In this document: positions 1-64,000 of the stretch, piece by piece
How positions within the stretch are numbered: position 1 is the first letter of the stretch
How the letters are laid out: each line of letters begins with the position of its first letter
DNA from: an uncultured Flavobacteriales bacterium
GTDB taxonomy: Bacteria > Bacteroidota > Bacteroidia > Flavobacteriales_E > Vicingaceae
Reading direction: 5' to 3'
DNA length: 64,000 nt
NCBI GenBank assembly: GCA_913056345.1
Contig: CAJXMH010000004.1
Location: 1-64,000 of the forward strand
Program-made: the position numbers and the translations under genes
Notes under the pieces: generated by a model
Databases searched by the model: none
Seen by the model: only the letters and a program-made list of their open reading frames with translations
What the model was told of the DNA's origin: nothing

Positions 1-12
1 GCATTTTTTCAT
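1..12 (-). CDS. Start of a further cassette gene, cut by the window edge
   Basis: After the core site GTTGTGAGCC (complement of 13-22) the minus strand reads ATG AAA AAA TGC, giving Met-Lys-Lys-Cys before the sequence ends. The other cassette genes of this array likewise start about 12 to 15 bases after their core site, so this is probably the next cassette gene, perhaps an exported protein. Only four codons are visible and nothing can be said about function. Confidence 0.4.
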
Positions 13-15
13 GGC

Positions 16-147
16 TCACAACGGCCCTGGCTATGGCAAGTGCGGGATTTTGAAACCGAATCTTTGTCCGCCAGACCGAATGTTATTTAGTTGTAATATC
101 TTCATTTTTAAGCAGTCAGCCCGCATTTGCTATAGCCGATGTTGTGG
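16..147 (-). repeat. attC-like element A-1
   Basis: Outer boxes CACAAC (17-22) and GTTGTG (141-146) are complementary. After a short unpaired spacer come inner arms CTATGGCAAGTGCGGG (31-46) and CCCGCATTTGCTATAG (120-135), which pair over 16 positions. Both imperfections are G.T wobbles when the plus strand folds. A variable centre of about 73 bases lies between. R-box, spacer, L-box, centre is the layout of an integron attC site. It separates the lipoprotein gene from the next cassette. Confidence 0.65.
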
Positions 148-729
148 CACGTATTTCTTTTTTAATTCCCATGTTGTACCATCTAGTTTCTCCCATTTCA
201 AATATCCTTCTGAGTAGCTCCAATAAACTCTTTGAACATAATTCTCTCTCTCGGAATATTCTCCGTTAGTATCTTCTAATACTAGAACATCATTAAAAGT
301 CCCAAAAGGAACAGTCAGTTTTATTTGTTCCTTTTCTTGAAGTTTTTCAAGTTCATATGGCTCTCCATAAAACCATGAGTTTTTTGCCGCAAGTAAGAAA
401 CGTATTGTCGTTGGAAAATCTTTTGTCCGTGCTTCTAGTTCGAAAAAGTTGTTAGTCAGGTATCGGTCGTAATTGGGGTCTGTATGTCTCACACTTATTT
501 CGATGTTTTGATTTTTGGTAAAAACGGGTAATTCAGTTCCGTGTCGTGTAGGATGAAGTTCATTTATTACATCGAGGATAAAAATTGTGTCAGTGTCGCC
601 CGTTTTCGAAGTGAATACTAATACTTCGCCTTTTTCGTAAGGATTCCATTTTTGTTCGGCTTCTTCTAAATTGGTCGTACAAGAAGCAAGAGTCAAAATG
701 ATGGGTAGTATTAGAAGTAAGTGCTTCAT
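130..729 (-). CDS. Cassette-borne lipoprotein of unknown function
   Basis: About 199 residues from ATG at 729; an in-frame GTG at 744 lies inside the cassette core site and is a less likely start. The product opens with a lipoprotein signal (MKHLLLILP..., lipobox LASC), so it should be lipid-anchored in the envelope. The rest is soluble and acidic with many aromatic residues and no motif I recognise. The last six residues (VPQHRL) and the stop codon are encoded by the cassette end itself (GTGCCACAAC plus the inner arm of the attC-like element). That is common for integron cassette genes and suggests the natural stop was replaced by element sequence. It is the sole gene of its cassette. Confidence 0.7.
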   Translation of the reverse strand: MKHLLLILPIILTLASCTTNLEEAEQKWNPYEKGEVLVFTSKTGDTDTIFILDVINELHPTRHGTELPVFTKNQNIEISVRHTDPNYDRYLTNNFFELEARTKDFPTTIRFLLAAKNSWFYGEPYELEKLQEKEQIKLTVPFGTFNDVLVLEDTNGEYSERENYVQRVYWSYSEGYLKWEKLDGTTWELKKKYVPQHRL

Positions 730-740
730 TTTTATATGTG

Positions 741-935
741 CCACAACGTTTAGTATATAGCAAGTAGAGCAGTAGAAAGCAAAAAACTTTCAGGTTTGTA
801 ATGAGCCAAAACGTTGTATTTTGTTTTTAATTTATTCATTCTTAAAAGCCAAATCAATGATTTGGCGGTGTTGGTAAATGACACGGAACTTTCGTAAACC
901 ACTGAATGCCCTATTTGCTATATACCGTGTTGTGC
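741..935 (-). repeat. attC-like element A-2
   Basis: Outer boxes CCACAAC (741-747) and GTTGTGC (929-935) flank inner arms GTATATAGCAAGTAG (753-767) and CTATTTGCTATATAC (911-925). The arms pair at 15 of 15 positions counting one G.T wobble on the plus strand. The 143-base centre contains smaller hairpins, among them GCCAAATC...GATTTGGC near 849-867. The element separates two minus-strand cassette genes. Confidence 0.65.
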
Positions 936-1445
936 TTAGTTTTTTATTTGTTCAATTGCTAAATCATTTATTAGTTCCTCAATTGAATGATAGCTTTGAT
1001 TCATTACTTTATTCAAAATCAATTCAGCATTTCTTCTAGTATAATCAATACCATTACAATCTAATGCGCACGTAATAGACCAAGGGTTTGACCAAAAAAC
1101 AAAATTCTTAGTACTTTTTATAGTAGCTCCACATTTTGGATAACAGCAGGAAAGAAGCATGACTCTCTCAGATTCAAATTTTGATATTGAATCTGTCATG
1201 GAAACAGGGTAAATGTCAAAAGATATTTTAGGAGTTATCTTCATTGTTCCATCTTTAGAGTGGACATATTCTTTTCTTCTTAAAATCAGTGTTCCAATTT
1301 TTTTGTCATTAACCGTGTCTTTGGAAAAGCTAAATTCCCACAAATTAAGAGAATCAACATTTTGTTCATGAGTCATGTCAAAATCTTGGGCATGTATTTC
1401 CAAAACATTTAAAAAAACTAAAAATATTATTATAAGTTTTTTCAT
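936..1445 (-). CDS. Cassette-borne secreted protein of unknown function
   Basis: 169 residues starting MKKLIIIFLVFLNVLEIHAQ, a Sec signal peptide with the A-Q cleavage site usual in Bacteroidetes, so the product is periplasmic or exported. Cysteines cluster in LLSCCYPKCG and ITCALDCNG, suggesting disulfides or a metal site. I do not recognise the family. The stop codon TAA lies inside the cassette terminal repeat (TAAGCACAAC on the coding strand). The start is 20 bases downstream of the opposite copy (GTTGTGCTTA), so the gene fills its cassette almost end to end. No promoter is evident. Confidence 0.7.
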   Translation of the reverse strand: MKKLIIIFLVFLNVLEIHAQDFDMTHEQNVDSLNLWEFSFSKDTVNDKKIGTLILRRKEYVHSKDGTMKITPKISFDIYPVSMTDSISKFESERVMLLSCCYPKCGATIKSTKNFVFWSNPWSITCALDCNGIDYTRRNAELILNKVMNQSYHSIEELINDLAIEQIKN

Positions 1446-1458
1446 TCTTGATAATTAA

Positions 1459-1634
1459 GCACAACAAGTAAATATGTCGCATTAATGCAACATATTTACC
1501 TTATAGCTGTAGTTTTTTTAGTGTTTAATGTGCTGTTAATTAGTATTTTATATTGTTTTTTGAGTTGTTGCCTTTCTCAAATAAAATAACTGATTATAAG
1601 CGTTTATAAGCATTTGTAAACGTTTATTGTCGGC
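1459..1634 (-). other. Array head A, attI-like position
   Basis: This lies upstream of the first cassette in reading direction, where attI would be in an integron. It holds a near-perfect ~32-bp palindrome (1469-1500; arms GTAAATATGT and ACATATTTAC around GCATTAATGC), then CTTATAGC (1500-1507). About 90 bases further is an iterated block at 1598-1634 with decamers like AAGCGTTTAT, AAGCATTTGT and AAACGTTTAT, ending TTGTCGGCT. The second array (39742-39893) has the same arrangement: GCACAACAAG, a palindrome of different sequence, CCTTATAGC, and AAGCGTTTATAAG...TTATTGTCGGCT. The rest of 1446-1746 holds nothing else I can name. Confidence 0.5.
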
Positions 1635-1746
1635 TATCTTGCGGCTTTTTCATTGCCATGCAAAATACAAAAAAATCATAATTAAACCCTTCTTTCACAA
1701 GGCTTTAAAAAAGCGCGAAAAGTAAAACGAATCGGCTAGGGAAGGG

Positions 1747-2397
1747 CTAGGCTTTTTTGAGCTCCGCAATAGTTCCTAGTGGATCAGCGGCTTTAAATAC
1801 AGCGCTTCCGGCTACTAGAATGTCAGCTCCCGCCGCTACTAGCTGAGCGGCATTGTCAGTACCTACGCCGCCGTCAATTTCAATTTTACAAGTGGAATTA
1901 GCGGCCAAGATCATTTCTTTTAAGCGGCGCACTTTGTCGTAAGTCTTTTCTATAAAGCTTTGTCCGCCAAAACCGGGGTTTACCGACATCATGCAAACCA
2001 GGTCAATCTCTTCAATTACATTTTCTAGCAGCTCTACTGAGGTATGTGGATTTAAAGCCACCCCTGCTTGCATGCCTGCTGCTTTGATCGCTTGTATGCT
2101 GCGGTGTAAATGCGGGCAAGCTTCGTAGTGCACGGTTAAAATATCTGCTCCGGCAGCCTTAAAGTCTTGAATGTAACGGTCCGGTTGCTCGATCATTAAA
2201 TGCACATCAAAGGGTTTTTTGGCATGCGGTTTTATGGATTTCATGATCGGCATTCCAAAAGAGATGTTGGGCACAAACATGCCATCCATTACGTCAATGT
2301 GGTAGTAATCGGCATCGCTATTATTGATGATTTCACAAGCTGACAGTAAGTTAGAGAAGTCAGCAGCTAAAATAGAGGGGGCAATAAGGCTAGGCAT
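1747..2397 (-). CDS. rpe: Ribulose-phosphate 3-epimerase
   Basis: 216 residues, the usual length. The enzyme interconverts ribulose 5-phosphate and xylulose 5-phosphate in the pentose phosphate pathway as a cytosolic TIM barrel. Motifs in order are APSILAADF at the N-terminus, the metal/catalytic HIDVMDGMFVPN near residue 33, DVHLMI near 64, MSVNPGFGGQ near 137, IDGGV near 173 and the phosphate-binding GSAVF near 197. It lies 41 bases downstream of rpoD on the same strand and could be co-transcribed with it. The region behind its stop is the head of the cassette array. Identification is secure. Confidence 0.96.
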   Translation of the reverse strand: MPSLIAPSILAADFSNLLSACEIINNSDADYYHIDVMDGMFVPNISFGMPIMKSIKPHAKKPFDVHLMIEQPDRYIQDFKAAGADILTVHYEACPHLHRSIQAIKAAGMQAGVALNPHTSVELLENVIEEIDLVCMMSVNPGFGGQSFIEKTYDKVRRLKEMILAANSTCKIEIDGGVGTDNAAQLVAAGADILVAGSAVFKAADPLGTIAELKKA

Positions 2398-2438
2398 GGA
2401 AATTTTTGAGCAAAATTAGCTAATCAAAAAGCAATAGC

Positions 2439-3305
2439 TTAACCTAAATAGGCTTTTAATATTTTGCACTTGCCATTTACTTTCAATCTGCGTACTGCCT
2501 TTTCCTTGATCTGCCTTACTCTTTCACGCGTGAGTTGAAAAAGCTCACCAATTTCTTCTAAGCTATGGGCTCTTCTGCCATTTAAACCAAAAAAGAGACG
2601 TACGATCTCAGCTTCTCGGGCAGGAATAGATTCTAGTAAATGCTCTATTTCATCGCTCAGCGACTCATTGATCAGCTTTTTATCCGGATCAGGGGTGTCT
2701 TCATTCGACATCAGCTCGTACATGTTGCTGCTGTCCTCATCATTAGAAACCGGAGCATCCATGGAAACATGCCTGCGGCTGTTTTTCATGGAAACCTTAA
2801 TGTCGGCTTCAGGTAGGTCAAGACAAGCCGCAATTTCATGCTCAAGCGGCTCTCTTTCGTATTCTTGTTCTAGCTCATTAAAGGTTTTCCTTACTTTATT
2901 GATTGCCCCAATTTTATTCAGCGGTAAGCGCACAATGCGCGATTGTTCGGCCAAAGCCTGCAGGATAGACTGGCGAATCCACCAAACGGCATAGGAAATG
3001 AATTTAAAACCCCTTGTTTCATCAAAACGCTGGGCAGCTTTGATCAAACCCAAATTGCCTTCATTGATCAGGTCAGGTAAGCTTAATCCTTGGTTTTGGT
3101 ATTGCTTCGAGACAGAGACCACAAACCTCAAATTAGCTTTGGTTAAGCGCTCTAAAGCTGCTTGGTCTCCCTGCTTGATCTTGATGGCAAGTTCAACTTC
3201 TTCTTCAGCAGTAATTAGGTCAACTTTGCCAATTTCATGTAAATAGCGGTCAAGCGATACCGTTTGTCTGTTGGTAATGCTTTTGGTGATCTTGAGTTGT
3301 CTCAT
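2439..3305 (-). CDS. rpoD: Primary RNA polymerase sigma factor (sigma-70 family)
   Basis: 288 residues, the short primary sigma typical of Bacteroidetes, which lacks region 1.1. Region 1.2 starts at [14 protein letters not shown]. Region 2 is seen as [22 protein letters not shown] and [13 protein letters not shown]. Region 3 follows, and region 4.2 carries the helix-turn-helix [20 protein letters not shown] near the C-terminus. It directs core polymerase to housekeeping promoters, which in this phylum have the consensus TTG and TAnnTTTG. It is preceded by a 133-base leader region with a small inverted repeat and followed closely by rpe. Identification is secure. Confidence 0.96.
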
Positions 3306-3343
3306 TTCCCTGTTTTTGGTTAGTGTAGTAAGTAGTAGATAGT

Positions 3344-3360
3344 CTAGTTTTGGAAACTAG
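3344..3360. promoter_or_regulatory. Inverted repeat upstream of rpoD
   Basis: CTAGTTT TGG AAACTAG is a perfect 7-bp inverted repeat with a 3-base centre, 39 bases upstream of the rpoD start. It could be an operator or a small leader hairpin. No further support. Confidence 0.3.
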
Positions 3361-3437
3361 GCACCTATAAATATAGCCAAAAATCACGCTCAGATTGATT
3401 TTCAGGGAAACGTTTTTGAATTGGGCTGCTTACAAAT

Positions 3438-3468
3438 AAAAAAAGCCCGCCTTTGGGCGAGCTTTTTT
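3438..3468 (-). terminator. Intrinsic terminator after pnp
   Basis: The stem AAAAAAGCcCGCC / GGGCGaGCTTTTTT around TTT lies 17 bases past the pnp stop and has A/T tracts on both sides. It could therefore work in either direction, but it is best placed to end the rpsO-pnp transcript and insulate rpoD. Confidence 0.75.
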
Positions 3469-3484
3469 CGGGATTGTTTTTTGC

Positions 3485-5617
3485 TTAATTGTTGCGCTCA
3501 GGCTTTGGTAGTAATGCCTTTCTGGAAAGCTTGAACTTTCTGGTTTTAGGATCAATCGAAACCAATTTCACTTTCACCATTTGTCCTTCTTGCAATTCAT
3601 CACCCACGTTTTCTACACGGTGATGCGCAATTTCAGAAACGTGCAACAAGCCATCTTGACCTGGTAAAACTTCAACAAAAGCACCAAAAGGAACAATTGA
3701 CTTCACTTTACCTTCATAGGTTTCACCTTCTTCAGGTACTGCTGTAATGGCTTTGATTCTAGAAATAGCAGCATCAGAGCTTTCTTGGTTATTGGAAACA
3801 ATATCGATCACTCCTTTACCATCAATTTCTTCAAGCACAATTTCTGCACCTGTTTCCTCTTGAATAGTTTGAATGATCTTTCCGCCTGGTCCAATCACCG
3901 CTCCAATCATTTCTTTTGGAATGGTTAATTGTACAATTCTTGGCGCATTTGCTTTGTAATCTGCTCTTGGTGCATCCATGGTTTTATTCATCTCACCTAA
4001 GATGTGCATTCTGCCATCCTTGGCTTGATTCAAGGCTTCTTCTAAAACTTCAAAAGAAAGGCCTTTGATCTTGATGTCCATCTGACAAGCTGTGATTCCG
4101 TCTTTAGTTCCGGTCACTTTAAAGTCCATATCACCTAAGTGATCTTCATCACCTAAAATATCAGAAAGTACTGCATAGTCATCACCTTTTGAGATAAGAC
4201 CCATGGCAATACCTGAAACAGACTTTTTCAATTTAACTCCTGCATCCATTAAGGCTAAAGCGCCTCCACATACAGATGCCATAGACGAAGAACCGTTAGA
4301 TTCTAGAATGTCTGAAACCACGCGGATGGTGTAAGGGTTTTCAGTGCCCGTTGGAATCATAGGCTTCAAGGCTCTCATAGCCAAGTTACCGTGTCCAATT
4401 TCTCTTCTTCCCGGACCTCTGTTTGGTCTTGCTTCACCAGTTGAGAAAGAGGGGAAATTGTAGTGCAGGATGAATTTTTCAGAATCGGTGATCAAGGTAC
4501 GATCAACTCGCTGCTCATCCATTTTACTTCCTAAGGTTACAGAAACCAAAGATTGTGTTTCACCTCTGGTAAAAATAGCAGAACCGTGTGAGCCGGGTAA
4601 GTAATCTACCTCACTCCAAATTGGTCTGATCTCAGTAGTTTGTCTACCATCTAATCTTACTTTCTCCTTCAGTACTACATCTCTTACTGCCTCTTTTTGT
4701 ACGTCGCCAAAATACTTTTTCAATAAAAAGCCATTGGAACTCACAAAATCATCCTCAAGGGTTTCAATAAAAGCATCTTTAACTGCCTTAAAGTCTGCCC
4801 CTCTTTGGTGTTTATCGGCCATGCCTTTTTTGGCTATAGCATAATACTTATCGTAGGCAAAATCATGAATCTTTTGTTTCAGCGCTTCGTCTGACTTTTC
4901 ATGATCGTAAGCTCTTTTAGTTTTTGCTTGTTCAACTTGTGCCGCTAGGTCATTTTGCATCTTGCACTGTGCCTGAATGGTTTTATGCGCTTCTTTGATT
5001 CCTTCAAGCATTTCTGCTTCAGAAACTTCAGACATTTCGCCTTCTACCATAACTACACTGTCCATAGTACCGGCAACCATCAGGTCAATGTCTGCCTCGT
5101 TTAGCTCATCCAAGTTTGGATTGATTCTCCATTCACCTTTGATTCTTGCTACCCTCACTTCTGAGGTTGCTTCTTCAAATGGAATGTCTGAAACCATAAT
5201 AGCAGCTGAAGCAGCCAAACAGGCTAGTGAGTCAGTTGCTACATTTTCTTCTGCTGAGATCAGTGAGATCGCTAAAATGGTGCTTGCGTGAAAGTCACCA
5301 GGGAAAAGCGGTCGTAAAGCACGGTCTACTAATCTAGATACAAGTACTTCTCCGTCAGAAGGTCTGCTTTCTCTTTTGAGAAAACCACCCGGAAAACGGC
5401 CAATTGCTGAAAATTTCTCTCTGTAATCTACCATTAAAGGTAAAAAGTCTACATCTTCTCCTGCCTCTTTTTCGGCTACCACAGTGGCTAAAAGCATGGT
5501 GTCACCCATTTTTAAAACTACTGCTCCATCTGCTTGCTTGGCAAGTCTGCCGGTTTCGATACTAATTTCCCGACCATCGGGAAGGTTAATTGATTGTGTT
5601 ATTGCTTGTGTTGACAT
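3485..5617 (-). CDS. pnp: Polyribonucleotide nucleotidyltransferase (PNPase)
   Basis: 710 residues, full length. PNPase degrades RNA 3' to 5' by phosphorolysis and can run in reverse. The order is RNase PH domain 1 (residues ~5-145), a helical linker, catalytic RNase PH domain 2 (~310-545, with [20 protein letters not shown]), a KH domain (~555-615, [14 protein letters not shown]) and a C-terminal S1 domain (~625-695, [18 protein letters not shown]). It follows rpsO as in many bacteria, with a hairpin in the 107-base gap. The start [15 protein letters not shown] fits the family. Identification is secure. Confidence 0.97.
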
Positions 5618-5656
5618 ATGTTGTTTTTTGTCTTTGTCATTTTAAAAAATAGAAAA

Positions 5657-5681
5657 GGGGGACGCCTTTCAACTGTCCCCC
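5657..5681 (-). terminator. Hairpin between rpsO and pnp, attenuator-like
   Basis: On the minus strand GGGGGAC...GTCCCCC forms a perfect 7-bp GC-rich stem followed by TTTTCTATTTTTT, so it looks like an intrinsic terminator inside the rpsO-pnp operon. It could let part of transcription continue into pnp or act as an RNase III target. In E. coli the same intergenic region carries a terminator and an autoregulatory RNase III site. Confidence 0.6.
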
Positions 5682-5724
5682 TCTCCTGAAAATTATTAAT
5701 AAGCTAATGCTGTTTGAGCTTGCA

Positions 5725-5994
5725 TTATTTTCTAATGCCCAACGCTTTGATTAGCTCTCTGTATTTTACGATATCTTTATTTTTTAAGTAATCTAGAAGT
5801 TTTCTTCTTTTACCAACCATCGTTACCAACGCTTTTTCTGTAGCGAAATCTTTTTGGTTTGATTTCAAATGTTGGGTTAAGTGGTTGATCTTTTCTGTGA
5901 ATAGTGCAATTTGACCTTCAGTTGATCCTGTATTGGTTTTACTAGAACCAAACTTTTCAAAAATGCTCTGCTTTTTCTCGCTAGTAACTGCCAT
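5725..5994 (-). CDS. rpsO: 30S ribosomal protein S15
   Basis: 89 residues from ATG at 5994 (MAVTSEKKQSIFEKFG), the exact family length. An in-frame start 33 bases upstream would add a non-conserved extension and is rejected. S15 binds the central domain of 16S rRNA early in 30S assembly. The conserved blocks NTGSTEGQIALFTEKINHLTQHL, LVTMVGKRRKLLDYL and YRELIKALGIR are present. It sits upstream of pnp with a hairpin between them. Confidence 0.96.
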   Translation of the reverse strand: MAVTSEKKQSIFEKFGSSKTNTGSTEGQIALFTEKINHLTQHLKSNQKDFATEKALVTMVGKRRKLLDYLKNKDIVKYRELIKALGIRK

Positions 5995-6039
5995 GTTATT
6001 TGTCTTCCTTAATTTTTGAGGGTGCAAATTTAGATAAAA

Positions 6040-6924
6040 TTATTTAGTATGTCCCTCATTTTTAAACAATCTTATTAGTTGACTCATTTTTTCTTTTAAG
6101 TTCTTCCGTTCCACAATAAAATCAAGGAAACCGTGATCAAGCAAAAACTCAGATCGTTGGAATCCTTCAGGAAGGTCTTTACCAATGGTTTCTTTTACCA
6201 CCCTAGGGCCCGCAAATCCGATCAATGCTTTTGGTTCAGCAAAGTTCAAATCACCCAGCATAGCGAAAGAGGCGGTAACACCTCCGGTTGTAGGGTCTGT
6301 TAAAAAGGAGAAGTAGGGCAATTTCGCATCTGCTAATTGAGTCAATTTAGCGGAGGTTTTAGCCATCTGCATCAAGGAGAATGCAGCTTCCATCATCCTT
6401 GCTCCACCTGATTTGCTGATCATCATAAAGGGCATATCATGCTTGATGCAGTAATCGATGGATCGTGCAATTTTTTCGCCTACTACTGAGCCCATAGATC
6501 CGCCAATGAAACTAAAGTCCATAGCTGCAACCATTAGCTTTTCACCATTCACTGCACCATGAGCAGTTCTGACTGCATCTTTTAAATGGGTTTTCTTTTG
6601 AGTAGCCTTAATTCTGTCCTTATACTTTTTGGTGTCTGAAAACTTTAGCGGATCGGCAGAGGAGAGGTTCTTATTGATCTCTGAATATTTTCCTTCGTCG
6701 AACAAGATCTGAAAATAGCCCTCTGAGCTTATGCGTTCATGATGACCACATTCGTGGCAAACACTCAAATTATTTCTGTGATCTTCTTGTGGAATTACGG
6801 TATTGCAACTTGGGCATTTATACCATAATCCTTCAGGGGTCTCTTTTTTATCCTGAGTAGGGGTTAAGATTCCCTCTTTTATTCGCTTAAACCAACCCAT
6901 TTTTCTATTCCCGTTTTCGCTCAT
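6040..6924 (-). CDS. accD: Acetyl-CoA carboxylase carboxyltransferase subunit beta
   Basis: 294 residues from the first ATG. A start at 6900 ([10 protein letters not shown]) matches the usual AccD N-terminus better and would give 286. AccD and AccA form the carboxyltransferase that moves the carboxyl group from biotin to acetyl-CoA, the first step of fatty acid synthesis. The zinc ribbon CPSC...CHECGHH lies near residues 38-62, followed by the crotonase-like core with [20 protein letters not shown] and [16 protein letters not shown]. It starts 5 bases after the fbaB stop, so the two are probably co-transcribed. Confidence 0.96.
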
Positions 6925-6929
6925 AAAAT

Positions 6930-7994
6930 TTAGCTAATGCTAATTTCTTCTGCAAGGTAAACATCTTGAATGGCGTTCAAAAGTTCCACCCCTTCTTTCA
7001 TTGGTTTTTGGAAGGCTTTTCTTCCTGAAATCAAACCGTGTCCACCTGCTCTTTTGTTAATTACAGCAGTTGTAACCGCAGCACTTAAGTCTGAGGCACC
7101 AGAGCCGGTTGAAGCTCCACCGGAGTTGATCAAACCTGCCCGACCCATGTAACAATTGGCTACTTGGTAGCGGCAAAGATCAATTGGATGATCACTGCTT
7201 AGCTCTGAATAAACTTTATCGTGGGTTTTACCGAAATCTATTGCGGTGTACCCGCCATTGAGGGTTGGTAATTTTTGTTTGATGATATCAGCTTGGATGG
7301 TAACACCTAAGTGATTTGCTTGCGCTGTAATATCTGTAGCGGTATGGTAGTCTTTACCGTCTTTTTTGAAATCGCTGTTTCGCAAGTAGCACCATAAAAT
7401 GGTAGCCATTCCTAATTCATGCGCTCTTTCAAAAGCTTCTGCTATTTCTACAATTTGGCGGTTACTATCGTCAGAACCAAAATAGATGGTCGCACCTACA
7501 GCAGTTGCGCCAAGGTTCCACGCTTCATCTACCGAACCAAAAGAAATTTGAGAAAAAGTATTGGGGTAAGTGAGCAGCTCATTGTGGTTCAACTTAACCA
7601 CAAATGGAATCTTATGGGCATATTTTCTAGAAACTGAAGCCAACACACCAAAGGTTGAAGCCACTGCATTACAACCACCTTCAATTGCGAGTTTTACAAT
7701 GTTCTCTGGGTCAAAATAAATGGGATTCGGTGCGAAAGAAGCTCCCGCTGAATGCTCGATTCCTTGGTCAACCGGTAAGATCGAAACGTAGCCACTTCCA
7801 CCCAATCTACCATGATCGTAAATGGCTTGCAAGCTTCTAAGAACTTGAGGGCTTCTGTTGGAAGCTCCAAAAGCACGATCAACAAAATCAGAACCAGGTA
7901 AGTGCAATAGCTCCTTACTGATGGTTTGACTCTTGTGCTCTAAAAGTGACTCTTTTTGGTCGCCCAATAGCGACTCTATTTTTGATAATGACAT
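6930..7994 (-). CDS. fbaB: Class I fructose-bisphosphate aldolase (DhnA/FbaB type)
   Basis: 354 residues. It cleaves fructose 1,6-bisphosphate to two triose phosphates through a lysine Schiff base, in glycolysis and gluconeogenesis. The DhnA-type class I signature is visible in [56 protein letters not shown] and the C-terminal [15 protein letters not shown] and [10 protein letters not shown]. It is more like the archaeal/bacterial DhnA group than animal aldolase. It heads the probable fbaB-accD unit. Confidence 0.93.
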
Positions 7995-8083
7995 GCTAAT
8001 TATGGTTAATTAAAACGTGGGCAAAGCTAATAAAATTTGCCGCTCTAGAACAAAGGAGACTTTCTAAAAAGTAGTGCAGGCTA

Positions 8084-10399
8084 TTAAAACGGATAACCAA
8101 TACCAAAGTTAAGGTTGGTCTCTTGCCATCGCGTTTGAATCAGATAGGGGTTCTTGTTAGAAGGGTCTTTCACAGGCGTGGCAATATCGAATCGGAGAAT
8201 AAAGAAGGTAAAGTTTAAGCGCAAACCTGCTCCTACTCCCATCGCGGTGCTTCTCCATAAAGATGAAAATTCAAACTCCGTACTTTCTCTGCTGTCTTCT
8301 TGTTCTACATTCCAAATGTTGCCGGCATCAACAAATACAGCGCCTTCAAATAGCTTTGAGATTGGAAAGCGGTATTCCAAATTTGTAGTGATCTGCATAT
8401 TACCAATTTGATCTACATCGCTTTCAGAAGAGTCGGGTAAAGCACCCGGCCCCAGTTCTCTTGCTCGCCAAGCCCGAATGTTATTTGCACCACCTGCAAA
8501 AAAGCTTTTCTCAAAAGGCATCGCTTCGCTATTTCCGTACGGAACACCGAGGCCACTCGCCAATCGGTAAACCATTTTTGTTTTGGCATTCAATTTTTGA
8601 TAATAGCGGAGGTCAAAATCACTTCTAACATATTGTGCATAGCGAATACCAGCGAGCTGTTTGCTACCATCTTCATTTCGCCTCAGGTTCAGGCCTTCGC
8701 TAAAAGCATCTATGGAGTTTCCTGCTGATTCTGCGTTTACCCTAAAATAGAGGTAATTTCTGCCTTTTCTCTTTGCCTGATTATTAAAGATGAAGGAGTA
8801 TTTAAGGGCTAAGATCAAATTGTCGGTGTAAGAGTTTCTCAGAAAAGGGTTATTGATTCCTTCTAACAGCTGCTGAAATTCAGGACTCGGATCCAATTTA
8901 ATGTAACTCAAGTCAAACGGTTGCAGTATGTGTTTCTTGGTTGAAGTTTCATTCCACGAATAGGCGACAAAGGCAGAGGAAACGTTGCGAACGTAATCGG
9001 GTCGCTCTTGATAATTGTAAGAAGCATTAAAAGTAGTACGCGGATTACCTTTTACAGAAAAGCGTTTTTGACTCGCAAACGGGATTAGGAATCGCGGAAT
9101 TTCAAGGCTTACCTCAGGTCCAAACTCAAAGGTGTTAAAGGGTAAGATTCCACCGCCAAGGTCAAGGTCTCTGTCGCTGTCTTCAGTAAGCAATTGTTGC
9201 ACTTCTAAACCTCCCCTGAATTTTACATTCAGTCTTTCTGCTCCTTTAAATGTATTCTTATTTTGAAAAGTAAGATTTCCATTAAGACCTAAATTTCCCC
9301 CATTGTTTGTTCCTTCTGTTTGAACACTCAAAGATTTTTGTTTGTAGGGCGTTAGGTCAATGTATACTACGAGTCCACTATTTTCAGTTGAGTAATCATC
9401 CTCGTATTGAATGCTGACCAAAGAGTAAATGCCAAGTCCACTTAGGTTACTGTAGGTGGCTTCTTGCCTTTCTAAGCTGTAAAGTTGACCCGGTCTAATG
9501 GTGATAAGGCGCGCCAAGGTGATTGGTTTTATTTCATAGTTGCCATAATTTTCAAAATAAATGGAATCTACCTGATCTCGATCGGCATTCAGTATCTTAT
9601 CGCTGAGGTTGTAGTTGGTTCTTACCATTACTTTTCGAATCTGAAAGGGTCGGTGATTTCTTTTTACCAAGGAGTCTGTTCCTTGGTATTTATCTTGAAC
9701 CTTTTTAATGGCAATGTTTACGTTAGCGGTCTTTTTTCGCTGAAAAGTATCTACTTCAAACAGGATAAATTCCCGAGAGAATTTATAATAGCCATGATTC
9801 TTGATCAATTCTTCAAGCCTTTCCCGCTCATCTTTTAAATAGTCAAGGTCAAAAGGGGTGCCGGGCTCAAGCTTTCTATTTGTGCTATCTGACCTCACAA
9901 TTTGGTCGATCAGGCTGTCTTCAATTGCATAATTCAATTTTGCAATTTCATAGCGCTCACCCTTGTTGACCTGGTAGCGCAATTTTACTTTTTGTTTCTT
10001 AAACGTTTTAGCTTCATAACTTACTTCATTGTTGTAATAACCTCTATTGTTTAGGTATTGATGCATGGCTTTCACTGAAGCATCACTCAAACTAGAATCA
10101 TAAATTACAGGCGGTTCACCAATTTTTTCTTTGATCTTACTCTCTTCCTTATTGTAATAAAGGTTGTAAACCCCTAAATAGATTTTAAAAAGACCTAAAA
10201 ACTTGCGGTTTGGCTTTTGCTTGCTCAAGCTTAAGAGGTCCTCTTGGAATTTACTGTTTTCACTTTTCAGTTTGACCTTAGAAAGCAGCTTTTGGTCTTC
10301 TTTCAAATGTCGAGTAGGTCCACAAGCAAAAAGCATAATGCAGAGAGTAAAAAGGGATAAAACCCTACTTTTGGACAAAGTGCGGAATTGGCATTTCAT
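8084..10399 (-). CDS. tamL: TamL-like lipidated Omp85 outer-membrane protein
   Basis: 771 residues. An N-terminal lipoprotein signal with lipobox LFAC (Cys ~26, then GPTRHLKEDQ) is followed by POTRA-like domains (residues ~30-400) and a C-terminal 16-strand Omp85 barrel with conserved FAGGANNIRAWRARELGPG (~660) and final FGIGYPF. The lipidated TamA variant is a recognised Bacteroidetes form, TamL, thought to insert barrels in the outer membrane with TamB. No tamB lies beside it. It is divergent from the methyltransferase gene at 10432 with 32 bases between, so their promoters overlap or are very short. BamA is the alternative, but BamA is not a lipoprotein. Confidence 0.85.
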   Translation of the reverse strand: MKCQFRTLSKSRVLSLFTLCIMLFACGPTRHLKEDQKLLSKVKLKSENSKFQEDLLSLSKQKPNRKFLGLFKIYLGVYNLYYNKEESKIKEKIGEPPVIYDSSLSDASVKAMHQYLNNRGYYNNEVSYEAKTFKKQKVKLRYQVNKGERYEIAKLNYAIEDSLIDQIVRSDSTNRKLEPGTPFDLDYLKDERERLEELIKNHGYYKFSREFILFEVDTFQRKKTANVNIAIKKVQDKYQGTDSLVKRNHRPFQIRKVMVRTNYNLSDKILNADRDQVDSIYFENYGNYEIKPITLARLITIRPGQLYSLERQEATYSNLSGLGIYSLVSIQYEDDYSTENSGLVVYIDLTPYKQKSLSVQTEGTNNGGNLGLNGNLTFQNKNTFKGAERLNVKFRGGLEVQQLLTEDSDRDLDLGGGILPFNTFEFGPEVSLEIPRFLIPFASQKRFSVKGNPRTTFNASYNYQERPDYVRNVSSAFVAYSWNETSTKKHILQPFDLSYIKLDPSPEFQQLLEGINNPFLRNSYTDNLILALKYSFIFNNQAKRKGRNYLYFRVNAESAGNSIDAFSEGLNLRRNEDGSKQLAGIRYAQYVRSDFDLRYYQKLNAKTKMVYRLASGLGVPYGNSEAMPFEKSFFAGGANNIRAWRARELGPGALPDSSESDVDQIGNMQITTNLEYRFPISKLFEGAVFVDAGNIWNVEQEDSRESTEFEFSSLWRSTAMGVGAGLRLNFTFFILRFDIATPVKDPSNKNPYLIQTRWQETNLNFGIGYPF

Positions 10400-10431
10400 T
10401 TAAACTAAAAGAAAGCACGAATTTAGGCAAT

Positions 10432-11154
10432 ATGCAAATCATTAGTCGGTCTCAAGAAAAGTTAGTGCGCTCCTTGGCTAACAAGAAGTATCGAAAGCAA
10501 GAAGGCTTATTCATTTTAGAGGGAGAAAAGTTGTTGAAAGAAGCCTTGGATTCTGATTTTGAGCTAGAAATGCTTCTTGCAACTGAAGAAAAAGCAGCAA
10601 CTTTAGGATTGGAGGATTTCACCATAGCGGATGAGCGTAGTCTGCAAAAGCTCTCGCAACTGAAAACCTCTCCCGGTATTTTGGCTCTGGCAAAAATGAA
10701 AGAGCTTACCATTTCAGAGCATGCTGATCTATTTCTGCTTCTGGATGAAGTGAAGGATCCCGGGAACTTGGGAACCATAATTCGATCAGCTGAAGCCTTT
10801 GGCGTATCGGCTATCATTTGTTCAGAGCAAACAGTTGACCAATATAACTCAAAGGTTGTGCAGGCTAGCATGGGTTCGATCTTTAGAGTACCTATGCGTT
10901 ATCAATCACTTAAGGACTTTCTTCAAAGCAAGTCCACCTTGAACCGCTATGCTATTCACTTAAGTGGAACTTCGATCAACCAAAAAACACTTCAGAAGCC
11001 TGCCTTATTGGTAATGGGAAGTGAGTCACATGGGGTTTCAGAAGATTTACTGGCTCACGTAAATCAATGTTTGACCATTCCGATGCAGGGTAGGGTAGAG
11101 TCGCTCAATGTCTCAGTGGCGACTGCTATTGCGCTTTCAGCTTTTCAGGATTAA
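10432..11154 (+). CDS. TrmH/SpoU-family RNA 2'-O-ribose methyltransferase
   Basis: 240 residues. An N-terminal substrate-binding domain of the SpoU type (residues ~1-90, KKYRKQEGLFILEGEKLLKEAL) precedes the SPOUT knot. The three SpoU motifs are present: DEVKDPGNLGTIIRSAEAFG (~105), LVMGSESHGVSEDL (~190) and IPMQGRVESLNVSVATAIAL (~212). It should methylate ribose 2'-OH in rRNA or tRNA; the exact target cannot be read from sequence. Its last 29 bases overlap the convergent oxidoreductase gene, so both C-termini are coded by the same DNA. Confidence 0.9.
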   Translation: MQIISRSQEKLVRSLANKKYRKQEGLFILEGEKLLKEALDSDFELEMLLATEEKAATLGLEDFTIADERSLQKLSQLKTSPGILALAKMKELTISEHADLFLLLDEVKDPGNLGTIIRSAEAFGVSAIICSEQTVDQYNSKVVQASMGSIFRVPMRYQSLKDFLQSKSTLNRYAIHLSGTSINQKTLQKPALLVMGSESHGVSEDLLAHVNQCLTIPMQGRVESLNVSVATAIALSAFQD

Positions 11155-12709
11155 GGCTTTTGACGATAGCTTCAGCAGCTTTTACTCCATCAATTCCCGC
11201 AGAGACGATCCCACCGGCATAACCCGCACCTTCGCCTGCGGGGTAGAGGTTTGTTATCTCAATATGGTGCATTTGATCTCTTTCTCGCGGAATTTGAACT
11301 GGCGAAGAGGTTCTGCTTTCTACACCAACCACCACTGCTTCAGGGCTCAGATAACCCTTCATTTTCTTACCAAATTGACGAAATGCTGCCTTTAAGCGGT
11401 GGCTAACGAACTTAGGTAGTATAAGGTCTACTCGCGCTGAGCTGATGCCCGGTTGGTAGGAGCATTTTGGTAAGCTCTCTGATAACTTTCCTTTTATAAA
11501 GTCATTTAAGCGTTGTGCAGGAGCAATTTGTCCTTCCTGAGCTGAGTTTACCGCTTGAAAGGCTTTTTGCTCTATTTCCTCTTGCAATCTCAAAGCGGCA
11601 AGTGGCCCTGCTTCGACATACTTTTGCCAATCTTTTTCTTCAACGCTAACGACCATACCTGAATTCGCATAGGGGTTGTTTCTCCTAGAGGGCGACCAGC
11701 CATTGGTGACGATCTCTGCTTTATTAGTAGCACAGGGAGCAATAATGCCGCCGGGGCACATACAGAAGCTGTATACGCCTTTATCTTCTACTTGCTCAAC
11801 TAGCTTGTAGGCTGCAGGTGGAAGTAATTCATTGTAGTCAGGGCCATGGTATTGGATCTGGTTGATCAGATCTTGCGGATGTTCCACTCTTACACCTAAA
11901 GCAAAAGGCTTTGCTTTTAAAGCGATACCTTTTTGGTGCAGCAGCTCAAAAATATCGCGCGCTGAGTGCCCAGTTGCTAAGATGAGATGCTTTACTGAAA
12001 CCTTCTTTTTGTGATTAAGCTCTATTGCTTGAACTTGATCCTGCTCAATCTCAAGATCGGTTAGTTTATGGTCAAAATGGATTTCGCCACCTGCCTGAAT
12101 AATTGCTTCCCGCATGGCTACTATGATCTTCGGTAATTTGTTGGTGCCAATGTGAGGGTGGGCTTCCACTTCGATCTGCGGCTCTGCACCAAAGTCAATT
12201 AGCGTGCGGAGTATGGCTTGTACATCTCCTCGTTTTTTTGATCTGGTATACAGCTTCCCATCGGAGTAGGTGCCTGCTCCTCCCTCACCAAAGCAATAAT
12301 TTGATTCAGGGTTAACTACTTGCTCTTTATTCAATTTAGCTAAATCCCTCCGACGCGCCCTTACGTCTTTTCCTCTTTCATAGATCACGGGTTTGTATCC
12401 ATGATGGATTAAACTAAGGGCAGCAAACATAGCTGCAGGACCAAAACCGACTAAGTGAATTTCTTCAGCCTGATTTATTGCTTTCAAATTATGAGTTGGG
12501 GCAGGTGATTGATAGGGCTCATTAAGGTAGACCTTGAAGCGTAATTGAACCTGAATTTTCTTTTTACGTGCGTCAAGCGAGCGCTTCAACAACTTTACCT
12601 TGCTGATCTCTTCTTCTTTTACGCCTAGATTTTTAACAGCAAGCTCCCTCCATTCATCCTCTCTGGGTTCAGCTTCAAAGGGTGCTTTAAAGTCAAAGGT
12701 CTTTTGCAT
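11126..12709 (-). CDS. FAD-dependent dehydrogenase, COG2509-like
   Basis: 527 residues. The N-terminal ~85 residues form a small basic domain, followed by an FAD Rossmann motif (HLVGFGPAAMFAALSLIHHG, ~90-110), GEGGAGTYSDGKLYTRSK (~165), the central HLILATGHSARDIFELL and the C-terminal PAGEGAGYAGGIVSAGIDGVKAAEAI. This arrangement fits the uncharacterised FAD-dependent dehydrogenase family related to HI0933/BaiN. Substrate unknown. It overlaps the methyltransferase gene tail-to-tail by 29 bases. Confidence 0.85.
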   Translation of the reverse strand: MQKTFDFKAPFEAEPREDEWRELAVKNLGVKEEEISKVKLLKRSLDARKKKIQVQLRFKVYLNEPYQSPAPTHNLKAINQAEEIHLVGFGPAAMFAALSLIHHGYKPVIYERGKDVRARRRDLAKLNKEQVVNPESNYCFGEGGAGTYSDGKLYTRSKKRGDVQAILRTLIDFGAEPQIEVEAHPHIGTNKLPKIIVAMREAIIQAGGEIHFDHKLTDLEIEQDQVQAIELNHKKKVSVKHLILATGHSARDIFELLHQKGIALKAKPFALGVRVEHPQDLINQIQYHGPDYNELLPPAAYKLVEQVEDKGVYSFCMCPGGIIAPCATNKAEIVTNGWSPSRRNNPYANSGMVVSVEEKDWQKYVEAGPLAALRLQEEIEQKAFQAVNSAQEGQIAPAQRLNDFIKGKLSESLPKCSYQPGISSARVDLILPKFVSHRLKAAFRQFGKKMKGYLSPEAVVVGVESRTSSPVQIPRERDQMHHIEITNLYPAGEGAGYAGGIVSAGIDGVKAAEAIVKSLNPEKLKAQ

Positions 12710-12730
12710 AATGCGAAGCTAAACTAAATC

Positions 12731-13237
12731 TTAATATCTCAGGTCAATAAAGCCATTTTCTAGGCGGCTTATACCACTCTGGCTACCTGTACCAAAGATT
12801 TGTCCCTGAAAGGAAAAACGGGCTTTCAGCACCCTATTGGCTGTATCGTTTATTTGCACATGGAAGTCTTGTTGTCTGCCTGTTGTAGATATGGTGTAAG
12901 AGCCATAAAGGTTACGAAATACGCCGAAAAAGTTTAGTTGTGTTCCGGTATCTCCTTTCGGGAACCTTAGTTCTAGCACTCTATTGCCAGAATGAAGTTC
13001 AAGCTGAAGCCTTGTATCAGAGTAGTCGCTCACATTTTTATAGGTAGTGAAATAGATTATATCGTCTCTGTCGTAGGTTGCGTAAGCTTCACCTGTGGCA
13101 TTTCCCGGATCTGAATTATCGGCAATCTCAAAAGTTTCTTCCTCGGTTTCGCAGCTTAGCATGCTCATGCATCCTATTAATAAGAACAGTAATAAATGAG
13201 GCAGTTTTATCTTCTTGTGTGAAAGGATTTTGTTCAT
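12731..13237 (-). CDS. Lipoprotein of unknown function
   Basis: 168 residues with a lipoprotein signal peptide ending MSMLSC (Cys ~29), then an acidic linker and a ~110-residue beta-rich domain (YFTTYKNVSDYSDTRLQLEL, LELRFPKGDTGTQLNFFG, FRNLYGSYTISTTG). No family recognised; the length and strand pattern resemble small Bacteroidetes surface lipoproteins. It lies 22 bases upstream of the oxidoreductase gene on the same strand and may be co-transcribed with it, with no obvious functional link. Confidence 0.7.
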   Translation of the reverse strand: MNKILSHKKIKLPHLLLFLLIGCMSMLSCETEEETFEIADNSDPGNATGEAYATYDRDDIIYFTTYKNVSDYSDTRLQLELHSGNRVLELRFPKGDTGTQLNFFGVFRNLYGSYTISTTGRQQDFHVQINDTANRVLKARFSFQGQIFGTGSQSGISRLENGFIDLRY

Positions 13238-13280
13238 CGTTTATTAATAGTGCGAAAGCTGACAGTGATTTTCGAATCGG

Positions 13281-13288
13281 TACTTTTG
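13281..13288 (+). promoter_or_regulatory. Candidate -7 element (TACTTTTG)
   Basis: This matches the Bacteroidetes -7 consensus TAnnTTTG, 27 bases before the start of the gene at 13316. No convincing TTG is seen at the proper distance upstream. Confidence 0.35.
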
Positions 13289-13315
13289 TTTAACATTTTA
13301 TTTAACAAAAAAAGC

Positions 13316-14614
13316 ATGAAAAGGTTAAGTTTTCTCTTTGTCCTAGGTCTCATTTTTCAATCCTTAAGCACGCAAGCGCAAAGCAAAGATACGCTTACGC
13401 TAATGACCTACAATTTGATGTACTACCGTGAAACGACCTCTTTTTGCACCAATTCAAATAATAATGCATCAAGTAAGGACGGCTACATGTCTACCATTAT
13501 TGGGCATGCTTTGCCTGATATTCTAGTAGTCAATGAGCTTGGTGGAGGAAATGCAGCTTTGAATTCATTTAGGTTGTTAAGCAATGCCTTGAATCAAAAT
13601 GGCAGAACTTTTTACAATTTTGCTAATGCGGCAAGTAGTGGGAACTTGGCCAATATGATCTATTTTAATAACAATAAGCTTGGCCTACATTCCCAAAGTA
13701 CCATTACCAATGGAGCCAACGGATTGCCACTTGTGCGCCTGATCGATCATTACATCCTCTATCATAAGGAACCAAGTTTAGCGCAACATCAAGATACGAC
13801 CTACCTCCACATTCTTGCTGCCCATTTAAAAGCAGGAAGCTCCAATGCCGACGAGCGTGAACGAGCGCAAGCTACCTCCGCCGTGATGACTTATTTAGAC
13901 AATAATAACATCGATAGCAATGTGTTTTTTATGGGGGATCTTAATCTATACAACTCTTCTGAGCCGGCCTACCAAGACTTGATCAATTACACCAATGCGA
14001 ATTACCGCTTTAGAGATCCTGTTAATGCTCCGGGTAATTGGGGCAGTACCGCTTATGCCTCTCTTCATACTCAGAGCACTAGAACATCTGGCGGTTGTTT
14101 TGCAGGAGGTGGTATGGATGACCGTTTTGACTTTATTCTGGCTTCAGACGGGGTAATCAACCAGCAGAACAGGGTGGGATATTTATCCAATACCTACAGA
14201 ACCCTTGGTCAAGATGGTAGGCGCTATAACAACAGTCTGATCTTTCCAACAAACAATTCCGCTCCTACGGCTGTGATTAATGCCCTGTATAATATGAGTG
14301 ACCATTTGCCGGTTTTGCTCGATGTTGAGGTGCTTGGTCCTCAAACTACCAATTTGTATTCTGAGGAACTAGCAAATGAAATCAAATTCGTTAATCCCAA
14401 TTCAGGTGACTTGAATATCCAATTGGGAAGCGCGAACAACTTGGTTGAGGAAGTTCAAATACAGAATATGTCGGGTCAAACAGTTGGCCTTGTTCAACAT
14501 AGGGGAGAAGCTAAATTTAAGATGGACATCCACGATCTTCCAAACGGAGTTTACTTTGTCAACTTTCTTTTCAACAATGGCAATCAAATTGTTAAAAAGT
14601 TAATAAAGATTTAA
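13316..14614 (+). CDS. T9SS-exported endonuclease/exonuclease/phosphatase-family protein
   Basis: 432 residues from ATG at 13316; an in-frame start 66 bases upstream would place non-signal sequence before the signal peptide MKRLSFLFVLGLIFQSLSTQA. The mature protein has the EEP fold: TLMTYNLMYYR (~35), ILVVNELGG (~75), LAAHLKAGSSNADERERAQ (~175), FFMGDLNLY (~210), DDRFDFILAS and MSDHLPVLLDVE (~335-350), consistent with metal-dependent phosphodiester hydrolysis. The last ~85 residues form a T9SS type A sorting domain ending PNGVYFVNFLFNNGNQIVKKLIKI, so it is secreted across the outer membrane. Substrate unknown; extracellular DNA or phosphodiesters are plausible. Confidence 0.88.
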   Translation: MKRLSFLFVLGLIFQSLSTQAQSKDTLTLMTYNLMYYRETTSFCTNSNNNASSKDGYMSTIIGHALPDILVVNELGGGNAALNSFRLLSNALNQNGRTFYNFANAASSGNLANMIYFNNNKLGLHSQSTITNGANGLPLVRLIDHYILYHKEPSLAQHQDTTYLHILAAHLKAGSSNADERERAQATSAVMTYLDNNNIDSNVFFMGDLNLYNSSEPAYQDLINYTNANYRFRDPVNAPGNWGSTAYASLHTQSTRTSGGCFAGGGMDDRFDFILASDGVINQQNRVGYLSNTYRTLGQDGRRYNNSLIFPTNNSAPTAVINALYNMSDHLPVLLDVEVLGPQTTNLYSEELANEIKFVNPNSGDLNIQLGSANNLVEEVQIQNMSGQTVGLVQHRGEAKFKMDIHDLPNGVYFVNFLFNNGNQIVKKLIKI

Positions 14615-14744
14615 CATTTCTGATAGCCAATTTGATAAGCTGTTTCTCAATTTTGCGGTCTAAAGTCAAGGCACCTATTCTGATTCGAAAATGTAGGAAT
14701 TGATAAACGGCGGACAGTTGAAATACGCATTTTTTTAGCCCTAA

Positions 14745-17021
14745 ATGAAGAGGTTTTTAATTACGCTGATTGTCTTAACGAGTGGTAAGTTGTTTGCTCA
14801 GTCTTTTGAGGAAAAAGTTACCTCAGCCTCTAACGTTCGTTTGTCTGTAACGAATGTAGGTACCTTCGGAAATGCTTTTCGGGGTTACCGAGACGGGACT
14901 TCAAGAACTTCATGTGAATATCCTGCAGGTTCAGGAACTGAACACTTATTTGAATCGGGTATTTGGATTGGGGCTGACCGTAATGGAACTTTTCTAGTTT
15001 CAACTGCTGCCGTAGATGCTCCGCAAGGTTATTCTACTGGTAATTCAGGTTTTGAATTTACAGCTCCTCTTGGTGGAAGATTAGTTGAGCGATCATCTCT
15101 TAGAGATAATCCCAACTTTACACCAGAAGCCGTTTCGCATCAAGATTACGTGGCTAATTTCACTGATGCCAACTTAATTATACCTGGCACCCAGATTCCG
15201 ATCGTTAATCACTTACAGCCTCTTTTTGTTGATGTTGAACTGAGAACGTACAACTTCAACTTTGCATTCAGCGATTTTGTGGTTTTTGTTGATCTTGATA
15301 TTATTAATCGTGGTAATAACAACGCTAACAATACCTTAGATAGCGTTTATTTTGGCTTGTGGGGCAATACTGTAGTTCGAAACATAAACATTACCCCGCC
15401 AGGTTCAGGAGGTGCAGCCTTTTACAATAAAGGTGGAAATGGTTTTGTTGACAGTTTGCACATGGCATTTTGTTATGACTACTCCGGCGATGTGGGCTTT
15501 ACCAATAGTTACATTGCACAGAAATTCTTAGGTGCCTCAGACAAATTTGGCTTCCATCATCCTAGCTTAGATTCAAGTTTTGAGTCAAATTACAATGCGT
15601 GGCAGTTTAATAATCCAGGAACTGGTATTTTTCAGCAACCTTTAAGTACGGCGCAGCAATACTTGAGATTGACCAAAGGAGCAGAGGACGATCCTTGTTG
15701 GGATAGCACAGCCTGTCCGGGAGGCTCTTTCATTCAGCAATTGAATAGAGAGGGAAATCGATCTGATCTTGTTTCTGTTGGGCCCTTTAGAAACTTTGAA
15801 GTAGGCGATACCATAAAAGTTTCTTATGCTTTTGTGCTAGCGCCGAAGCTAGAAGATGGGAATGCATACACGGATAACACAGCCGGACAAATGCAACAGT
15901 TGTTTGCGCATGCAAGAAGAGCGCAAACTGCCTTTTACGGTGAGGACGTCAATCAAAATGGGGTGTTAGATGCAGGAGAAGATAATGATGGAAATGGAGA
16001 GATCACACGTTTCATTCTGCCTTCTCCTCCCAATATTCCCAAAACTAAAGTGCTTGTAGCTGATCGAAAAGTAGATATTTTCTGGTCCGATAATGCAGAA
16101 TTCTCAGTCGATCCAATTTCTCAAACGCAAGACTTTGAGGGTTACCGCTTGTACCTGAGTAAATTGGGATTTGATGTAAGCGGAGTACCTAACCTGCAAG
16201 AAGCTTTAGTTCCTCTAGCAGAATATGATATTAAGGGAAATGGATTTGCGAATGAAATTGGTCTTGATGCGGTTCGCTTAAGTCGTCCGATTGGTTTCAA
16301 TGAGGAGGGAGAAATAATAACAGCTGATTCAGTTTTGGTGATGGATACTACTATTCAAAATAGGGTATTGCAAGACCAATTGGGTAATGATTCAATTGTT
16401 ATTGACACCTTGGTAGTTCAGCGCTATGACTACTATCTTGATAGTATGGCAAATAGCTTAACTGACAAAACGGTTTATCATTATCAGTATAGCATCAATG
16501 AGTTGCTGAACGGTTGGCAGTATGCCGTTGCCTTGTCAGCTTTTGATACTGGAAATGAAGACCAGAATTTATTGCCTTTAGAGTCCTCTTTATTGGCTAA
16601 TAATTTTAGAGTTTTTACAGGAAAAGAAGCCAATGATGATATGGATGATAACGAGCCCTACGCTTATCCAAATCCCTATTATTTTGGCGCATCTTGGGAG
16701 GGAAGAAGTAACTTCCAAGAACAAAGCCGTAAATTGATCTTTGCCAACCTGCCAAGACGGTGTATGATTCGTGTATTTACTCCTGCAGGTGACCTAATTG
16801 ATGAAATATATCATGATGAGAATTATGATGGAGGAGATATCAGGTGGTTTGACACTTTTGGTGATGAGAACTCAAGTGAAAATCAATTTTCAGGAGGAGA
16901 GCATGCTTGGGATCTATTGTCAAACTTCACGCAGATCATCAGCAGGGGAGTCTATATTTTCGCAGTAGAGGATTTGGAAACAGGAGAAGTACGAAAAGGT
17001 AAATTCACGATATTAAAATAG
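14745..17021 (+). CDS. Large secreted T9SS-type protein of unknown function
   Basis: 758 residues with signal peptide MKRFLITLIVLTSGKLFAQ. The body is beta-rich and mostly without recognised domains. Near residue 405 is a calcium-loop-like run DVNQNGVLDAGEDNDGNGE, resembling EF-hand/dockerin or thrombospondin type 3 loops. The C-terminus (YAYPNPYYFG..., then IRVFTPAGDLIDEI...SRGVYIFAVEDLETGEVRKGKFTILK) looks like a FlgD/T9SS sorting module. It opens a run of surface-protein genes transcribed to 25868. No role can be assigned. Confidence 0.75.
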   Translation: MKRFLITLIVLTSGKLFAQSFEEKVTSASNVRLSVTNVGTFGNAFRGYRDGTSRTSCEYPAGSGTEHLFESGIWIGADRNGTFLVSTAAVDAPQGYSTGNSGFEFTAPLGGRLVERSSLRDNPNFTPEAVSHQDYVANFTDANLIIPGTQIPIVNHLQPLFVDVELRTYNFNFAFSDFVVFVDLDIINRGNNNANNTLDSVYFGLWGNTVVRNINITPPGSGGAAFYNKGGNGFVDSLHMAFCYDYSGDVGFTNSYIAQKFLGASDKFGFHHPSLDSSFESNYNAWQFNNPGTGIFQQPLSTAQQYLRLTKGAEDDPCWDSTACPGGSFIQQLNREGNRSDLVSVGPFRNFEVGDTIKVSYAFVLAPKLEDGNAYTDNTAGQMQQLFAHARRAQTAFYGEDVNQNGVLDAGEDNDGNGEITRFILPSPPNIPKTKVLVADRKVDIFWSDNAEFSVDPISQTQDFEGYRLYLSKLGFDVSGVPNLQEALVPLAEYDIKGNGFANEIGLDAVRLSRPIGFNEEGEIITADSVLVMDTTIQNRVLQDQLGNDSIVIDTLVVQRYDYYLDSMANSLTDKTVYHYQYSINELLNGWQYAVALSAFDTGNEDQNLLPLESSLLANNFRVFTGKEANDDMDDNEPYAYPNPYYFGASWEGRSNFQEQSRKLIFANLPRRCMIRVFTPAGDLIDEIYHDENYDGGDIRWFDTFGDENSSENQFSGGEHAWDLLSNFTQIISRGVYIFAVEDLETGEVRKGKFTILK

Positions 17022-17094
17022 CATTAACATTCAAGTAATCATAAAAACTAAAATTTGCTCAAACCTTAATAATTAAATTTTAAAAACAGAAAAA

Positions 17095-19305
17095 ATGAGA
17101 AAACTAATACTCTTTTTTAGTGGGATATTAATCGCGGGATTATCCTATGCTCAAAGTTATCCGCAAGTAACCTTAAGTCAAATTAATGCTTCAACTCAAG
17201 CAGCTTTGCAAAATTGTGTTGATACTTCGGCTTATGATGGTGATACCGTTAATGTAACTGCTTTTGTGGTAACAGATGGCCGTTGGACAGAAGTTGGTTC
17301 TGGTTCAGTGCAAGGTAATTATAGACCATTTGTAGCGCTAGTAGATACCTTAAACGGTGGTGCACCAGGGCCTTTTAAAGGTGCTGTGATCATGGGAGCT
17401 TTTGATAATGGAAGTAATCTAGTACCAAACCAAACCATTCAGTCGCTTAGACCAGGAATGTTGATCTCGATCGACGCTATAGTTGACGAATTCTCGGGCC
17501 TGATTCAACTTCAGCCAGTTGACAATAATGCGATTTCGATTGTTGGCGCGGGTGCTGCACCTACTTACAGTACTATCAATGCAGGTGACATTCAAGATGC
17601 AAGTCGAAATAACCTTTTGCCAACAGGAGAGCAATGGGATGGATCTTATGTTGAGTTACAAAATGTTACTGTAACCAATGTTAGTGTATTTTCAGGAGGG
17701 TCAAGATGTGAGTTTACCGTATCTGATGCTAACGGAAACCAAGTATTAGTTGCTGATCGCTTCTTACCCATGGTGGTAAATGGTGTTCAAACGGTTAATC
17801 CTTCTTCTACTGCCACTACAGGTAGCTTCGTTCCTCCAACCATTGGAACAGTATATTCGAGTATTAGAGGAATCATTTTTCAAGATGAGAATGGTTGCGC
17901 AGGTGGCGGTGGTTTCGCAGGTGGTTATGAAATAAATCCCTGGGATACTACTGACTTGAATAAGGCGCCAAATACACCTCCAACTATTGCAAACCTTAGC
18001 CGTAATCCTTTAGTGCCTAATGCTACACAAACGGTTACTGTTACAGCAGACATCACGGATCTTGATGGTAGTGTTACCTCTGCAAACTTATTTTATACGG
18101 CTGACCTTACTGCACCGGCTAATTTGTTTCAGTCTGTTGCTATGACAAGCGCAGGTGGAGCCCAGTATTCAGCCACTATTCCTGCATTTCCATTAGATTC
18201 AGTAGTTCGCTACTACGTAGAAGCTACTGATGATAGTGCTAATGTGGTAACCATACCGAATATGGCTCCGGGTTCAGCAGGTTTAAATGCTGAGTTCTAC
18301 ACCGTAAGAGCTAATGGAACAACCATTATGGATGTGCAAAAAGTATTAGACGTTTCAAATGGAGAATCTGTGTTGGTTAGCGATACCGTGACCGTTACGG
18401 GTATTGTAACTGCTTCTTACCAAACAGGTGATTTGGGCTATTTATACCTTCAAGATCCTTCTGCAACTGAATACGCAGGGGTAATGATCGTTGGTGGTCC
18501 TACTTCTACTTTCGGATTGAATAGAGGAGATGAGGTGACTGTAAATGGTATCGTTGAGTCTCAATTCGGATTTACGATCATTCAAGCCTTGAATGTTACT
18601 TCTACTGGCAGCACAGGAACAGTTGTACCTGTAGTGTTAGACCCATCAAATGCTACACTTTTCGGATCAGGCTCTGACGAAATGGAGCGCTATGAAGGAA
18701 TGTTGGTACGCTACGAAAACCCAATGCCTATGGGTAGAGTTTTTGTAACTGATGCAAACCTTGGTTTTGGAGAATACGAAGTAGGTTCAGGACAGGGAGC
18801 TACCGTTGGAGCTAGAGTGCTTGCAGGTCGCCAAGACGGCACAAGAGCACAGTCTTCTCTTGATGTATCTTACATTTCAGATACTGCTCGTTATGCAGCA
18901 GGTTTAAATGTAGCAGCAGTACAAGTTGATACAACCTTCAACATGGATGCATTGGAGGGAATGGTATGGTATGCCTTTGGTAATTGGAAAATTACTCCAA
19001 GAAATAACAATGATTTCATTGGTTTAGTGGTAGGTATTGAGCCTATTCAAGCTTCAAAAGAAGTGGAAACTGCAATTTTCCCTAACCCAACTCAAAATAG
19101 AGTGAATGTTCAAATTGATGAGAACTACCAGTTTGATCAATTAAGAATTGAAGTGTTAGATATGACAGGCAGAAAAGTAGTAGAAACTGCTACAACTTTG
19201 CACCTAAATAGCATCAATTTAAATGGATTAGACAAAGGAGTATACTTGATTCGCATCATGGACGCTGATGAGAACTTGAATACATCTAAATTAATTTTGA
19301 AATAA
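17095..19305 (+). CDS. T9SS-secreted multidomain protein with OB-fold-like modules
   Basis: 736 residues with signal peptide MRKLILFFSGILIAGLSYAQ. The N-terminal part contains an OB-fold-like region (DTVNVTAFVVTDGRWTEV ... LVPNQTIQSLRPGMLISID), repeated around residue 430-520 (VLVSDTVTVTGIVTASY ... LNRGDEVTVNGIVES). A fibronectin/cadherin-like segment lies between (NTPPTIANLSRNPLVPNATQTVTVTADI). The C-terminal sorting domain starts near EPIQASKEVETAIFPNPTQNRVNV and ends GVYLIRIMDADENLNTSKLILK. Such OB-fold secreted proteins often accompany extracellular nucleases, and the EEP-family gene is close by. A strong terminator follows. Confidence 0.8.
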   Translation: MRKLILFFSGILIAGLSYAQSYPQVTLSQINASTQAALQNCVDTSAYDGDTVNVTAFVVTDGRWTEVGSGSVQGNYRPFVALVDTLNGGAPGPFKGAVIMGAFDNGSNLVPNQTIQSLRPGMLISIDAIVDEFSGLIQLQPVDNNAISIVGAGAAPTYSTINAGDIQDASRNNLLPTGEQWDGSYVELQNVTVTNVSVFSGGSRCEFTVSDANGNQVLVADRFLPMVVNGVQTVNPSSTATTGSFVPPTIGTVYSSIRGIIFQDENGCAGGGGFAGGYEINPWDTTDLNKAPNTPPTIANLSRNPLVPNATQTVTVTADITDLDGSVTSANLFYTADLTAPANLFQSVAMTSAGGAQYSATIPAFPLDSVVRYYVEATDDSANVVTIPNMAPGSAGLNAEFYTVRANGTTIMDVQKVLDVSNGESVLVSDTVTVTGIVTASYQTGDLGYLYLQDPSATEYAGVMIVGGPTSTFGLNRGDEVTVNGIVESQFGFTIIQALNVTSTGSTGTVVPVVLDPSNATLFGSGSDEMERYEGMLVRYENPMPMGRVFVTDANLGFGEYEVGSGQGATVGARVLAGRQDGTRAQSSLDVSYISDTARYAAGLNVAAVQVDTTFNMDALEGMVWYAFGNWKITPRNNNDFIGLVVGIEPIQASKEVETAIFPNPTQNRVNVQIDENYQFDQLRIEVLDMTGRKVVETATTLHLNSINLNGLDKGVYLIRIMDADENLNTSKLILK

Positions 19306-19316
19306 TTATCAAATAT

Positions 19317-19349
19317 GGCATGAGTGCAAAATGCACTCATGCCTTTTTT
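19317..19349 (+). terminator. Strong intrinsic terminator
   Basis: GGCATGAGTGCA AAA TGCACTCATGCC is a perfect 12-bp stem with a 3-base loop followed by six T. It begins 11 bases after the stop of the T9SS gene and should end that transcript. It also decides the start of the next gene, because two in-frame ATG codons (19324 and 19339) lie inside the hairpin. Confidence 0.9.
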
Positions 19350-19359
19350 ATCTTTAGTC

Positions 19360-20826
19360 TTGAAAAGATTTTCTCTTATTTTCATTGTCTTTTTGCTTGT
19401 TTCTTCGTGTAGAGAAGAGGAAGGGGAACTAAAAACGAACGAAGCTCCAGAAACGACCTTTTCAATTGAGGAATTTAACCTCAGTGGAGACGATCGACTA
19501 AATAGCATTGTTAGGCTAAGCTGGTACGGCAAAGACCCTGACGGTTATGTAGTCGCCTTTGAACTCTCTAAAGATGGTGTAAATTGGGAACGCACCAATC
19601 AACAAGACTCTACTTTTCAATTCCCCCTTGATGGCGGTACAGATACTGCCGATATTCAGCTTTACGTAAGGGCAATAGATAATTTGGGTTTGGCTGACGC
19701 GAGTCCTGATTTTGTAAGCATTCCGATTAAAAACACACCCCCAAAAATTGCCTTTGATGATGAATTGACTGTTGCCGATACAGCCTTTATTGCAGCAACA
19801 ACAGAATGGGATGCTAGTGATCTAGATGGAAATGAAACCATTACTGAAGTACAGATTAGTGTAAACGGTAAAGCTTGGTTCTCCATCAGTCAAACCAAAA
19901 AAATATTTACCCTTGTACCCGTTGATCCTACTGTGAGCGATACGGTTAGTGCTAGAATTTACTACGATACAGACGAAAATCCTGCCTCCGGCCTTGTTGA
20001 AGGCTTGGTTGTTAACGATACCAATAAGATCTACATTAGAGCGATCGATCAGGCAGGAACCGTGAGTGAACTTGATACCTCAACCACCTTCTATCTCAAA
20101 GGAAAGGTAAACGATGTGTTAGTGGTTTCAGGTGTATCTGGTGCGCTTAATAGAGCTTATGCAAGGGCGCTAGATTCCGCTCAAATACCTATACAATATG
20201 ATTATTTAAGCCTTTTGGCAAGCAATGGTATTTACAGACCGAAATTGTGGAATGTAACTTTTAAGTTAGCCTTGACTTCATATGATAAGCTTTTCTTTTA
20301 CTCAAATGAAGATACCTACCTGAATAGTTATACCAATATCAGTAACCTTTTACTAGAATTTGCTGCTCCTTCTTTGCAAGCTTTTGCTAATCAGGGTGGG
20401 AAATATTTTATCAGTACTGCTTTTGGATCACAAGTTGTGATTGATGGCTTTGTTGGTTTGTTGCCGATTAGCTCAAAAGCCTCTGTCAATACCACCAATG
20501 CCTTTTTAATGCGTGATTCCTCCTTGGTAGCTCAATTACCCAACTTCCCGGATATAGTAAACACCCAGTTTGCTGTTCCCTCTATAGGGGTCTTCAATAT
20601 AGATTCAGCAGATACTGAGGTTTTATATACGGCTGAAATAACCGAGGGGATTGCTTTCCCTCCTCCTGGTACACCTTGGACAGATACTCGAATTATTGCA
20701 TCAGGTAGAAGAGTTAATGGAAAGTTGAATCAAGTGTTTTTTGCTTGTGAGTTATATGATCTAAGGCCAAGCAACCAACAATTAAGTGCTTTGTTTCATC
20801 AGGTGTTTAATGAAGAATTTGATTGA
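19360..20826 (+). CDS. Lipoprotein with fibronectin-like repeats, TTG start
   Basis: 488 residues if started at TTG 19360, which directly opens the signal peptide LKRFSLIFIVFLLVSSC with lipobox VSSC. The upstream ATGs are buried in the terminator hairpin and would precede the signal with unrelated residues. The mature part begins with fibronectin/Ig-like modules (APETTFSIEEFNLSGDDRLNSIVRLSWYGKDPDGYVVAFELSKDG ~35-100 and a second around 130-230), then an alpha/beta region near 250-480. The family is unknown to me. It overlaps the following TonB receptor start by one base, so it probably partners with it as a surface lipoprotein. Confidence 0.75.
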   Translation: MKRFSLIFIVFLLVSSCREEEGELKTNEAPETTFSIEEFNLSGDDRLNSIVRLSWYGKDPDGYVVAFELSKDGVNWERTNQQDSTFQFPLDGGTDTADIQLYVRAIDNLGLADASPDFVSIPIKNTPPKIAFDDELTVADTAFIAATTEWDASDLDGNETITEVQISVNGKAWFSISQTKKIFTLVPVDPTVSDTVSARIYYDTDENPASGLVEGLVVNDTNKIYIRAIDQAGTVSELDTSTTFYLKGKVNDVLVVSGVSGALNRAYARALDSAQIPIQYDYLSLLASNGIYRPKLWNVTFKLALTSYDKLFFYSNEDTYLNSYTNISNLLLEFAAPSLQAFANQGGKYFISTAFGSQVVIDGFVGLLPISSKASVNTTNAFLMRDSSLVAQLPNFPDIVNTQFAVPSIGVFNIDSADTEVLYTAEITEGIAFPPPGTPWTDTRIIASGRRVNGKLNQVFFACELYDLRPSNQQLSALFHQVFNEEFD

Positions 20827-23669
20827 TGAGAAAGTTGTTCGTCATAGTGCTTTTACTGAATTTCTTCGCCTTTAATCTTAGGGCGCAAGAACGTGGTACC
20901 TTAAAAGGAGTTGTTACCGACAAAACAACCGGCGAAACATTAATAGGAGCTACGGTACTTATTGTGGGGACCTATAAAGGAGTTAGCACAGGTTTTGAAG
21001 GAGACTATGAGATCACCAATATAAAGCCTGGCGACTATTCAATAAAGTTCACTTACATTGGTTATGCTGAAAAGCAAGTTAACGGAGTTAGGATCGAGGC
21101 GGGCAAAACCAAAGAGCTTAATGTAACTATGACTTTGAGTTCGCAAGCCTTGGAAACGGTAGAAATTGTGGGAGAGAAAAATCTTGTCAACCTTGAGTCT
21201 GCCAAATCAGAAGTAACCATTAGCAGCAAAGAAATTTCGGAGATGAATGTGCGAGACGTTCAGGAAATAGCTGCCATGCAATCTGGAATTAATGTTAGCC
21301 CTGATGGGATTCAAATTCGAGGTGCTCGAGTTTATGAAACCCAGTATTTAGTTGATGGAATCAGCGCCCAAGATCCATTAGCAGGAACGGGTTTTGGGGT
21401 AGACGTAGCGGCTAGTTCAATTGGCTCGCTTAACATCATCACTGGGGGCGTAGGAGCAGAGTTTGGAGATGGATCAGCCGGTGTAGTGTCCACTACCATT
21501 CGTGAAGGTGGTGACAAATTGGAGTTTTCAGGCAGCTGGCAAAGAGATAATTTAGGGTTTAACAAAAATCAAGGCGCTTCTTGGAATACGGATATTGTCG
21601 AATTATCAGCAGGAGGACCAATCCCAAAAACAAAGAAAAAATTGACCTTTTTTACCAACGTAACGGCACGCCTCACCGATACCTATTTTGGGGAAGAGGC
21701 AAATCAATTGAATAGTTCTTTGATGGGCAATAACCCTGAAATGTGGGCTCCTCGGCAGGATAATAATTTCACCAATACCATTAAACTATCCTACACGCTT
21801 CCTAAAGGAGGAAAAATTACCCTAACCAATCAGCATAGTTTAACCATAAACCAAAATGATCGCGCCCTGCAAATTGTTGGTTTTGATGCCTTGTTACAAC
21901 CGGGTTATCAGTTTAGTAGAAGCTTAAACCTAGATAATGCGAATACTTACACGCACCATTCTAATCTTACAGCTCTTAATTTTAAGAAGATCTTGAATGA
22001 TCAGTGGTGGGTGAGTGCATCTTTAGGTAGGTTGACTACTAATTTAAGACAGGATGCAAACGGAAGACCATTTAGAGAAGAAACGGTTGACCAAATCTAT
22101 AATGAAGCTTCGATTGTAACCGATCCAATTCGAATTTTTACCGACCCATTGAATCCCAATGATGATGTAATACAGGTGTTACCCGGTCCAGGTTTGGTTA
22201 ACAATGGAGGTATAGCTTCGGAATGGCACGATCATTATGTGGTGGAGAATACGGTTAACGTCAAGTTCACACGATATTCAAAAAATCAGAATAATAAACT
22301 GAGTTTTGGCTTTGAACACAAGGCTAATGAGTATCAATGGGTAGATGTAACAAGACCTTGGATTGGGGCGCCAATTCAGATCAATGATTCAACCACCTCT
22401 CCAACCACATCCATCGGTTCTTCCAACGAAATTTGGAACGCAAAACCCTTTAATGGAGGCTTCTTTGTTAGTGATGAGATCAGGTACCGAGGTATTATTG
22501 CGACGCTTGGGGTAAGAATGAATTATTGGGCTCCCGGTGAGTTTGCAGAAGATGCAGTTAACGACCCCAATTCTCCTGTGCTAGACCAAGTCCGAAAAGA
22601 TTTTATGGACAATACGATCGGTATCATGGGAAGACGCATTAAAGCAAGGATCTTACCCAAGATCAATGTTTCTTTTCCTGTTACAGAAAACAATGTATTG
22701 TATTTCAACTACGGACATTCTATGCGCTTGCCACATCCACGGTTTTTGTATGCAGGCTTGGATCCATTTTACTTAGACCGCTCATTCCTCTCTTTATTGG
22801 GAAATCCGGATATCAATCCTGAGGTAAACATTTCTTACGAGATTGGTTATAAAACCCAAATAACGAAAGATATAGGGCTTACTTTGGCAGCTTTCACCAA
22901 TAACCGCTTTGACTACATTGTAAACGATCGAGTACTTGTTGAAGATCAAACAGGCAGACAGGTAAGCAGAAGTATGTTTTTCAATCAAGATTATGCGCGA
23001 ATCTTTGGTATGGAAGGAGGCATGTCATTCCGGTATGCTAAATACTTTAGATCCTTCTTTAACGTAACCTACCAAGTAGCAAGAGGTAAGTCAAGCTCAG
23101 CGAGAGAATCTGCTTTACAAGTTGAGCAAAATGGGGAGGTAGATCTCACCTCAGAGCAATACCTGCGCTTTGATCGACCTTGGGACATCATGTTGGGGAC
23201 AGTATTCACCACAGATTCGACCTTTAAAATTAGAGGGAGGTCCTTCCCGGGCTACCGTTTCTTTATTTCTGTTAACTATACCTCAGGCTTCCGTTACACA
23301 CCTTACCGACAAGATGGAACCAATGATTTAGGACGTCCGCTATTTGTGCGGCTTGACGATCAATTTCTGCAAGAAATATCTGAACCTTGGATCCAGTCTG
23401 ATTTGAAAATCAGCAAGAACATTTGGTTAGATAAAAAGCAAGAAACAGGTTTAACCTTGAGTATAGAGATCAGGAATTTATTGAACTACCAAAACAGCAT
23501 GATCATCAATCCTATAACAGGAAGAGCTTGGGAACCAGGTGATGATGTTCCGAATGAGTGGAGAGACCCGCGTTACATTGGTCCGCAAGAAAGAGGAACT
23601 CCACCCAACAACCCTGCAAGATATTTGTCTCCAAGGCAAATTTTATATGGAGTGGCATTTAGATTTTAG
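20826..23669 (+). CDS. TonB-dependent outer-membrane receptor
   Basis: 947 residues from ATG at 20826. After the signal peptide (MRKLFVIVLLLNFFAFNLRAQ) comes a carboxypeptidase-regulatory-like domain (GTLKGVVTDKTTGETLIGATVLIVG, ~25-105), a plug domain (EMNVRDVQEIAAMQSGINVSPDGIQIRG...YLVDGISAQDPL, ~140-230) and a 22-strand barrel ending in aromatic residues (QILYGVAFRF). Substrate unknown; there is no SusD. Translational coupling to the upstream lipoprotein and the downstream PorV/PorQ-like and propeller genes suggests a surface complex. The family is also used for T9SS-linked envelope functions. Confidence 0.88.
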   Translation: MRKLFVIVLLLNFFAFNLRAQERGTLKGVVTDKTTGETLIGATVLIVGTYKGVSTGFEGDYEITNIKPGDYSIKFTYIGYAEKQVNGVRIEAGKTKELNVTMTLSSQALETVEIVGEKNLVNLESAKSEVTISSKEISEMNVRDVQEIAAMQSGINVSPDGIQIRGARVYETQYLVDGISAQDPLAGTGFGVDVAASSIGSLNIITGGVGAEFGDGSAGVVSTTIREGGDKLEFSGSWQRDNLGFNKNQGASWNTDIVELSAGGPIPKTKKKLTFFTNVTARLTDTYFGEEANQLNSSLMGNNPEMWAPRQDNNFTNTIKLSYTLPKGGKITLTNQHSLTINQNDRALQIVGFDALLQPGYQFSRSLNLDNANTYTHHSNLTALNFKKILNDQWWVSASLGRLTTNLRQDANGRPFREETVDQIYNEASIVTDPIRIFTDPLNPNDDVIQVLPGPGLVNNGGIASEWHDHYVVENTVNVKFTRYSKNQNNKLSFGFEHKANEYQWVDVTRPWIGAPIQINDSTTSPTTSIGSSNEIWNAKPFNGGFFVSDEIRYRGIIATLGVRMNYWAPGEFAEDAVNDPNSPVLDQVRKDFMDNTIGIMGRRIKARILPKINVSFPVTENNVLYFNYGHSMRLPHPRFLYAGLDPFYLDRSFLSLLGNPDINPEVNISYEIGYKTQITKDIGLTLAAFTNNRFDYIVNDRVLVEDQTGRQVSRSMFFNQDYARIFGMEGGMSFRYAKYFRSFFNVTYQVARGKSSSARESALQVEQNGEVDLTSEQYLRFDRPWDIMLGTVFTTDSTFKIRGRSFPGYRFFISVNYTSGFRYTPYRQDGTNDLGRPLFVRLDDQFLQEISEPWIQSDLKISKNIWLDKKQETGLTLSIEIRNLLNYQNSMIINPITGRAWEPGDDVPNEWRDPRYIGPQERGTPPNNPARYLSPRQILYGVAFRF

Positions 23670-23671
23670 GC

Positions 23672-24691
23672 ATGAAAGGGCATTTTAATCACATATTATT
23701 TGGCGTTTTATTCTTGGGTTTTTCAAGCTCGACTTTGGCTCAAGTTATACCTAATTTTGGAGCTCAACGTGCAGGCTTAAACGCCATGTCTTTCTTAAAA
23801 AACGACCTCAACCCACGATCTTCAGCCATGAGCGGAGCTAGTGTTGCCCTTGATGGAGATGCCTTTGCCACTTTAACCAACCCTGCTGCTGCTACAGATA
23901 TCAATTCATTCAATGCTGCAATCAGTAATTATTCTTTAGGAGCAGGCATTCAACAGTCTTTTGCCTCAGTGCTTATGCCTGTGAACAGAGACTTAGCGGC
24001 TTTTGGTTTCTCGGTAAACATGTTAAACTCAGGAGCGCAGGAGGTAAGAACCGAATTCCAACCTGAAGGAACCGGCGAAAAGTTCTTTGTAACAAATTTG
24101 GCTTTAGCCGCCACCTATTCTCAGCAACTCTCCGACATGTTTTCTGCCGGCGTTAGCTTGAAATACATTCACGAACAATTGGCCAATTATTCAAGCGGAA
24201 CTGTAGCAGCTGATGTTAGTTTTATTTACAAAACGGATTACAAGGACTTACAATTCGCGGTAATGGTGCAGAACTTTGGAGGAAACAGTGCATTGAACGG
24301 AGAGGGTTTGAAGTCTGATTTTAATCGTTTAAATCCTATTAGTCCCGATGATTACGGAATTCCAACAGTATTTAGCCTAGGTGCTTCTGCTGTGCCGTGG
24401 AAAAAGGAAAATCAATCCTTGTTGATTAGCGCACAATTGAATCACCCTACCGATAATTCAGAGAATTATAGAATCGGGCTGGAGTACGAATACCTGGAAC
24501 TTTTGTTTCTAAGAGCTGGTTATAAACTAAATGTGAACGGTCAGCCGTTTCCTACCTTTGGTTTTGGTTTAAGACATAGAGTAGGAGGGCATCCTTTACA
24601 GTTGAATTATGCAGCCAACCCAACAGAGTTTTTAGGTCTTTTACACACTGTGGGACTTTCTTTCACTTTAAACAAAATGGAGCGTGAATAA
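23672..24691 (+). CDS. PorV/PorQ-family outer-membrane barrel protein
   Basis: 339 residues with a signal peptide (FLGFSSSTLAQ). The conserved N-terminal PorV/PorQ pattern is clear: GLNAMSFLKNDLNPRSSAMSGASVALDGDAFATLTNPAA (~35-75), followed by strands of a FadL-like barrel ending LGLLHTVGLSFTLNKMERE. PorV and PorQ take part in the T9SS attachment complex; this paralog lies in an operon with a TonB receptor and lipoproteins rather than with core T9SS genes, so its exact partner is unknown. It overlaps the next gene by 8 bases. Confidence 0.82.
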   Translation: MKGHFNHILFGVLFLGFSSSTLAQVIPNFGAQRAGLNAMSFLKNDLNPRSSAMSGASVALDGDAFATLTNPAAATDINSFNAAISNYSLGAGIQQSFASVLMPVNRDLAAFGFSVNMLNSGAQEVRTEFQPEGTGEKFFVTNLALAATYSQQLSDMFSAGVSLKYIHEQLANYSSGTVAADVSFIYKTDYKDLQFAVMVQNFGGNSALNGEGLKSDFNRLNPISPDDYGIPTVFSLGASAVPWKKENQSLLISAQLNHPTDNSENYRIGLEYEYLELLFLRAGYKLNVNGQPFPTFGFGLRHRVGGHPLQLNYAANPTEFLGLLHTVGLSFTLNKMERE

Positions 24692-25868
24692 ACTAAAACA
24701 AATAGCTTTTTTGTTGCTGCTTTTTAGCACCTCTTTTTTCACCTCTTGTGAGGATTATTTTGGTGAAAAGACTGACTTGGATTTTATCGACATACCGCAG
24801 CAAACCTTTAGAGAAGTTGCCTATGTTCCCGTGCAGCCAATCTTGACGGGCTATGCTTATCCTTCTGATATAATAGCAGGCTTTGATGAACTGATTTACG
24901 TGGTAGATCGTGGAGCAGCTCAAGTAATTGCACTAGATGAGTCGGGCAGAGAACTTAGTCGCTTAAGTGTTCCTGGAGCTAGAGCCATTGCACAAGACCG
25001 CAGACTAGATCTCTTAGTCATAGGAACTAAGAATGACAATGGAGTTGATCGTTCATGTATTTACCGAATAGAGCTAAACAGACCTGAGGGCTACGGTTTA
25101 CAATTTGCTGAAATAACCAATGAGATCATTCACCCTTTTTACTTTAAGACCAATGCCATTAGTGATGATGCTAATGTGCAATTTAATCGAATAGGGGTAA
25201 TGCACGACAATACTTATTACGTGAGTCGCAGTGGCCCCAGAAATAACCCCAACCAGAGCGGCGGACCAGATGATGCTGTATTGCTTTTTGATAAAGATGA
25301 TAATTTTCTAACCCCGATAGTGATTTCAAATCAAAATGGTTTCTTTAGAGATTATTTTGATGCCCCTTTTGCTATTAGCACCTTGGCTAAACCACCTCAA
25401 TTTAGCGTAAGCCAGAGTTCAGATTTCTTATTTTCATCACTTGATCCGAATGGAGTGTTGAAGGTTCAATATATTGAAAACCAAAGCACTGCTGATGGGA
25501 GTATATACACGCCAAAAACCAATTGGAGTAATGATACTTCTCAAGCAAGCAATTTTATTAACGAGGCTTTTAAATTTGAAGAGCCGGTAGGAATAGAATA
25601 TGATGCAGACGATCGTCAATTTATTTTCGTGGTTGATCGTGCAAAAGATTCTTTATACCAGTTTACATCCAGTGGTTTGGAAGGAGTAGAACCTCCTCCT
25701 GCTTCTCAAGAAACAAAACACATTCGTTCTTCTTTTGGTGGCACCGGGGTAGGACCAACGCAGTTTAATGAACCAATGGCTGTAGCTTATAAAGATGATA
25801 TCTTATATGTTGCTGATGCAGGCAATGGAAGAGTGTTGCGGTTCAAATTGACACTCGATATTCGGTAA
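24684..25868 (+). CDS. Beta-propeller (NHL-like) lipoprotein, GTG start
   Basis: 394 residues from GTG at 24684, which lies inside the end of the PorV/PorQ-like gene and opens the lipoprotein signal (FLLLLFSTSFFTSC). Repeats typical of NHL/six-bladed propellers follow: YPSDIIAGFDELIYVVDRGAAQVIALDESGREL (~60), a middle blade near EPVGIEYDADDRQFIFVVDRAKDSLYQF (~300), and FNEPMAVAYKDDILYVADAGNGRVLRFKL at the C-terminus. It probably sits on the cell surface and binds a protein or ligand. It is the last gene of the run and converges on the gene at 25872 with 3 bases between. Confidence 0.8.
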   Translation: MNKLKQIAFLLLLFSTSFFTSCEDYFGEKTDLDFIDIPQQTFREVAYVPVQPILTGYAYPSDIIAGFDELIYVVDRGAAQVIALDESGRELSRLSVPGARAIAQDRRLDLLVIGTKNDNGVDRSCIYRIELNRPEGYGLQFAEITNEIIHPFYFKTNAISDDANVQFNRIGVMHDNTYYVSRSGPRNNPNQSGGPDDAVLLFDKDDNFLTPIVISNQNGFFRDYFDAPFAISTLAKPPQFSVSQSSDFLFSSLDPNGVLKVQYIENQSTADGSIYTPKTNWSNDTSQASNFINEAFKFEEPVGIEYDADDRQFIFVVDRAKDSLYQFTSSGLEGVEPPPASQETKHIRSSFGGTGVGPTQFNEPMAVAYKDDILYVADAGNGRVLRFKLTLDIR

Positions 25869-25871
25869 TCT

Positions 25872-26303
25872 TTACAATACTTCTGAAAGTGAGTCGATGT
25901 ATGATACTTTAAAAGCAGAAAAATCAACTTCAGGGTATTTTTTCTTGATGTCTTTAATTCCTGCTTCTACACTTGCCTTAAACCAAGCTTCAGCGGGAAG
26001 GATCTTATAGTGATTTGACAATCCGAGTTTAACCAAATCCTGTTTCCATTCAGTGTAGTACCATTCCATACTTGGTTGGTGAAATACATTCAACTTGCTT
26101 TTGTCAAACAAAAATGAATTCCAATTTTTCTGTTCGGTAAGTTCTCTTGCTTTGTGGAAAGCGGTTTTAAAGTTTTCGATGGGAATGTATTCTTTTTTAG
26201 CCTGAGCAATACCCATGGGTTTTTCAGTACAATCCGCTATTAGGATAAATTCATCTTCCCACAATATTTCGATGTCACTGTCTTGTTGATTTAGTTGTGC
26301 CAT
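25872..26303 (-). CDS. SpoIIAA-like (STAS-related) protein
   Basis: 143 residues, cytosolic, without a signal. The pattern WEDEFILIADCTE ... FHKARELTEQKNWNSFLFDKSKL ... EWYYTEWKQDLVKLGLSNHYKILPAEAWFKASVEAGI resembles the SpoIIAA/STAS-like fold in which a two-layer sheet ends in a regulatory loop. The assignment rests on fold pattern and on context: it lies 5 bases downstream of a SpoIIE-type phosphatase on the same strand, a pairing expected for partner-switching regulation. No obvious phosphorylatable Ser of the classical STAS motif (DxSxxxxxD/G) is seen, so it may not be a phospho-switch. Confidence 0.55.
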   Translation of the reverse strand: MAQLNQQDSDIEILWEDEFILIADCTEKPMGIAQAKKEYIPIENFKTAFHKARELTEQKNWNSFLFDKSKLNVFHQPSMEWYYTEWKQDLVKLGLSNHYKILPAEAWFKASVEAGIKDIKKKYPEVDFSAFKVSYIDSLSEVL

Positions 26304-26308
26304 GCTAT

Positions 26309-27175
26309 TTATATTTTGGTTAAAAGATAGGCTATATCGTCTGTTTGGTTATTATCGCCCATCCATTCTTCAATAGTTTGATTTAATTTTTCTGCTTTAC
26401 CTTGTACGTTTAAGGAATCATATTTCTTTAAATGCTGCAATATTCTTTTGGTAAGGAATTTTTTATCGTTTTCGCCTCCGAACTGATCAGAAAGGCCATC
26501 GCTAAAAACAAATACTTCAGTAGGATGGTTACAGTCGAGTTGATGCTCCACAAATGATGCATTAAAGGCACCTCCTATCGAGTTCCGGTCAGGTCGGTGT
26601 TTTTCCCATACACCATTCTGCTTGAACCATAATGGTCTTCCTGCCATTGAGTAGTGAAGAATTTTGGTTTTTTGATCGAAGGTACAAATCACACCATCCA
26701 TTCCATCACGCATTACTTTTTCATCAGCATGATGTGAAAAGTAGTGATGAAACTTTCGGTCTAACTCCTTTAATAATGCTGCAGGTTCTAAAATATGCTT
26801 ACTGTGTATGATATCATTGATGAAGTTATAACCCATCATGGATAGTAAGGCACCTGGAACTCCGTGTCCTGTGCAATCCATTAATCCAAAAATTACCTTA
26901 TCCTGACTTGTGCTGTAATATATAAAGTCTCCCCCAATCAGATCACGTTGCTTTACAAAACCATAAGTTTCTTGAAAAACCTTCGGGGTGAAAGATGGTA
27001 GCATTTGCGATTGGATTTTTTGCGCGTATGCCACACTCTGAGAAATATTATTATTCTTCTCTTTAAGCTCATCTTGAACCTCTTGCAAATGTTTAGTCGT
27101 CATGCTAAACATTTGCTTGATCGAGCTTAATTGCTCTTTGTAATAAGCTACATTTTCTTTCTCAGCAGGTTGCAT
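26309..27175 (-). CDS. SpoIIE-type PP2C serine phosphatase
   Basis: 288 residues. An N-terminal coiled-coil (residues ~5-60, KENVAYYKEQLSSIKQMF...VQDELKEKNN) leads into a PP2C_2 domain: YAQKIQSQMLP (~70), RDLIGGDFIYY (~95), MDCTGHGVPGALLSM (~117), FSDGLSDQFGG (~225) and DDIAYLLTKI at the end. The four metal-binding acidic positions are present. It dephosphorylates serine or threonine on an anti-sigma-antagonist-like partner, which could be the small protein encoded immediately after. No sensor domain beyond the coiled coil, so input is probably through another protein. Confidence 0.88.
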   Translation of the reverse strand: MQPAEKENVAYYKEQLSSIKQMFSMTTKHLQEVQDELKEKNNNISQSVAYAQKIQSQMLPSFTPKVFQETYGFVKQRDLIGGDFIYYSTSQDKVIFGLMDCTGHGVPGALLSMMGYNFINDIIHSKHILEPAALLKELDRKFHHYFSHHADEKVMRDGMDGVICTFDQKTKILHYSMAGRPLWFKQNGVWEKHRPDRNSIGGAFNASFVEHQLDCNHPTEVFVFSDGLSDQFGGENDKKFLTKRILQHLKKYDSLNVQGKAEKLNQTIEEWMGDNNQTDDIAYLLTKI

Positions 27176-27266
27176 AATAGCCTAACATTGTACTTAGGTA
27201 TTTGTTGATACATATAATTTTAAAAACCTTTTTTTCAAAGTCAACTTTTTGTTACGACATTTGTTG

Positions 27267-27283
27267 TTTAGATTGATTCTAAA
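27267..27283. promoter_or_regulatory. Inverted repeat upstream of LuxR regulator
   Basis: TTTAGA TTGAT TCTAAA is a perfect 6-bp inverted repeat ending 8 bases before the regulator start. It may be an autoregulatory operator. No other support. Confidence 0.3.
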
Positions 27284-27291
27284 TAAAACGG

Positions 27292-27933
27292 ATGAAAGTA
27301 CTACATGCTAATGCAAATGCATTAATGGTAAATGGATTAAACGCAATCTTGAAAAGAGGTGGCGGTATAGAGGTATTGGATGTAGCCGATTCTGAAAATG
27401 AAATGTTTAATAAGCTTGATGAAGCTCAATATGACCTGGTCATATTAGATCCTGATTCCGACGGTTACTTTACAGCTCAATCAGCAATTAAATTGCGAAG
27501 CACTTACCCGGGATTGAAGACTTTGATTATTTCTGATACCAATCAACCAGCTCAAGTACTCAATATTTTAGAAAAAGGTGTACAAGGTTACTTAACACGC
27601 CAATGTGATGCCGATGAGATCACGCACGCCATTTTTGCGATTGGAAAAGGAGAAAAATTTTATTGTAATAAAGTCCTTGACATAATCTTAAATAAACAAT
27701 TCTCTACAGAGGAAGAAGAGGACAGTTGTGAGCCAACCGTATTAACGGAACGAGAAAGTGAGATCACGGCTCTAATAGCAAGTGGCATGACTAATAAGGA
27801 AATTGCAGGAAAACTTCATCTTAGTCACCATACTGTGCACTCTCACCGTAAGAACATTACAAAGAAGCTAGGAATCAAATCTGTTTCTGAACTCACCGTC
27901 TATGCCCTAAAAGTGGGATTGATTGAACGTTAA
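27292..27933 (+). CDS. LuxR/NarL-type regulator with degenerate receiver domain
   Basis: 213 residues. Residues 1-125 have the receiver fold. The candidate phosphoacceptor Asp53 (LVILDPDSDGY) is present, but the acidic pair normally following strand 1 is Asn7-Ala8 (HANANALMVNGL), and the usual lysine is Arg in GYLTRQ. The C-terminal LuxR helix-turn-helix (LTERESEITALIASGMTNKEIAGKLHLSHHTVHSHRKNITKKLGI, ~150-195) is intact. It should bind DNA, probably without classical Mg-dependent phosphorylation. It is divergent from the SpoIIE phosphatase gene and has no histidine kinase next to it. Confidence 0.85.
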   Translation: MKVLHANANALMVNGLNAILKRGGGIEVLDVADSENEMFNKLDEAQYDLVILDPDSDGYFTAQSAIKLRSTYPGLKTLIISDTNQPAQVLNILEKGVQGYLTRQCDADEITHAIFAIGKGEKFYCNKVLDIILNKQFSTEEEEDSCEPTVLTERESEITALIASGMTNKEIAGKLHLSHHTVHSHRKNITKKLGIKSVSELTVYALKVGLIER

Positions 27934-27998
27934 CTACCCACAATAGGGTATACGCAAATTACCCTTTCTCAGCTACACATTTTAACTGCTGTTAGCGA

Positions 27999-28029
27999 TT
28001 GACCATGGCGCTTTCGCCCTCTATTTTTG
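27999..28029 (+). promoter_or_regulatory. Candidate promoter of the heme uptake operon
   Basis: TTG at 27999-28001, a 20-base spacer and TATTTTTG at 28022-28029 match the Flavobacteria/Bacteroidetes consensus TTG-N17-23-TAnnTTTG. The first gene starts at 28069. Confidence 0.6.
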
Positions 28030-28038
28030 TGCAAAAAT

Positions 28039-28061
28039 TTATTTAGAATGATTTTAAATAA
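28039..28061. promoter_or_regulatory. Candidate operator at the heme operon
   Basis: TTATTTA and TAAATAA form a perfect 7-bp inverted repeat around GAATGATTT, starting 9 bases after the candidate -7 element and thus over the expected transcription start. The AT-rich palindrome and position fit an iron- or heme-responsive repressor such as Fur. The regulator is inferred. Confidence 0.45.
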
Positions 28062-28068
28062 CAATGGC

Positions 28069-29310
28069 ATGAAAATAAACTTACTTCTTTTTGCTTTAGC
28101 ATTTTCGCTTCTTACAAATGCTCAGATAACAGACACCGTATCTACTCGGGCTTCTTATGCAGATCAGGTTTGGTACAGTTTAGAAAATGGGGAGCAAGCA
28201 CGTTCCGCTCAAGATCGCTGGGATCTTGCTTTTCAAATAAGCGGTTTTTCCGCATCAATTTTAATCAATGATGGCCTCGGGGCAGAGCTTTACACCTATC
28301 CTAATGGAGATACAGCTGCTTGGTCAACCATAGATACCAGTGGATTAGCCTCTTGGACTCCTGCATATAACGCTCCTAGCTCATGGGATGAAGGGGCTTT
28401 CAACCGAGGATTAGATACTTCTAATTCTTTCGACTTGGGTTGGGGTAATTACAGCTTTATCACCCATCATGTAACGGCAGACAGTTTGTATGTATGGAAA
28501 AGTCCAAATGGCAGCCTAAAAAAAATATGGATAGAGCGGCTAGCTTCAGGCACCTTTCATTTTAAGCACGCAAATATTGATGGAAGTAACCTTGTGCAAG
28601 TAGCGCTGGCAAAAAGTAATTTTAGCGGTAAAGCATTTGCTTATTACAATATCGCACAAGATAGTATCCTTGACCTTGAGCCTGCGGTTTCTGATTGGGA
28701 TCTGCTATTTTCTAAGTACATCGACTTTATTCCTGTTCCTTATTCGGTAAGCGGCATTAGAACTAATCCGAATGTGGAAGTAGCTCAGGTTTACCCGGTA
28801 GACCCTGTAAGTTACAATGGGTACCTCAATGCCAATTATAGTGATAGCGCCAATGTAATTGGTTACGACTGGAAAAGTTTTGATATGTCTACTTTTTCAT
28901 GGCAGCTTGTGGATAGTACGGTTTATTTTATAAAATCAGATACTAATTATTGGAAAGTTGTCATGACAGACTTTGGTGGGAGTGCTAATGGAAACTACAT
29001 TTTTACCAAGGAATTGATTAACCGCTCTACTTCTTTGATCGAACGGAACGAAGAACTTGGAAGTTTTATTTTATACCCAAATCCCGCCAAGCAGCGAAAT
29101 ATCAGTTTAGTCACAGATTTTAATCAATCCGCTTCAGTTCAGTTGAGAATCATCTCGCTAAACGGACAATTAGTGCAAGAACAAAGCTTTTCAGCTAATT
29201 CTGGGATGCAAACTCAAGTCTTTCAACTAAATGAACTTAAAGCAGGGGTTTATTTTGTTCGTATTGAGCACCCCAAAGGAAGTTTGACCAAAAAATTAAT
29301 CCTGAAATAA
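28069..29310 (+). CDS. HmuY-like heme-binding protein with T9SS sorting domain
   Basis: 413 residues from ATG at 28069; upstream in-frame starts lack a signal. Signal peptide MKINLLLFALAFSLLTNAQ. The HmuY pattern is seen twice: ASYADQVWYSLENGEQARSAQDRWDLAFQISGFSASILIN at the N-terminus and GYDWKSFDMSTFSWQLVDSTVYFIKSDTNYWKVVMTDF near residue 300. A T9SS sorting domain follows (LGSFILYPNPAKQRNISL ... GVYFVRIEHPKGSLTKKLILK). HmuY proteins capture heme outside the cell and pass it to a TonB receptor. It is the first gene of the operon and a distant paralog of the lipoprotein at 35582. Confidence 0.85.
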   Translation: MKINLLLFALAFSLLTNAQITDTVSTRASYADQVWYSLENGEQARSAQDRWDLAFQISGFSASILINDGLGAELYTYPNGDTAAWSTIDTSGLASWTPAYNAPSSWDEGAFNRGLDTSNSFDLGWGNYSFITHHVTADSLYVWKSPNGSLKKIWIERLASGTFHFKHANIDGSNLVQVALAKSNFSGKAFAYYNIAQDSILDLEPAVSDWDLLFSKYIDFIPVPYSVSGIRTNPNVEVAQVYPVDPVSYNGYLNANYSDSANVIGYDWKSFDMSTFSWQLVDSTVYFIKSDTNYWKVVMTDFGGSANGNYIFTKELINRSTSLIERNEELGSFILYPNPAKQRNISLVTDFNQSASVQLRIISLNGQLVQEQSFSANSGMQTQVFQLNELKAGVYFVRIEHPKGSLTKKLILK

Positions 29311-29316
29311 AGAGCC

Positions 29317-30195
29317 ATGAATAGGTTTTTAGTTTGTTTTCTATTCGTTATCAGCATCTTGTTAGCCTGTAATTCTCAGGCTGACAAGCATGTTGATGAA
29401 CTTGAGTCTACTGAGGTACAGCCCCTGCGCATTGTAAGTTTAGCAGGTGCCTTAACTGAAACAGTATATAGCTTGGGCAAAGCAGATCAGTTGGTAGGAA
29501 TTGATATTACTAGCACTTACCCTGATAGTATTACAGCATCCTTACCAAAGCTAGGGCATATCTCTTCCATCAACAGTGAAGGAGTGCTTTCAATGAGACC
29601 CGACATTGTATTTGTGTTGAAGAAAGGCTTGCGCCAAGAGCTTGTTCAACAGCTGAAAGCTGCGGGTGTTACCGTAAAAGTGATCGATCAAGAGTTCTCT
29701 ATAAACGGCACCAAACAGCTGATTGACACTATAGCTGAAACACTACAGGCAAAAGCAGCGGCAGATTCATTAAAGGCTAAAATAGATGCTGACCTAGCAA
29801 AGGTAGAGGCTCTTTCATCGGCAAAGCGCGCTTTGTTTATTTATGCTAGGGGAGCAGGAAACATGAGTGTGGGTGGAAAGGGAACAGCGGTAGCACAATT
29901 GATCCAGCTAGCAGGTGGAGTAAATGTGGCCAATGATTTCGAGGCTTATAAACCACTAACTGCTGAAGCAATGGTTAAAGCCGATCCTGAAATGATCTTG
30001 TTTTTCCAATCTGCATTGCAAAGTATGGGAGGGCCAAAGGCACTAAACCAAATTCCTGCGATTGCCCAAACTAAAGCAGGAGCTAATGAGAGCTTTGTAG
30101 GCATGGACGGACTTTTCATGGCTGGTTTCGGACCAAGAGTGGGAGAAGCGGCTTTAGCATTAAACCAACAATTTAAAACAGTCGGGAATGAGTAA
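29317..30195 (+). CDS. hmuT: Heme ABC transporter substrate-binding lipoprotein
   Basis: 292 residues with lipobox LLAC (Cys ~18). The periplasmic-binding fold of the BtuF/HmuT class is seen in LRIVSLAGALTETVYSLGKADQLVGID, SMRPDIVFVLKKG, and the C-terminal ADPEMILFFQSAL and MAGFGPRVGEAAL. It delivers heme to the permease HmuU. The neighbouring permease, ATPase and HmuS genes make heme a better call than cobalamin or siderophore. It overlaps hmuU by 8 bases. Confidence 0.88.
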   Translation: MNRFLVCFLFVISILLACNSQADKHVDELESTEVQPLRIVSLAGALTETVYSLGKADQLVGIDITSTYPDSITASLPKLGHISSINSEGVLSMRPDIVFVLKKGLRQELVQQLKAAGVTVKVIDQEFSINGTKQLIDTIAETLQAKAAADSLKAKIDADLAKVEALSSAKRALFIYARGAGNMSVGGKGTAVAQLIQLAGGVNVANDFEAYKPLTAEAMVKADPEMILFFQSALQSMGGPKALNQIPAIAQTKAGANESFVGMDGLFMAGFGPRVGEAALALNQQFKTVGNE

Positions 30196-31228
30196 ACGCA
30201 ATCTGTTGCTTACTTTTTTGTTTCTAGCGGTACTCATTTCTTTGCCTGCCTCTCTTGCTATGGGTGCTTTTGATTTAAGTTTCCTCGAAGCTGCCCAAAT
30301 TATTTGGAGTAAGCTCAGCGGCTTCACTGATTTTCAAGATCAACGACTGGCTGCTGTGATTTGGCAAATTAGATTACCTCGTGTTTTGTTAAGCCTTATG
30401 GTTGGCGCTTCCTTAGCAATTAGCGGGGCAGCACTTCAAGGGCTTTTCAGAAATCCTTTAGCTGATCCAAGTATAATTGGAATCTCCATGGGTGCTGCAC
30501 TTTCCGCAGCTGTAGTGATTGTGCTTGCCGATGGGGTGTTAGCTGCCAACTACTCTATGGGAGGGATTTCGTTCCTTGCGGTTGCAACATTTTTCGGTGC
30601 ACTCATTACTACTTTTTTAATATTTCGTATTGCTAAGGAGGGGAAGCAAGTTAATGTAATGAATATGCTACTAGCCGGCATTGCCATTAACGCTATAGCA
30701 GCAGCAGGAGTTGGCTTGCTTACTTTTTTGGCAGACAATGAAGAACTACGAACGCTTACGTTTTGGACTTTAGGTAGCTTAGGAGGTGCAACTTGGTTGA
30801 GTGTTGGAGTTTTAGCGATCTCTACCTTTTTTAGTTTGTACTTTTTATTGCCGCTCTTCAAATCATTTAATGCACTTGCTTTAGGCGAGCAAGAGGCAGC
30901 TTATATGGGCGTTAACACCGAAAAGCTCAAATTGAAAGTCATTATTTTTTCAGCTTTGGCTATTGGAACTGGGGTTGCCTTTTGTGGCATGATCAGCTTT
31001 GTTGGTTTAGTTGTACCGCATATTATCCGATTGATCTTTGGTGGGGATTACCGTATTCTTCTCCCTACCTCTGCTTTAGGCGGTGGTTTATTGCTTTGTT
31101 GGGCTGATAATTTAGCCCGAACAGCAGTAATTCCTGCCGAATTACCTATCGGAATTTTAACCGCCTTATTTGGGGCACCGGTATTTCTTTACCTCATTTT
31201 AAACCGGAAAAAGCTTCAAGTGAAATAA
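30188..31228 (+). CDS. hmuU: Heme ABC transporter permease
   Basis: 346 residues, FecCD-family permease with about ten membrane segments. Conserved blocks are RLPRVLLSLMVGASLAISGAALQGLFRNPLADPSIIGIS (~58-98), TFWTLGSLGGATW (~195), LGEQEAAYMGVN (~235) and GMISFVGLVVPHIIRLIFGGDYRILLP (~268). It forms the inner-membrane channel of the HmuTUV importer. Its TAATG end shares one base with hmuV. Confidence 0.92.
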   Translation: MSKRNLLLTFLFLAVLISLPASLAMGAFDLSFLEAAQIIWSKLSGFTDFQDQRLAAVIWQIRLPRVLLSLMVGASLAISGAALQGLFRNPLADPSIIGISMGAALSAAVVIVLADGVLAANYSMGGISFLAVATFFGALITTFLIFRIAKEGKQVNVMNMLLAGIAINAIAAAGVGLLTFLADNEELRTLTFWTLGSLGGATWLSVGVLAISTFFSLYFLLPLFKSFNALALGEQEAAYMGVNTEKLKLKVIIFSALAIGTGVAFCGMISFVGLVVPHIIRLIFGGDYRILLPTSALGGGLLLCWADNLARTAVIPAELPIGILTALFGAPVFLYLILNRKKLQVK

Positions 31229-32055
31229 TGTTGCAGATAGAAAACATATCGGTCTCTCTGAAGAATAAGTGCATTTTACATCAGTTTTCAGCTAAGCTGG
31301 AGGCGGCTCAGCTTTTGGCCATTGTAGGACCAAATGGCGCTGGTAAGTCAACCCTTTTGCGTGCTATATGTGGTGACTATGGTAAGCAAAATGTCAGTTG
31401 GCACGGCTGTAATTTACACGACCTAGATCCTCAAGAGGCGGCAAAACAAAGGGCTGTTCTAACGCAGAAAAATATCTTGAGTTTCGACTTTACAGTTGAA
31501 GAGGTTGTGATGATGGGACGCTATCCGCATTTTAATAAACAGCCCTCTGCTTACGATTACGAGGTGGTTGAAAGAATGATGGCAAGAATGAAAGTCTCAT
31601 CTTTTGCTAAACGGAGTTATCATTCCCTTTCTGGAGGTGAGCAGCAGCGGGTTCAAACTGCGCGTGTTTTTGCTCAGCTTGAAGAAGAAGATAACCGGAT
31701 GCCCAAGCTGTTGCTTTTAGATGAGCCACTTAACAACCTGGATGTAAAGTACCAGTACCAATTATTGGAGCAACTTGTACACTATGCTAAACAGGGACAT
31801 TTAGTGGTAATTGTAATGCACGATCTAAACTTGGCTGCTCAATACGCTGATCAAATGTTGCTCTTGCAGCATGGGCTATTGAAAAAAAGCGGAACGGTTA
31901 AGGAGGTGCTCCAAGAAGATCTGCTAGAAGAGGCTTACCAACTTCCTGTTAGAATCGACAAGCACCCATACCACGACTGCCCCATGATCTTTTTCGGTCA
32001 AGAGATCAAGCAGAATATTAATCCCCTTCCCAAACTTAAACTCCAAACCGCATGA
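31228..32055 (+). CDS. hmuV: Heme ABC transporter ATP-binding protein
   Basis: 275 residues. Walker A GPNGAGKST (~38), Q-loop AVLTQKN (~76), signature LSGGEQQR (~137) and Walker B KLLLLDEPLNNLD (~160), with the switch His in VIVMHDLNLAAQYAD. This is the FecE/HmuV type of importer ATPase, giving energy for heme uptake. Its ATGA junction overlaps the following small gene by 4 bases. Confidence 0.92.
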   Translation: MLQIENISVSLKNKCILHQFSAKLEAAQLLAIVGPNGAGKSTLLRAICGDYGKQNVSWHGCNLHDLDPQEAAKQRAVLTQKNILSFDFTVEEVVMMGRYPHFNKQPSAYDYEVVERMMARMKVSSFAKRSYHSLSGGEQQRVQTARVFAQLEEEDNRMPKLLLLDEPLNNLDVKYQYQLLEQLVHYAKQGHLVVIVMHDLNLAAQYADQMLLLQHGLLKKSGTVKEVLQEDLLEEAYQLPVRIDKHPYHDCPMIFFGQEIKQNINPLPKLKLQTA

Positions 32056-32234
32056 AAAAGCAAGACGAGATCAAACAACTAATAGCAAAGCTTGAACAAC
32101 TTCCTCCCACTGATAAAAGAAAGGTTCTGGGCATGCTTAAAACTGTAAGTTCAAATGGAATGAGCCGCTTTTATTTAGCCTGTGCTTCATTAAGTGAATT
32201 GAACACCATGGAAATATTGAAACATTTAAATTAA
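32052..32234 (+). CDS. Small protein of unknown function in the heme operon
   Basis: 60 residues starting MKKQDEIKQLIAKLEQLPPTDKRKVLGMLKTVSS, helical and charged in the first half and more hydrophobic in the second. It overlaps hmuV by 4 bases and ends 5 bases before hmuS, so it is translationally embedded in the operon. That position argues for a real gene. No family recognised; a helical adaptor or regulator of the transporter or of HmuS is possible. Confidence 0.6.
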   Translation: MKKQDEIKQLIAKLEQLPPTDKRKVLGMLKTVSSNGMSRFYLACASLSELNTMEILKHLN

Positions 32235-32239
32235 AAGAT

Positions 32240-33298
32240 ATGGAAACATTAACCACTAAGCTAGCTGATCAATGGGCTGATTTGAAATCTGCTCAGCCAC
32301 AAATGAGAATAAGGAATGCAGCAGAAAAGCTCGGAGTAACTGAAGTTGAATTATTGGCGACAAAGTGTGGCGACGGAGTGAGTAGATTAAAACCTCACTT
32401 TACAGCCATTTTAGCAGAGATCGAATCCTTAGGAAAAGTTATGGCGCTGAGCCGCAATGAGGATGTTGTTCACGAACGAAAGGGTATTTATCAAAATGCT
32501 GAATTGAATAATCCGCATGTTGGTTTATTTGTTGGAGAAGATATTGATCTAAGGATCTTTCTATCCTGCTGGGGTTCGGCATTTGCTGTAGAGGAAGAAA
32601 ATCGCGGTAAAGTTCGAAAAAGCTTGCAGTTTTTCGCCAAAGATGGTCAGGCTGTGCATAAAATATACCTTACGCCTAAAAGTAATGAAGCCAAGTTCGA
32701 TGACCTTGTACAGAAGTTTTTGGCAGAAGACCAAAGTCCTATTGAGGAGGTTGAACCTAAAGCTGATAAAGCTGTGGAAAAGGCTGATGCTGAAATTGAT
32801 GTAGATGCTTTCCAGAAGAGTTGGATCAATCTGAAAGATACACACCACTTCTTTGGCATGTTAAAAAAATACGGTTTAAGCAGAACCCAAGCATTGCGCT
32901 TAGCTCCCGAAGGAAACTATGCCGTGAAAGTAGCCAACAGTGCATTGAGAGATATTATAAGCTTAGCTGCAGCGGAAGAAACCCCAATCATGGTGTTTGT
33001 TGGTAATCCGGGCATGATCCAAATTCATACTGGTCCGGTAAAGAAACTATTAGATCACAATGAATGGTTCAACGTTATGGATCCTGATTTTAACTTGCAC
33101 GTTAAAGAGCCTGCGATAGCAGAAAGTTGGGTGGTTCGGAAACCTTCTGAAGATGGTGTGGTCACTGCTTTGGAATGTTTTAATGCAAAAGGAGAGCAGA
33201 TCGTTCAGCTGTTCGGAAAGAGGAAGCCGGGAATACCTGAATTGGAAAATTGGAGGTCAATTGTCTCAAGAGTTGAACAAGATTCGATAATTGGTTAG
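32240..33298 (+). CDS. hmuS: Hemin-degrading factor HmuS
   Basis: 352 residues with two homologous HemS/ChuS halves (~residues 5-165 and ~190-345). Each has the pattern LGVTEVELLATKCGDGVSRL or ALRLAPEGNYAVKV, then VMALSRNEDVVHERKG... or PIMVFVGNPGMIQIHTGPVKKL, then DLRIFLSCWGSAFAVEE or NLHVKEPAIAESWVVRK. It handles heme in the cytosol and in some species opens the ring to release iron. The two halves are joined by an acidic linker (EEVEPKADKAVEKADAE). Confidence 0.9.
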   Translation: METLTTKLADQWADLKSAQPQMRIRNAAEKLGVTEVELLATKCGDGVSRLKPHFTAILAEIESLGKVMALSRNEDVVHERKGIYQNAELNNPHVGLFVGEDIDLRIFLSCWGSAFAVEEENRGKVRKSLQFFAKDGQAVHKIYLTPKSNEAKFDDLVQKFLAEDQSPIEEVEPKADKAVEKADAEIDVDAFQKSWINLKDTHHFFGMLKKYGLSRTQALRLAPEGNYAVKVANSALRDIISLAAAEETPIMVFVGNPGMIQIHTGPVKKLLDHNEWFNVMDPDFNLHVKEPAIAESWVVRKPSEDGVVTALECFNAKGEQIVQLFGKRKPGIPELENWRSIVSRVEQDSIIG

Positions 33299-33302
33299 TT
33301 AA

Positions 33303-35585
33303 TTGTTTGCAAAACGAGGCATATTGATCCTTTTGCTGATGGGATACTGGGCAACTTCTGTTGCCCAGGTCCTTTCGGTTACAGACGCTCAAACCGCTCA
33401 GGCTCTTCCTGGGGCTACAATCGGTCTTAGGTTTTCAGAGGGGTGGAAATATTTCGCTGCCGATAAGCAGGGAAATTTTAAACTACCTTCAAAAGCATGG
33501 TCTGAGCAAAGTTTTGTCCCACTTAAAGTGAGTTTTATTGGTTACAAAAACCTTAAGGATACCCTGCGAAACCCCAATGAAAATAGAACATTTAGCCTAA
33601 GCCCTTCTACCTTTAATATGAATGAAGTGGTAGTAACGGCGCAATATGGCGAGAGTAGCACTGAAAAATCGGTACACAAGGTGCGGGTGATCAGCAGTGA
33701 GAAGATAGAGCAAATGGCTGCTGTTAATCTACGCGACGTGCTTACCAATGAACTAAACGTTCGACTTAGTCAAGATAATATTTTAGGTTCAGGTATGAGC
33801 TTACAAGGTGTAAGTGGTCAGAATGTTAAAATATTAGTTGATGGAGTTCCGATCGTGGGAAGACTTGATGGTCAAATTGATTTGAGTCAACTCAACCTAA
33901 CCGACGTTGAACGGATAGAAATAGTGGAAGGCCCAATGAGCGTTAACTTTGGGAGCAATGCGCTAGCCGGAACCATCAATATTATTACTAAAAAGAACTT
34001 AGCCAAGAAGTGGAGTGTGGGTGTAAACTCCTACACTGAAAATATTGGTACGTATAACTTGAGTGCTTTTTTAGCAAAAAGAATAGGGGATAGGCATCAA
34101 TTGCGCATCTCTGCAGGTCGAAACTTTTTTGATGGCTGGAGTCCTGATGATGACTTTATTCCATCCTTTGAGGCTGCCTTAGCAGATAGCAGCCGAGTTG
34201 ACCAATGGAATCCGAAGGAGCAAGTATTTGGACGTTTACAGTATTTCTATAAACTACAGCAAATCCGTTTAGGCTATAAACTAGAATTTTTAGATGAAAG
34301 CATTACCAATAGGGGTTTCCCCAGAAGGGGTGTGCGTACCATTTCTGCCTTTGACGATTATTACCACACCAATCGCTTAGACAATAGCTTATCAGCTGAG
34401 GGCAAGCTTAACGATAAACTGAACCTCAATTTTATTGCCGCCTACAATGACTTTGAACGAATAAAAGAGTCAAGACGAAAAGACTTAACTACCCTAGCAA
34501 GTGAGTTGGTGCCAGAAACAGCAGGAAATGACCTTCAAGACACCTCTACTTTTTCACTTTGGATGTCTCGTGCTAGCATTAGCAGCAGCATGGACTCATC
34601 TTGGCTTAACTACGAAATTGGATACGACCTTAACTATGAAAGAGCTTCTGGAGCAAGGATAGACAACCAAGAACAAGCACTTGGAGATTACGCTATGTTC
34701 GGCTCCTTGCAGATCACAAGTGGAAACTTAGTGCTTAAACCTGCTATACGTTATGCCTACAATACCAAATATGATGCGCCACTTACCCCGGCCTTTAACC
34801 TAAAATATAAACTTTTAAATCAGGTCACAATTAGGGCTTCCTACGCTCGTGGTTTTCGCGCTCCTTCATTAAAGGAGTTGTATTTTAATTTTGATGATGT
34901 TAATCATTCCTTATTTGGTAATCCTGAACTTAAGGCAGAAGAATCAAATAACTACACCATCTCTATTGGCAGAAAACACCTATTTAAAAAATTCTTGCTA
35001 GAAGGGGAGTTTTCAGCTTTTTACAATGATATAAGAAACCAGATCAACTTTGCCAATATCAATCAATTTGGCGGAGGAGATACTTTAGTCTATTTAAACA
35101 TAGGAGAGTTTCAGACCAAAGGGTTGAATGCAAGAGCAAGTTTAGCTAGTGAACGTGTAAAGCTGAATTTGGGCTATTCGTACACAGGTAGGTACAACCG
35201 TTTAGCCGAGGAAAACCCCATCCAAGACTTCAGCTACACCGCTGAGTGGATGGCTAATGTTACCTACACTTTTAAAGATCCTGAACTCCAATTGGCACTT
35301 TTCTTCAAACACCAAGGCGAATTACCGGGCTTTGGGTATAATGCTGAAGATGAGCTGGTGGAGCAAAGTATAGCTGCTTTTCAGATGCTTGACCTTAGTA
35401 TAAATAAAGCTTTTTGGAAGAAAAAACTCCACGCTACCCTTGGCTGTAAAAATGTGCTTGATGTACAAAATGTGCAAGCCAATTTAGCAAGTGGAGGTGC
35501 ACACACTTCAGCTAGCAATTCAATTAGCGTAGGAACAGGTAGAACCGTGTTTATCCGTTTAAGACTTAAATTCACTCATCCATGA
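33303..35585 (+). CDS. hmuR: TonB-dependent heme receptor, HmuR-like
   Basis: 760 residues from a TTG start 4 bases after the hmuS stop; the reading frame opens directly into a signal peptide (KRGILILLLMGYWATSVAQ). A carboxypeptidase-like domain is followed by a plug (QMAAVNLRDVLTNELNVRLSQD...VKILVDGVPIVGRLDG...VERIEIVEGPMSVNFGSNALAGTINI) and a barrel. The barrel has YARGFRAPSLKELYF and FGNPELKAEESNNY, the FRAP and NPEL boxes of heme receptors, near residue 515-545. It imports heme through the outer membrane. It overlaps the last gene by 4 bases. Confidence 0.88.
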   Translation: MFAKRGILILLLMGYWATSVAQVLSVTDAQTAQALPGATIGLRFSEGWKYFAADKQGNFKLPSKAWSEQSFVPLKVSFIGYKNLKDTLRNPNENRTFSLSPSTFNMNEVVVTAQYGESSTEKSVHKVRVISSEKIEQMAAVNLRDVLTNELNVRLSQDNILGSGMSLQGVSGQNVKILVDGVPIVGRLDGQIDLSQLNLTDVERIEIVEGPMSVNFGSNALAGTINIITKKNLAKKWSVGVNSYTENIGTYNLSAFLAKRIGDRHQLRISAGRNFFDGWSPDDDFIPSFEAALADSSRVDQWNPKEQVFGRLQYFYKLQQIRLGYKLEFLDESITNRGFPRRGVRTISAFDDYYHTNRLDNSLSAEGKLNDKLNLNFIAAYNDFERIKESRRKDLTTLASELVPETAGNDLQDTSTFSLWMSRASISSSMDSSWLNYEIGYDLNYERASGARIDNQEQALGDYAMFGSLQITSGNLVLKPAIRYAYNTKYDAPLTPAFNLKYKLLNQVTIRASYARGFRAPSLKELYFNFDDVNHSLFGNPELKAEESNNYTISIGRKHLFKKFLLEGEFSAFYNDIRNQINFANINQFGGGDTLVYLNIGEFQTKGLNARASLASERVKLNLGYSYTGRYNRLAEENPIQDFSYTAEWMANVTYTFKDPELQLALFFKHQGELPGFGYNAEDELVEQSIAAFQMLDLSINKAFWKKKLHATLGCKNVLDVQNVQANLASGGAHTSASNSISVGTGRTVFIRLRLKFTHP

Positions 35586-36604
35586 AAAATATCCTCCCAC
35601 TTTTAGTGCTATTCATGTTATTTACCGCCTGTGAGCAGGAAGAATTGGCATTGCCCGCTCCTGCTAATTCGCAGCAGACAGTTTTGGTTACAGACAGCTC
35701 TAGTAATGATCTTTTAATTGCTCGTGGACAGTCTGTGATCAACACCTTGAATATGGGCTCCGATTATGCAAGACAACTGTGGTTTGATCTTGGCACAAAC
35801 TCTATTCAAGCCACGAACGACCGTTTGAGTTGGGATTTGGCTTTTAGTTCTAATACCAACCAAAGTTATGTGTACCTCAATACTGCTAATGTTGCTTCGG
35901 CTGCAAGAAGCACTGAAACAAATTTCGCCGCTTTGACTTCAGATGCAGGATTAAGCTACGCTTACGATGTATCAAGTGGTAATGCGGACAGCTTAGCCAT
36001 TGGAGATGAATGGGATACTAACGTAATTTGGGTGGTTGATCGAGGGTTTTCGCCTAACGGAAGCCGGCTCGGGAAATGGAAAGTCAAGTTGTTGAGTAAT
36101 ACCACTAATAGTTACACCTTTGAGTTTGGCAGCTTGCAGGACACACAGGCGAGAAGGGTTACGTTCAGCAAGAGTCCTTTTAAAGCAAGAATTGCTTTCT
36201 CTTTAGCCGATGCTAAAACAGTAGAAGTAGAACCAAATAAAAATGAATTTGACTTGTGCTTTACGCAGTACACGCATCTTTTTTATGAACCGAATTTAAC
36301 TCCTTACTCGGTGAATGGGGTTTTGTTGAATCCCTATAGAACAGAAGCTTTGGAAGTCAAGGGACGAAATTATGAGGGGATTGATCTAGCCTATGCTGAG
36401 AACCAGTTTTTTAGCAATCAAATAGACTTGATCGGTTATGATTGGAAAAGCTTTGATTTTGGAACCAATACTTATCAAATAGATCAAAGCCGCGTCTATT
36501 TGATCAAAGACGCGACTTCTAACTATTATAAATTAAGGTTTCTCGACTTTTATGATGACAATGGCGTAAAAGGGGCAACAAGCTTTGAGTTTCAGAGGTT
36601 GTAA
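35582..36604 (+). CDS. hmuY: HmuY-like heme-binding lipoprotein
   Basis: 340 residues with lipobox FTAC (Cys ~17). The HmuY pattern is clear: DYARQLWFDLGTNSIQATNDRLSWDLAFSSNTNQSYVYLNTAN (~58-100), EFDLCFTQYTHLF (~220) and LIGYDWKSFDFGTNTYQIDQSRVYLIKDATSNYYKLRFLDFYDD (~282-325). It should hold heme at the surface for the coupled receptor, which it overlaps by 4 bases. The segment from codon 261 to the stop is duplicated in decayed form at 40105-40367, on the far side of the cassette array. Confidence 0.85.
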   Translation: MKNILPLLVLFMLFTACEQEELALPAPANSQQTVLVTDSSSNDLLIARGQSVINTLNMGSDYARQLWFDLGTNSIQATNDRLSWDLAFSSNTNQSYVYLNTANVASAARSTETNFAALTSDAGLSYAYDVSSGNADSLAIGDEWDTNVIWVVDRGFSPNGSRLGKWKVKLLSNTTNSYTFEFGSLQDTQARRVTFSKSPFKARIAFSLADAKTVEVEPNKNEFDLCFTQYTHLFYEPNLTPYSVNGVLLNPYRTEALEVKGRNYEGIDLAYAENQFFSNQIDLIGYDWKSFDFGTNTYQIDQSRVYLIKDATSNYYKLRFLDFYDDNGVKGATSFEFQRL

Positions 36605-36693
36605 AGTACAACATCCTCTTCATTTTTCGACCTTTAGTCAAATTTGTCTCTTAGCTTCTGCTTTCAGCTGTAATTCCATCACAAGCAAAAAAG

Positions 36694-36738
36694 TGTAAAG
36701 GATGTATCTATAAGGCTGTAAAGGATGTTTGTATAGCG
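36694..36738. repeat. Tandem direct repeat at the array tail
   Basis: Two adjacent copies of a 22-23 bp unit begin TGTAAAGGATGT (36694-36716 and 36717-36738) and continue as ATCTATAAGGC and TTGTATAGCG. They lie between the hmuY-like stop and the last attC-like element, so they may mark the array-chromosome boundary. The remaining part of 36605-36746 holds nothing I can name. Confidence 0.55.
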
Positions 36739-36746
36739 TACCAAAT

Positions 36747-37005
36747 GGGCTACAACGGTTTGACTATGGTAAGTGCGTGTTAAAACCTACTTCAATTTCA
36801 ATTTGCAAGGTCGGTAGCCAATTGCCAACGTGCTTTCGCAAAGCTTCAGCGACGCAAAGGACGATTTTCTAATTTACTTTTTACAATACAATACGCCGCA
36901 CGCGCTTTTGCATAGCTTCAGCGGCTCAAAGGGTGAATTGGCGAGCAAATAGAGTAGGGGTGTCGTTTTTCTTTGTGATAGCATTTGCTATAAGCCTTGT
37001 TACCA
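36747..37005 (-). repeat. attC-like element B-tail
   Basis: Inner arms ACTATGGTAAGTGC (36763-36776) and GCATTTGCTATAA (36981-36993) pair, with three wobble positions on the plus strand. The right core GTTACCA (36999-37005) belongs to the toxin-antitoxin cassette; the left core TACAAC (36751-36756) would start a following unit. The long centre carries two direct copies of a ~35-bp sequence, 36828-36862 and 36901-36935, sharing GCTTTYGCAWAGCTTCAGCG. Confidence 0.55.
36828..36935 (+). repeat. Internal GCTTTYGC...CTTCAGCG repeats in attC-like element
   Basis: Two direct copies (36828-36862 and 36901-36935) share GCTTT(C/T)GCA(A/T)AGCTTCAGCG followed by GACG or GGCT and CAAAGG. A third copy lies inverted inside the next array's element at 38562-38596, reading GCTTTCGCGAAGCTTCAGCG on the minus strand. 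The sequence is therefore recurrent within element centres. Confidence 0.6.
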
Positions 37006-37036
37006 TTCGTTTTTTCTTCCAATTTTATCGATCGAT

Positions 37037-37321
37037 TTAGGCAGTATTCGAGTCAATTTTGAGTTGTCCACCGACAGCTTTTAATACCTTGTAAATAGTG
37101 TCAAATTGAGGTTTAGAATCCTGATTTAATGCCTTATATAAACTAGGTCGACTTAATCCTGTTTGTTCAGCAATTTTAGTCATACCGATTGCTTTTGCAA
37201 TATGTCCAATAGCAGCAACTAACTCTCGTGAGTCACCATCCTCTAATACGGCATTTAAATACTCAGCAATCATCTTATTGTCATCTAAATAGTCAGCGAT
37301 GTCAAATTTTGAAGTTGTCAT
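37037..37321 (-). CDS. higA: Type II antitoxin, HigA-like (addiction module antidote)
   Basis: 94 residues. An N-terminal DYLDDNKMIAEYLNAVLEDGD segment precedes an XRE-type helix-turn-helix (AIGHIAKAIGMTKIAEQTGLSRPSLYKALNQDSKPQFDTIYKVLKAVGGQL). This is the putative addiction-module antidote family that pairs with gp49/RelE-like killer proteins. Its start overlaps the toxin stop by 4 bases, toxin first, the order usual for this family. It represses its own operon and neutralises the toxin. It lies inside cassette B3. Confidence 0.88.
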   Translation of the reverse strand: MTTSKFDIADYLDDNKMIAEYLNAVLEDGDSRELVAAIGHIAKAIGMTKIAEQTGLSRPSLYKALNQDSKPQFDTIYKVLKAVGGQLKIDSNTA

Positions 37322-37626
37322 AATTTCTCGTTTTTATATTTAGTCCATAAAGATTTGGCTTTATCAATATCAGCGCTTTGAGTTGATTGATCACCTCCTA
37401 TTAAAAGCAGGATTACAGCTTCCCCTTGTTCTTTATAGTACACTCTATAACCTTTACCTTCTTTGATTCTCAATTCCATTAAACCTTCACCAACAGACTT
37501 ACTATCTCCAAAATTGCCTTTCAGCTCGATTCGTTGGATTCTAACTAATACTTTAGCCTTTGCTCTAAAGTCTTTTAGCTTCCGTAGCCATTTATCAAAT
37601 TCTGAAGTCTTTTCAATTAAGTACAT
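37318..37626 (-). CDS. higB: Type II toxin, RelE/HigB-like killer protein
   Basis: 102 residues from ATG at 37626. The family signature is visible: FDKWLRKLKDFRAKAKVLVRIQRIELKGNFGDSKSVGEGLMELRIKEGKGYRVYYKEQGEAVILLLIGGDQSTQSADIDKA. This is a RelE/ParE-superfamily addiction module killer protein, expected to inhibit growth, probably by mRNA cleavage, unless bound by the antitoxin encoded next. The pair occupies almost a whole cassette whose ends are GTTACCATTC and GAATGGTAAT. Toxin-antitoxin cassettes are well known to stabilise large integron arrays. Confidence 0.88.
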   Translation of the reverse strand: MYLIEKTSEFDKWLRKLKDFRAKAKVLVRIQRIELKGNFGDSKSVGEGLMELRIKEGKGYRVYYKEQGEAVILLLIGGDQSTQSADIDKAKSLWTKYKNEKL

Positions 37627-37692
37627 CAACTAAAATATGTATCCAAGTGAATACAAAGTTAATGAATTTTTTTGTGCGATTTAGAGAATGAA

Positions 37693-37810
37693 TGGTAATG
37701 CTCAGACTATGAAATGTAGCCGCAAGCAGTGTCGATTAAATTTAGCATTAAAGGTAATCAAACCATTGCCAAACCTTGACTGCGGCTATATTTTATAGTT
37801 TCTATTGTGC
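37693..37810 (-). repeat. attC-like element B-2
   Basis: Arms CTATGAAATGTAGCCGCA (37707-37724) and TGCGGCTATATTTTATAG (37781-37798) pair over 18 positions; the two imperfect positions are G.T wobbles on the plus strand. The outer cores belong to different cassettes: TGGTAAT (37693-37699) closes the toxin-antitoxin cassette and ATTGTGC (37804-37810) opens the next. This explains why they do not pair with each other while each pairs with the far end of its own cassette. Confidence 0.6.
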
Positions 37811-37818
37811 AAAGTTTT

Positions 37819-38478
37819 TTATTTTATTTGAGTTTCTGGCAGTATAACAAGGCTATCTTTTTTTAAATCTCCATTATCATTATAAAAGCGAATTTGTTTT
37901 ACAGGATATACATATTCGACATCCGCATTATACTTAAATCCATATTCCACTTTTTTAATCACATTACCGTCTTTATTATAAAATAGCCATACACCATCTT
38001 TTCCGGGACCATCATGTAGCCAGTACTCTTTATTATTTACAATATAAGTGTACATATTATAATGCTCGGTTCTAACTCTAACCCCTGAGTTATAATAGTG
38101 AATATCTCCAACAAGCATAGAAGCCTTTGGATGAAAGAGACCTTCCCAATCTAGTTCATTTTCGTGATTATAGTATCGAAAATAATATGCTTTCTTTAAA
38201 GTGTCATTCCAATTTGTATTAAGCACAAAAACATCTTGTTTACTAAGTCTACAATCTCCTCTTGACACTTCACAGTTATGAAAATACCATTGGTTTAAGT
38301 ATCGACAGAAATTAATATTTCTAGCAGTGTCGTAAAGATTTACGGTGTCAGGATTTAAACTATCAATTGGATAATATGAATAACTTCTCTTAGAGTCAAA
38401 TTGGTCATTTGACTGCCCAAGACAAGTAAAGAAAGTAACGAACAAGACTGTTATACCTATTAATTTTTGCATGGCCAA
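37819..38478 (-). CDS. Cassette-borne secreted MORN/YwqK-like protein
   Basis: 219 residues. A short signal (MQKLIGITVLFVTFFTCLGQ, start possibly the second Met) is followed by repeated tyrosine-rich beta units such as YYFRYYNHENELDWEGLFHPKAS, IHYYNSGVRVRTEHYNMYTYI, DGVWLFYNKDGNVIKKVEYGF and IRFYNDNGDLKKDSLVI. These resemble MORN-variant repeats of the YwqK family. In other bacteria this family has been linked to toxin immunity, but many members are uncharacterised. The C-terminal QIK and stop codon sit beside the cassette core, as in the secreted-protein gene at 936. Function unknown. Confidence 0.7.
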   Translation of the reverse strand: MAMQKLIGITVLFVTFFTCLGQSNDQFDSKRSYSYYPIDSLNPDTVNLYDTARNINFCRYLNQWYFHNCEVSRGDCRLSKQDVFVLNTNWNDTLKKAYYFRYYNHENELDWEGLFHPKASMLVGDIHYYNSGVRVRTEHYNMYTYIVNNKEYWLHDGPGKDGVWLFYNKDGNVIKKVEYGFKYNADVEYVYPVKQIRFYNDNGDLKKDSLVILPETQIK

Positions 38479-38482
38479 TTTT

Positions 38483-38729
38483 GCCCAAAGTTTACTGTAT
38501 GGTGCGTTGTGGTTTTGATAAAGATACTATTTCCCGCCAAGGGGGCGGGCAGGCAGTTTAGCACTCTTTGCTCCGCTGAAGCTTCGCGAAAGCGAGTAGC
38601 AAAAACCGCTTGGCGGTTTTTTACCTTGCTCTTCAAAACAAAATCCGCAAACGGATTTTGTGAACTATCAAATAGGGAGGAAGCCAACTAAACTGCCTTA
38701 CCCACAATGCACTATACAGCGTGTTGTGC
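38483..38729 (-). repeat. attC-like element B-1
   Basis: Arms CTGTATGGTGCGTTGTGG (38495-38512) and CCACAATGCACTATACAG (38702-38719) pair at all 18 positions counting two G.T wobbles on the plus strand. The right core GTTGTGC is at 38723-38729. The ~190-base centre holds several hairpins: CCCGCC/GGCGGG near 38533, GCGAAAGCG near 38590, AAACCGC/GCGGTTT near 38602-38620 and AAATCCGC/CGGATTT near 38641-38658. It also holds an inverted copy of the GCTTTCGC...CTTCAGCG repeat. Open frames through it are not credible genes. Confidence 0.6.
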
Positions 38730-38776
38730 TTAGTTTTTTATTTGTAATTTCGCCTTAAAATTAGTACAATTGAATA

Positions 38777-39124
38777 ATGTCTAAGAAAGCTAAAAAAATC
38801 GAAAGTGTAACTATACACAATATTAAAAATAATGATTTTCGGCAGGCGCATGTAGATGGAGCTCATGGGAACATTACTCCAAATGGTAATGTAAATATTA
38901 ATTTTTTTAGTCAAAGAGGAGCAATCCCTAAAGGAACCGAGTTTAAGATTAATGAAGACGGAAAAATGGGAGCAGCAATTAAAGACATAGAAGGTTCCAA
39001 AGATGGTATTGTTAGAGAGTTTCAATTTGGGATTTATATGGACATAAATTCATGTAAGAGTTTGAAAGAGTTTTTAGAAAAGAAAATAGAAGAATATAAT
39101 AAATTAATTCAAAAAGATATTTAA
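38777..39124 (+). CDS. Cassette-borne protein of unknown function, first of three
   Basis: 115 residues, no signal peptide. Basic N-terminus MSKKAKKIESVTIHNIKNNDFRQAHVDGAHGNITPNGNVNINFFSQRGAIPKGTEFKIN, a strand-rich middle and a C-terminal helix SLKEFLEKKIEEYNKLIQKDI. The layout recalls small cytosolic proteins of the DUF3467 kind, but I cannot assign it. It starts 45 bases after the cassette core and is followed 2 bases later by the next gene, so the three plus-strand genes 38777-39737 form one unit inside cassette B1, opposite in direction to the other cassette genes. Confidence 0.65.
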   Translation: MSKKAKKIESVTIHNIKNNDFRQAHVDGAHGNITPNGNVNINFFSQRGAIPKGTEFKINEDGKMGAAIKDIEGSKDGIVREFQFGIYMDINSCKSLKEFLEKKIEEYNKLIQKDI

Positions 39125-39126
39125 TT

Positions 39127-39393
39127 ATGTTTTTAGATGCTACCCCTGAGTATACAGATACGGAAATCAATTTTAAAAAGCATAATCCTATTATTAAAGA
39201 ATTTGTAATTAAAAAGAATAGAAATATTGCTAACTATAGCACAACGTTAATTTTTAACGATTACTCCAAAGACTTTAATAAATTAAGCTATTCTCCAAAT
39301 TTAAATTCTATTCTTCCTGCACCCAAAAATTTGAAAAAATCTATGTTCAAAATGTCCTCTAAAGGAATTGGGAAAATTTTGAATAATGTTTAA
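39127..39393 (+). CDS. Small cassette protein, possible antitoxin
   Basis: 88 residues, soluble, rich in Asn and Lys (MFLDATPEYTDTEINFKKHNPIIKEF...). No DNA-binding motif recognised. Its stop overlaps the start of the PemK/MazF-like gene by one base (TAATG), the coupling expected of an antitoxin preceding its toxin. That role is inferred only from position. Confidence 0.55.
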   Translation: MFLDATPEYTDTEINFKKHNPIIKEFVIKKNRNIANYSTTLIFNDYSKDFNKLSYSPNLNSILPAPKNLKKSMFKMSSKGIGKILNNV

Positions 39394-39737
39394 TGGTTTC
39401 TCAGAGAGATATTGTTGAAGTTATATTTCCTGATCAAGGAGGCAATCATCCTGCAATAGTCATTTCAAATAATCTCGTTCAAGAAGTTGAAGGTTTTTTT
39501 GTTTGCGTTATGATGACTTCAAGTGATCATGACGATGAATTTTCATTTCCAATTACAGACTCGATGTGTGTCAAGCCTTTAAGACGGGATCACTGTGAAG
39601 CTAGATGCCACTTAATTAATTTTGTCGACATTGATTCGATAATAACAAATAGCCACAACAATCAACTTAAAGTCAAATTTTTTAAAGAGTTAATAAATAA
39701 AATTAATCAAACTACTTTCTCGACTGACGATTTGTAA
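39393..39737 (+). CDS. PemK/MazF-like protein
   Basis: 114 residues. The N-terminus SQRDIVEVIFPDQGGNHPAIVISNN follows the PemK/MazF pattern (GDIV...F....G...RPAVVLS), and VCVMMTSSDHDDEFSFPI and CEARCHLINFVDIDSI fit the later strands. MazF-type toxins are ribosome-independent mRNA interferases. The conserved Arg of the R-P motif is replaced (NHPAIV), so activity is uncertain. Its stop lies 1 base before the cassette terminal repeat TAAGCACAAC at 39739. Confidence 0.65.
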   Translation: MVSQRDIVEVIFPDQGGNHPAIVISNNLVQEVEGFFVCVMMTSSDHDDEFSFPITDSMCVKPLRRDHCEARCHLINFVDIDSIITNSHNNQLKVKFFKELINKINQTTFSTDDL

Positions 39738-39741
39738 TTAA

Positions 39742-39893
39742 GCACAACAAGCGGATAAAACCAATTAATTGATTTGATCCACCTTATAGCTTTGTTTGTT
39801 TAAAAGGTGAATTCAATCATTAAGCTTTTAACAATGAAATAGTTAAGCGTTTTTAAACGGCATTAAGCGTTTATAAGTGCTTATTGTCGGCTT
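39742..39893 (-). other. Array head B, attI-like position
   Basis: From GCACAACAAG (39742-39751) comes a ~28-bp imperfect palindrome centred on CAATTAATTG, then CCTTATAGC, about 50 bases without recognised content, and two related blocks AAGCGTTTTTAAACGG (39845-39860) and AAGCGTTTATAAG...TTATTGTCGGCT (39865-39892). The order matches the head of array A (1459-1634), although the palindromes differ in sequence. The stretch 39894-40104 behind it holds nothing I can name. Confidence 0.5.
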
Positions 39894-40104
39894 TGTATAT
39901 TTCATTTATGATGGTACTAATTTACGTAAAATTGACTCGAACCTTGAGCTTTGACGCTACCACCAAATTCAGCCTATGGCTATCGTTTAATTTACACTAA
40001 ATGATGAAGCTACAATTGCGCTGCAAATAGCCTTGAAGTAAATGGTTTAAATAACCTTCATATAAAAAAGATTCAAAGAAGAATCTAGGAAGATTGCCAT
40101 CAAC

Positions 40105-40367
40105 AGAATTAGAAAGTTAGAGGACGAAATTATGAGGGGATTGATCTAGCCTATGGCGAGAAGCAGTTTTTTAGTAGTCAACTAAACTTGATTGCTTAGT
40201 TTTTTTTGAAAAGCTTTGATTTTGGAACCAATACTGATCAAAACGATCAAAGCCGCGTCTAATTGATCATGGACGCGGCTTCTAATTCTTATAAATTAAG
40301 GTTTCTCGATCTTTACGCTGATAATGGCGTAAAAGGAGCAAGAAGTATTGAATACCAGAGGCTGTGA
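40105..40367 (+). pseudogene. Decayed copy of the 3' end of the hmuY-like gene
   Basis: From 40122 this aligns with 36362 onward, which is codon 261 of the hmuY-like gene, to its stop; 34 bases are identical at the start and about four in five overall. The reading frame is kept (one 3-base insertion), but in-frame TAG and TAA codons interrupt it and the first 260 codons are absent. Homology probably extends back to ~40105. The copy lies immediately beyond the head of cassette array B, so the array is bracketed by the gene's 3' end and this remnant. Confidence 0.85.
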
Positions 40368-40799
40368 TTAAAAGGTAATCAGTTCAAAGTAGCGAGATTC
40401 TAATTTTCCATCACTGTAATCAACTACTTCAACTAGCTTACCTGAACGATCATAAACTTTTACCAGGCCAACAGCTTCACCATTTCTCCACTTTCCTATT
40501 ATTTTTAATTTCCCATTTTCATGGTAATACTTCTGTACACCATCTCGCTTACCACTAATGGTAAAGTGGAAGTCTTGTGCTAGTTGACCATTTTTGTAAT
40601 ACCGTTTAAAGTCACCTACGTTCCGGTGGTTTTTCCAATTACCTGTTTCCTCTATCACTCCATTTGGATAGTATAAAGTGTAACTGTTGGAATGCATATT
40701 GGCAACGGTTAAACATGCCAATGGAACATTGCTTAATTGTGAAAAACCGCTTGCAGTAAGGCTTAAATAAAGGATTGTTGTGAGACCTAACTTTTTCAT
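40368..40799 (-). CDS. Secreted MORN-repeat (YwqK-like) protein
   Basis: 143 residues with signal peptide MKKLGLTTILYLSLTASGFSQ. Then come four MORN-like units: SYTLYYPNGVIEETGNWKNH, GDFKRYYKNGQLAQDFHFTIS, GVQKYYHENGKLKIIGKWRN, GLVKVYDRSGKLVEVVDYSDG. These short strands form a flat sheet in other MORN proteins. It is convergent with the hmuY-like remnant, which abuts its stop. No cassette core flanks it, so it is probably chromosomal. Function unknown; it is related in pattern to the cassette gene at 37819. Confidence 0.8.
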   Translation of the reverse strand: MKKLGLTTILYLSLTASGFSQLSNVPLACLTVANMHSNSYTLYYPNGVIEETGNWKNHRNVGDFKRYYKNGQLAQDFHFTISGKRDGVQKYYHENGKLKIIGKWRNGEAVGLVKVYDRSGKLVEVVDYSDGKLESRYFELITF

Positions 40800-40955
40800 G
40801 TCTTGAATTTTTTGACAAATATTCGACTCAACTCACGACTGTTGCTCAATTATTCGGAGAATGGTAGAAAAGCTTCGGTAAAGTGTTTTATCTTCGGTTT
40901 TAAGCTAAACTGCTTTTGTGGATTAAATTACAATAGTCAAGAAAGGCCTATTGGA

Positions 40956-41654
40956 CTAAAGCGTTTTGATCCTTTCCATCAACAATGGTCTTTTAGTTCT
41001 GCTAATGGGAATTACCTTGTTGTTTACTTCTAGGTGAGTGTCTTCTATTGAATCTAATTTGTTCAGGTTGATCAGGTATGACCGATGTACCCTAAAAAAA
41101 TAGTCTGCTTCTAGCTTGCTTTCTAACTTCTTAAGGGTGGAATGTATTATGTGTTTTTGACCATTTTCAAGATAGATCGTAAGGTAATCATCCATTGTTT
41201 CAACGAACAAGATGTTGGAACAATTAATCTGCACATGCTTACCATTACTTTTTATAAAAATTTTATCAGAAGAGTTGTATGCGCTATTTTGATCCACTTT
41301 ACTCTCCTCATTAGTGCTAAGCTTTTTTACTGCCTTAACTAAACGGACAAATTCAATGGGTTTTATTAAATAATCTACCACATTATACTCGTAAGATTCT
41401 AGAGCAAACTCTTTGCGACTTGTAGTTAAAATAACTGGGGGAATCTGTTTGAAATTTCTCAATAGTTCAATTCCGCTCATGTCGGGCATTTCTATGTCTA
41501 GAAAAACAAGGTCAATTTGACTCGTCTCTAATACTTTTAGGCCATCCAAAGCAGAATGGCTCACTTCTACACTATCAATTTCAGGCAATTTGCCGCACAT
41601 GTGTTTTAAGTGCTTAGCCGATAATTCTTCATCTTCAATAATAAGTGCTTTCAT
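40956..41654 (-). CDS. LytTR response regulator (second of a tandem pair)
   Basis: 232 residues. The receiver domain (~1-118) has the acidic pair in IIEDEELSAKHL, phosphoacceptor Asp in LVFLDIEMPDMSG (~54) and Lys in YLIKPIEF. The C-terminal LytTR DNA-binding domain has INCSNILFVETMDDYLTIYLENGQKHIIHSTLKKLESKL and FFRVHRSYLINLNKLDSIED. It is a paralog of the adjacent regulator and overlaps it by 4 bases. Likely output of the H-NOX/hybrid kinase system encoded upstream. Confidence 0.9.
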   Translation of the reverse strand: MKALIIEDEELSAKHLKHMCGKLPEIDSVEVSHSALDGLKVLETSQIDLVFLDIEMPDMSGIELLRNFKQIPPVILTTSRKEFALESYEYNVVDYLIKPIEFVRLVKAVKKLSTNEESKVDQNSAYNSSDKIFIKSNGKHVQINCSNILFVETMDDYLTIYLENGQKHIIHSTLKKLESKLEADYFFRVHRSYLINLNKLDSIEDTHLEVNNKVIPISRTKRPLLMERIKTL

Positions 41655-42328
41655 ACCGCTACCACTTTGATGTAATTGGCCGATGTACGGCTTACCGGTA
41701 ATCTCTTTTTTCCAATCTCAACATGATCTTCACCCACTCGATCTACCTTGGAAACATTAACCACCAAGGTTGGGTGAATGGGTTCAAAGCCCGCTTGTTT
41801 GAGCTTTTGCTTTAAGCTGCTGATCTCACTTTGTGCCCTGTAGGTTTTTCCGTTTTGAAGGTGAAAGACAATTTCATTCTCCCGGTATTCAATGTATAAA
41901 AGGTCTTTGTAATGCAAGTAAATGTGATCCTTTCCATTTTTAAGCACTAAGCTCTTATCATTTTTCTTTACCTCAATTGGTTGACGCATACGGGCTTTTT
42001 CGATTGCCTTGATAAAGCGAGCAAGCCTGATTGGTTTTGTAAGATAATCTGTAACATCAAACTCAAAAGCTTCAACGGCAAAACTGCTGAGGTTAGTTGT
42101 AAAAATAACTTGGGGTAGGTTAGTACTGCTTTTTACTAATTCCATGCCGCTCAGTTCTGGCATTTGAATATCTAAAAGCAGAAGGTCGACCTCTAACTCT
42201 CTTAAACTTTTAAGAGCAACTATGGCATTATTGCAAACTCCTACTACCTCTAAATCAGCTATTTTACTGCAGAGGTTTTCTAAGTTTCTTCTTGCCATTT
42301 CTTCATCATCTACAATCAAACATTTCAT
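41651..42328 (-). CDS. LytTR response regulator (first of a tandem pair)
   Basis: 225 residues. Receiver: IVDDEEMARRNL, Asp in LLLLDIQMPELSG (~54), Lys in YLTKPIRL. LytTR domain: LHYKDLLYIEYRENEIVFHLQNGKTYRAQSEISSLKQKL and FEPIHPTLVVNVSKVDRV. It overlaps the hybrid kinase by 4 bases and the second regulator by 4 bases, so all are translated from one message. Two near-duplicate outputs for one kinase suggest either branching or target specialisation. Confidence 0.9.
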   Translation of the reverse strand: MKCLIVDDEEMARRNLENLCSKIADLEVVGVCNNAIVALKSLRELEVDLLLLDIQMPELSGMELVKSSTNLPQVIFTTNLSSFAVEAFEFDVTDYLTKPIRLARFIKAIEKARMRQPIEVKKNDKSLVLKNGKDHIYLHYKDLLYIEYRENEIVFHLQNGKTYRAQSEISSLKQKLKQAGFEPIHPTLVVNVSKVDRVGEDHVEIGKKRLPVSRTSANYIKVVAV

Positions 42329-44727
42329 GAGGGATGAGCTTTTTTTCCTAAACGATCTTCAACTAATTTAATCGCAATATTTATCAATGGTTCTATTTTA
42401 CTAAAATAATCTGGCAGTTTATTGCTTGCGTATACGTTGGCTAGGCTTTCAAGTTTCCCAATTTTATCTTCTATTTGACCAAGACCAACCATTTTGAAGG
42501 TGGGTTTTATTTTATGTGCCAACTCATATACCGCTTGCACGTTTTCTTCTTCAATGTACGTTTTAATTTTTTTGAGGTCTTTAGGGATGTTTTTAAGAAA
42601 AATTTCGGCCATTTCTTTTTCGAATGCCTTGTCTCCTTGGTAGAAATCCTGCAGGTAGGCTTCATCAATTATAAGTCTTGAAGTGTTTGGCTTAAAGAAA
42701 CTTGCCAACAACTTCTTTAGTTGAAGAGGACTAAATGGCTTTGTCAGGTAATCGTTCATTCCGCAAGCCAATGCTTTCTTACGATCCGTAGTCAGTGCAG
42801 AAGCTGTAAGGGCGATTATTGGGCTATTCTGATTGGGACCCTTAGAGTTTCGGATCAACTCTGCTGTTTTATAACCATCTAGTTTCGGCATATGCATATC
42901 CAAGATAATTACATCGAACTTTTGTTTTTTAGAAAGCTCATAGCAAGCTTTGCCGTCATCTGCAAGGGTATAATCAGCCTTGAATTTTTCAAGAAGTTTC
43001 TTGATAAACTTTTGATTGACTAGATTATCCTCTGCAACTAATACTTTTATGCCTTCTACTGAATTGATTGTATCATTCGCTTTACTATGCTCGGCTTCAC
43101 CAACTTTTTCATCAGAAAGTGTGAAAGCGAGTTCAAAAGAAAAGCTACTGCCTTTTCCTATTTCACTTTCTACCTTTAGGTCGCCACCCATTAAATTTAC
43201 AAGGTGTTTCGCTATTGAAAGCCCCAAACCCGATCCACCGTACTCTACTGCAGTTTCATAGTTTGCTTGTTGAAAGCTATCAAATATGGTTTTAGACTGC
43301 TCCGCAGTCATTCCAATACCACTATCTGCTACTGTAAACTTTAGTTTAACACTTGTCGGGTAATGATTAAGCTCATTTACGCATACTTTGACGAAGCCCT
43401 TTTCCGTGAACTTTTCAGCATTGCCAAGTAGATTAGAGAATATTTGGTTAAGAAACTTTTGGTCGGCATTTATTTTTTGTTCGAGGCTTACATTCCATTC
43501 CAGTTCAACTTTTAGCTTTTTCTTTTTTGCACTTTGTCTGTAAATATTGATTTGCTTTTGTATAAGTTTTTGAAGATCAACTGGAACAAGGTGAAAGTCT
43601 AATTCACCTGATTCGATCTTTGACAGGTCTAGGATATCACTAACCATATTCAATAAAAGTGCAGAAGAATTTTTTATGGTATTCAGGTAGTCTTCTTGCT
43701 CTTCACTTATTTGGGTTTCCTCTAGCAAATGGGTCATCCCGATCACAGCATTTAAAGGAGTTCGGATTTCGTGACTCATGTGCGCCAGAAACTGTTCTTT
43801 AGCCAATGAGGACTCTTCGGCTCTGGCTTTGGCAGATTCCAACTGACTCATTAACTGCTTTTGGCTAGTAATGTCCATATGGATGCCTATTGAACCAATA
43901 AACTTAGCTGAATTATCAAAGCGAGGAGCGCCTGAGATCAGTAACCAGATCAAGCTACCATCCTTGCGTCTACACCTCACTTCATAGACATCAGTTTTTC
44001 CTTTTTTTCTCCTTTCATTTTTAGCCTCTATTAATGCTTTTGTTTCTTGGTCGGTTAAAATGAGAGAGGGGTCTTTACCAATAAGTTCTTGTTCCGTATA
44101 GCCCACCATATCGCAAAACTTGCTGTAGGCTTTAGTAACCAATCCATCAGGGTTGACTTCTAGTAAACCAAGTTGCATGTTTTCAATAACTCTACGGTAC
44201 TTTTCTTCGTTTCCTTTTAAGGCTAATTCAGCTTCCTTCTGTTTTGTTATATCTCGTGCAACTCCCGAGGTTCCAATGACTTTATCACCATTAAAGATCA
44301 AACTAACGTTTTGACCTAACCACATGACCTTTCCGTGTTTACTCTTTACACGGAACTCTTTGTAGCTGCTTTCAAGCTTTTTCTTTCTTTGATCAAGATA
44401 AAAGCTAACAACCTCTTCTTTGTCTTCCTCTATGACCAAGAAAGTGAAATGCTTCCCTAATAGCTCTTCTTTTTTGTAACCTAGGATCTTTTCAATAACC
44501 GAATTAACAAAAATGCAACGGCCCGTTTCGTCCCCTCGATATATAATGTCATTAGCTTGCTCTACTATTTTCTTGTAACGGTTCTCTAAATCGTTGTAGA
44601 GCTTTTTTAATTGATCATTGGCTTGGTAGAGCTCTAATGATTTTTGTTCAAGAATCTTCTCCGCTTCTTTGCGCGCTTTTCGCTCTCTTTCTAAAATTTT
44701 TCGAAGTGCAGCTAACTCTTCTTTCAT
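42325..44727 (-). CDS. Hybrid histidine kinase with PAS, receiver and HPt domains
   Basis: 800 residues, no membrane segment. Order: coiled coil (~1-50); PAS 1 (~55-170); PAS 2 (~175-295); HisKA with phospho-acceptor in HMSHEIRTPLNAVIGM (~320); HATPase with NAEKFTEKG, DSGIGM and GGSGLGLSIAKHLVNLMGG (~420-535); receiver with Asp in VIILDMHMPKLDGYKT (~605); HPt with His in YELAHKIKPTFKMVGLGQIEDK (~745). It can run a complete internal phosphorelay and feed the two LytTR regulators. Being soluble and coupled to an H-NOX gene, it is the likely partner of that gas sensor. Confidence 0.92.
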   Translation of the reverse strand: MKEELAALRKILERERKARKEAEKILEQKSLELYQANDQLKKLYNDLENRYKKIVEQANDIIYRGDETGRCIFVNSVIEKILGYKKEELLGKHFTFLVIEEDKEEVVSFYLDQRKKKLESSYKEFRVKSKHGKVMWLGQNVSLIFNGDKVIGTSGVARDITKQKEAELALKGNEEKYRRVIENMQLGLLEVNPDGLVTKAYSKFCDMVGYTEQELIGKDPSLILTDQETKALIEAKNERRKKGKTDVYEVRCRRKDGSLIWLLISGAPRFDNSAKFIGSIGIHMDITSQKQLMSQLESAKARAEESSLAKEQFLAHMSHEIRTPLNAVIGMTHLLEETQISEEQEDYLNTIKNSSALLLNMVSDILDLSKIESGELDFHLVPVDLQKLIQKQINIYRQSAKKKKLKVELEWNVSLEQKINADQKFLNQIFSNLLGNAEKFTEKGFVKVCVNELNHYPTSVKLKFTVADSGIGMTAEQSKTIFDSFQQANYETAVEYGGSGLGLSIAKHLVNLMGGDLKVESEIGKGSSFSFELAFTLSDEKVGEAEHSKANDTINSVEGIKVLVAEDNLVNQKFIKKLLEKFKADYTLADDGKACYELSKKQKFDVIILDMHMPKLDGYKTAELIRNSKGPNQNSPIIALTASALTTDRKKALACGMNDYLTKPFSPLQLKKLLASFFKPNTSRLIIDEAYLQDFYQGDKAFEKEMAEIFLKNIPKDLKKIKTYIEEENVQAVYELAHKIKPTFKMVGLGQIEDKIGKLESLANVYASNKLPDYFSKIEPLINIAIKLVEDRLGKKAHPS

Positions 44728-45263
44728 TGTTTAACCAAAGTAAATTTTACCACTGATCCATCCGCTTTAAGAAGATCAAGATCTAAAGATGCTTTTTCAT
44801 TGTAATGGGTTAAACAACCCTCAATTAGGCCCTGAGCAAATTTGTATAACTTTCGATTAGAGTAGTAGGTCATTTCTAACTGATCAAGATTAACATCTTG
44901 TATTTCGAAATGCGGGAGTTCAGCATCTGGGTAGAGTTTAAGCACTTCTACGTGAATGTGATTTTCAATACTCTTTAAAAAGTCAAAAGCAGTTGGAATA
45001 CCCTCAAAAAAACGAGGATAGCTTTCTACTAAAATGTGAAAGAAGTGTTGACCATATAATTGAAAGAGCTGACCTACGGGGATGTCAACCTCTTTACTTA
45101 GGTTTTCAACTAAGATCACCATTTCTTGATGATCATAAGTCCCAACGGCCGTGTATGCGCCTTTTGAGTCGAATCGGTCCTCTTCGATGATTTTATCTGT
45201 AACCAAAAGTCCAAAACGGTCTTCTACCATTTCTAGAAATTCGGTAAAAACAATTCCTTTCAT
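44724..45263 (-). CDS. H-NOX heme nitric-oxide sensor
   Basis: 179 residues, the length of stand-alone H-NOX proteins. The proximal heme ligand is most likely His104 in IENHIHVEVLKLYPDAELPHF, and the porphyrin-binding YxSxR motif is Tyr133, Ser135, Arg137 in TYYSNRK. The distal pocket shows no obvious Tyr of O2-binding members, so NO selectivity is expected. It overlaps the hybrid kinase start by 4 bases. In other bacteria H-NOX bound to NO controls a neighbouring kinase and biofilm or communication behaviour. It heads the four-gene operon 45263 to 40956. Confidence 0.88.
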   Translation of the reverse strand: MKGIVFTEFLEMVEDRFGLLVTDKIIEEDRFDSKGAYTAVGTYDHQEMVILVENLSKEVDIPVGQLFQLYGQHFFHILVESYPRFFEGIPTAFDFLKSIENHIHVEVLKLYPDAELPHFEIQDVNLDQLEMTYYSNRKLYKFAQGLIEGCLTHYNEKASLDLDLLKADGSVVKFTLVKQ

Positions 45264-45290
45264 AATAGTCTTATTTAGGCTGCTATTGGA

Positions 45291-46007
45291 TCAACCTTCA
45301 AACAAGAAAGTTACGAAGAACATTTTAGGAAGAATTCGATCAACCGGATTGGAGAGTTCAGTATTATCTCGAATTAAGACGTTTTGTAGTCCGTATGACA
45401 TTTTGAGTTCGATGGCAAACTTAAAATAAGGGAGAAAAAAGTCGGTGCCTATTCCCACTTCTGCTGAGGTTGTATTGCGCCTTAACTTTACTATTGATTC
45501 GGCAATATCTTCATTTCTAACATCTTCATTTGAAGCAAGGTCAATAGAGTATTTTGCTCCTGCAATAATGTAAGCAGCAAAGTTGTTGAGTCGGGCAGAG
45601 CGGTATTTGAAAAGTAAAGGAAAATCCAAGTAAGTAGATTCAATGATTCTTTCAACGGTTTCTACGTCTCCATCAGCTTGCACAAATTGATAATTCAAAT
45701 TGCGTTGAGCAAATACAAGTGTAGGTAAAAAACGCACCCCAAAATATTTGTGCAGGTGCAGCTCAGAAACGATCCCTAAGTTAAAACCTCCTTGGCCAAC
45801 CACATCAATAGAGGCAAGTGAATCTCGAAATTGATTAAAGGGCTTTCGATGCAGCGTAAAGTTTCCTGAATTGATTCCTAATGAAAATCCAAAGTGGGTA
45901 GTTTTATTATCAAACCGCTGCAGGTTTTCTACTTTAGGTGCTTGCCCAAACGCCAATAAAGTAAGGTAAAGAAAAACGATGGTCAGTATTGTGCGCATAC
46001 AGCTCAA
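45291..46007 (-). CDS. porT: PorT, T9SS-associated outer-membrane barrel
   Basis: 238 residues with a signal peptide ending LLAFGQ, then a small beta-barrel: THFGFSLGINSGNFTL, FNLGIVSELHLHKYFGVRFLPTLVFAQRNLNYQF, ESTYLDFPLLFKYRSARLNNFAAYIIAGAKYSIDL and a C-terminal strand KMFFVTFLFEG. PorT is needed for T9SS function and gliding/secretion in Bacteroidetes. Its position directly downstream of the menaquinone methyltransferase gene is a frequent arrangement in the phylum and supports the call. Confidence 0.85.
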   Translation of the reverse strand: MSCMRTILTIVFLYLTLLAFGQAPKVENLQRFDNKTTHFGFSLGINSGNFTLHRKPFNQFRDSLASIDVVGQGGFNLGIVSELHLHKYFGVRFLPTLVFAQRNLNYQFVQADGDVETVERIIESTYLDFPLLFKYRSARLNNFAAYIIAGAKYSIDLASNEDVRNEDIAESIVKLRRNTTSAEVGIGTDFFLPYFKFAIELKMSYGLQNVLIRDNTELSNPVDRILPKMFFVTFLFEG

Positions 46008-46027
46008 GAAACGCGGTTTAGGGTTTA

Positions 46028-46756
46028 TTATTTCTCAGCAAGGTAAATACTTGCAACTCCAAAAAACAAAGGTATGGTTTGCTTGGCTTTGAATCCAACT
46101 TTTTCAAGTATTGCTTCAAAGTCCTTGCCTTCAGGAAAAGCCTCTACTGATTCAGGTAAGTAGCTGTAGGCTGATGAATCTTTGGACACTCTTTTTCCAA
46201 TCAAGGGCAAGAGCTTATGAAAGTAAAAATTATAGAGTTGCTTGATCGGAAAGTGCTTTGGCTTAGAAAACTCTAAAATTACGGCCTTCGCATTGGGCTT
46301 GAGTACTCTTTTCATTTCTTTTAAGCCAAGTTCTAGATTCTCATAGTTACGAACCCCAAAAGCCACAGTTAAAGCATCAAAGTAATTTGATTCAAAAGGT
46401 AGGTTTTCTGAGTCTCCATTTTCTAGACGAATCTGTTTCTCGAGTCCTTTCTTTTTTATTTTAATGCGCCCTTTTTCCAACATCCCTTCGCTAATGTCAA
46501 CTCCTACAATTTGTTCGGGATCTAAGCTCATGCTTTCTATGGCAAAGTCAGCCGTTCCTGTAGCTACATCCAAGATCACTTTTGGTTGATCGGGCTTTAA
46601 GAGCGCAACTGCTTTTTTTCTCCATAACTTATCGATACCTAAGGATAAAAAGTGATTTAGAAAGTCATAACGATGCGAAATGTTGTCGAACATCTCCGCT
46701 ACTTGCGCCTTCTTACTGCTCTGTTTTTCTTTATAGGGGACTACTTTTTCTGCCAT
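46028..46756 (-). CDS. menG: Demethylmenaquinone methyltransferase
   Basis: 242 residues of the UbiE/MenG family. The SAM-binding motif is [16 protein letters not shown] (~68) and the family signatures are [21 protein letters not shown] and [36 protein letters not shown]. It performs the last step of menaquinone synthesis; menaquinone is the usual quinone in Bacteroidetes, so MenG rather than UbiE is the better name. porT follows after 20 bases. Confidence 0.94.
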
Positions 46757-46815
46757 TGACTGCTTTTAGAGATTTACAGTTAGCGCTTTACTTTGTTCAC
46801 GCATTAGTGGTCATT

Positions 46816-48363
46816 TTAATTTTGATAGGGGTCACCCTCTTCATTATGAATGATCGAAAAAAGTCTATTCCATCTTATTTTATTGAGGCTTAGCCAACTT
46901 TCATTTGGATCTAGTGACATCCAGATGAACACAGCTTTACCAACAATGTGGTCTTCAGGAACAAAACCCCAATAGCGACTATCTGCAGAGTTGTGGCGGT
47001 TATCTCCCATCATCCAGTAATAATCCATTTCTATAGTGTAGCTTGATGTTTGCTTTCCATCAATAAAAATTTTGCCATCTTCAACCTTCAATTCATGGCC
47101 TTCGTAAATGCGAATAAGGCGGTCATACATCGGTAAATTAGAAAGGGATAGTTTGATCACATCTCCTTTTTTCGGGATTCTGATGGGACCAAAGTTATCT
47201 TCTGTCCAATCGGTAGTATCAGTGTTGGGAAAAATAGGATTCTTGTAGCCTTGCGTGCTTTGATAGAAACCAAGTGGTTTAATGTATTTTTCTACCTTTT
47301 TTACATTGCTTAGCCCTTTAATAAATTCAAGGTTTTCTTCAGTTAAATTCATGGTAGCAATGTTCCGATTTCGAAAGTAGTTGTATTCTGTAATTTCCTT
47401 ATCAAGCATAGTTTCTCTTCTAAAACCTGTGCCGTTGGTTTTCACCAAATAAGTGAATTGCAAGCCTTCAGATCGGTAGGCCTTCTTATCGTTTACAAAT
47501 AAGTCGGCATCTCTTATTTCAATCTTATCACCGGGTAGAGCAACACAACGCTTAATGTAGTTTTCTCTCTTATCAACTGGTCTGGCAACCACATCAAATT
47601 TTCGCCAAAGATTTGCCCTTCCTTCATCTCTAACCATTTGATAGTAGGTTTGGTCTTGATGTTGCACCACTACCGTGTCACCTGCAGGGAAGTTAAATAC
47701 CACAGCTTCATTACGCTTTACATTTTGAAACTTCGGCAAGCGCGTGTAGGGCAGCTGAATCAGTTCAGAATATGATTTAGTCTGCTCAGTAAAAGGTAAA
47801 GTATGGTGGGCAAACGGGAAAAAGATTGGCGTGTTTGGGATTCTACTTCCGTAATTCACTTTACTTACAAACAGAAAGTCGCCTACAAGCAGTGATTTTT
47901 CCATTGAGGAAGTAGGTATCGTAAAGGCCTCAATGTAGATGGCACGGATCAGGGTTGCTGCAATAACGGCAAATGAGATTGCATCGGCCCATTCTCTTTG
48001 TTTAGATTTTTGGTAGTTTTTGACGAATTGATGTCCTTTCCAAGGATACTCCTCTGAAACACCTACATAGCTTAGGTAAAAAGGAGTAGCGATAACACCT
48101 AGCGCATGTTCCCAATAGCTTAAAATCCCCATGTGCTTGAGCAACTCTACTATAATTCCAACCCAAATAATAAAACCAATAAAGGGCACATAGTATATGG
48201 GAATCCAGTACCAAGGTTTTTGGATAAGTTTAACTGCGGTATATATTCCTAGGAAAGGAACCAAGATCTTCCAACCCGCCTCTCCTGCTTTTCTGAATAT
48301 AAAAAAGAGCCCAATGTGCGAAAGCACAAAATAAAGGCTGAGAACAATAATTGCTGTTTGCAT
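46816..48363 (-). CDS. lepB: Signal peptidase I, extended form
   Basis: 515 residues, longer than the typical ~320. About 130 N-terminal residues carry several membrane segments before the S26 domain. The catalytic Ser lies in FTIPTSSMEKSLLVGDFLF (~152) and the Lys in YIKRCVALPGDKIEI (~272). The conserved C-terminal block is YYWMMGDNRHNSADSRYWGFVPEDHIVGKAVFIWMS (~455-490), with a long inserted region between. It removes signal peptides in the inner membrane. Its start shares one base with the dapB stop (TAATG-type coupling). Confidence 0.94.
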   Translation of the reverse strand: MQTAIIVLSLYFVLSHIGLFFIFRKAGEAGWKILVPFLGIYTAVKLIQKPWYWIPIYYVPFIGFIIWVGIIVELLKHMGILSYWEHALGVIATPFYLSYVGVSEEYPWKGHQFVKNYQKSKQREWADAISFAVIAATLIRAIYIEAFTIPTSSMEKSLLVGDFLFVSKVNYGSRIPNTPIFFPFAHHTLPFTEQTKSYSELIQLPYTRLPKFQNVKRNEAVVFNFPAGDTVVVQHQDQTYYQMVRDEGRANLWRKFDVVARPVDKRENYIKRCVALPGDKIEIRDADLFVNDKKAYRSEGLQFTYLVKTNGTGFRRETMLDKEITEYNYFRNRNIATMNLTEENLEFIKGLSNVKKVEKYIKPLGFYQSTQGYKNPIFPNTDTTDWTEDNFGPIRIPKKGDVIKLSLSNLPMYDRLIRIYEGHELKVEDGKIFIDGKQTSSYTIEMDYYWMMGDNRHNSADSRYWGFVPEDHIVGKAVFIWMSLDPNESWLSLNKIRWNRLFSIIHNEEGDPYQN

Positions 48364-49076
48364 TATGCTAAGTTTAAAACGTCTTTCATGGTGAATATTC
48401 CTTTTTTATTGGCAATGTATTCCGCTGCTAGAACAGCTCCTAATGCAAAACCCTTTCTATTTTTTGCCCGGTGTTTTATGCTGATCTCATCGATACTTGA
48501 GCTGTAAGTTATTTCATGAGTGCCGGGTACACCTGCTTCTCTGTGAGATAAAATATTCAGTTTTCCTTTAAGGTCAGTGTCTTCGTTCACCCATGAATCA
48601 TAATCAGGATGCTCTTCAATTATTCCTTCAGCCAAGGTGATGGCCGTTCCACTTGGATGATCTAGTTTTTCTAAATGGTGAATTTCATCTATTCGACTAG
48701 AATAGTCTGACTGATCTTGCATAATTTGAGCGAGTTGACGGTTCAAGGCAAAAAATAAATTAACACCAACGCTGAAATTGGTAGCTGCTAATAAAGATCC
48801 TTCCTTTGCTTCACAAAGTTGCTCAATGCTATTCCACTGATCGTACCAGCCTGTTGTACCAACAACTATTGGCACCTGATGATTAAGGCATGATTCAATG
48901 TTGGAAACAGCGCTATCTGGTGTTGTAAACTCAATGGCTACCTCTGCTTCTTCAATTTGCTCGATAGAATCTTTGCTTTGAGGATCAATTTTCAGCACAA
49001 TTTCATGTTTGCGATCTAAGGCAAGTTGTTCTATCTCCTTGCCCATCTTTCCGTAACCGATCAGTGCAATTTTCAT
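48363..49076 (-). CDS. dapB: 4-hydroxy-tetrahydrodipicolinate reductase
   Basis: 237 residues. The nucleotide-binding GYGKMGKEIEQLA is at the N-terminus, EFTTPDSAVSNIESCL near 50, GTTGWYDQW near 74 and the substrate/catalytic block EIHHLEKLDHPSGTAITLAEGI near 131. It reduces the ring intermediate of the lysine/diaminopimelate pathway. It lies between a DUF5683-like gene and lepB, an order common in Bacteroidetes. Confidence 0.94.
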   Translation of the reverse strand: MKIALIGYGKMGKEIEQLALDRKHEIVLKIDPQSKDSIEQIEEAEVAIEFTTPDSAVSNIESCLNHQVPIVVGTTGWYDQWNSIEQLCEAKEGSLLAATNFSVGVNLFFALNRQLAQIMQDQSDYSSRIDEIHHLEKLDHPSGTAITLAEGIIEEHPDYDSWVNEDTDLKGKLNILSHREAGVPGTHEITYSSSIDEISIKHRAKNRKGFALGAVLAAEYIANKKGIFTMKDVLNLA

Positions 49077-49130
49077 TAGCCTAAATTAAAAGATGTGTCA
49101 AAAATAGTGCTATTCAATTACATCTGTGGT

Positions 49131-49727
49131 TCAATACTGGTAGGGGTGGGACTTTTTACCAAACTTTAAGCTAAATGTTAGCGAGGGCACAGGGCTAAAA
49201 CTTCTTGGATCAAGGAACTGTACATTAGGTTGAATGCTTGCGGAAAGGTCGTCGCTAATGTCAAAATGGTATAAATGTGCGTCTACTGCAGCATCAACTA
49301 TATTCAATATATAAGCTACACCCGTGAGCACATAAAAAAGGTCCCGATTCCTCCTATGAAAATCGATCAGTGAAAGCAGGTTTTCGTCGCTGTAAACGCC
49401 ATCATACTTTAAGTCAACCGTGTTTGGATCATTATCTACTCTAAACAAGTAGGCGTCTTTAAATTCTTGAAATCGATTAGATTGATCAATAGCAAGGAAT
49501 AAGGGAGTGCCAATTGCGGCATACACGAGCGGTATTTTCCAGTATTTCTTGTTGTATGCTTGCCCAAGACCCGGTACAACAGCACTCATGATGCTGGCTT
49601 TTTTGGGTGAATGGGGTATAGGCTCTTGGATAATAATGGTGTCAGAAACTTGATCAGCTTCTTGCGCTGTAACGGGCACAGTTGCGTATGAAAAGAGCAG
49701 TATAAATATGAGAAACTTAACCTTCAA
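49131..49727 (-). CDS. DUF5683-like membrane-associated protein
   Basis: 198 residues with a signal peptide ending TVPVTAQ. The core SPKKASIMSAVVPGLGQAYNKKYWKIPLVYAAIGTPLFLAIDQSNRFQEFKDAYLFRVDN matches the DUF5683 pattern (two hydrophobic helices after PGLGQ), followed by RRNRDLFYVLTGVAYILNIVDAAVDAHLYHFDIS. The ParA-ParB-DUF5683-DapB-LepB order is conserved in the phylum. The biochemical function is not known. Confidence 0.8.
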   Translation of the reverse strand: MKVKFLIFILLFSYATVPVTAQEADQVSDTIIIQEPIPHSPKKASIMSAVVPGLGQAYNKKYWKIPLVYAAIGTPLFLAIDQSNRFQEFKDAYLFRVDNDPNTVDLKYDGVYSDENLLSLIDFHRRNRDLFYVLTGVAYILNIVDAAVDAHLYHFDISDDLSASIQPNVQFLDPRSFSPVPSLTFSLKFGKKSHPYQY

Positions 49728-49729
49728 GC

Positions 49730-50617
49730 TTATAAATCAAGTTTTTTCAATATTTCTTCTAAGTCTTCTTCTGATTCAAATTGGATAACAATTCTACCCT
49801 TATCTACTTCTTTGCGCTGAAATTTAACCTTGGTATTAAAGAACTCAGAAAGGTTTGCTCGTAACTTTTTATCAGTTAGGGATAAAGGTAGAACGGAAGA
49901 TTGATGTCTTTTAGGTTGCTCGCTTTTCTTTTCCTTGGCTAGCTCCTCTGTTTTTCTAACCGATAAAGTATCTGCTAAGATCTGCCCGAAAAGTTGCAAT
50001 TGGTCTTCTGTGCTATCAAGGTTGATCAAAGCCCTTGCATGGCCCATTGATATCTTATTTTCTCCAATGCCTTTTTGAATATCTGCCGGTAATTTGAGAA
50101 GCCTAAGGTAGTTGGAAATGGTACTTCTTTTTTTGCCAACCCGTTGACTTAACTCTTCTTGCGTTAGTTTACATTCTTCAATCAACCTTTGGTAAGATAT
50201 GGCCACCTCTATGGCGTCTAGGTTTGAACGCTGAATATTCTCGACCAATGCCATTTCCAACATACTTTGGTCGTTGGCAATTCTTATAAAAGCTGGCAGC
50301 TTGGTAAGCCCAGCCATTTGAGAAGCTCGAAACCTTCTTTCACCTGAAATCAATTGGTAATTATCATAGCCCATTTTTCTAACTGTGATAGGCTGAATAA
50401 TACCAAGTTCTTTAATAGATTGTGCTAACTCCTGTAGGGCTTGTTCTTCAAACTTAGTCCTGGGTTGAAAAGGGTTAGCCTCTATTTTACTGATTTCAAG
50501 CTCCGCAATGGAGCCCAGTGTTTTAGCATCAGAGGCTTCACTTTTTTGGGTGATGTCTGTCTTTTGATCTTCTAGTAAGGCACTTAATCCTCTTCCTAAA
50601 GCAGGTTTCTTGCTCAT
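49730..50617 (-). CDS. parB: Chromosome partitioning protein ParB
   Basis: 295 residues. N-terminal KPALGRGLSALL, ParB/Spo0J nuclease-like CTPase domain with NPFQPRTKF and GERRFRASQMAGL (~90), helix-turn-helix with LTQEELSQRVGKKRSTISNYLRLLKLP (~155), and a C-terminal dimerisation region. It spreads on DNA from parS sites and works with ParA in origin segregation. I saw no match to the parS consensus in the window. It overlaps parA by 4 bases. Confidence 0.95.
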   Translation of the reverse strand: MSKKPALGRGLSALLEDQKTDITQKSEASDAKTLGSIAELEISKIEANPFQPRTKFEEQALQELAQSIKELGIIQPITVRKMGYDNYQLISGERRFRASQMAGLTKLPAFIRIANDQSMLEMALVENIQRSNLDAIEVAISYQRLIEECKLTQEELSQRVGKKRSTISNYLRLLKLPADIQKGIGENKISMGHARALINLDSTEDQLQLFGQILADTLSVRKTEELAKEKKSEQPKRHQSSVLPLSLTDKKLRANLSEFFNTKVKFQRKEVDKGRIVIQFESEEDLEEILKKLDL

Positions 50618-51423
50618 TCTTCTACGTCAATAATTTTCTCTGATTGCTTGATTTTTGTCAAGTCATTCTTTTGTAAGATCTCACGAGCCAAGTTGAGGTA
50701 ATTGATCGCTCCTTTACAGCTAGCATCGTGCATGATAATGGTTTCGCCATGACTAGGAGCTTCTCCCAAGCGCGTATTGCGTTGAATGATGGTATCAAAA
50801 ACCATTTGTTGAAAGTGGGTTTTTACCTCCTCTACTACCTGATTTGATAGCCTTAAGCGAATGTCGTACATGGTTAATAAGAGCCCTTCAATGCTTAATT
50901 CAGGGTTTAGCCTTGCTTGCACGATCTTTATGGTATTTAGCAATTTCCCAAGTCCTTCAAGTGCAAAATACTCGCACTGCACAGGTATGATCACCGAATC
51001 AGAAGCAGTAAGTGCATTCAAAGTAATTAATCCCAAAGAGGGTGAACAATCTATGATGATAAAATCATATTCATCTTTCACTTTATTCAGCGCATGCCGC
51101 ATCATCTTTTCCCTTGAAGGCATGTTGATCATCTCAATCTCTGCACCTACTAAGTCGATGTGTGCGGGCAAGAGGTCAAGGTTGGGCGAGTTGGTCTCCA
51201 AAATAATGTCTTTTGGCTCTATCTCGTTAACAATGCACTCATAGATGCTGGTTTTTACATTACGAGGATCAATGCCTACACCCGAAGTAGCATTGGCTTG
51301 AGGGTCGGCATCAACCAATAATACCTTACGTTCTAATACACCGAGTGCGCCCGCAAGGTTTATGGCTGTAGTAGTTTTTCCTACTCCACCTTTTTGGTTG
51401 GCTACCGCTAAAATCTTACCCAT
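50614..51423 (-). CDS. parA: Chromosome partitioning ATPase ParA
   Basis: 269 residues. Deviant Walker A ANQKGGVGKTTTAINLAG at the N-terminus, VDADPQANATSGVG (~38), DFIIIDCSPSLGLITLNAL (~115) and PVQCEYFALEGLGKLLNTI. It binds DNA as an ATP dimer and moves ParB complexes. It lies 13 bases after the metallo-hydrolase gene. Confidence 0.95.
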   Translation of the reverse strand: MGKILAVANQKGGVGKTTTAINLAGALGVLERKVLLVDADPQANATSGVGIDPRNVKTSIYECIVNEIEPKDIILETNSPNLDLLPAHIDLVGAEIEMINMPSREKMMRHALNKVKDEYDFIIIDCSPSLGLITLNALTASDSVIIPVQCEYFALEGLGKLLNTIKIVQARLNPELSIEGLLLTMYDIRLRLSNQVVEEVKTHFQQMVFDTIIQRNTRLGEAPSHGETIIMHDASCKGAINYLNLAREILQKNDLTKIKQSEKIIDVEE

Positions 51424-51436
51424 CTATTTTACTGTT

Positions 51437-52117
51437 TTAAAGCTCTATTGAGCTGTTTATGTCAATTAAGGTTAATTGTTTCCCTGCTTTCTCAAAGGCA
51501 GCTTTTGCTGTTTCATGGTCAATTTCTATGTAAGGGAAAGTGTCGTAGTGCATACCTATTATTTTATCACACTGAATAAACTCCGCAGCTTTGACTGCAT
51601 CCCGAATACCCATGGTGAAGTTATCTCCAATTGGCAAAAGAGCTACATCCGGCCGGTCGAGTTCTCCAATGAGTTTCATATCCATGTGAAGTGCTGTATC
51701 ACCTGCATGGTAAATGGTTTTTTCATCTACTTCTAAAATAAAACCACCAGGGTTTCCTCCATAGGTGCCATCAGGTAGCACTGAAGAATGCACCGCATTC
51801 ACATATTTTACTGTTCCAAAATCGAAAGACCAAGATCCTCCGTGGTTCATGGGGTGACCATTTTCAAGTCCTTTAGAAGCAAACCAATTAACAATTTCAA
51901 AATTCGAAACAATAGTTGCACCGGTTCTCTTGGCAATAGCTTCAGCATCCGCTACATGATCTTCATGTCCGTGAGTTATTAACAAAAAGTCGCAATCGAT
52001 CTCATCAACTTTAACCTCTTTCGCTAACTCATTTGGAGAAATGAACGGATCGAACAAGAGTTTACTTTTGCTGGTTTCCAAAAGGAAGCAAGATTGTCCG
52101 TAATAAGTGATTTTCAT
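51437..52117 (-). CDS. Metal-dependent hydrolase, UPF0173 family
   Basis: 226 residues with a metallo-beta-lactamase fold: MKITYYGQSCFLLET at the N-terminus, LLITHGHEDHVADAE (~45) as the metal-binding HxHxDH-type motif, NHGGSW, HAGDTALHMDMKLIG (~138) and IIGMHYDTFPYIEID (~190). UPF0173 enzymes are broadly conserved and their physiological substrate is unknown. It heads the probable hydrolase-parA-parB-DUF5683-dapB-lepB unit and is divergent from the FMN reductase gene. Confidence 0.9.
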   Translation of the reverse strand: MKITYYGQSCFLLETSKSKLLFDPFISPNELAKEVKVDEIDCDFLLITHGHEDHVADAEAIAKRTGATIVSNFEIVNWFASKGLENGHPMNHGGSWSFDFGTVKYVNAVHSSVLPDGTYGGNPGGFILEVDEKTIYHAGDTALHMDMKLIGELDRPDVALLPIGDNFTMGIRDAVKAAEFIQCDKIIGMHYDTFPYIEIDHETAKAAFEKAGKQLTLIDINSSIEL

Positions 52118-52199
52118 CGGCTTAATGATCTTAATTTATTTGAGTTTATTTGCAGCAAAACACTGCATGCACAATTTATAAATGTACAGTTTTAAAGGT

Positions 52200-52219
52200 G
52201 GTTTCTAGTGTCAGAAACC
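52200..52219. promoter_or_regulatory. Inverted repeat in the divergent intergenic region
   Basis: GGTTTC TAGTGTCA GAAACC is a 6-bp inverted repeat between the hydrolase and reductase genes, just upstream of an AT-rich TAATTTTTG. It may be an operator. Weak. Confidence 0.25.
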
Positions 52220-52254
52220 GCTAATTTTTGCACAAATTTTTGTTAATTCGATCT

Positions 52255-52773
52255 ATGATTTTAATTCTTTCTGCAAGCAACAGAGAAGGTAACTTAACCA
52301 CACTTTTTGCCCAACAATGTAAAGCATTATTGGATGAAAAAGGGGTTGAAAATCGGCTATTTAGCTTAAGTCAGTTACCCGAAGAGCTCGTTCTACAGTC
52401 GGTTTACCAATACGATACTTCAGTTTTTAATAAATGGTCTCAGGAGTTGATCCAAGCCTGCGAGAAAATTTTATTTATTGTGCCAGAGTACAATGGCAGT
52501 ATACCCGGAATTTTAAAACTCTTTATTGATGGGGTTAGTCCTAAAGATTTTCACGGAAAAAAATCTGTCTTGATCGGTGTCTCAGCAGGTAGAGCAGGTA
52601 ATCTGAGAGGAATGGACCATTTGACTGATATTTTACACTATTTACAAGTAGAAGTTCATCCTCAAAAACTACCTATATCAAAACTGTATGACTTGCTTGA
52701 AGAAGGTAAAATTGTTGATGAAGAAACCCTTGCCTTACTAGAAAAGCAAGTCCAAATCCTAATTGATTATTAG
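52255..52773 (+). CDS. NADPH-dependent FMN reductase-like flavoprotein
   Basis: 172 residues from ATG at 52255; an upstream TTG would add nine residues that do not fit the flavodoxin start. Flavodoxin-like fold: MILILSASNREGNLTTLFAQQC (phosphate loop), ILFIVPEYNGSIPGILKLFIDGV (~80), KKSVLIGVSAGRAGNLRGMDHLTDIL (~102). It probably reduces FMN or quinones with NAD(P)H. Three bases separate it from truA. Confidence 0.85.
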   Translation: MILILSASNREGNLTTLFAQQCKALLDEKGVENRLFSLSQLPEELVLQSVYQYDTSVFNKWSQELIQACEKILFIVPEYNGSIPGILKLFIDGVSPKDFHGKKSVLIGVSAGRAGNLRGMDHLTDILHYLQVEVHPQKLPISKLYDLLEEGKIVDEETLALLEKQVQILIDY

Positions 52774-52776
52774 ACC

Positions 52777-53508
52777 ATGCGCTACGCTTTAGCCTTCCAA
52801 TATGTAGGAACCAATTACCACGGCTGGCAGATTCAACCCAATGCGCACTCCGTGCAAGCAGAATTGCAAGCTGCCCTTTCTACCTTATTGCAAGAAAAGG
52901 TTGAACTTGTGGCTGCAGGAAGAACGGATACAGGGGTTCATGCTGAAAAGATGTTTGCTCATTTTGATAGCACGAAAAGTTGGACTGAAAGGGAGTTCAT
53001 ACATCGTATAAACTCCATTCTACCACCCGATATTGCTGCATTGAAGCTGTATGCGGTAAATGATGATTTTCATGCTCGATTCGATGCTTTGTCTCGGACA
53101 TATCGCTATCAGATCTGCCATAGTAAACAGGCTTTTATGCAGTATAGAGCATACCTTTTTCCTTTTGATCTAGATTTAGATTCAATGAATACAGCAGCAG
53201 AGTACATGCTTGGAGAGCACGATTTTTCTTGTTTTAGTAAGGCACGTACTCAAACTTTTACCAATAACTGTGAGCTATATGTTGCGAACTGGAGTAAAAC
53301 AGCTTATGGTGTCAAGTTTGAAGTTAAGGCGAACCGATTTTTACGCAATATGGTGAGAGCCATGGTTGGCACTTTGATTGAAGTTGGTGAAGGGAAAAGA
53401 AGCCCTGAAAGTATGAAAGATCTAATCAAGTCCAAAAACAGATCTAAAGCAGGAGCTTCTGTTCCGGCGCATGGATTATATTTGACGGATGTGAAGTATC
53501 CAGAATAA
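52777..53508 (+). CDS. truA: tRNA pseudouridine synthase A
   Basis: 243 residues. The catalytic Asp is in AAGRTDTGVHA (~46-56); other family blocks are MRYALAFQYVGTNYHGWQIQPN, FHARFDALSRTYRYQI and FLRNMVRAMVGTLIEVGEGKRSP. It makes pseudouridine at positions 38-40 of the tRNA anticodon stem. Probably co-transcribed with the flavoprotein gene. Confidence 0.95.
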   Translation: MRYALAFQYVGTNYHGWQIQPNAHSVQAELQAALSTLLQEKVELVAAGRTDTGVHAEKMFAHFDSTKSWTEREFIHRINSILPPDIAALKLYAVNDDFHARFDALSRTYRYQICHSKQAFMQYRAYLFPFDLDLDSMNTAAEYMLGEHDFSCFSKARTQTFTNNCELYVANWSKTAYGVKFEVKANRFLRNMVRAMVGTLIEVGEGKRSPESMKDLIKSKNRSKAGASVPAHGLYLTDVKYPE

Positions 53509-53673
53509 TTACAAACTAGCAAACCACAAATCAATCAATGCGCTAATGATAAGATATAGGGTGTTCTGTGATTAAAAGTTCGTGAGTATTTTAATTCTAA
53601 TAGGTCAAGTGTAAAGTGAAGTCAAAACTTCATTGTTGGGAATGTGGATTAAACCAAAAACAATTAGCATCTA

Positions 53674-54273
53674 TTACTTAGCTTGGTTCTTCTGATATTC
53701 TCGATTTAAATAACTAAAAAATTCGGTCAGAAAAGAGTCAAAATGTTGAAGGTGAAGAGCCTTTTCTTCTTCTCTTTTCCCCCATTTACGGTAGGTGTGA
53801 AACAGAGTAGTCTCATCTCTTTTTGGAAAGTCAGCAAATTTTGGACTAAGACGATATGAAATAACTGTGGTGTTGGTCGATTGATTTAGAATAGAAAGTG
53901 GCCAGAAGTAAAGACCTATTTGCGGTTTCCAGGCAATTAGATTGATTACGCCTAAACTTATTGTCCACCCTGCAATCACGGCTACTCTTGGTGGAGCTAT
54001 TACTTTTTTAATATGAATTCTTACATCAGCCGAGTCTTTTACTTTTATTCGTTGTATTTCAATGCTTGATTGATTGAACTCTTTATATTCTGCTAAGAAT
54101 TGGTCGCAATTAAACTCTAATTTTTGAATTACATCGGCTTCTATTTTTTCATCATAAGCAACATGAAAACTTAGTTTTTCAATTTTTACCTCTTCCTTCA
54201 AATGAAAGTTGGGATAGCAGGATGTTAGGAATAATGCAGAGACAATAAGCACAAAAGAAAGCTGAATTTTCAT
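53674..54273 (-). CDS. Lipoprotein of unknown function
   Basis: 199 residues with lipobox LTSC (Cys ~19). After a charged domain (EKIEADVIQKLEFNCDQFLAEYKEFNQSSIEIQRIKVKDSADVRIHIKKV) comes a hydrophobic segment (PRVAVIAGWTISLGVINLIAW) and an aromatic C-terminal part (KWGKREEEKALHLQHFDSFLTEFFSYLN). The region 53509-53673 before it shows only a small TGAAGT/ACTTCA hairpin. No family recognised. Confidence 0.65.
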   Translation of the reverse strand: MKIQLSFVLIVSALFLTSCYPNFHLKEEVKIEKLSFHVAYDEKIEADVIQKLEFNCDQFLAEYKEFNQSSIEIQRIKVKDSADVRIHIKKVIAPPRVAVIAGWTISLGVINLIAWKPQIGLYFWPLSILNQSTNTTVISYRLSPKFADFPKRDETTLFHTYRKWGKREEEKALHLQHFDSFLTEFFSYLNREYQKNQAK

Positions 54274-54377
54274 AAACTAAATTTTAACAATGCTACTTAT
54301 TTTTTCATAAAAAATGAAGTTGCCTCTTAACTTAAAAGGAAGTCTCTTGTTAACTAAAATCTAAAGTCCAATTAACC

Positions 54378-54385
54378 TACTTTTG
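54378..54385 (+). promoter_or_regulatory. Candidate -7 element (TACTTTTG) at the ABC exporter
   Basis: This matches TAnnTTTG and ends 4 bases before the ATG at 54390, so a transcript started from it would be almost leaderless. The nearest TTG upstream is 28 bases away, longer than the usual spacing. Uncertain. Confidence 0.3.
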
Positions 54386-54389
54386 CAAG

Positions 54390-56150
54390 ATGAGTGAAGT
54401 AAGCGGAAAAGCATGGGATACAGCTCTTTTTAAAAGAGTAATGCAGTATGCTAAGCCTTACAAACTGACTTTTACCATTACAGGTGTATTAGTTGTGCTC
54501 TTGGCCATTTTAGGACCAATCCGGCCTTGGTTAATTCAATATACGATAGATGAGAAGGTTAAAGATTTTGATGCAGAAGGAGTGCTGCATCTTACTCTGA
54601 TCATGATCGGAATCCTGATTGTGGAAGCCATTGTGCAGTTTTACCAGACTTATTGGGCTAATTGGCTTGGGCAGACTATAATCAAAGATTTGCGGGTGCA
54701 GCTTTACCAGCATGTAATGTCTTTTCGACTCAAGTATTTTGATCGAACAGCAATTGGAACATTAGTTACCCGAACAGTTTCGGATATTGAGACCATAGCA
54801 AATATATTTTCTCAAGGTATACTGGTGATCATTGGTGACATACTGAAGCTGATAGCGGTGATTGGTTTTATGTTTTACACTGATTGGTTGCTTACTTTAA
54901 TTACCTTGATTCCAATTCCTATTTTAATTGTAGCTACCAATATTTTCAAGAAAACCATCAAGAAGGCATTTCAAGAAGTTCGAACACAAGTTTCTAGATT
55001 GAATGCCTTTGTGCAGGAGCGCGTAACCGGAATGAAGATCATACAGATCTTTAACCGTGAGAAAGTTGAATTGAGTCGTTTTGAAAAGATGAACAAGCTG
55101 CACCGAAATGCTCATATTAAGACAGTATGGGCTTATTCCATCTTTTTCCCGGTAGTAGAAATGTTATCAGCAGCTTCTTTGGCTTTATTAGTTTGGTGGG
55201 GTACAAAAAGTGTCTTGGAAGGACTTACCACTCCGGGTATTCTCACGGCCTTCATCATGTATGTTTACATGTTGTACCGACCGATACGTCAACTCGCCGA
55301 TCGATTCAATACCTTACAGATGGGTATGGTAAGTTCTGAGCGTGTTTTTAAGGTGCTGGATACAGACTCTTTTATTGAAGACGAAGGAGTAGAGGAAAAA
55401 GGAAAACTTAATGGAGAAATTGAGTTTGAAAATGTTTGGTTTGCCTACGAAGGAGAAGATTATGTGCTTAAGGATATAAGCTTTAGCGTAAAACCTGGAG
55501 AAACGGTGGCTTTTGTTGGTGCAACGGGGTCGGGTAAAACGTCTACTATTAATTTATTAGGTAGGTTTTATGAGTTTCAGAAGGGTGAGATAAAATTAGA
55601 TGGAGTGCCGATAAGAGAATATGATCTGGAGAATCTTAGAAGCAATATGTCGGTTGTCTTACAAGACGTTTTCCTTTTTTCTGACAGTATATACAACAAC
55701 ATTACGTTAAACAGTAATTTAATTACTGAAGCAGAGGTTAAGGCTGCTTCGAAAAGAGTAGGGGCCCATGATTTCATTAGCAAACTACCTGATGATTACC
55801 ATTATGACGTAAAGGAAAGAGGAGGGATGCTCTCGGTAGGTCAGCGCCAATTGATCTCTTTTATCCGTGCCTATGTTCATAATCCTAGTATTTTAATTCT
55901 CGATGAAGCAACATCATCTATCGATACTGAATCTGAAGCTTTAATTCAGCAAGCAACAGAAGTTCTAACTGAGGATCGAACAAGCATCGTTATTGCACAC
56001 AGACTTTCCACAATCCAAAAGGCAGATAAGATTATTGTGCTTGAGGCGGGTCGAATAATTGAACAAGGCAGCCATCAGGAACTTCTTGCTTTAAATGGCC
56101 ATTATAAAAAACTATTTGAACTTCAGTTCAAGAATGAGGCCGTAGCTTAG
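54390..56150 (+). CDS. ABC exporter, MsbA-like half-transporter
   Basis: 586 residues. An N-terminal membrane domain with six helices (~20-310, with a coupling region IIQIFNREKVELSRFEKMNK) is fused to a C-terminal ATPase: Walker A VGATGSGKTSTINLLGRFYE (~375), Q-loop MSVVLQDVFLFSD, signature LSVGQRQLISFIRA (~475) and Walker B SILILDEATSSID (~497), with the H-loop in VIAHRLST. It works as a homodimer exporting lipids or drugs; the substrate cannot be read from sequence. Confidence 0.92.
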   Translation: MSEVSGKAWDTALFKRVMQYAKPYKLTFTITGVLVVLLAILGPIRPWLIQYTIDEKVKDFDAEGVLHLTLIMIGILIVEAIVQFYQTYWANWLGQTIIKDLRVQLYQHVMSFRLKYFDRTAIGTLVTRTVSDIETIANIFSQGILVIIGDILKLIAVIGFMFYTDWLLTLITLIPIPILIVATNIFKKTIKKAFQEVRTQVSRLNAFVQERVTGMKIIQIFNREKVELSRFEKMNKLHRNAHIKTVWAYSIFFPVVEMLSAASLALLVWWGTKSVLEGLTTPGILTAFIMYVYMLYRPIRQLADRFNTLQMGMVSSERVFKVLDTDSFIEDEGVEEKGKLNGEIEFENVWFAYEGEDYVLKDISFSVKPGETVAFVGATGSGKTSTINLLGRFYEFQKGEIKLDGVPIREYDLENLRSNMSVVLQDVFLFSDSIYNNITLNSNLITEAEVKAASKRVGAHDFISKLPDDYHYDVKERGGMLSVGQRQLISFIRAYVHNPSILILDEATSSIDTESEALIQQATEVLTEDRTSIVIAHRLSTIQKADKIIVLEAGRIIEQGSHQELLALNGHYKKLFELQFKNEAVA

Positions 56151-56285
56151 AATTTAAAGGTTCACAATTCTATCTTTTCTAGATTGCCTTCAAGATCATC
56201 TAACACCTTTCTATTCGATATTTTTAGGAAAACTAAAAAAAAATATCGGATTTAATTCGCTGTAAATAAGACTATTGCAAATTTT

Positions 56286-56317
56286 GTTAAACAAATAATA
56301 AAAAAAGTTAAACAAAT
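56286..56317 (+). promoter_or_regulatory. Paired direct repeats upstream of proteorhodopsin
   Basis: GTTAAACAAAT occurs at 56286-56296 and again at 56307-56317, exactly 21 bases apart, which is two helical turns and puts both copies on the same DNA face. They lie about 60-90 bases before the rhodopsin start, so they are good candidates for a regulator binding site. No clear TAnnTTTG promoter is seen here. Confidence 0.45.
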
Positions 56318-56373
56318 CTAATCTTGCTTGGTTTCGTTTGTGATAATATTCACTCTAACCAAATTCATTTATT

Positions 56374-57126
56374 ATGTTAACATTAGATGTTTTAACAATC
56401 CCGACAGATGATTATGTAGGATTTACATTTTTCACCGGGTACATGGCCATGATGGCTGCGTCAGTATTTTTCTTTTTCGAAAGAGGTCGAGTAGACGGAA
56501 AGTGGAAAACTTCACTTTTAGTTTCAGGCCTAATTACCTTTATTGCAGCCGTGCATTATTATTACATGCGCGACTATTATTTATCAACGGGTGAAAACCC
56601 GACAGCTTTGCGTTACATAGACTGGACTTTAACGGTTCCGTTGATGTGCGTTGAATTCTATTTATTAACTGTAGTAGCAGGTGCTAAGCGCAGCTTAATG
56701 TGGAAGCTAATTTTTGCTTCTGTATGGATGCTTGTTTTCGGTTACATAGGTGAAGCTTTTAACCCTGAAGGTGGAAGCACAAGTCATTCTGTAACCTACG
56801 GTATACTTTCTACACTAGGATATATATATATTCTCTATGCTGCTTGGTTTGGCGAGGTTGCGCAACTAGCTAAAAACAGTGAAAGTGAAGTAGTAAGAAA
56901 AGGAGTTAAAACCCTTGCATGGTTCGTACTTGTAGGATGGGCAATCTATCCAATCGGTTACATGTGTATGCCTGGAGGCTGGTTAAATACAGCATTCGGA
57001 TGGGGTTCAGAAAATGTTGACCTTTTCTACAACATCGCAGATGCAATCAACAAAATTGGTTTTGGTCTTGTAGTTTATAACATTGCAATTACAGAATCAG
57101 CTAAAGTAAAGGCTCCAGCAGCCTAA
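56374..57126 (+). CDS. Proteorhodopsin, DTE-type light-driven proton pump
   Basis: 250 residues with seven membrane helices. In helix C (RYIDWTLTVPLMCVEFYLL) Asp83, Thr87 and Glu94 correspond to the proton acceptor, Thr and donor (DTE) of proton pumps; Met91 is the spectral-tuning position, and Met is expected to give green absorption. His61 matches the partner of the acceptor. The retinal Schiff-base Lys is Lys227 in DAINKIGFG. Gly143 in helix E (TYGILSTLG) aligns by eye with the fenestration glycine that lets some rhodopsins bind an antenna carotenoid. It exports protons in light across the inner membrane. blh follows behind a terminator. Confidence 0.95.
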   Translation: MLTLDVLTIPTDDYVGFTFFTGYMAMMAASVFFFFERGRVDGKWKTSLLVSGLITFIAAVHYYYMRDYYLSTGENPTALRYIDWTLTVPLMCVEFYLLTVVAGAKRSLMWKLIFASVWMLVFGYIGEAFNPEGGSTSHSVTYGILSTLGYIYILYAAWFGEVAQLAKNSESEVVRKGVKTLAWFVLVGWAIYPIGYMCMPGGWLNTAFGWGSENVDLFYNIADAINKIGFGLVVYNIAITESAKVKAPAA

Positions 57127-57141
57127 TATTGATCTTAAATT

Positions 57142-57170
57142 AAGAAAGGCCTTCGGGCCTTTCTTTTTTT
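57142..57170 (+). terminator. Intrinsic terminator between rhodopsin and blh
   Basis: AAGAAAGGCC TTCG GGCCTTTCTT forms a 10-bp stem with a stable TTCG loop followed by TTTTT. It ends at the base before the blh ATG, so blh has no room for its own leader or ribosome site and would depend on read-through or leaderless initiation. Confidence 0.9.
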
Positions 57171-58091
57171 ATGAATAAGACGTTTTTCATATTCATAGCA
57201 AGCTTGCTGTTTTTGATGGCTCTCTTTTCGGGAGGTATCGAACTAAGCCTACAAGAACAATTAAGTTTTTCTTTGATCTCAGTTGTACTTTTAGGTATTC
57301 CTCATGGAGCAATAGACAACGTAATCTTTCTTCGTCAGCATGAGGTATCGGCAAAATCATTTTATATTTTCTACTTGATTGCAATTGGATTAAACGCCCT
57401 TTTGTGGCTTTACGCACCAATGCTGTCTATTGTTGCCTTTTTATTGATCTCAGCTTATCATTTTGGACAGTCTCAGTTTAGTCATTATAAACTGTTAAAA
57501 CGCACTACAGTAGTTTTATCCTTTGCTTGGGGAGCTAGCATCTTATCTGCTATGCTGCTTTTTAATTTAGGTGAGCTTAAAGAATTAACTACCACTGTTC
57601 AGGGTTTCCAATCTTTTCGATTAAGCCTCAATTCTCAGGCTTTTCTGTCCATGTTCCTATTGTTTAGCTTGATCACTTTAATTTGTTTGTCAATCAACCT
57701 TTACAAAAGAAAATTCACGCTTGAGCAGTTTTTGTTTGAAATACTAGTGCTTGCCTTGGTTATATTTAGCTTTTATGTATTTCCATTAATCATTGGTTTT
57801 ACGCTTTATTTCACTGTTTTACATTCCTTAAAAGTTCTTCAAGAGGAGTACCGGTTTGTTGAGAAATTGTACGATAAATCACTATCCTTAATGGCATTCG
57901 GGAAATTATTATTTCCATATACCACTATTTCTGTTTTCGGCATGGGAATAATCTATTTACTCAGTGAATTGAATATACTACCGACGCTTTCTTTCGGTTA
58001 CCTTTTGTTGATCTTAATTTCCTCCATTACTTTACCACATGCCTTTGTAATGGATCGCTTTTATAAAAAGAAGCAGCAGCCCATTAGCTAA
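57171..58091 (+). CDS. blh: Beta-carotene 15,15'-dioxygenase Brp/Blh
   Basis: 306 residues, all-helical membrane protein with about eight segments. The family histidine blocks are visible: LGIPHGAIDNVIFLRQ (~43), LLISAYHFGQSQFSHY (~90), LYFTVLHSLKVLQEEYR (~210) and ITLPHAFVMDRFYKK at the C-terminus; these ligate the iron. It cleaves beta-carotene into two retinal molecules for the rhodopsin encoded directly upstream. The start lies immediately after the terminator's T-run. Its last 8 bases overlap the convergent PLP enzyme gene. No carotenoid synthesis genes are in the window. Confidence 0.92.
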   Translation: MNKTFFIFIASLLFLMALFSGGIELSLQEQLSFSLISVVLLGIPHGAIDNVIFLRQHEVSAKSFYIFYLIAIGLNALLWLYAPMLSIVAFLLISAYHFGQSQFSHYKLLKRTTVVLSFAWGASILSAMLLFNLGELKELTTTVQGFQSFRLSLNSQAFLSMFLLFSLITLICLSINLYKRKFTLEQFLFEILVLALVIFSFYVFPLIIGFTLYFTVLHSLKVLQEEYRFVEKLYDKSLSLMAFGKLLFPYTTISVFGMGIIYLLSELNILPTLSFGYLLLILISSITLPHAFVMDRFYKKKQQPIS

Positions 58092-59061
58092 GAGGTCTCA
58101 TTTTTTCAAAGTAATGATCAAGATCCACATTTCCACCACTTAGGATAATTCCAATTTTCTGATCTTTAAAGAGAGGCTTGTTTTTTAATACTGCAGCAAG
58201 TGGAACAGCGCAAGATGGCTCAACGATGATCTTCAAGCGCTCCCAAATCAGTCGCATTGCCTTGACTATTTCTTGATCTGAAGTCAGTAAAATAGCCTCA
58301 ACTAGCTGTAAAATCAATTTAAAGTTATTGTCGCCCAACGAAGTGAGCAGACCATCAGCTATGGTATTGGGATTATTTTGTGGGATTAATTCACCTGCTT
58401 TAAAAGAACGATAGGCATCATCAGCTCCTTCAGGCTCAGCCCCAAATACCTTACAATTATTTGCGTAATAATAGGCAGCTAGAGCCGAACCAGCCAATAG
58501 TCCGCCACCACCAACTGGTGTGAGAATGGTATTAAGGTTTGGAACCTCTTTTATCAACTCTTTTGCAGCGCTTGCCTGACCAGTTATCACATCTAGGTCG
58601 TCGTATGGAGGAACAAAAATTGCACCTTCTCTTGCTTTAATCTGCTGCATATTTTCTTCCCTTGCCTTTAAATTTGGCTCACAAAAAGTAATCTTTCCAC
58701 CAAGAGCCTTAACTCCTTCAACCTTTATTTTAGGAGCTGTCCTAGGCATTACAATAAAGGCTTCCATATCCAACGCTCTAGCTGCTTTTGCAACAGCTTG
58801 TGCATGGTTTCCAGATGAGTGGGTGACCACTTTTTTGCCTTTACCATTTGCCTTAATTTGCAGCAGGGCGTAAGTAGCACCACGCATTTTAAAGGCGCCA
58901 ATTTTTTGAAAATTCTCACATTTAAAGTAAATCTCACATCCTGCAAGCGCGTTTATTGAAGTCGATTTTAAAACAGGAGTTTGCTCAATAAAAGGTTTTA
59001 TGAGCGCATGTGCTTCCTCAATACTAGATTTATGAATGGGAAGTTTTAGTTGTTTTTGCAT
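58084..59061 (-). CDS. PLP-dependent threonine/serine dehydratase or serine racemase
   Basis: 325 residues, fold type II. The PLP Lys is in FQKIGAFKMRGATYAL (~55), the substrate loop is VTHSSGNHAQAVAKAA (~83), and the phosphate-binding glycine loop is LTPVGGGGLLAGSALAA (~184). A GAEPEGADDAYRSFKAG segment offers the Glu/Asp metal site of serine racemase-like members. There is no C-terminal ACT domain, so it is the short catabolic type. Deamination to 2-oxobutyrate or pyruvate, or serine racemisation, are the likely reactions. Confidence 0.88.
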   Translation of the reverse strand: MQKQLKLPIHKSSIEEAHALIKPFIEQTPVLKSTSINALAGCEIYFKCENFQKIGAFKMRGATYALLQIKANGKGKKVVTHSSGNHAQAVAKAARALDMEAFIVMPRTAPKIKVEGVKALGGKITFCEPNLKAREENMQQIKAREGAIFVPPYDDLDVITGQASAAKELIKEVPNLNTILTPVGGGGLLAGSALAAYYYANNCKVFGAEPEGADDAYRSFKAGELIPQNNPNTIADGLLTSLGDNNFKLILQLVEAILLTSDQEIVKAMRLIWERLKIIVEPSCAVPLAAVLKNKPLFKDQKIGIILSGGNVDLDHYFEKMRPLS

Positions 59062-59065
59062 AGCA

Positions 59066-59824
59066 TTAATCTTGAATAAAACGATAAGCGATGCCTATGT
59101 TTAAGCAAAGGATCTCATAATTGATTTCAGTTGGCAGGCCTGAGTTTAAACTGAGATTATTGAATTCACTCTGAAAGATAAAGTAATTTGCTGAGGGTTT
59201 TAGGTCTAGGTATTGGTTCAAGTGAATTCTAAAGGCCATGGCAATACCCGCTCCGAATCCACTTTGCTTTTCCGTGCTATTGTTATAAGTCCTTTGCGTA
59301 TTGGTAATAGGGTCAAATTCATCAATTTCAAAGCTAGGTGAGAAGGCGCTGCCGTAGCTTGCCTGAAACCTTATGTCAAAGTCTACGCTATTGCTTGATT
59401 TTGTCAAACCCACGCCTGCAACTAACATCCTCAATTCGTAATTGGTAGCGTTAACTTTGTATTGATTTCCATTTTGGGCAATCAGCCGTCGAGCTACTGC
59501 TTGTTCATCTACACCATTTTGGATGCTCCAATAGCCCAAGCTGAGGTGGAATTTATCAAACAGGCGGTAATCAAATTCGATTAGGTTAAAAGCTGTACCG
59601 TTCTTAGCTAGAGCAGAATTGGTTGATTCTGTGTTTTGATTGGAGAAATTACCAATAGGTCGGGCGAGTCCTCCACCCAGAGCTACAAATGCTCTTTTTT
59701 TATAAGGGTCAACCCCTTTGATCGAATCATTGGTTTCTTGCTCAATTTGAGCAAAGACTACCTGCGAAAAAAGTATAAGAAATAAAAGAAGAAGAGTTGG
59801 ATTAGGGTTTGTGCAGTTCTTCAT
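59066..59824 (-). CDS. Outer-membrane beta-barrel protein of unknown function
   Basis: 252 residues with a signal peptide ending VVFAQ. Alternating beta strands follow: RAFVALGGGLARPIGNF, FNLIEFDYRLFDKFHLSLGYWSIQNG, NYELRMLVAGVGLTKS, FDIRFQASYGSAFSPSFEI, GFGAGIAMAFRIHLNQYLDLKPSANYFIF and a terminal strand ILCLNIGIAYRFIQD. This looks like an OmpA/OmpW-size barrel. Its start overlaps the purE stop by 23 bases, so it is transcribed with the purine genes without evident link. Confidence 0.75.
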   Translation of the reverse strand: MKNCTNPNPTLLLLFLILFSQVVFAQIEQETNDSIKGVDPYKKRAFVALGGGLARPIGNFSNQNTESTNSALAKNGTAFNLIEFDYRLFDKFHLSLGYWSIQNGVDEQAVARRLIAQNGNQYKVNATNYELRMLVAGVGLTKSSNSVDFDIRFQASYGSAFSPSFEIDEFDPITNTQRTYNNSTEKQSGFGAGIAMAFRIHLNQYLDLKPSANYFIFQSEFNNLSLNSGLPTEINYEILCLNIGIAYRFIQD

Positions 59825-60293
59825 TCATTTTAGCCACTTTGTCTTTTAAGCTTTCTTTATACGATACCATTTTGTCTTGTAACTTTTCATCAGCAGTTGA
59901 AATTATTTGACAAGCTAGTATTGCTGCATTTTTGGCTCCATTTAAGGCTACCGTTGCTACAGGTACTCCGCCAGGCATTTGTAAGATAGAAAGAATAGAA
60001 TCCCATCCATCAATAGAATTACTAGATTTGATCGGTACGCCAATTACGGGAAGTGCAGTAGAGGCCGCTACCATGCCGGGCAAATGTGCAGCTCCACCTG
60101 CAGCAGCTATAATAACTTGCAAGCCTTTTGATTGGGCTTCTTGTGCATACTGCATCATTTTTTCTGGCGTACGGTGAGCAGATACTATTTCAACCTCGAA
60201 GGGGACATTCAACTCCTTTAAAAAGTTGAGTGCATCTTGCATCACTTTCAGGTCAGAGATGCTGCCCATGATAATTCCAATTCTTTTCTCCAT
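59802..60293 (-). CDS. purE: N5-carboxyaminoimidazole ribonucleotide mutase
   Basis: 163 residues, class I PurE. Conserved IIMGSISDLKVMQDA at the start, IVSAHRTPEKMMQYA (~38) with the catalytic His, and IAAAGGAAHLPGMVAAST (~60). It moves the carboxylate of N5-CAIR to C4 in purine synthesis, working after PurK encoded 2 bases upstream. Confidence 0.95.
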   Translation of the reverse strand: MEKRIGIIMGSISDLKVMQDALNFLKELNVPFEVEIVSAHRTPEKMMQYAQEAQSKGLQVIIAAAGGAAHLPGMVAASTALPVIGVPIKSSNSIDGWDSILSILQMPGGVPVATVALNGAKNAAILACQIISTADEKLQDKMVSYKESLKDKVAKMNEELHKP

Positions 60294-60295
60294 AG

Positions 60296-61456
60296 CTATC
60301 TTTTTTTGGCGCTAACTTTAACTTGCTGTTTAATTTTTGTTGCAATAGACTTTGCTTGTTTCAGCTCTTTGTTTACTACTGTAATGTGCCCCATTTTTCT
60401 GAAGGGTTTAACCATTTCCTTTCCATATAAATGTGGATAAACCCCAGGATGTTTAAGCGCTTCATCCATACCTATATAAACGGCCTCTCCATTAGCATCT
60501 TTTTCACCAAGTAAATTTAACATTACTGATGGTTCTTTTATGCCGGTATCTCCTAAAGGCAGGTCCAAGATCGCTCTTAGGTGTTGGGCAAACTGAGAGG
60601 TGTAATTCCCCTCTATGCTCTGGTGTCCGCTATTATGTGCTCTTGGGGCAACCTCGTTTACCATAAGCTTACCTGAACGATCTAAAAACATTTCTACCGC
60701 CAATAATCCTACCATATCAAGTTTTTCAATCACGTCTGCGGCAAGTTGATAAGCCTTTGATTCTATTTCCGAACTTACGGCCGCCGGTGAAAAAAGAAAC
60801 TCTACCATATTGGCTTCCTTATTGAATTCAAGCTCAACTAAAGGAAAATGTACAACTTCTCCACTTTTGTTTCTAGCCACGATTACGGATAATTCTTTAT
60901 CAAGGTCTACCGCTTCTTCCAACACGGATGGTGCATCAAAGGCTTTGCTCAGCTTATGCGGGTCTTTCAACGATTGCACCCCGTAGCCATCGTAACCTGA
61001 TTTTCGCAATTTCTGAAAGATGGGGAACTTCAAGTTCGCATCTTCTATTTCAGCTTTGCTTTCTATTAATTGAAAAGCTGAGCTAGGAATGTTGTTTTTT
61101 TGGTAGAATTCTTTTTGTAAGCCTTTATCTTGAATGAGCTTTAATACCCGCGGTTGCGGATAAACCAAAACCCCTTCTTTTTCTAATTCTGCAAGTGCAT
61201 CTGCATTTACATCTTCAAACTCTATGGTTATGACTTGTTTGTCTTTTCCAAAATTGTAAACAGTTTCAAAGTCCTTGAAATCACCGCAAACAAATTCATT
61301 GGCCAAGGTTTTACAAGGTGCATTGGCTGAGGGGTCGAGTATATCGATATGTAGATTTAAGTTGTAGGCCTCTTGAAGTGTCATTCTACCAAGCTGACCG
61401 CCGCCTAGCATACCAATTTTAAAATTTTCAGAGTGAATGTTTTGGTTCATGTTCAT
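60296..61456 (-). CDS. purK: N5-carboxyaminoimidazole ribonucleotide synthase
   Basis: 386 residues, ATP-grasp. Glycine loop KIGMLGGGQLGRMTLQEAY at the N-terminus, QKLRKSGYDGYGVQSLKD (~150), LEEAVDLDKELSVIVARN (~175) and VNEVAPRAHNSGHQSIEGNYTSQFAQHLRAIL (~270). It carboxylates AIR with ATP and bicarbonate; PurE follows. A start three codons after MNMNQN is also possible. Confidence 0.95.
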   Translation of the reverse strand: MNMNQNIHSENFKIGMLGGGQLGRMTLQEAYNLNLHIDILDPSANAPCKTLANEFVCGDFKDFETVYNFGKDKQVITIEFEDVNADALAELEKEGVLVYPQPRVLKLIQDKGLQKEFYQKNNIPSSAFQLIESKAEIEDANLKFPIFQKLRKSGYDGYGVQSLKDPHKLSKAFDAPSVLEEAVDLDKELSVIVARNKSGEVVHFPLVELEFNKEANMVEFLFSPAAVSSEIESKAYQLAADVIEKLDMVGLLAVEMFLDRSGKLMVNEVAPRAHNSGHQSIEGNYTSQFAQHLRAILDLPLGDTGIKEPSVMLNLLGEKDANGEAVYIGMDEALKHPGVYPHLYGKEMVKPFRKMGHITVVNKELKQAKSIATKIKQQVKVSAKKR

Positions 61457-61508
61457 AGATCTTCCTACAAAGGTAGTTTGAATTTGTTTGTTAATAAACT
61501 CTCTTTAA

Positions 61509-61543
61509 TTGCCTGTCTTAGCCTTCTAGAATTCCTAAATTTG
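61509..61543 (+). promoter_or_regulatory. Candidate promoter of the HPRT-Adk gene
   Basis: TTG at 61509-61511, 24 bases of spacer and TAAATTTG at 61536-61543, 26 bases before the TTG start. The -7 box fits the Bacteroidetes consensus exactly; the spacing is one base longer than usual. Confidence 0.45.
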
Positions 61544-61569
61544 CTTTCTAAAGACAGAAAAAGTCCCCT

Positions 61570-62703
61570 TTGAAACGAATCAAAATTCACGATAAGGTTT
61601 TCGAACCCTTCTTATCTCAAGCGCGCATTCAAAGCGCTGTTAAAGATGTTGCCTCAAAACTACACCATCAATATATTGGAAAACAACCCATTTTTATTGG
61701 GGTGTTAAATGGTAGCTTTTTTTATATAGCCGACTTGGTGAAACACATCGACTTCGATTGCGAAGTTTCCTTTGTAAAAGTGGCCTCTTATCAAGGAACC
61801 AAGAGCACAGGAAATGTTCGGCAGTTAATTGGTTTAGATCAATCAGTGAAAGACCGCCATGTGATCGTGGTTGAAGATATTGTAGACACCGGCAACACAA
61901 TTGAGGCTGTTACGGATCAGTTGAGAGGGATGGGTGCAAAAACCATCGCGGTTACAACCCTACTCTTCAAGCCTGAGGTTTACGAGAAGGAGTTAAAAAT
62001 AGATTTTCCCGCAATAGAAATAACCCCTGAGTTTGTAGTGGGTTATGGACTAGACTATGATGGTTTAGGAAGAAATTTAAACGAGATATTTGTTTTATCA
62101 AAAGAGCAAAGCATTAAAGAAAACAAGAACATGTTAAACATTGTACTTTTTGGCCCTCCAGGCGCAGGTAAAGGAACTCAAGCTACTAAATTGAAAGAGG
62201 TTTACCAACTTACTCATTTATCTACAGGCGATATACTGAGAAATGAAATCAAACAAGCTTCTGAGCTAGGCGAAAAAGCAAAAAGCTATATGGACAAAGG
62301 AGAGCTAGTTCCCGATGAGCTTGTAATCGACATGATCGAAAAGTGTTTGCAAGAAGCAAAAGACGCAAATGGTTTTATCTTTGATGGTTTCCCTAGAACA
62401 ACTGAGCAAGCGAGAGCCTTAGATAGCCTATTGCAAAAATACAACACCGAGATTGACGTTATGCTTTCTTTGGAGGTTGATGACGAGGAATTGGTGGCGC
62501 GAATTGTTCAGAGAGGTAAAGATTCAGGAAGAGAAGACGACAAGAACGAATCTGTAATCTTTAATCGAATTGTGACCTACAATAAAAAGACTGCTCCTTT
62601 GAAGAAATACTATTCGGAACAAAATAAATATCAATCTATTAAAGGGGTTGGAGAAATTGAAGATGTATTCAAGAGACTTCAAACTGCTATAGACGAAATT
62701 TAG
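61570..62703 (+). CDS. Fused hypoxanthine phosphoribosyltransferase-adenylate kinase
   Basis: 377 residues from TTG at 61570. Residues ~1-180 form an HPRT: VLNGSFFYIADLV (~45), the PRPP loop VIVVEDIVDTGNT (~95) and VGYGLDYDGLGRNL (~155). A short linker (SKEQSIKENKNM) leads to an adenylate kinase of ~190 residues: GPPGAGKGTQATKL (~200), LSTGDILRNEI, DGFPRTTEQA (~275) and RIVQRGKDSGREDDKN with the short zinc-free lid. The HPRT part salvages hypoxanthine/guanine and the kinase part balances AMP, ADP and ATP. Both motif sets look complete. Its end overlaps the convergent phosphatase gene by 4 bases. Confidence 0.92.
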   Translation: MKRIKIHDKVFEPFLSQARIQSAVKDVASKLHHQYIGKQPIFIGVLNGSFFYIADLVKHIDFDCEVSFVKVASYQGTKSTGNVRQLIGLDQSVKDRHVIVVEDIVDTGNTIEAVTDQLRGMGAKTIAVTTLLFKPEVYEKELKIDFPAIEITPEFVVGYGLDYDGLGRNLNEIFVLSKEQSIKENKNMLNIVLFGPPGAGKGTQATKLKEVYQLTHLSTGDILRNEIKQASELGEKAKSYMDKGELVPDELVIDMIEKCLQEAKDANGFIFDGFPRTTEQARALDSLLQKYNTEIDVMLSLEVDDEELVARIVQRGKDSGREDDKNESVIFNRIVTYNKKTAPLKKYYSEQNKYQSIKGVGEIEDVFKRLQTAIDEI

Positions 62704-64000
62704 AGCCTTATTCCTGAAATCAGGATATCGTCAACTTGTTCTTCCTTCTGCATCCATTCTGCTAGGGCATTTTTTACGATATTTTCTTGCTCGAGCATAG
62801 GCAGATGAGTGATTCGTTCAATCATATTAGCAACGTTCTTACTCATAAACTTTTTTCCTCTTGGTCCTCCAAATTGATCGGGATAACCGTCTGAAAAGAG
62901 ATAAAAGCAATCTCCTGTATCGTATGGAATTCGATGGGTATTAAACTCTTTTCTGTGTCTTGAAACTCCCCCAATAGAGAATTTGTCGCCTTTAATTTGA
63001 TAGAGCTCTCCCATTTTGGTGTAAAACAGAGGTCTCATTGCACCCGCATACTCAACCTTTTTGTGCTCAAAATTTACCGTGATAATGCCAAGCTCCATTC
63101 CATCCTTGCTATTGCGGTCTGTTGCTTTGTTTTGATTTAAGGCAATGCGTACCCTTTTATCGAGTTCTCTTAAAATAACACCCGGATCGAATATCTTTTG
63201 GTCTGAAACTATTTCGTTGAGTTGAGTATAGCCAATGATCGACATAAAAGCTCCTGGCACACCATGTCCTGTGCAATCTACTACGGCAAATATTGCTTTA
63301 TCTTTTCTTGCTGAAAACCAATAAAAATCCCCACTTACTATGTCTTTGGGAGAATAATAGATAAACGAATCCGGAAAATAACTTTTGATCTTTGGCTGTT
63401 CAGGTAAAATTGATGCCTGAATGCGTTTTGCGTAATTAATACTTTCTCGAATTTCTTTGTTTTGGGTCTCTACGAGTTCTTTTTCCTTAAGGAGATCATG
63501 TGTTCGCTCTTCAACTTTTTCCTCTAATGTGTTATTTAGCCTTTGCAGTTCTTTATTTGCCTGATCTAGATTTGCCAAACTATCTTTCAAGGCTTTTTCT
63601 GATCGTTTTTTATCTGTAATATCTCTAATAATTCCTTGATATGCAGAAACTTTACCATCAGAATCTTTTATAACAATACTGTTGAGCAAGCAAATTAATT
63701 CTGTTTTTCCATCTTTCTTTTTAAGCCTTACTTCATAGTCAGAAACCTCACCCGTTTTAGCAAGTTCGTTTTTTAAATTCATTCGGTCATTAAGGTCCCA
63801 ATAAAGATCACCAACACCAATCGCCTCTAACTCAGTTTCATCATATCCCAGAAGTTTTCTCCCTGCAGGATTAAGGTCAATGAACTTGCCATCTACGGTA
63901 GACATGTATATAACGTCCGTGGACCTCAAAAACAGTTTTCTATACCTTTCTTCACTTGCTCTTAATCTTTCTTCAGTAAGTTTTCTCTCAAGTGCATAAG
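62700..64000 (-). CDS. PAS-domain SpoIIE-type phosphatase, N-terminus beyond the window
   Basis: The frame is open from the stop to the window edge (about 433 residues visible); the apparent start at 63929 is only an internal TTG, and the upstream codons read ...ERLRASEERYRKLFLRSTDVIYM, the start of a PAS domain. A PAS follows (VDGKFIDLNPAGRKLLGYDETELE...IRDITDKKRSEK), then a coiled coil, then PP2C_2: NYAKRIQASILP, KDIVSGDFYWFS, VDCTGHGVPGAFMSIIG, LFSDGYPDQFGGPRGKKF, DDILISGIRL. It is a sensor phosphatase, related to the one at 26309. Upstream sensor domains are likely missing from view. Confidence 0.85.
   Translation of the reverse strand, partial: YALERKLTEERLRASEERYRKLFLRSTDVIYMSTVDGKFIDLNPAGRKLLGYDETELEAIGVGDLYWDLNDRMNLKNELAKTGEVSDYEVRLKKKDGKTELICLLNSIVIKDSDGKVSAYQGIIRDITDKKRSEKALKDSLANLDQANKELQRLNNTLEEKVEERTHDLLKEKELVETQNKEIRESINYAKRIQASILPEQPKIKSYFPDSFIYYSPKDIVSGDFYWFSARKDKAIFAVVDCTGHGVPGAFMSIIGYTQLNEIVSDQKIFDPGVILRELDKRVRIALNQNKATDRNSKDGMELGIITVNFEHKKVEYAGAMRPLFYTKMGELYQIKGDKFSIGGVSRHRKEFNTHRIPYDTGDCFYLFSDGYPDQFGGPRGKKFMSKNVANMIERITHLPMLEQENIVKNALAEWMQKEEQVDDILISGIRL

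Follow-up and report, generated by a model that had tools for sequence, protein, structure and literature searches.

Results

A proteorhodopsin gene followed by a retinal-forming dioxygenase gene

The window, by which we mean the whole 64,000-nucleotide stretch of DNA analysed here, carries a proteorhodopsin (PR) gene and, beginning 44 nt downstream of it, a blh gene whose predicted product makes retinal for the rhodopsin. The features on which the following analysis draws are:

56374..57126, plus strand: proteorhodopsin gene, 250 aa, ATG start (open reading frame and translation, Pfam PF01036)
56620..56655, plus strand: helix C motif, with Asp83 (56620-56622), Thr87 (56632-56634), Met91 at the tuning site (56644-56646) and Glu94 (56653-56655), from alignment with green proteorhodopsin (GPR), xanthorhodopsin (XR) and NM-R1
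56800..56802, plus strand: GGT codon of Gly143, the fenestration glycine in helix E, aligned with XR G156, Kin4B8 G153 and the NM-R1 Gly
56959..56976, plus strand: helix F site YMCMPG, Tyr196 to Gly201; Tyr196 corresponds to Kin4B8 Y204 and Pro200/Gly201 to Kin4B8 S208/Y209, the polar anchors being missing
57052..57054, plus strand: Lys227, the retinal Schiff-base lysine, aligned in all sequences
57142..57170, plus strand: hairpin resembling an intrinsic terminator, with a 10-bp stem (5 G-C pairs) and a UUCG loop, followed by a T-run up to the blh start codon
57171..58091, plus strand: brp/blh beta-carotene 15,15'-dioxygenase, 306 aa (Pfam PF15461, E=2.6e-44; NCBIfam TIGR03753, 140.6 bits against a cut-off of 95.25)

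The hairpin between the two genes was scored by a fixed stem-plus-T-run rule and is the sole element of its kind in the 26 short co-directional gaps examined in the source genome. In related loci, such hairpins occur in 28 of 46 PR-blh gaps and in 27 of 45 post-PR regions with other neighbours (55/91 in total), as against 6/90 of the other short co-directional gaps (Fisher p about 1e-11, relatedness ignored). They are present even where blh starts a few nucleotides later. Since the hairpin letters look unrelated in the more distant loci, it is the structure and not the sequence that appears to be conserved; the window holds no match to an Rfam family. This pattern suggests that PR transcripts could end at the hairpin and that blh might be expressed by partial read-through (attenuation), in which case the enzyme would be kept far below the pump in amount. 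Weak expression of blh in RNA-seq data from Dokdonia PRO95, a different organism from that of the window, agrees with attenuation (PMC3587595).

The rhodopsin is a predicted green proton pump

The 250-aa product matches Bac_rhodopsin (Pfam PF01036) with E=1.5e-44, and the reverse strand of 56374-57126 contains many stops in the frame shown. Its AlphaFold model (pLDDT 90, pTM 0.87) adopts the seven-helix rhodopsin fold and lies closest to PR structures, with helix E spanning residues 136-158. NM-R1 and GPR are the best Foldseek matches, and both are also among the entries tied at the top by Z in VIA-align 2. The top Foldseek match is 9jou (56% identity, TM 0.87/0.94), which is titled 'zeaxanthin-bound light-driven proton pumping rhodopsin, NM-R1' and is likewise tied at the top in VIA-align 2 (Z 30.5, rmsd 1.6 over 230 residues). 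By sequence, the nearest solved structures are 9jov and 9jou, which are tied.

In the multiple alignment, D83, T87, M91 and E94 correspond to GPR D97, T101, L105 and E108, H61 is the counterion His and D223 the second counterion, and R80 is also in place. The proton-pump set of Asp97, Thr101, Glu108, retinal Lys, His75 and Asp227 is thus represented in full by D83, T87, E94, K227, H61 and D223. All four helix C residues are unchanged in the 92 nearest homologues (92/92), including the Met at the position 105 equivalent, where Leu or Met, not Gln, marks the green type. The prediction that the protein belongs to the Bacteroidota proteorhodopsin group and pumps protons outward in the light is therefore well supported, as is the green absorption predicted from Met at position 105. 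The sequence-only reading had proposed a green-type pump with a DTE motif; its numbering of D83, T87, M91, E94 and G143 agrees with the alignment, and M91 together with the motif lends its functional prediction good support. Identity as a xanthorhodopsin is ruled out: the protein is about 30% identical to XR against 56% to NM-R1, and it groups with PRs in the tree.

The fenestration glycine is the rule in Bacteroidota

A Gly in helix E is the primary criterion for a carotenoid site of the kind discussed here (PMC12308411). The same initial reading placed Gly143 at the fenestration Gly of xanthorhodopsin. The alignment with XR bears this out, with Gly and no bulky residue at the fenestration site. 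Helix E aligns without a gap between the window protein (TYGILSTLGYIYILY), XR (LWGFLSTIPFVWILY) and Kin4B8 (MWGVLSTVPFLYILY), and equally against Gloeobacter rhodopsin (GR; IWGTVSTIPFAYILY) and NM-R1 (LWGLFSGVAYFWIVI), which rules out an alignment artefact. GPR has Phe at this site according to HMMER and a second multiple alignment; the first multiple alignment had put GPR slightly off, beside a gap-prone loop. Gly143 is not a chance occurrence, because none of the 92 nearest homologues departs from it (92/92).

To avoid the bias of close relatives alone, Bac_rhodopsin matches were also collected across 395 evenly drawn Bacteroidota genomes. They occurred in 61 genomes, and the 67 rhodopsins with a recovered reading frame were aligned. 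The fenestration Gly is present in 61/67, comprising every DTE-Met proteorhodopsin (23/23), every DTE-Leu xanthorhodopsin-like protein (19/19), every rhodopsin with the NDQ (Na+ pump) motif (17/17) and two others. In the remaining six, which are divergent types with different motifs, the position is Trp or Phe. Judged from these alignments, the fenestration Gly is the rule in Bacteroidota, for which GPR with its Phe does not set the baseline, and it is under strong constraint (92/92 homologues, 23/23 PRs, 19/19 XR-like proteins). The claim that ordinary proteorhodopsin has Phe here thus holds for the gammaproteobacterial type and fails for Bacteroidota, and Gly143 as an odd variant among PRs is ruled out, all PRs sampled in the phylum carrying it. 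The window rhodopsin is ordinary for its phylum and belongs to the already known Bacteroidota fenestrated proteorhodopsins. Gly alone is no proof of a bound carotenoid, because it is also invariant in the NDQ rhodopsins.

Helix F lacks the polar anchors and marks a sub-clade

The helix-F positions that matter are 204, 205, 208 and 209 in Kin4B8 numbering, and the reported quartets are Y A S Y in Kin4B8, Y M T D in KR1, Y I T E in EinA29G6 and Y M M A in XR (PMC12308411). Our alignment gives Y196, M197, P200 and G201 for the window protein, while NM-R1 reads Y M followed by T P. The Tyr (XR Y207, Kin4B8 Y204) is conserved in known carotenoid-binding rhodopsins (PMC12308411), and Tyr196 is invariant in 92/92 homologues. 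Aligned against Table 2 of PMC12308411, the window protein has no polar residues at the Kin4B8 S208/Y209 positions, which are occupied by Pro200 and Gly201; the Ser/Thr anchor is replaced by Pro200, or deleted if a one-residue gap is allowed. In the binders studied so far, this helix-F residue (S208 in Kin4B8, Thr in KR1, EinA29G6 and NM-R1) fixes the 3-OH of the xanthophyll. Among the 92 homologues, position 200 reads P in 74, D in 10, E in 5, K in 2 and T in 1 in the first alignment, where the NM-R1-like rows that carry Thr are displaced by one position; the second alignment has their Thr in register.

A quick tree places the window protein in an 81-row group (SH-aLRT 96), apart from a 24-row group that contains NM-R1. 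The Pro200-Gly201 pattern marks this 81-sequence sub-clade, in which position 200 can also be Asp, Glu or Lys and whose signature is GYMCM[P/D/E]GGW. Its members come from Saprospiraceae, Crocinitomicaceae, Hymenobacter, Marivirga, Flexithrix and others.

PR is present in only a minority of the genomes of the family to which the source genome belongs (L092, L093, L094-L101). The same-family PRs fall into two sub-clades, 82-85% and 57-60% identical to the window PR respectively, indicating that the gene has been gained, lost or exchanged within the family.

Carotenoid genes in the source genome

The source genome (2.9 Mb, 99.66% complete) has one rhodopsin gene, and its carotenoid genes were sought family by family. 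On C10, a CrtI gene neighbours a gene of the phytoene/squalene-synthase family, CruF and CrtD are adjacent on C9 (L010:7882-10004), and a lycopene cyclase gene, CrtY, is on C1. A CrtZ-like hydroxylase of 154 aa on C20 was named by its Pfam family, length and His motifs; a dedicated CrtZ model did not match it. No clear ketolase candidate was found among the FA_desaturase-family and CrtI-family matches in the genome: the three FA_desaturase-family matches resemble membrane acyl desaturases by length, two of them also by sequence, and in the CrtI family only CrtI and CrtD score above the cut-off.

In Nonlabens spongiae, the same gene set plus CrtA-OH leads to myxol, and zeaxanthin is also predicted (PMC11855829). 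The expected pigment would be zeaxanthin or else a monocyclic 3-hydroxy carotenoid resembling saproxanthin, and the presence of 3-hydroxylated xanthophylls in the source cell is plausible from its gene content. The pathway is scattered over C10, C9, C1 and C20, unlike the single N. spongiae cluster (PMC11855829). Next to crtI/crtB (L009:13869-15351) lie genes for an ECF-type sigma factor and for a MerR-type regulator whose C-terminal part may bind B12. We take these neighbours to resemble light-responsive carotenoid control.

Discussion

We propose that the locus encodes a green Bacteroidota PR proton pump that obtains its own retinal through blh and holds a xanthophyll in its fenestration, where the pigment acts on the retinal or its photocycle; taken as a whole, this reading is probably correct. 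Retinal would be supplied by the adjacent blh product. The retinal-binding and proton-transfer residues, the open fenestration at Gly143 and Tyr196 form the part of the scheme that is read from the protein sequence. Beyond these, the cell might supply a 3-hydroxylated xanthophyll of its own, zeaxanthin and/or a monocyclic carotenoid of the saproxanthin type. This pigment might lie along helices E and F and place its ring in the fenestration, close to the beta-ionone ring of retinal, as in NM-R1 and Kin4B8, and could pass energy to retinal or speed the photocycle. The bound carotenoid may be a photocycle accelerator and not an antenna. That carotenoid speeds the photocycle in marine Bacteroidota is the claim made in the title of Fujiwara et al. 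2025 (doi 10.1038/s41564-025-02109-1, cited in PMC13093654).

Several characterized rhodopsins bear on this proposal. The closest is NM-R1 (9jou, 9jov) from Nonlabens marinus, which shares 56-58% identity, the DTE motif, Met at the tuning site, the helix-E Gly and the helix-F Tyr. It differs in having Gly where the window protein has Thr147 and Thr-Pro (YMAGTPGW) in place of Pro-Gly (YMCMPGGW), and it belongs to a separate sub-clade of the tree. Two further PRs, KR1 (from Dokdonia eikasta) and EinA29G6, bind lutein and zeaxanthin (PMC12308411, JACS Au 2025). They have the PR family and the helix-F Tyr in common with the window protein, but carry Thr-Asp (KR1) and Thr-Glu (EinA29G6) at the two helix-F polar positions in place of Pro-Gly. 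Xanthorhodopsin from Salinibacter ruber (3ddl) and Kin4B8 (8i2z) show a near-match around the helix-E Gly (GILST / GFLST / GVLST) and the same Tyr; they are set apart by an identity of about 30%, XR-type loops, Leu at the tuning site and, in Kin4B8, Ser208/Tyr209. SAR86 GPR is also a DTE proton pump, at about 42% identity, but has Phe at the fenestration position and Leu at the tuning position.

The replaced anchor is central to how far these precedents reach. In Kin4B8, the S208A substitution brought zeaxanthin binding down to 2% (PMC12308411). With Pro200 as the equivalent residue here, the Gly by itself does not suffice to predict binding of a hydroxylated carotenoid. The idea from the initial reading that Gly at this site allows such binding fits the open site and the xanthophyll genes in the genome, but overreaches where the Gly is taken as enough: it is necessary, not sufficient. 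Given the separate tree group and the missing Ser/Thr, the xanthophyll-binding mode of NM-R1, KR1 and Kin4B8 is therefore not simply transferable. The literature covered, which is partial, yielded no carotenoid-binding measurement for the Pro-Gly sub-clade.

These observations leave some room for a pump that works with retinal only, its Gly being ancestral in Bacteroidota rhodopsins and stable xanthophyll binding having been lost once Ser/Thr became Pro, Asp or Glu. The disappearance of the hydroxyl anchor at Pro200/Gly201 over the 81-sequence clade, with P, D, E or K in its place, would fit such a loss, as would the S208A result (PMC12308411). However, Gly143 and Tyr196 are invariant through the sub-clade, which is unexpected for an idle site, and the genome retains a xanthophyll pathway. 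We regard a retinal-only pump as unlikely, though it deserves serious weight. It is far more doubtful that the site binds a carotenoid lacking the 3-hydroxyl anchor near retinal, such as the 4-keto ring in XR and GR: although these proteins are hydrophobic at the two positions (Met/Ala and Met/Leu), which is closer in kind to Pro/Gly than Ser/Tyr is, the FA_desaturase-family and CrtI-family matches in the genome include no clear ketolase, and canthaxanthin was not bound by the PR relative KR1 (PMC12308411).

We therefore favor a pump with a bound xanthophyll. The lasting invariance of Gly143 and Tyr196 argues for a site that is still used, and carotenoid binding by the window rhodopsin is, from its residues, likely but not assured. 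In the Pro-Gly sub-clade, the usual Ser/Thr hydroxyl would then play no part in holding the ring. More tentatively, the whole sub-clade with the signature above could bind xanthophyll by a different anchoring that dispenses with this hydroxyl, possibly selecting monocyclic saproxanthin-like carotenoids of the CruF/CrtD type.

A widespread PR sub-clade thus keeps the fenestration Gly and Tyr without the hydroxyl anchor, which makes it a test case for prediction from the Gly alone. Whether light-harvesting or photocycle-tuning carotenoids can be predicted in this way bears on the estimated number of aquatic rhodopsins that use an antenna.
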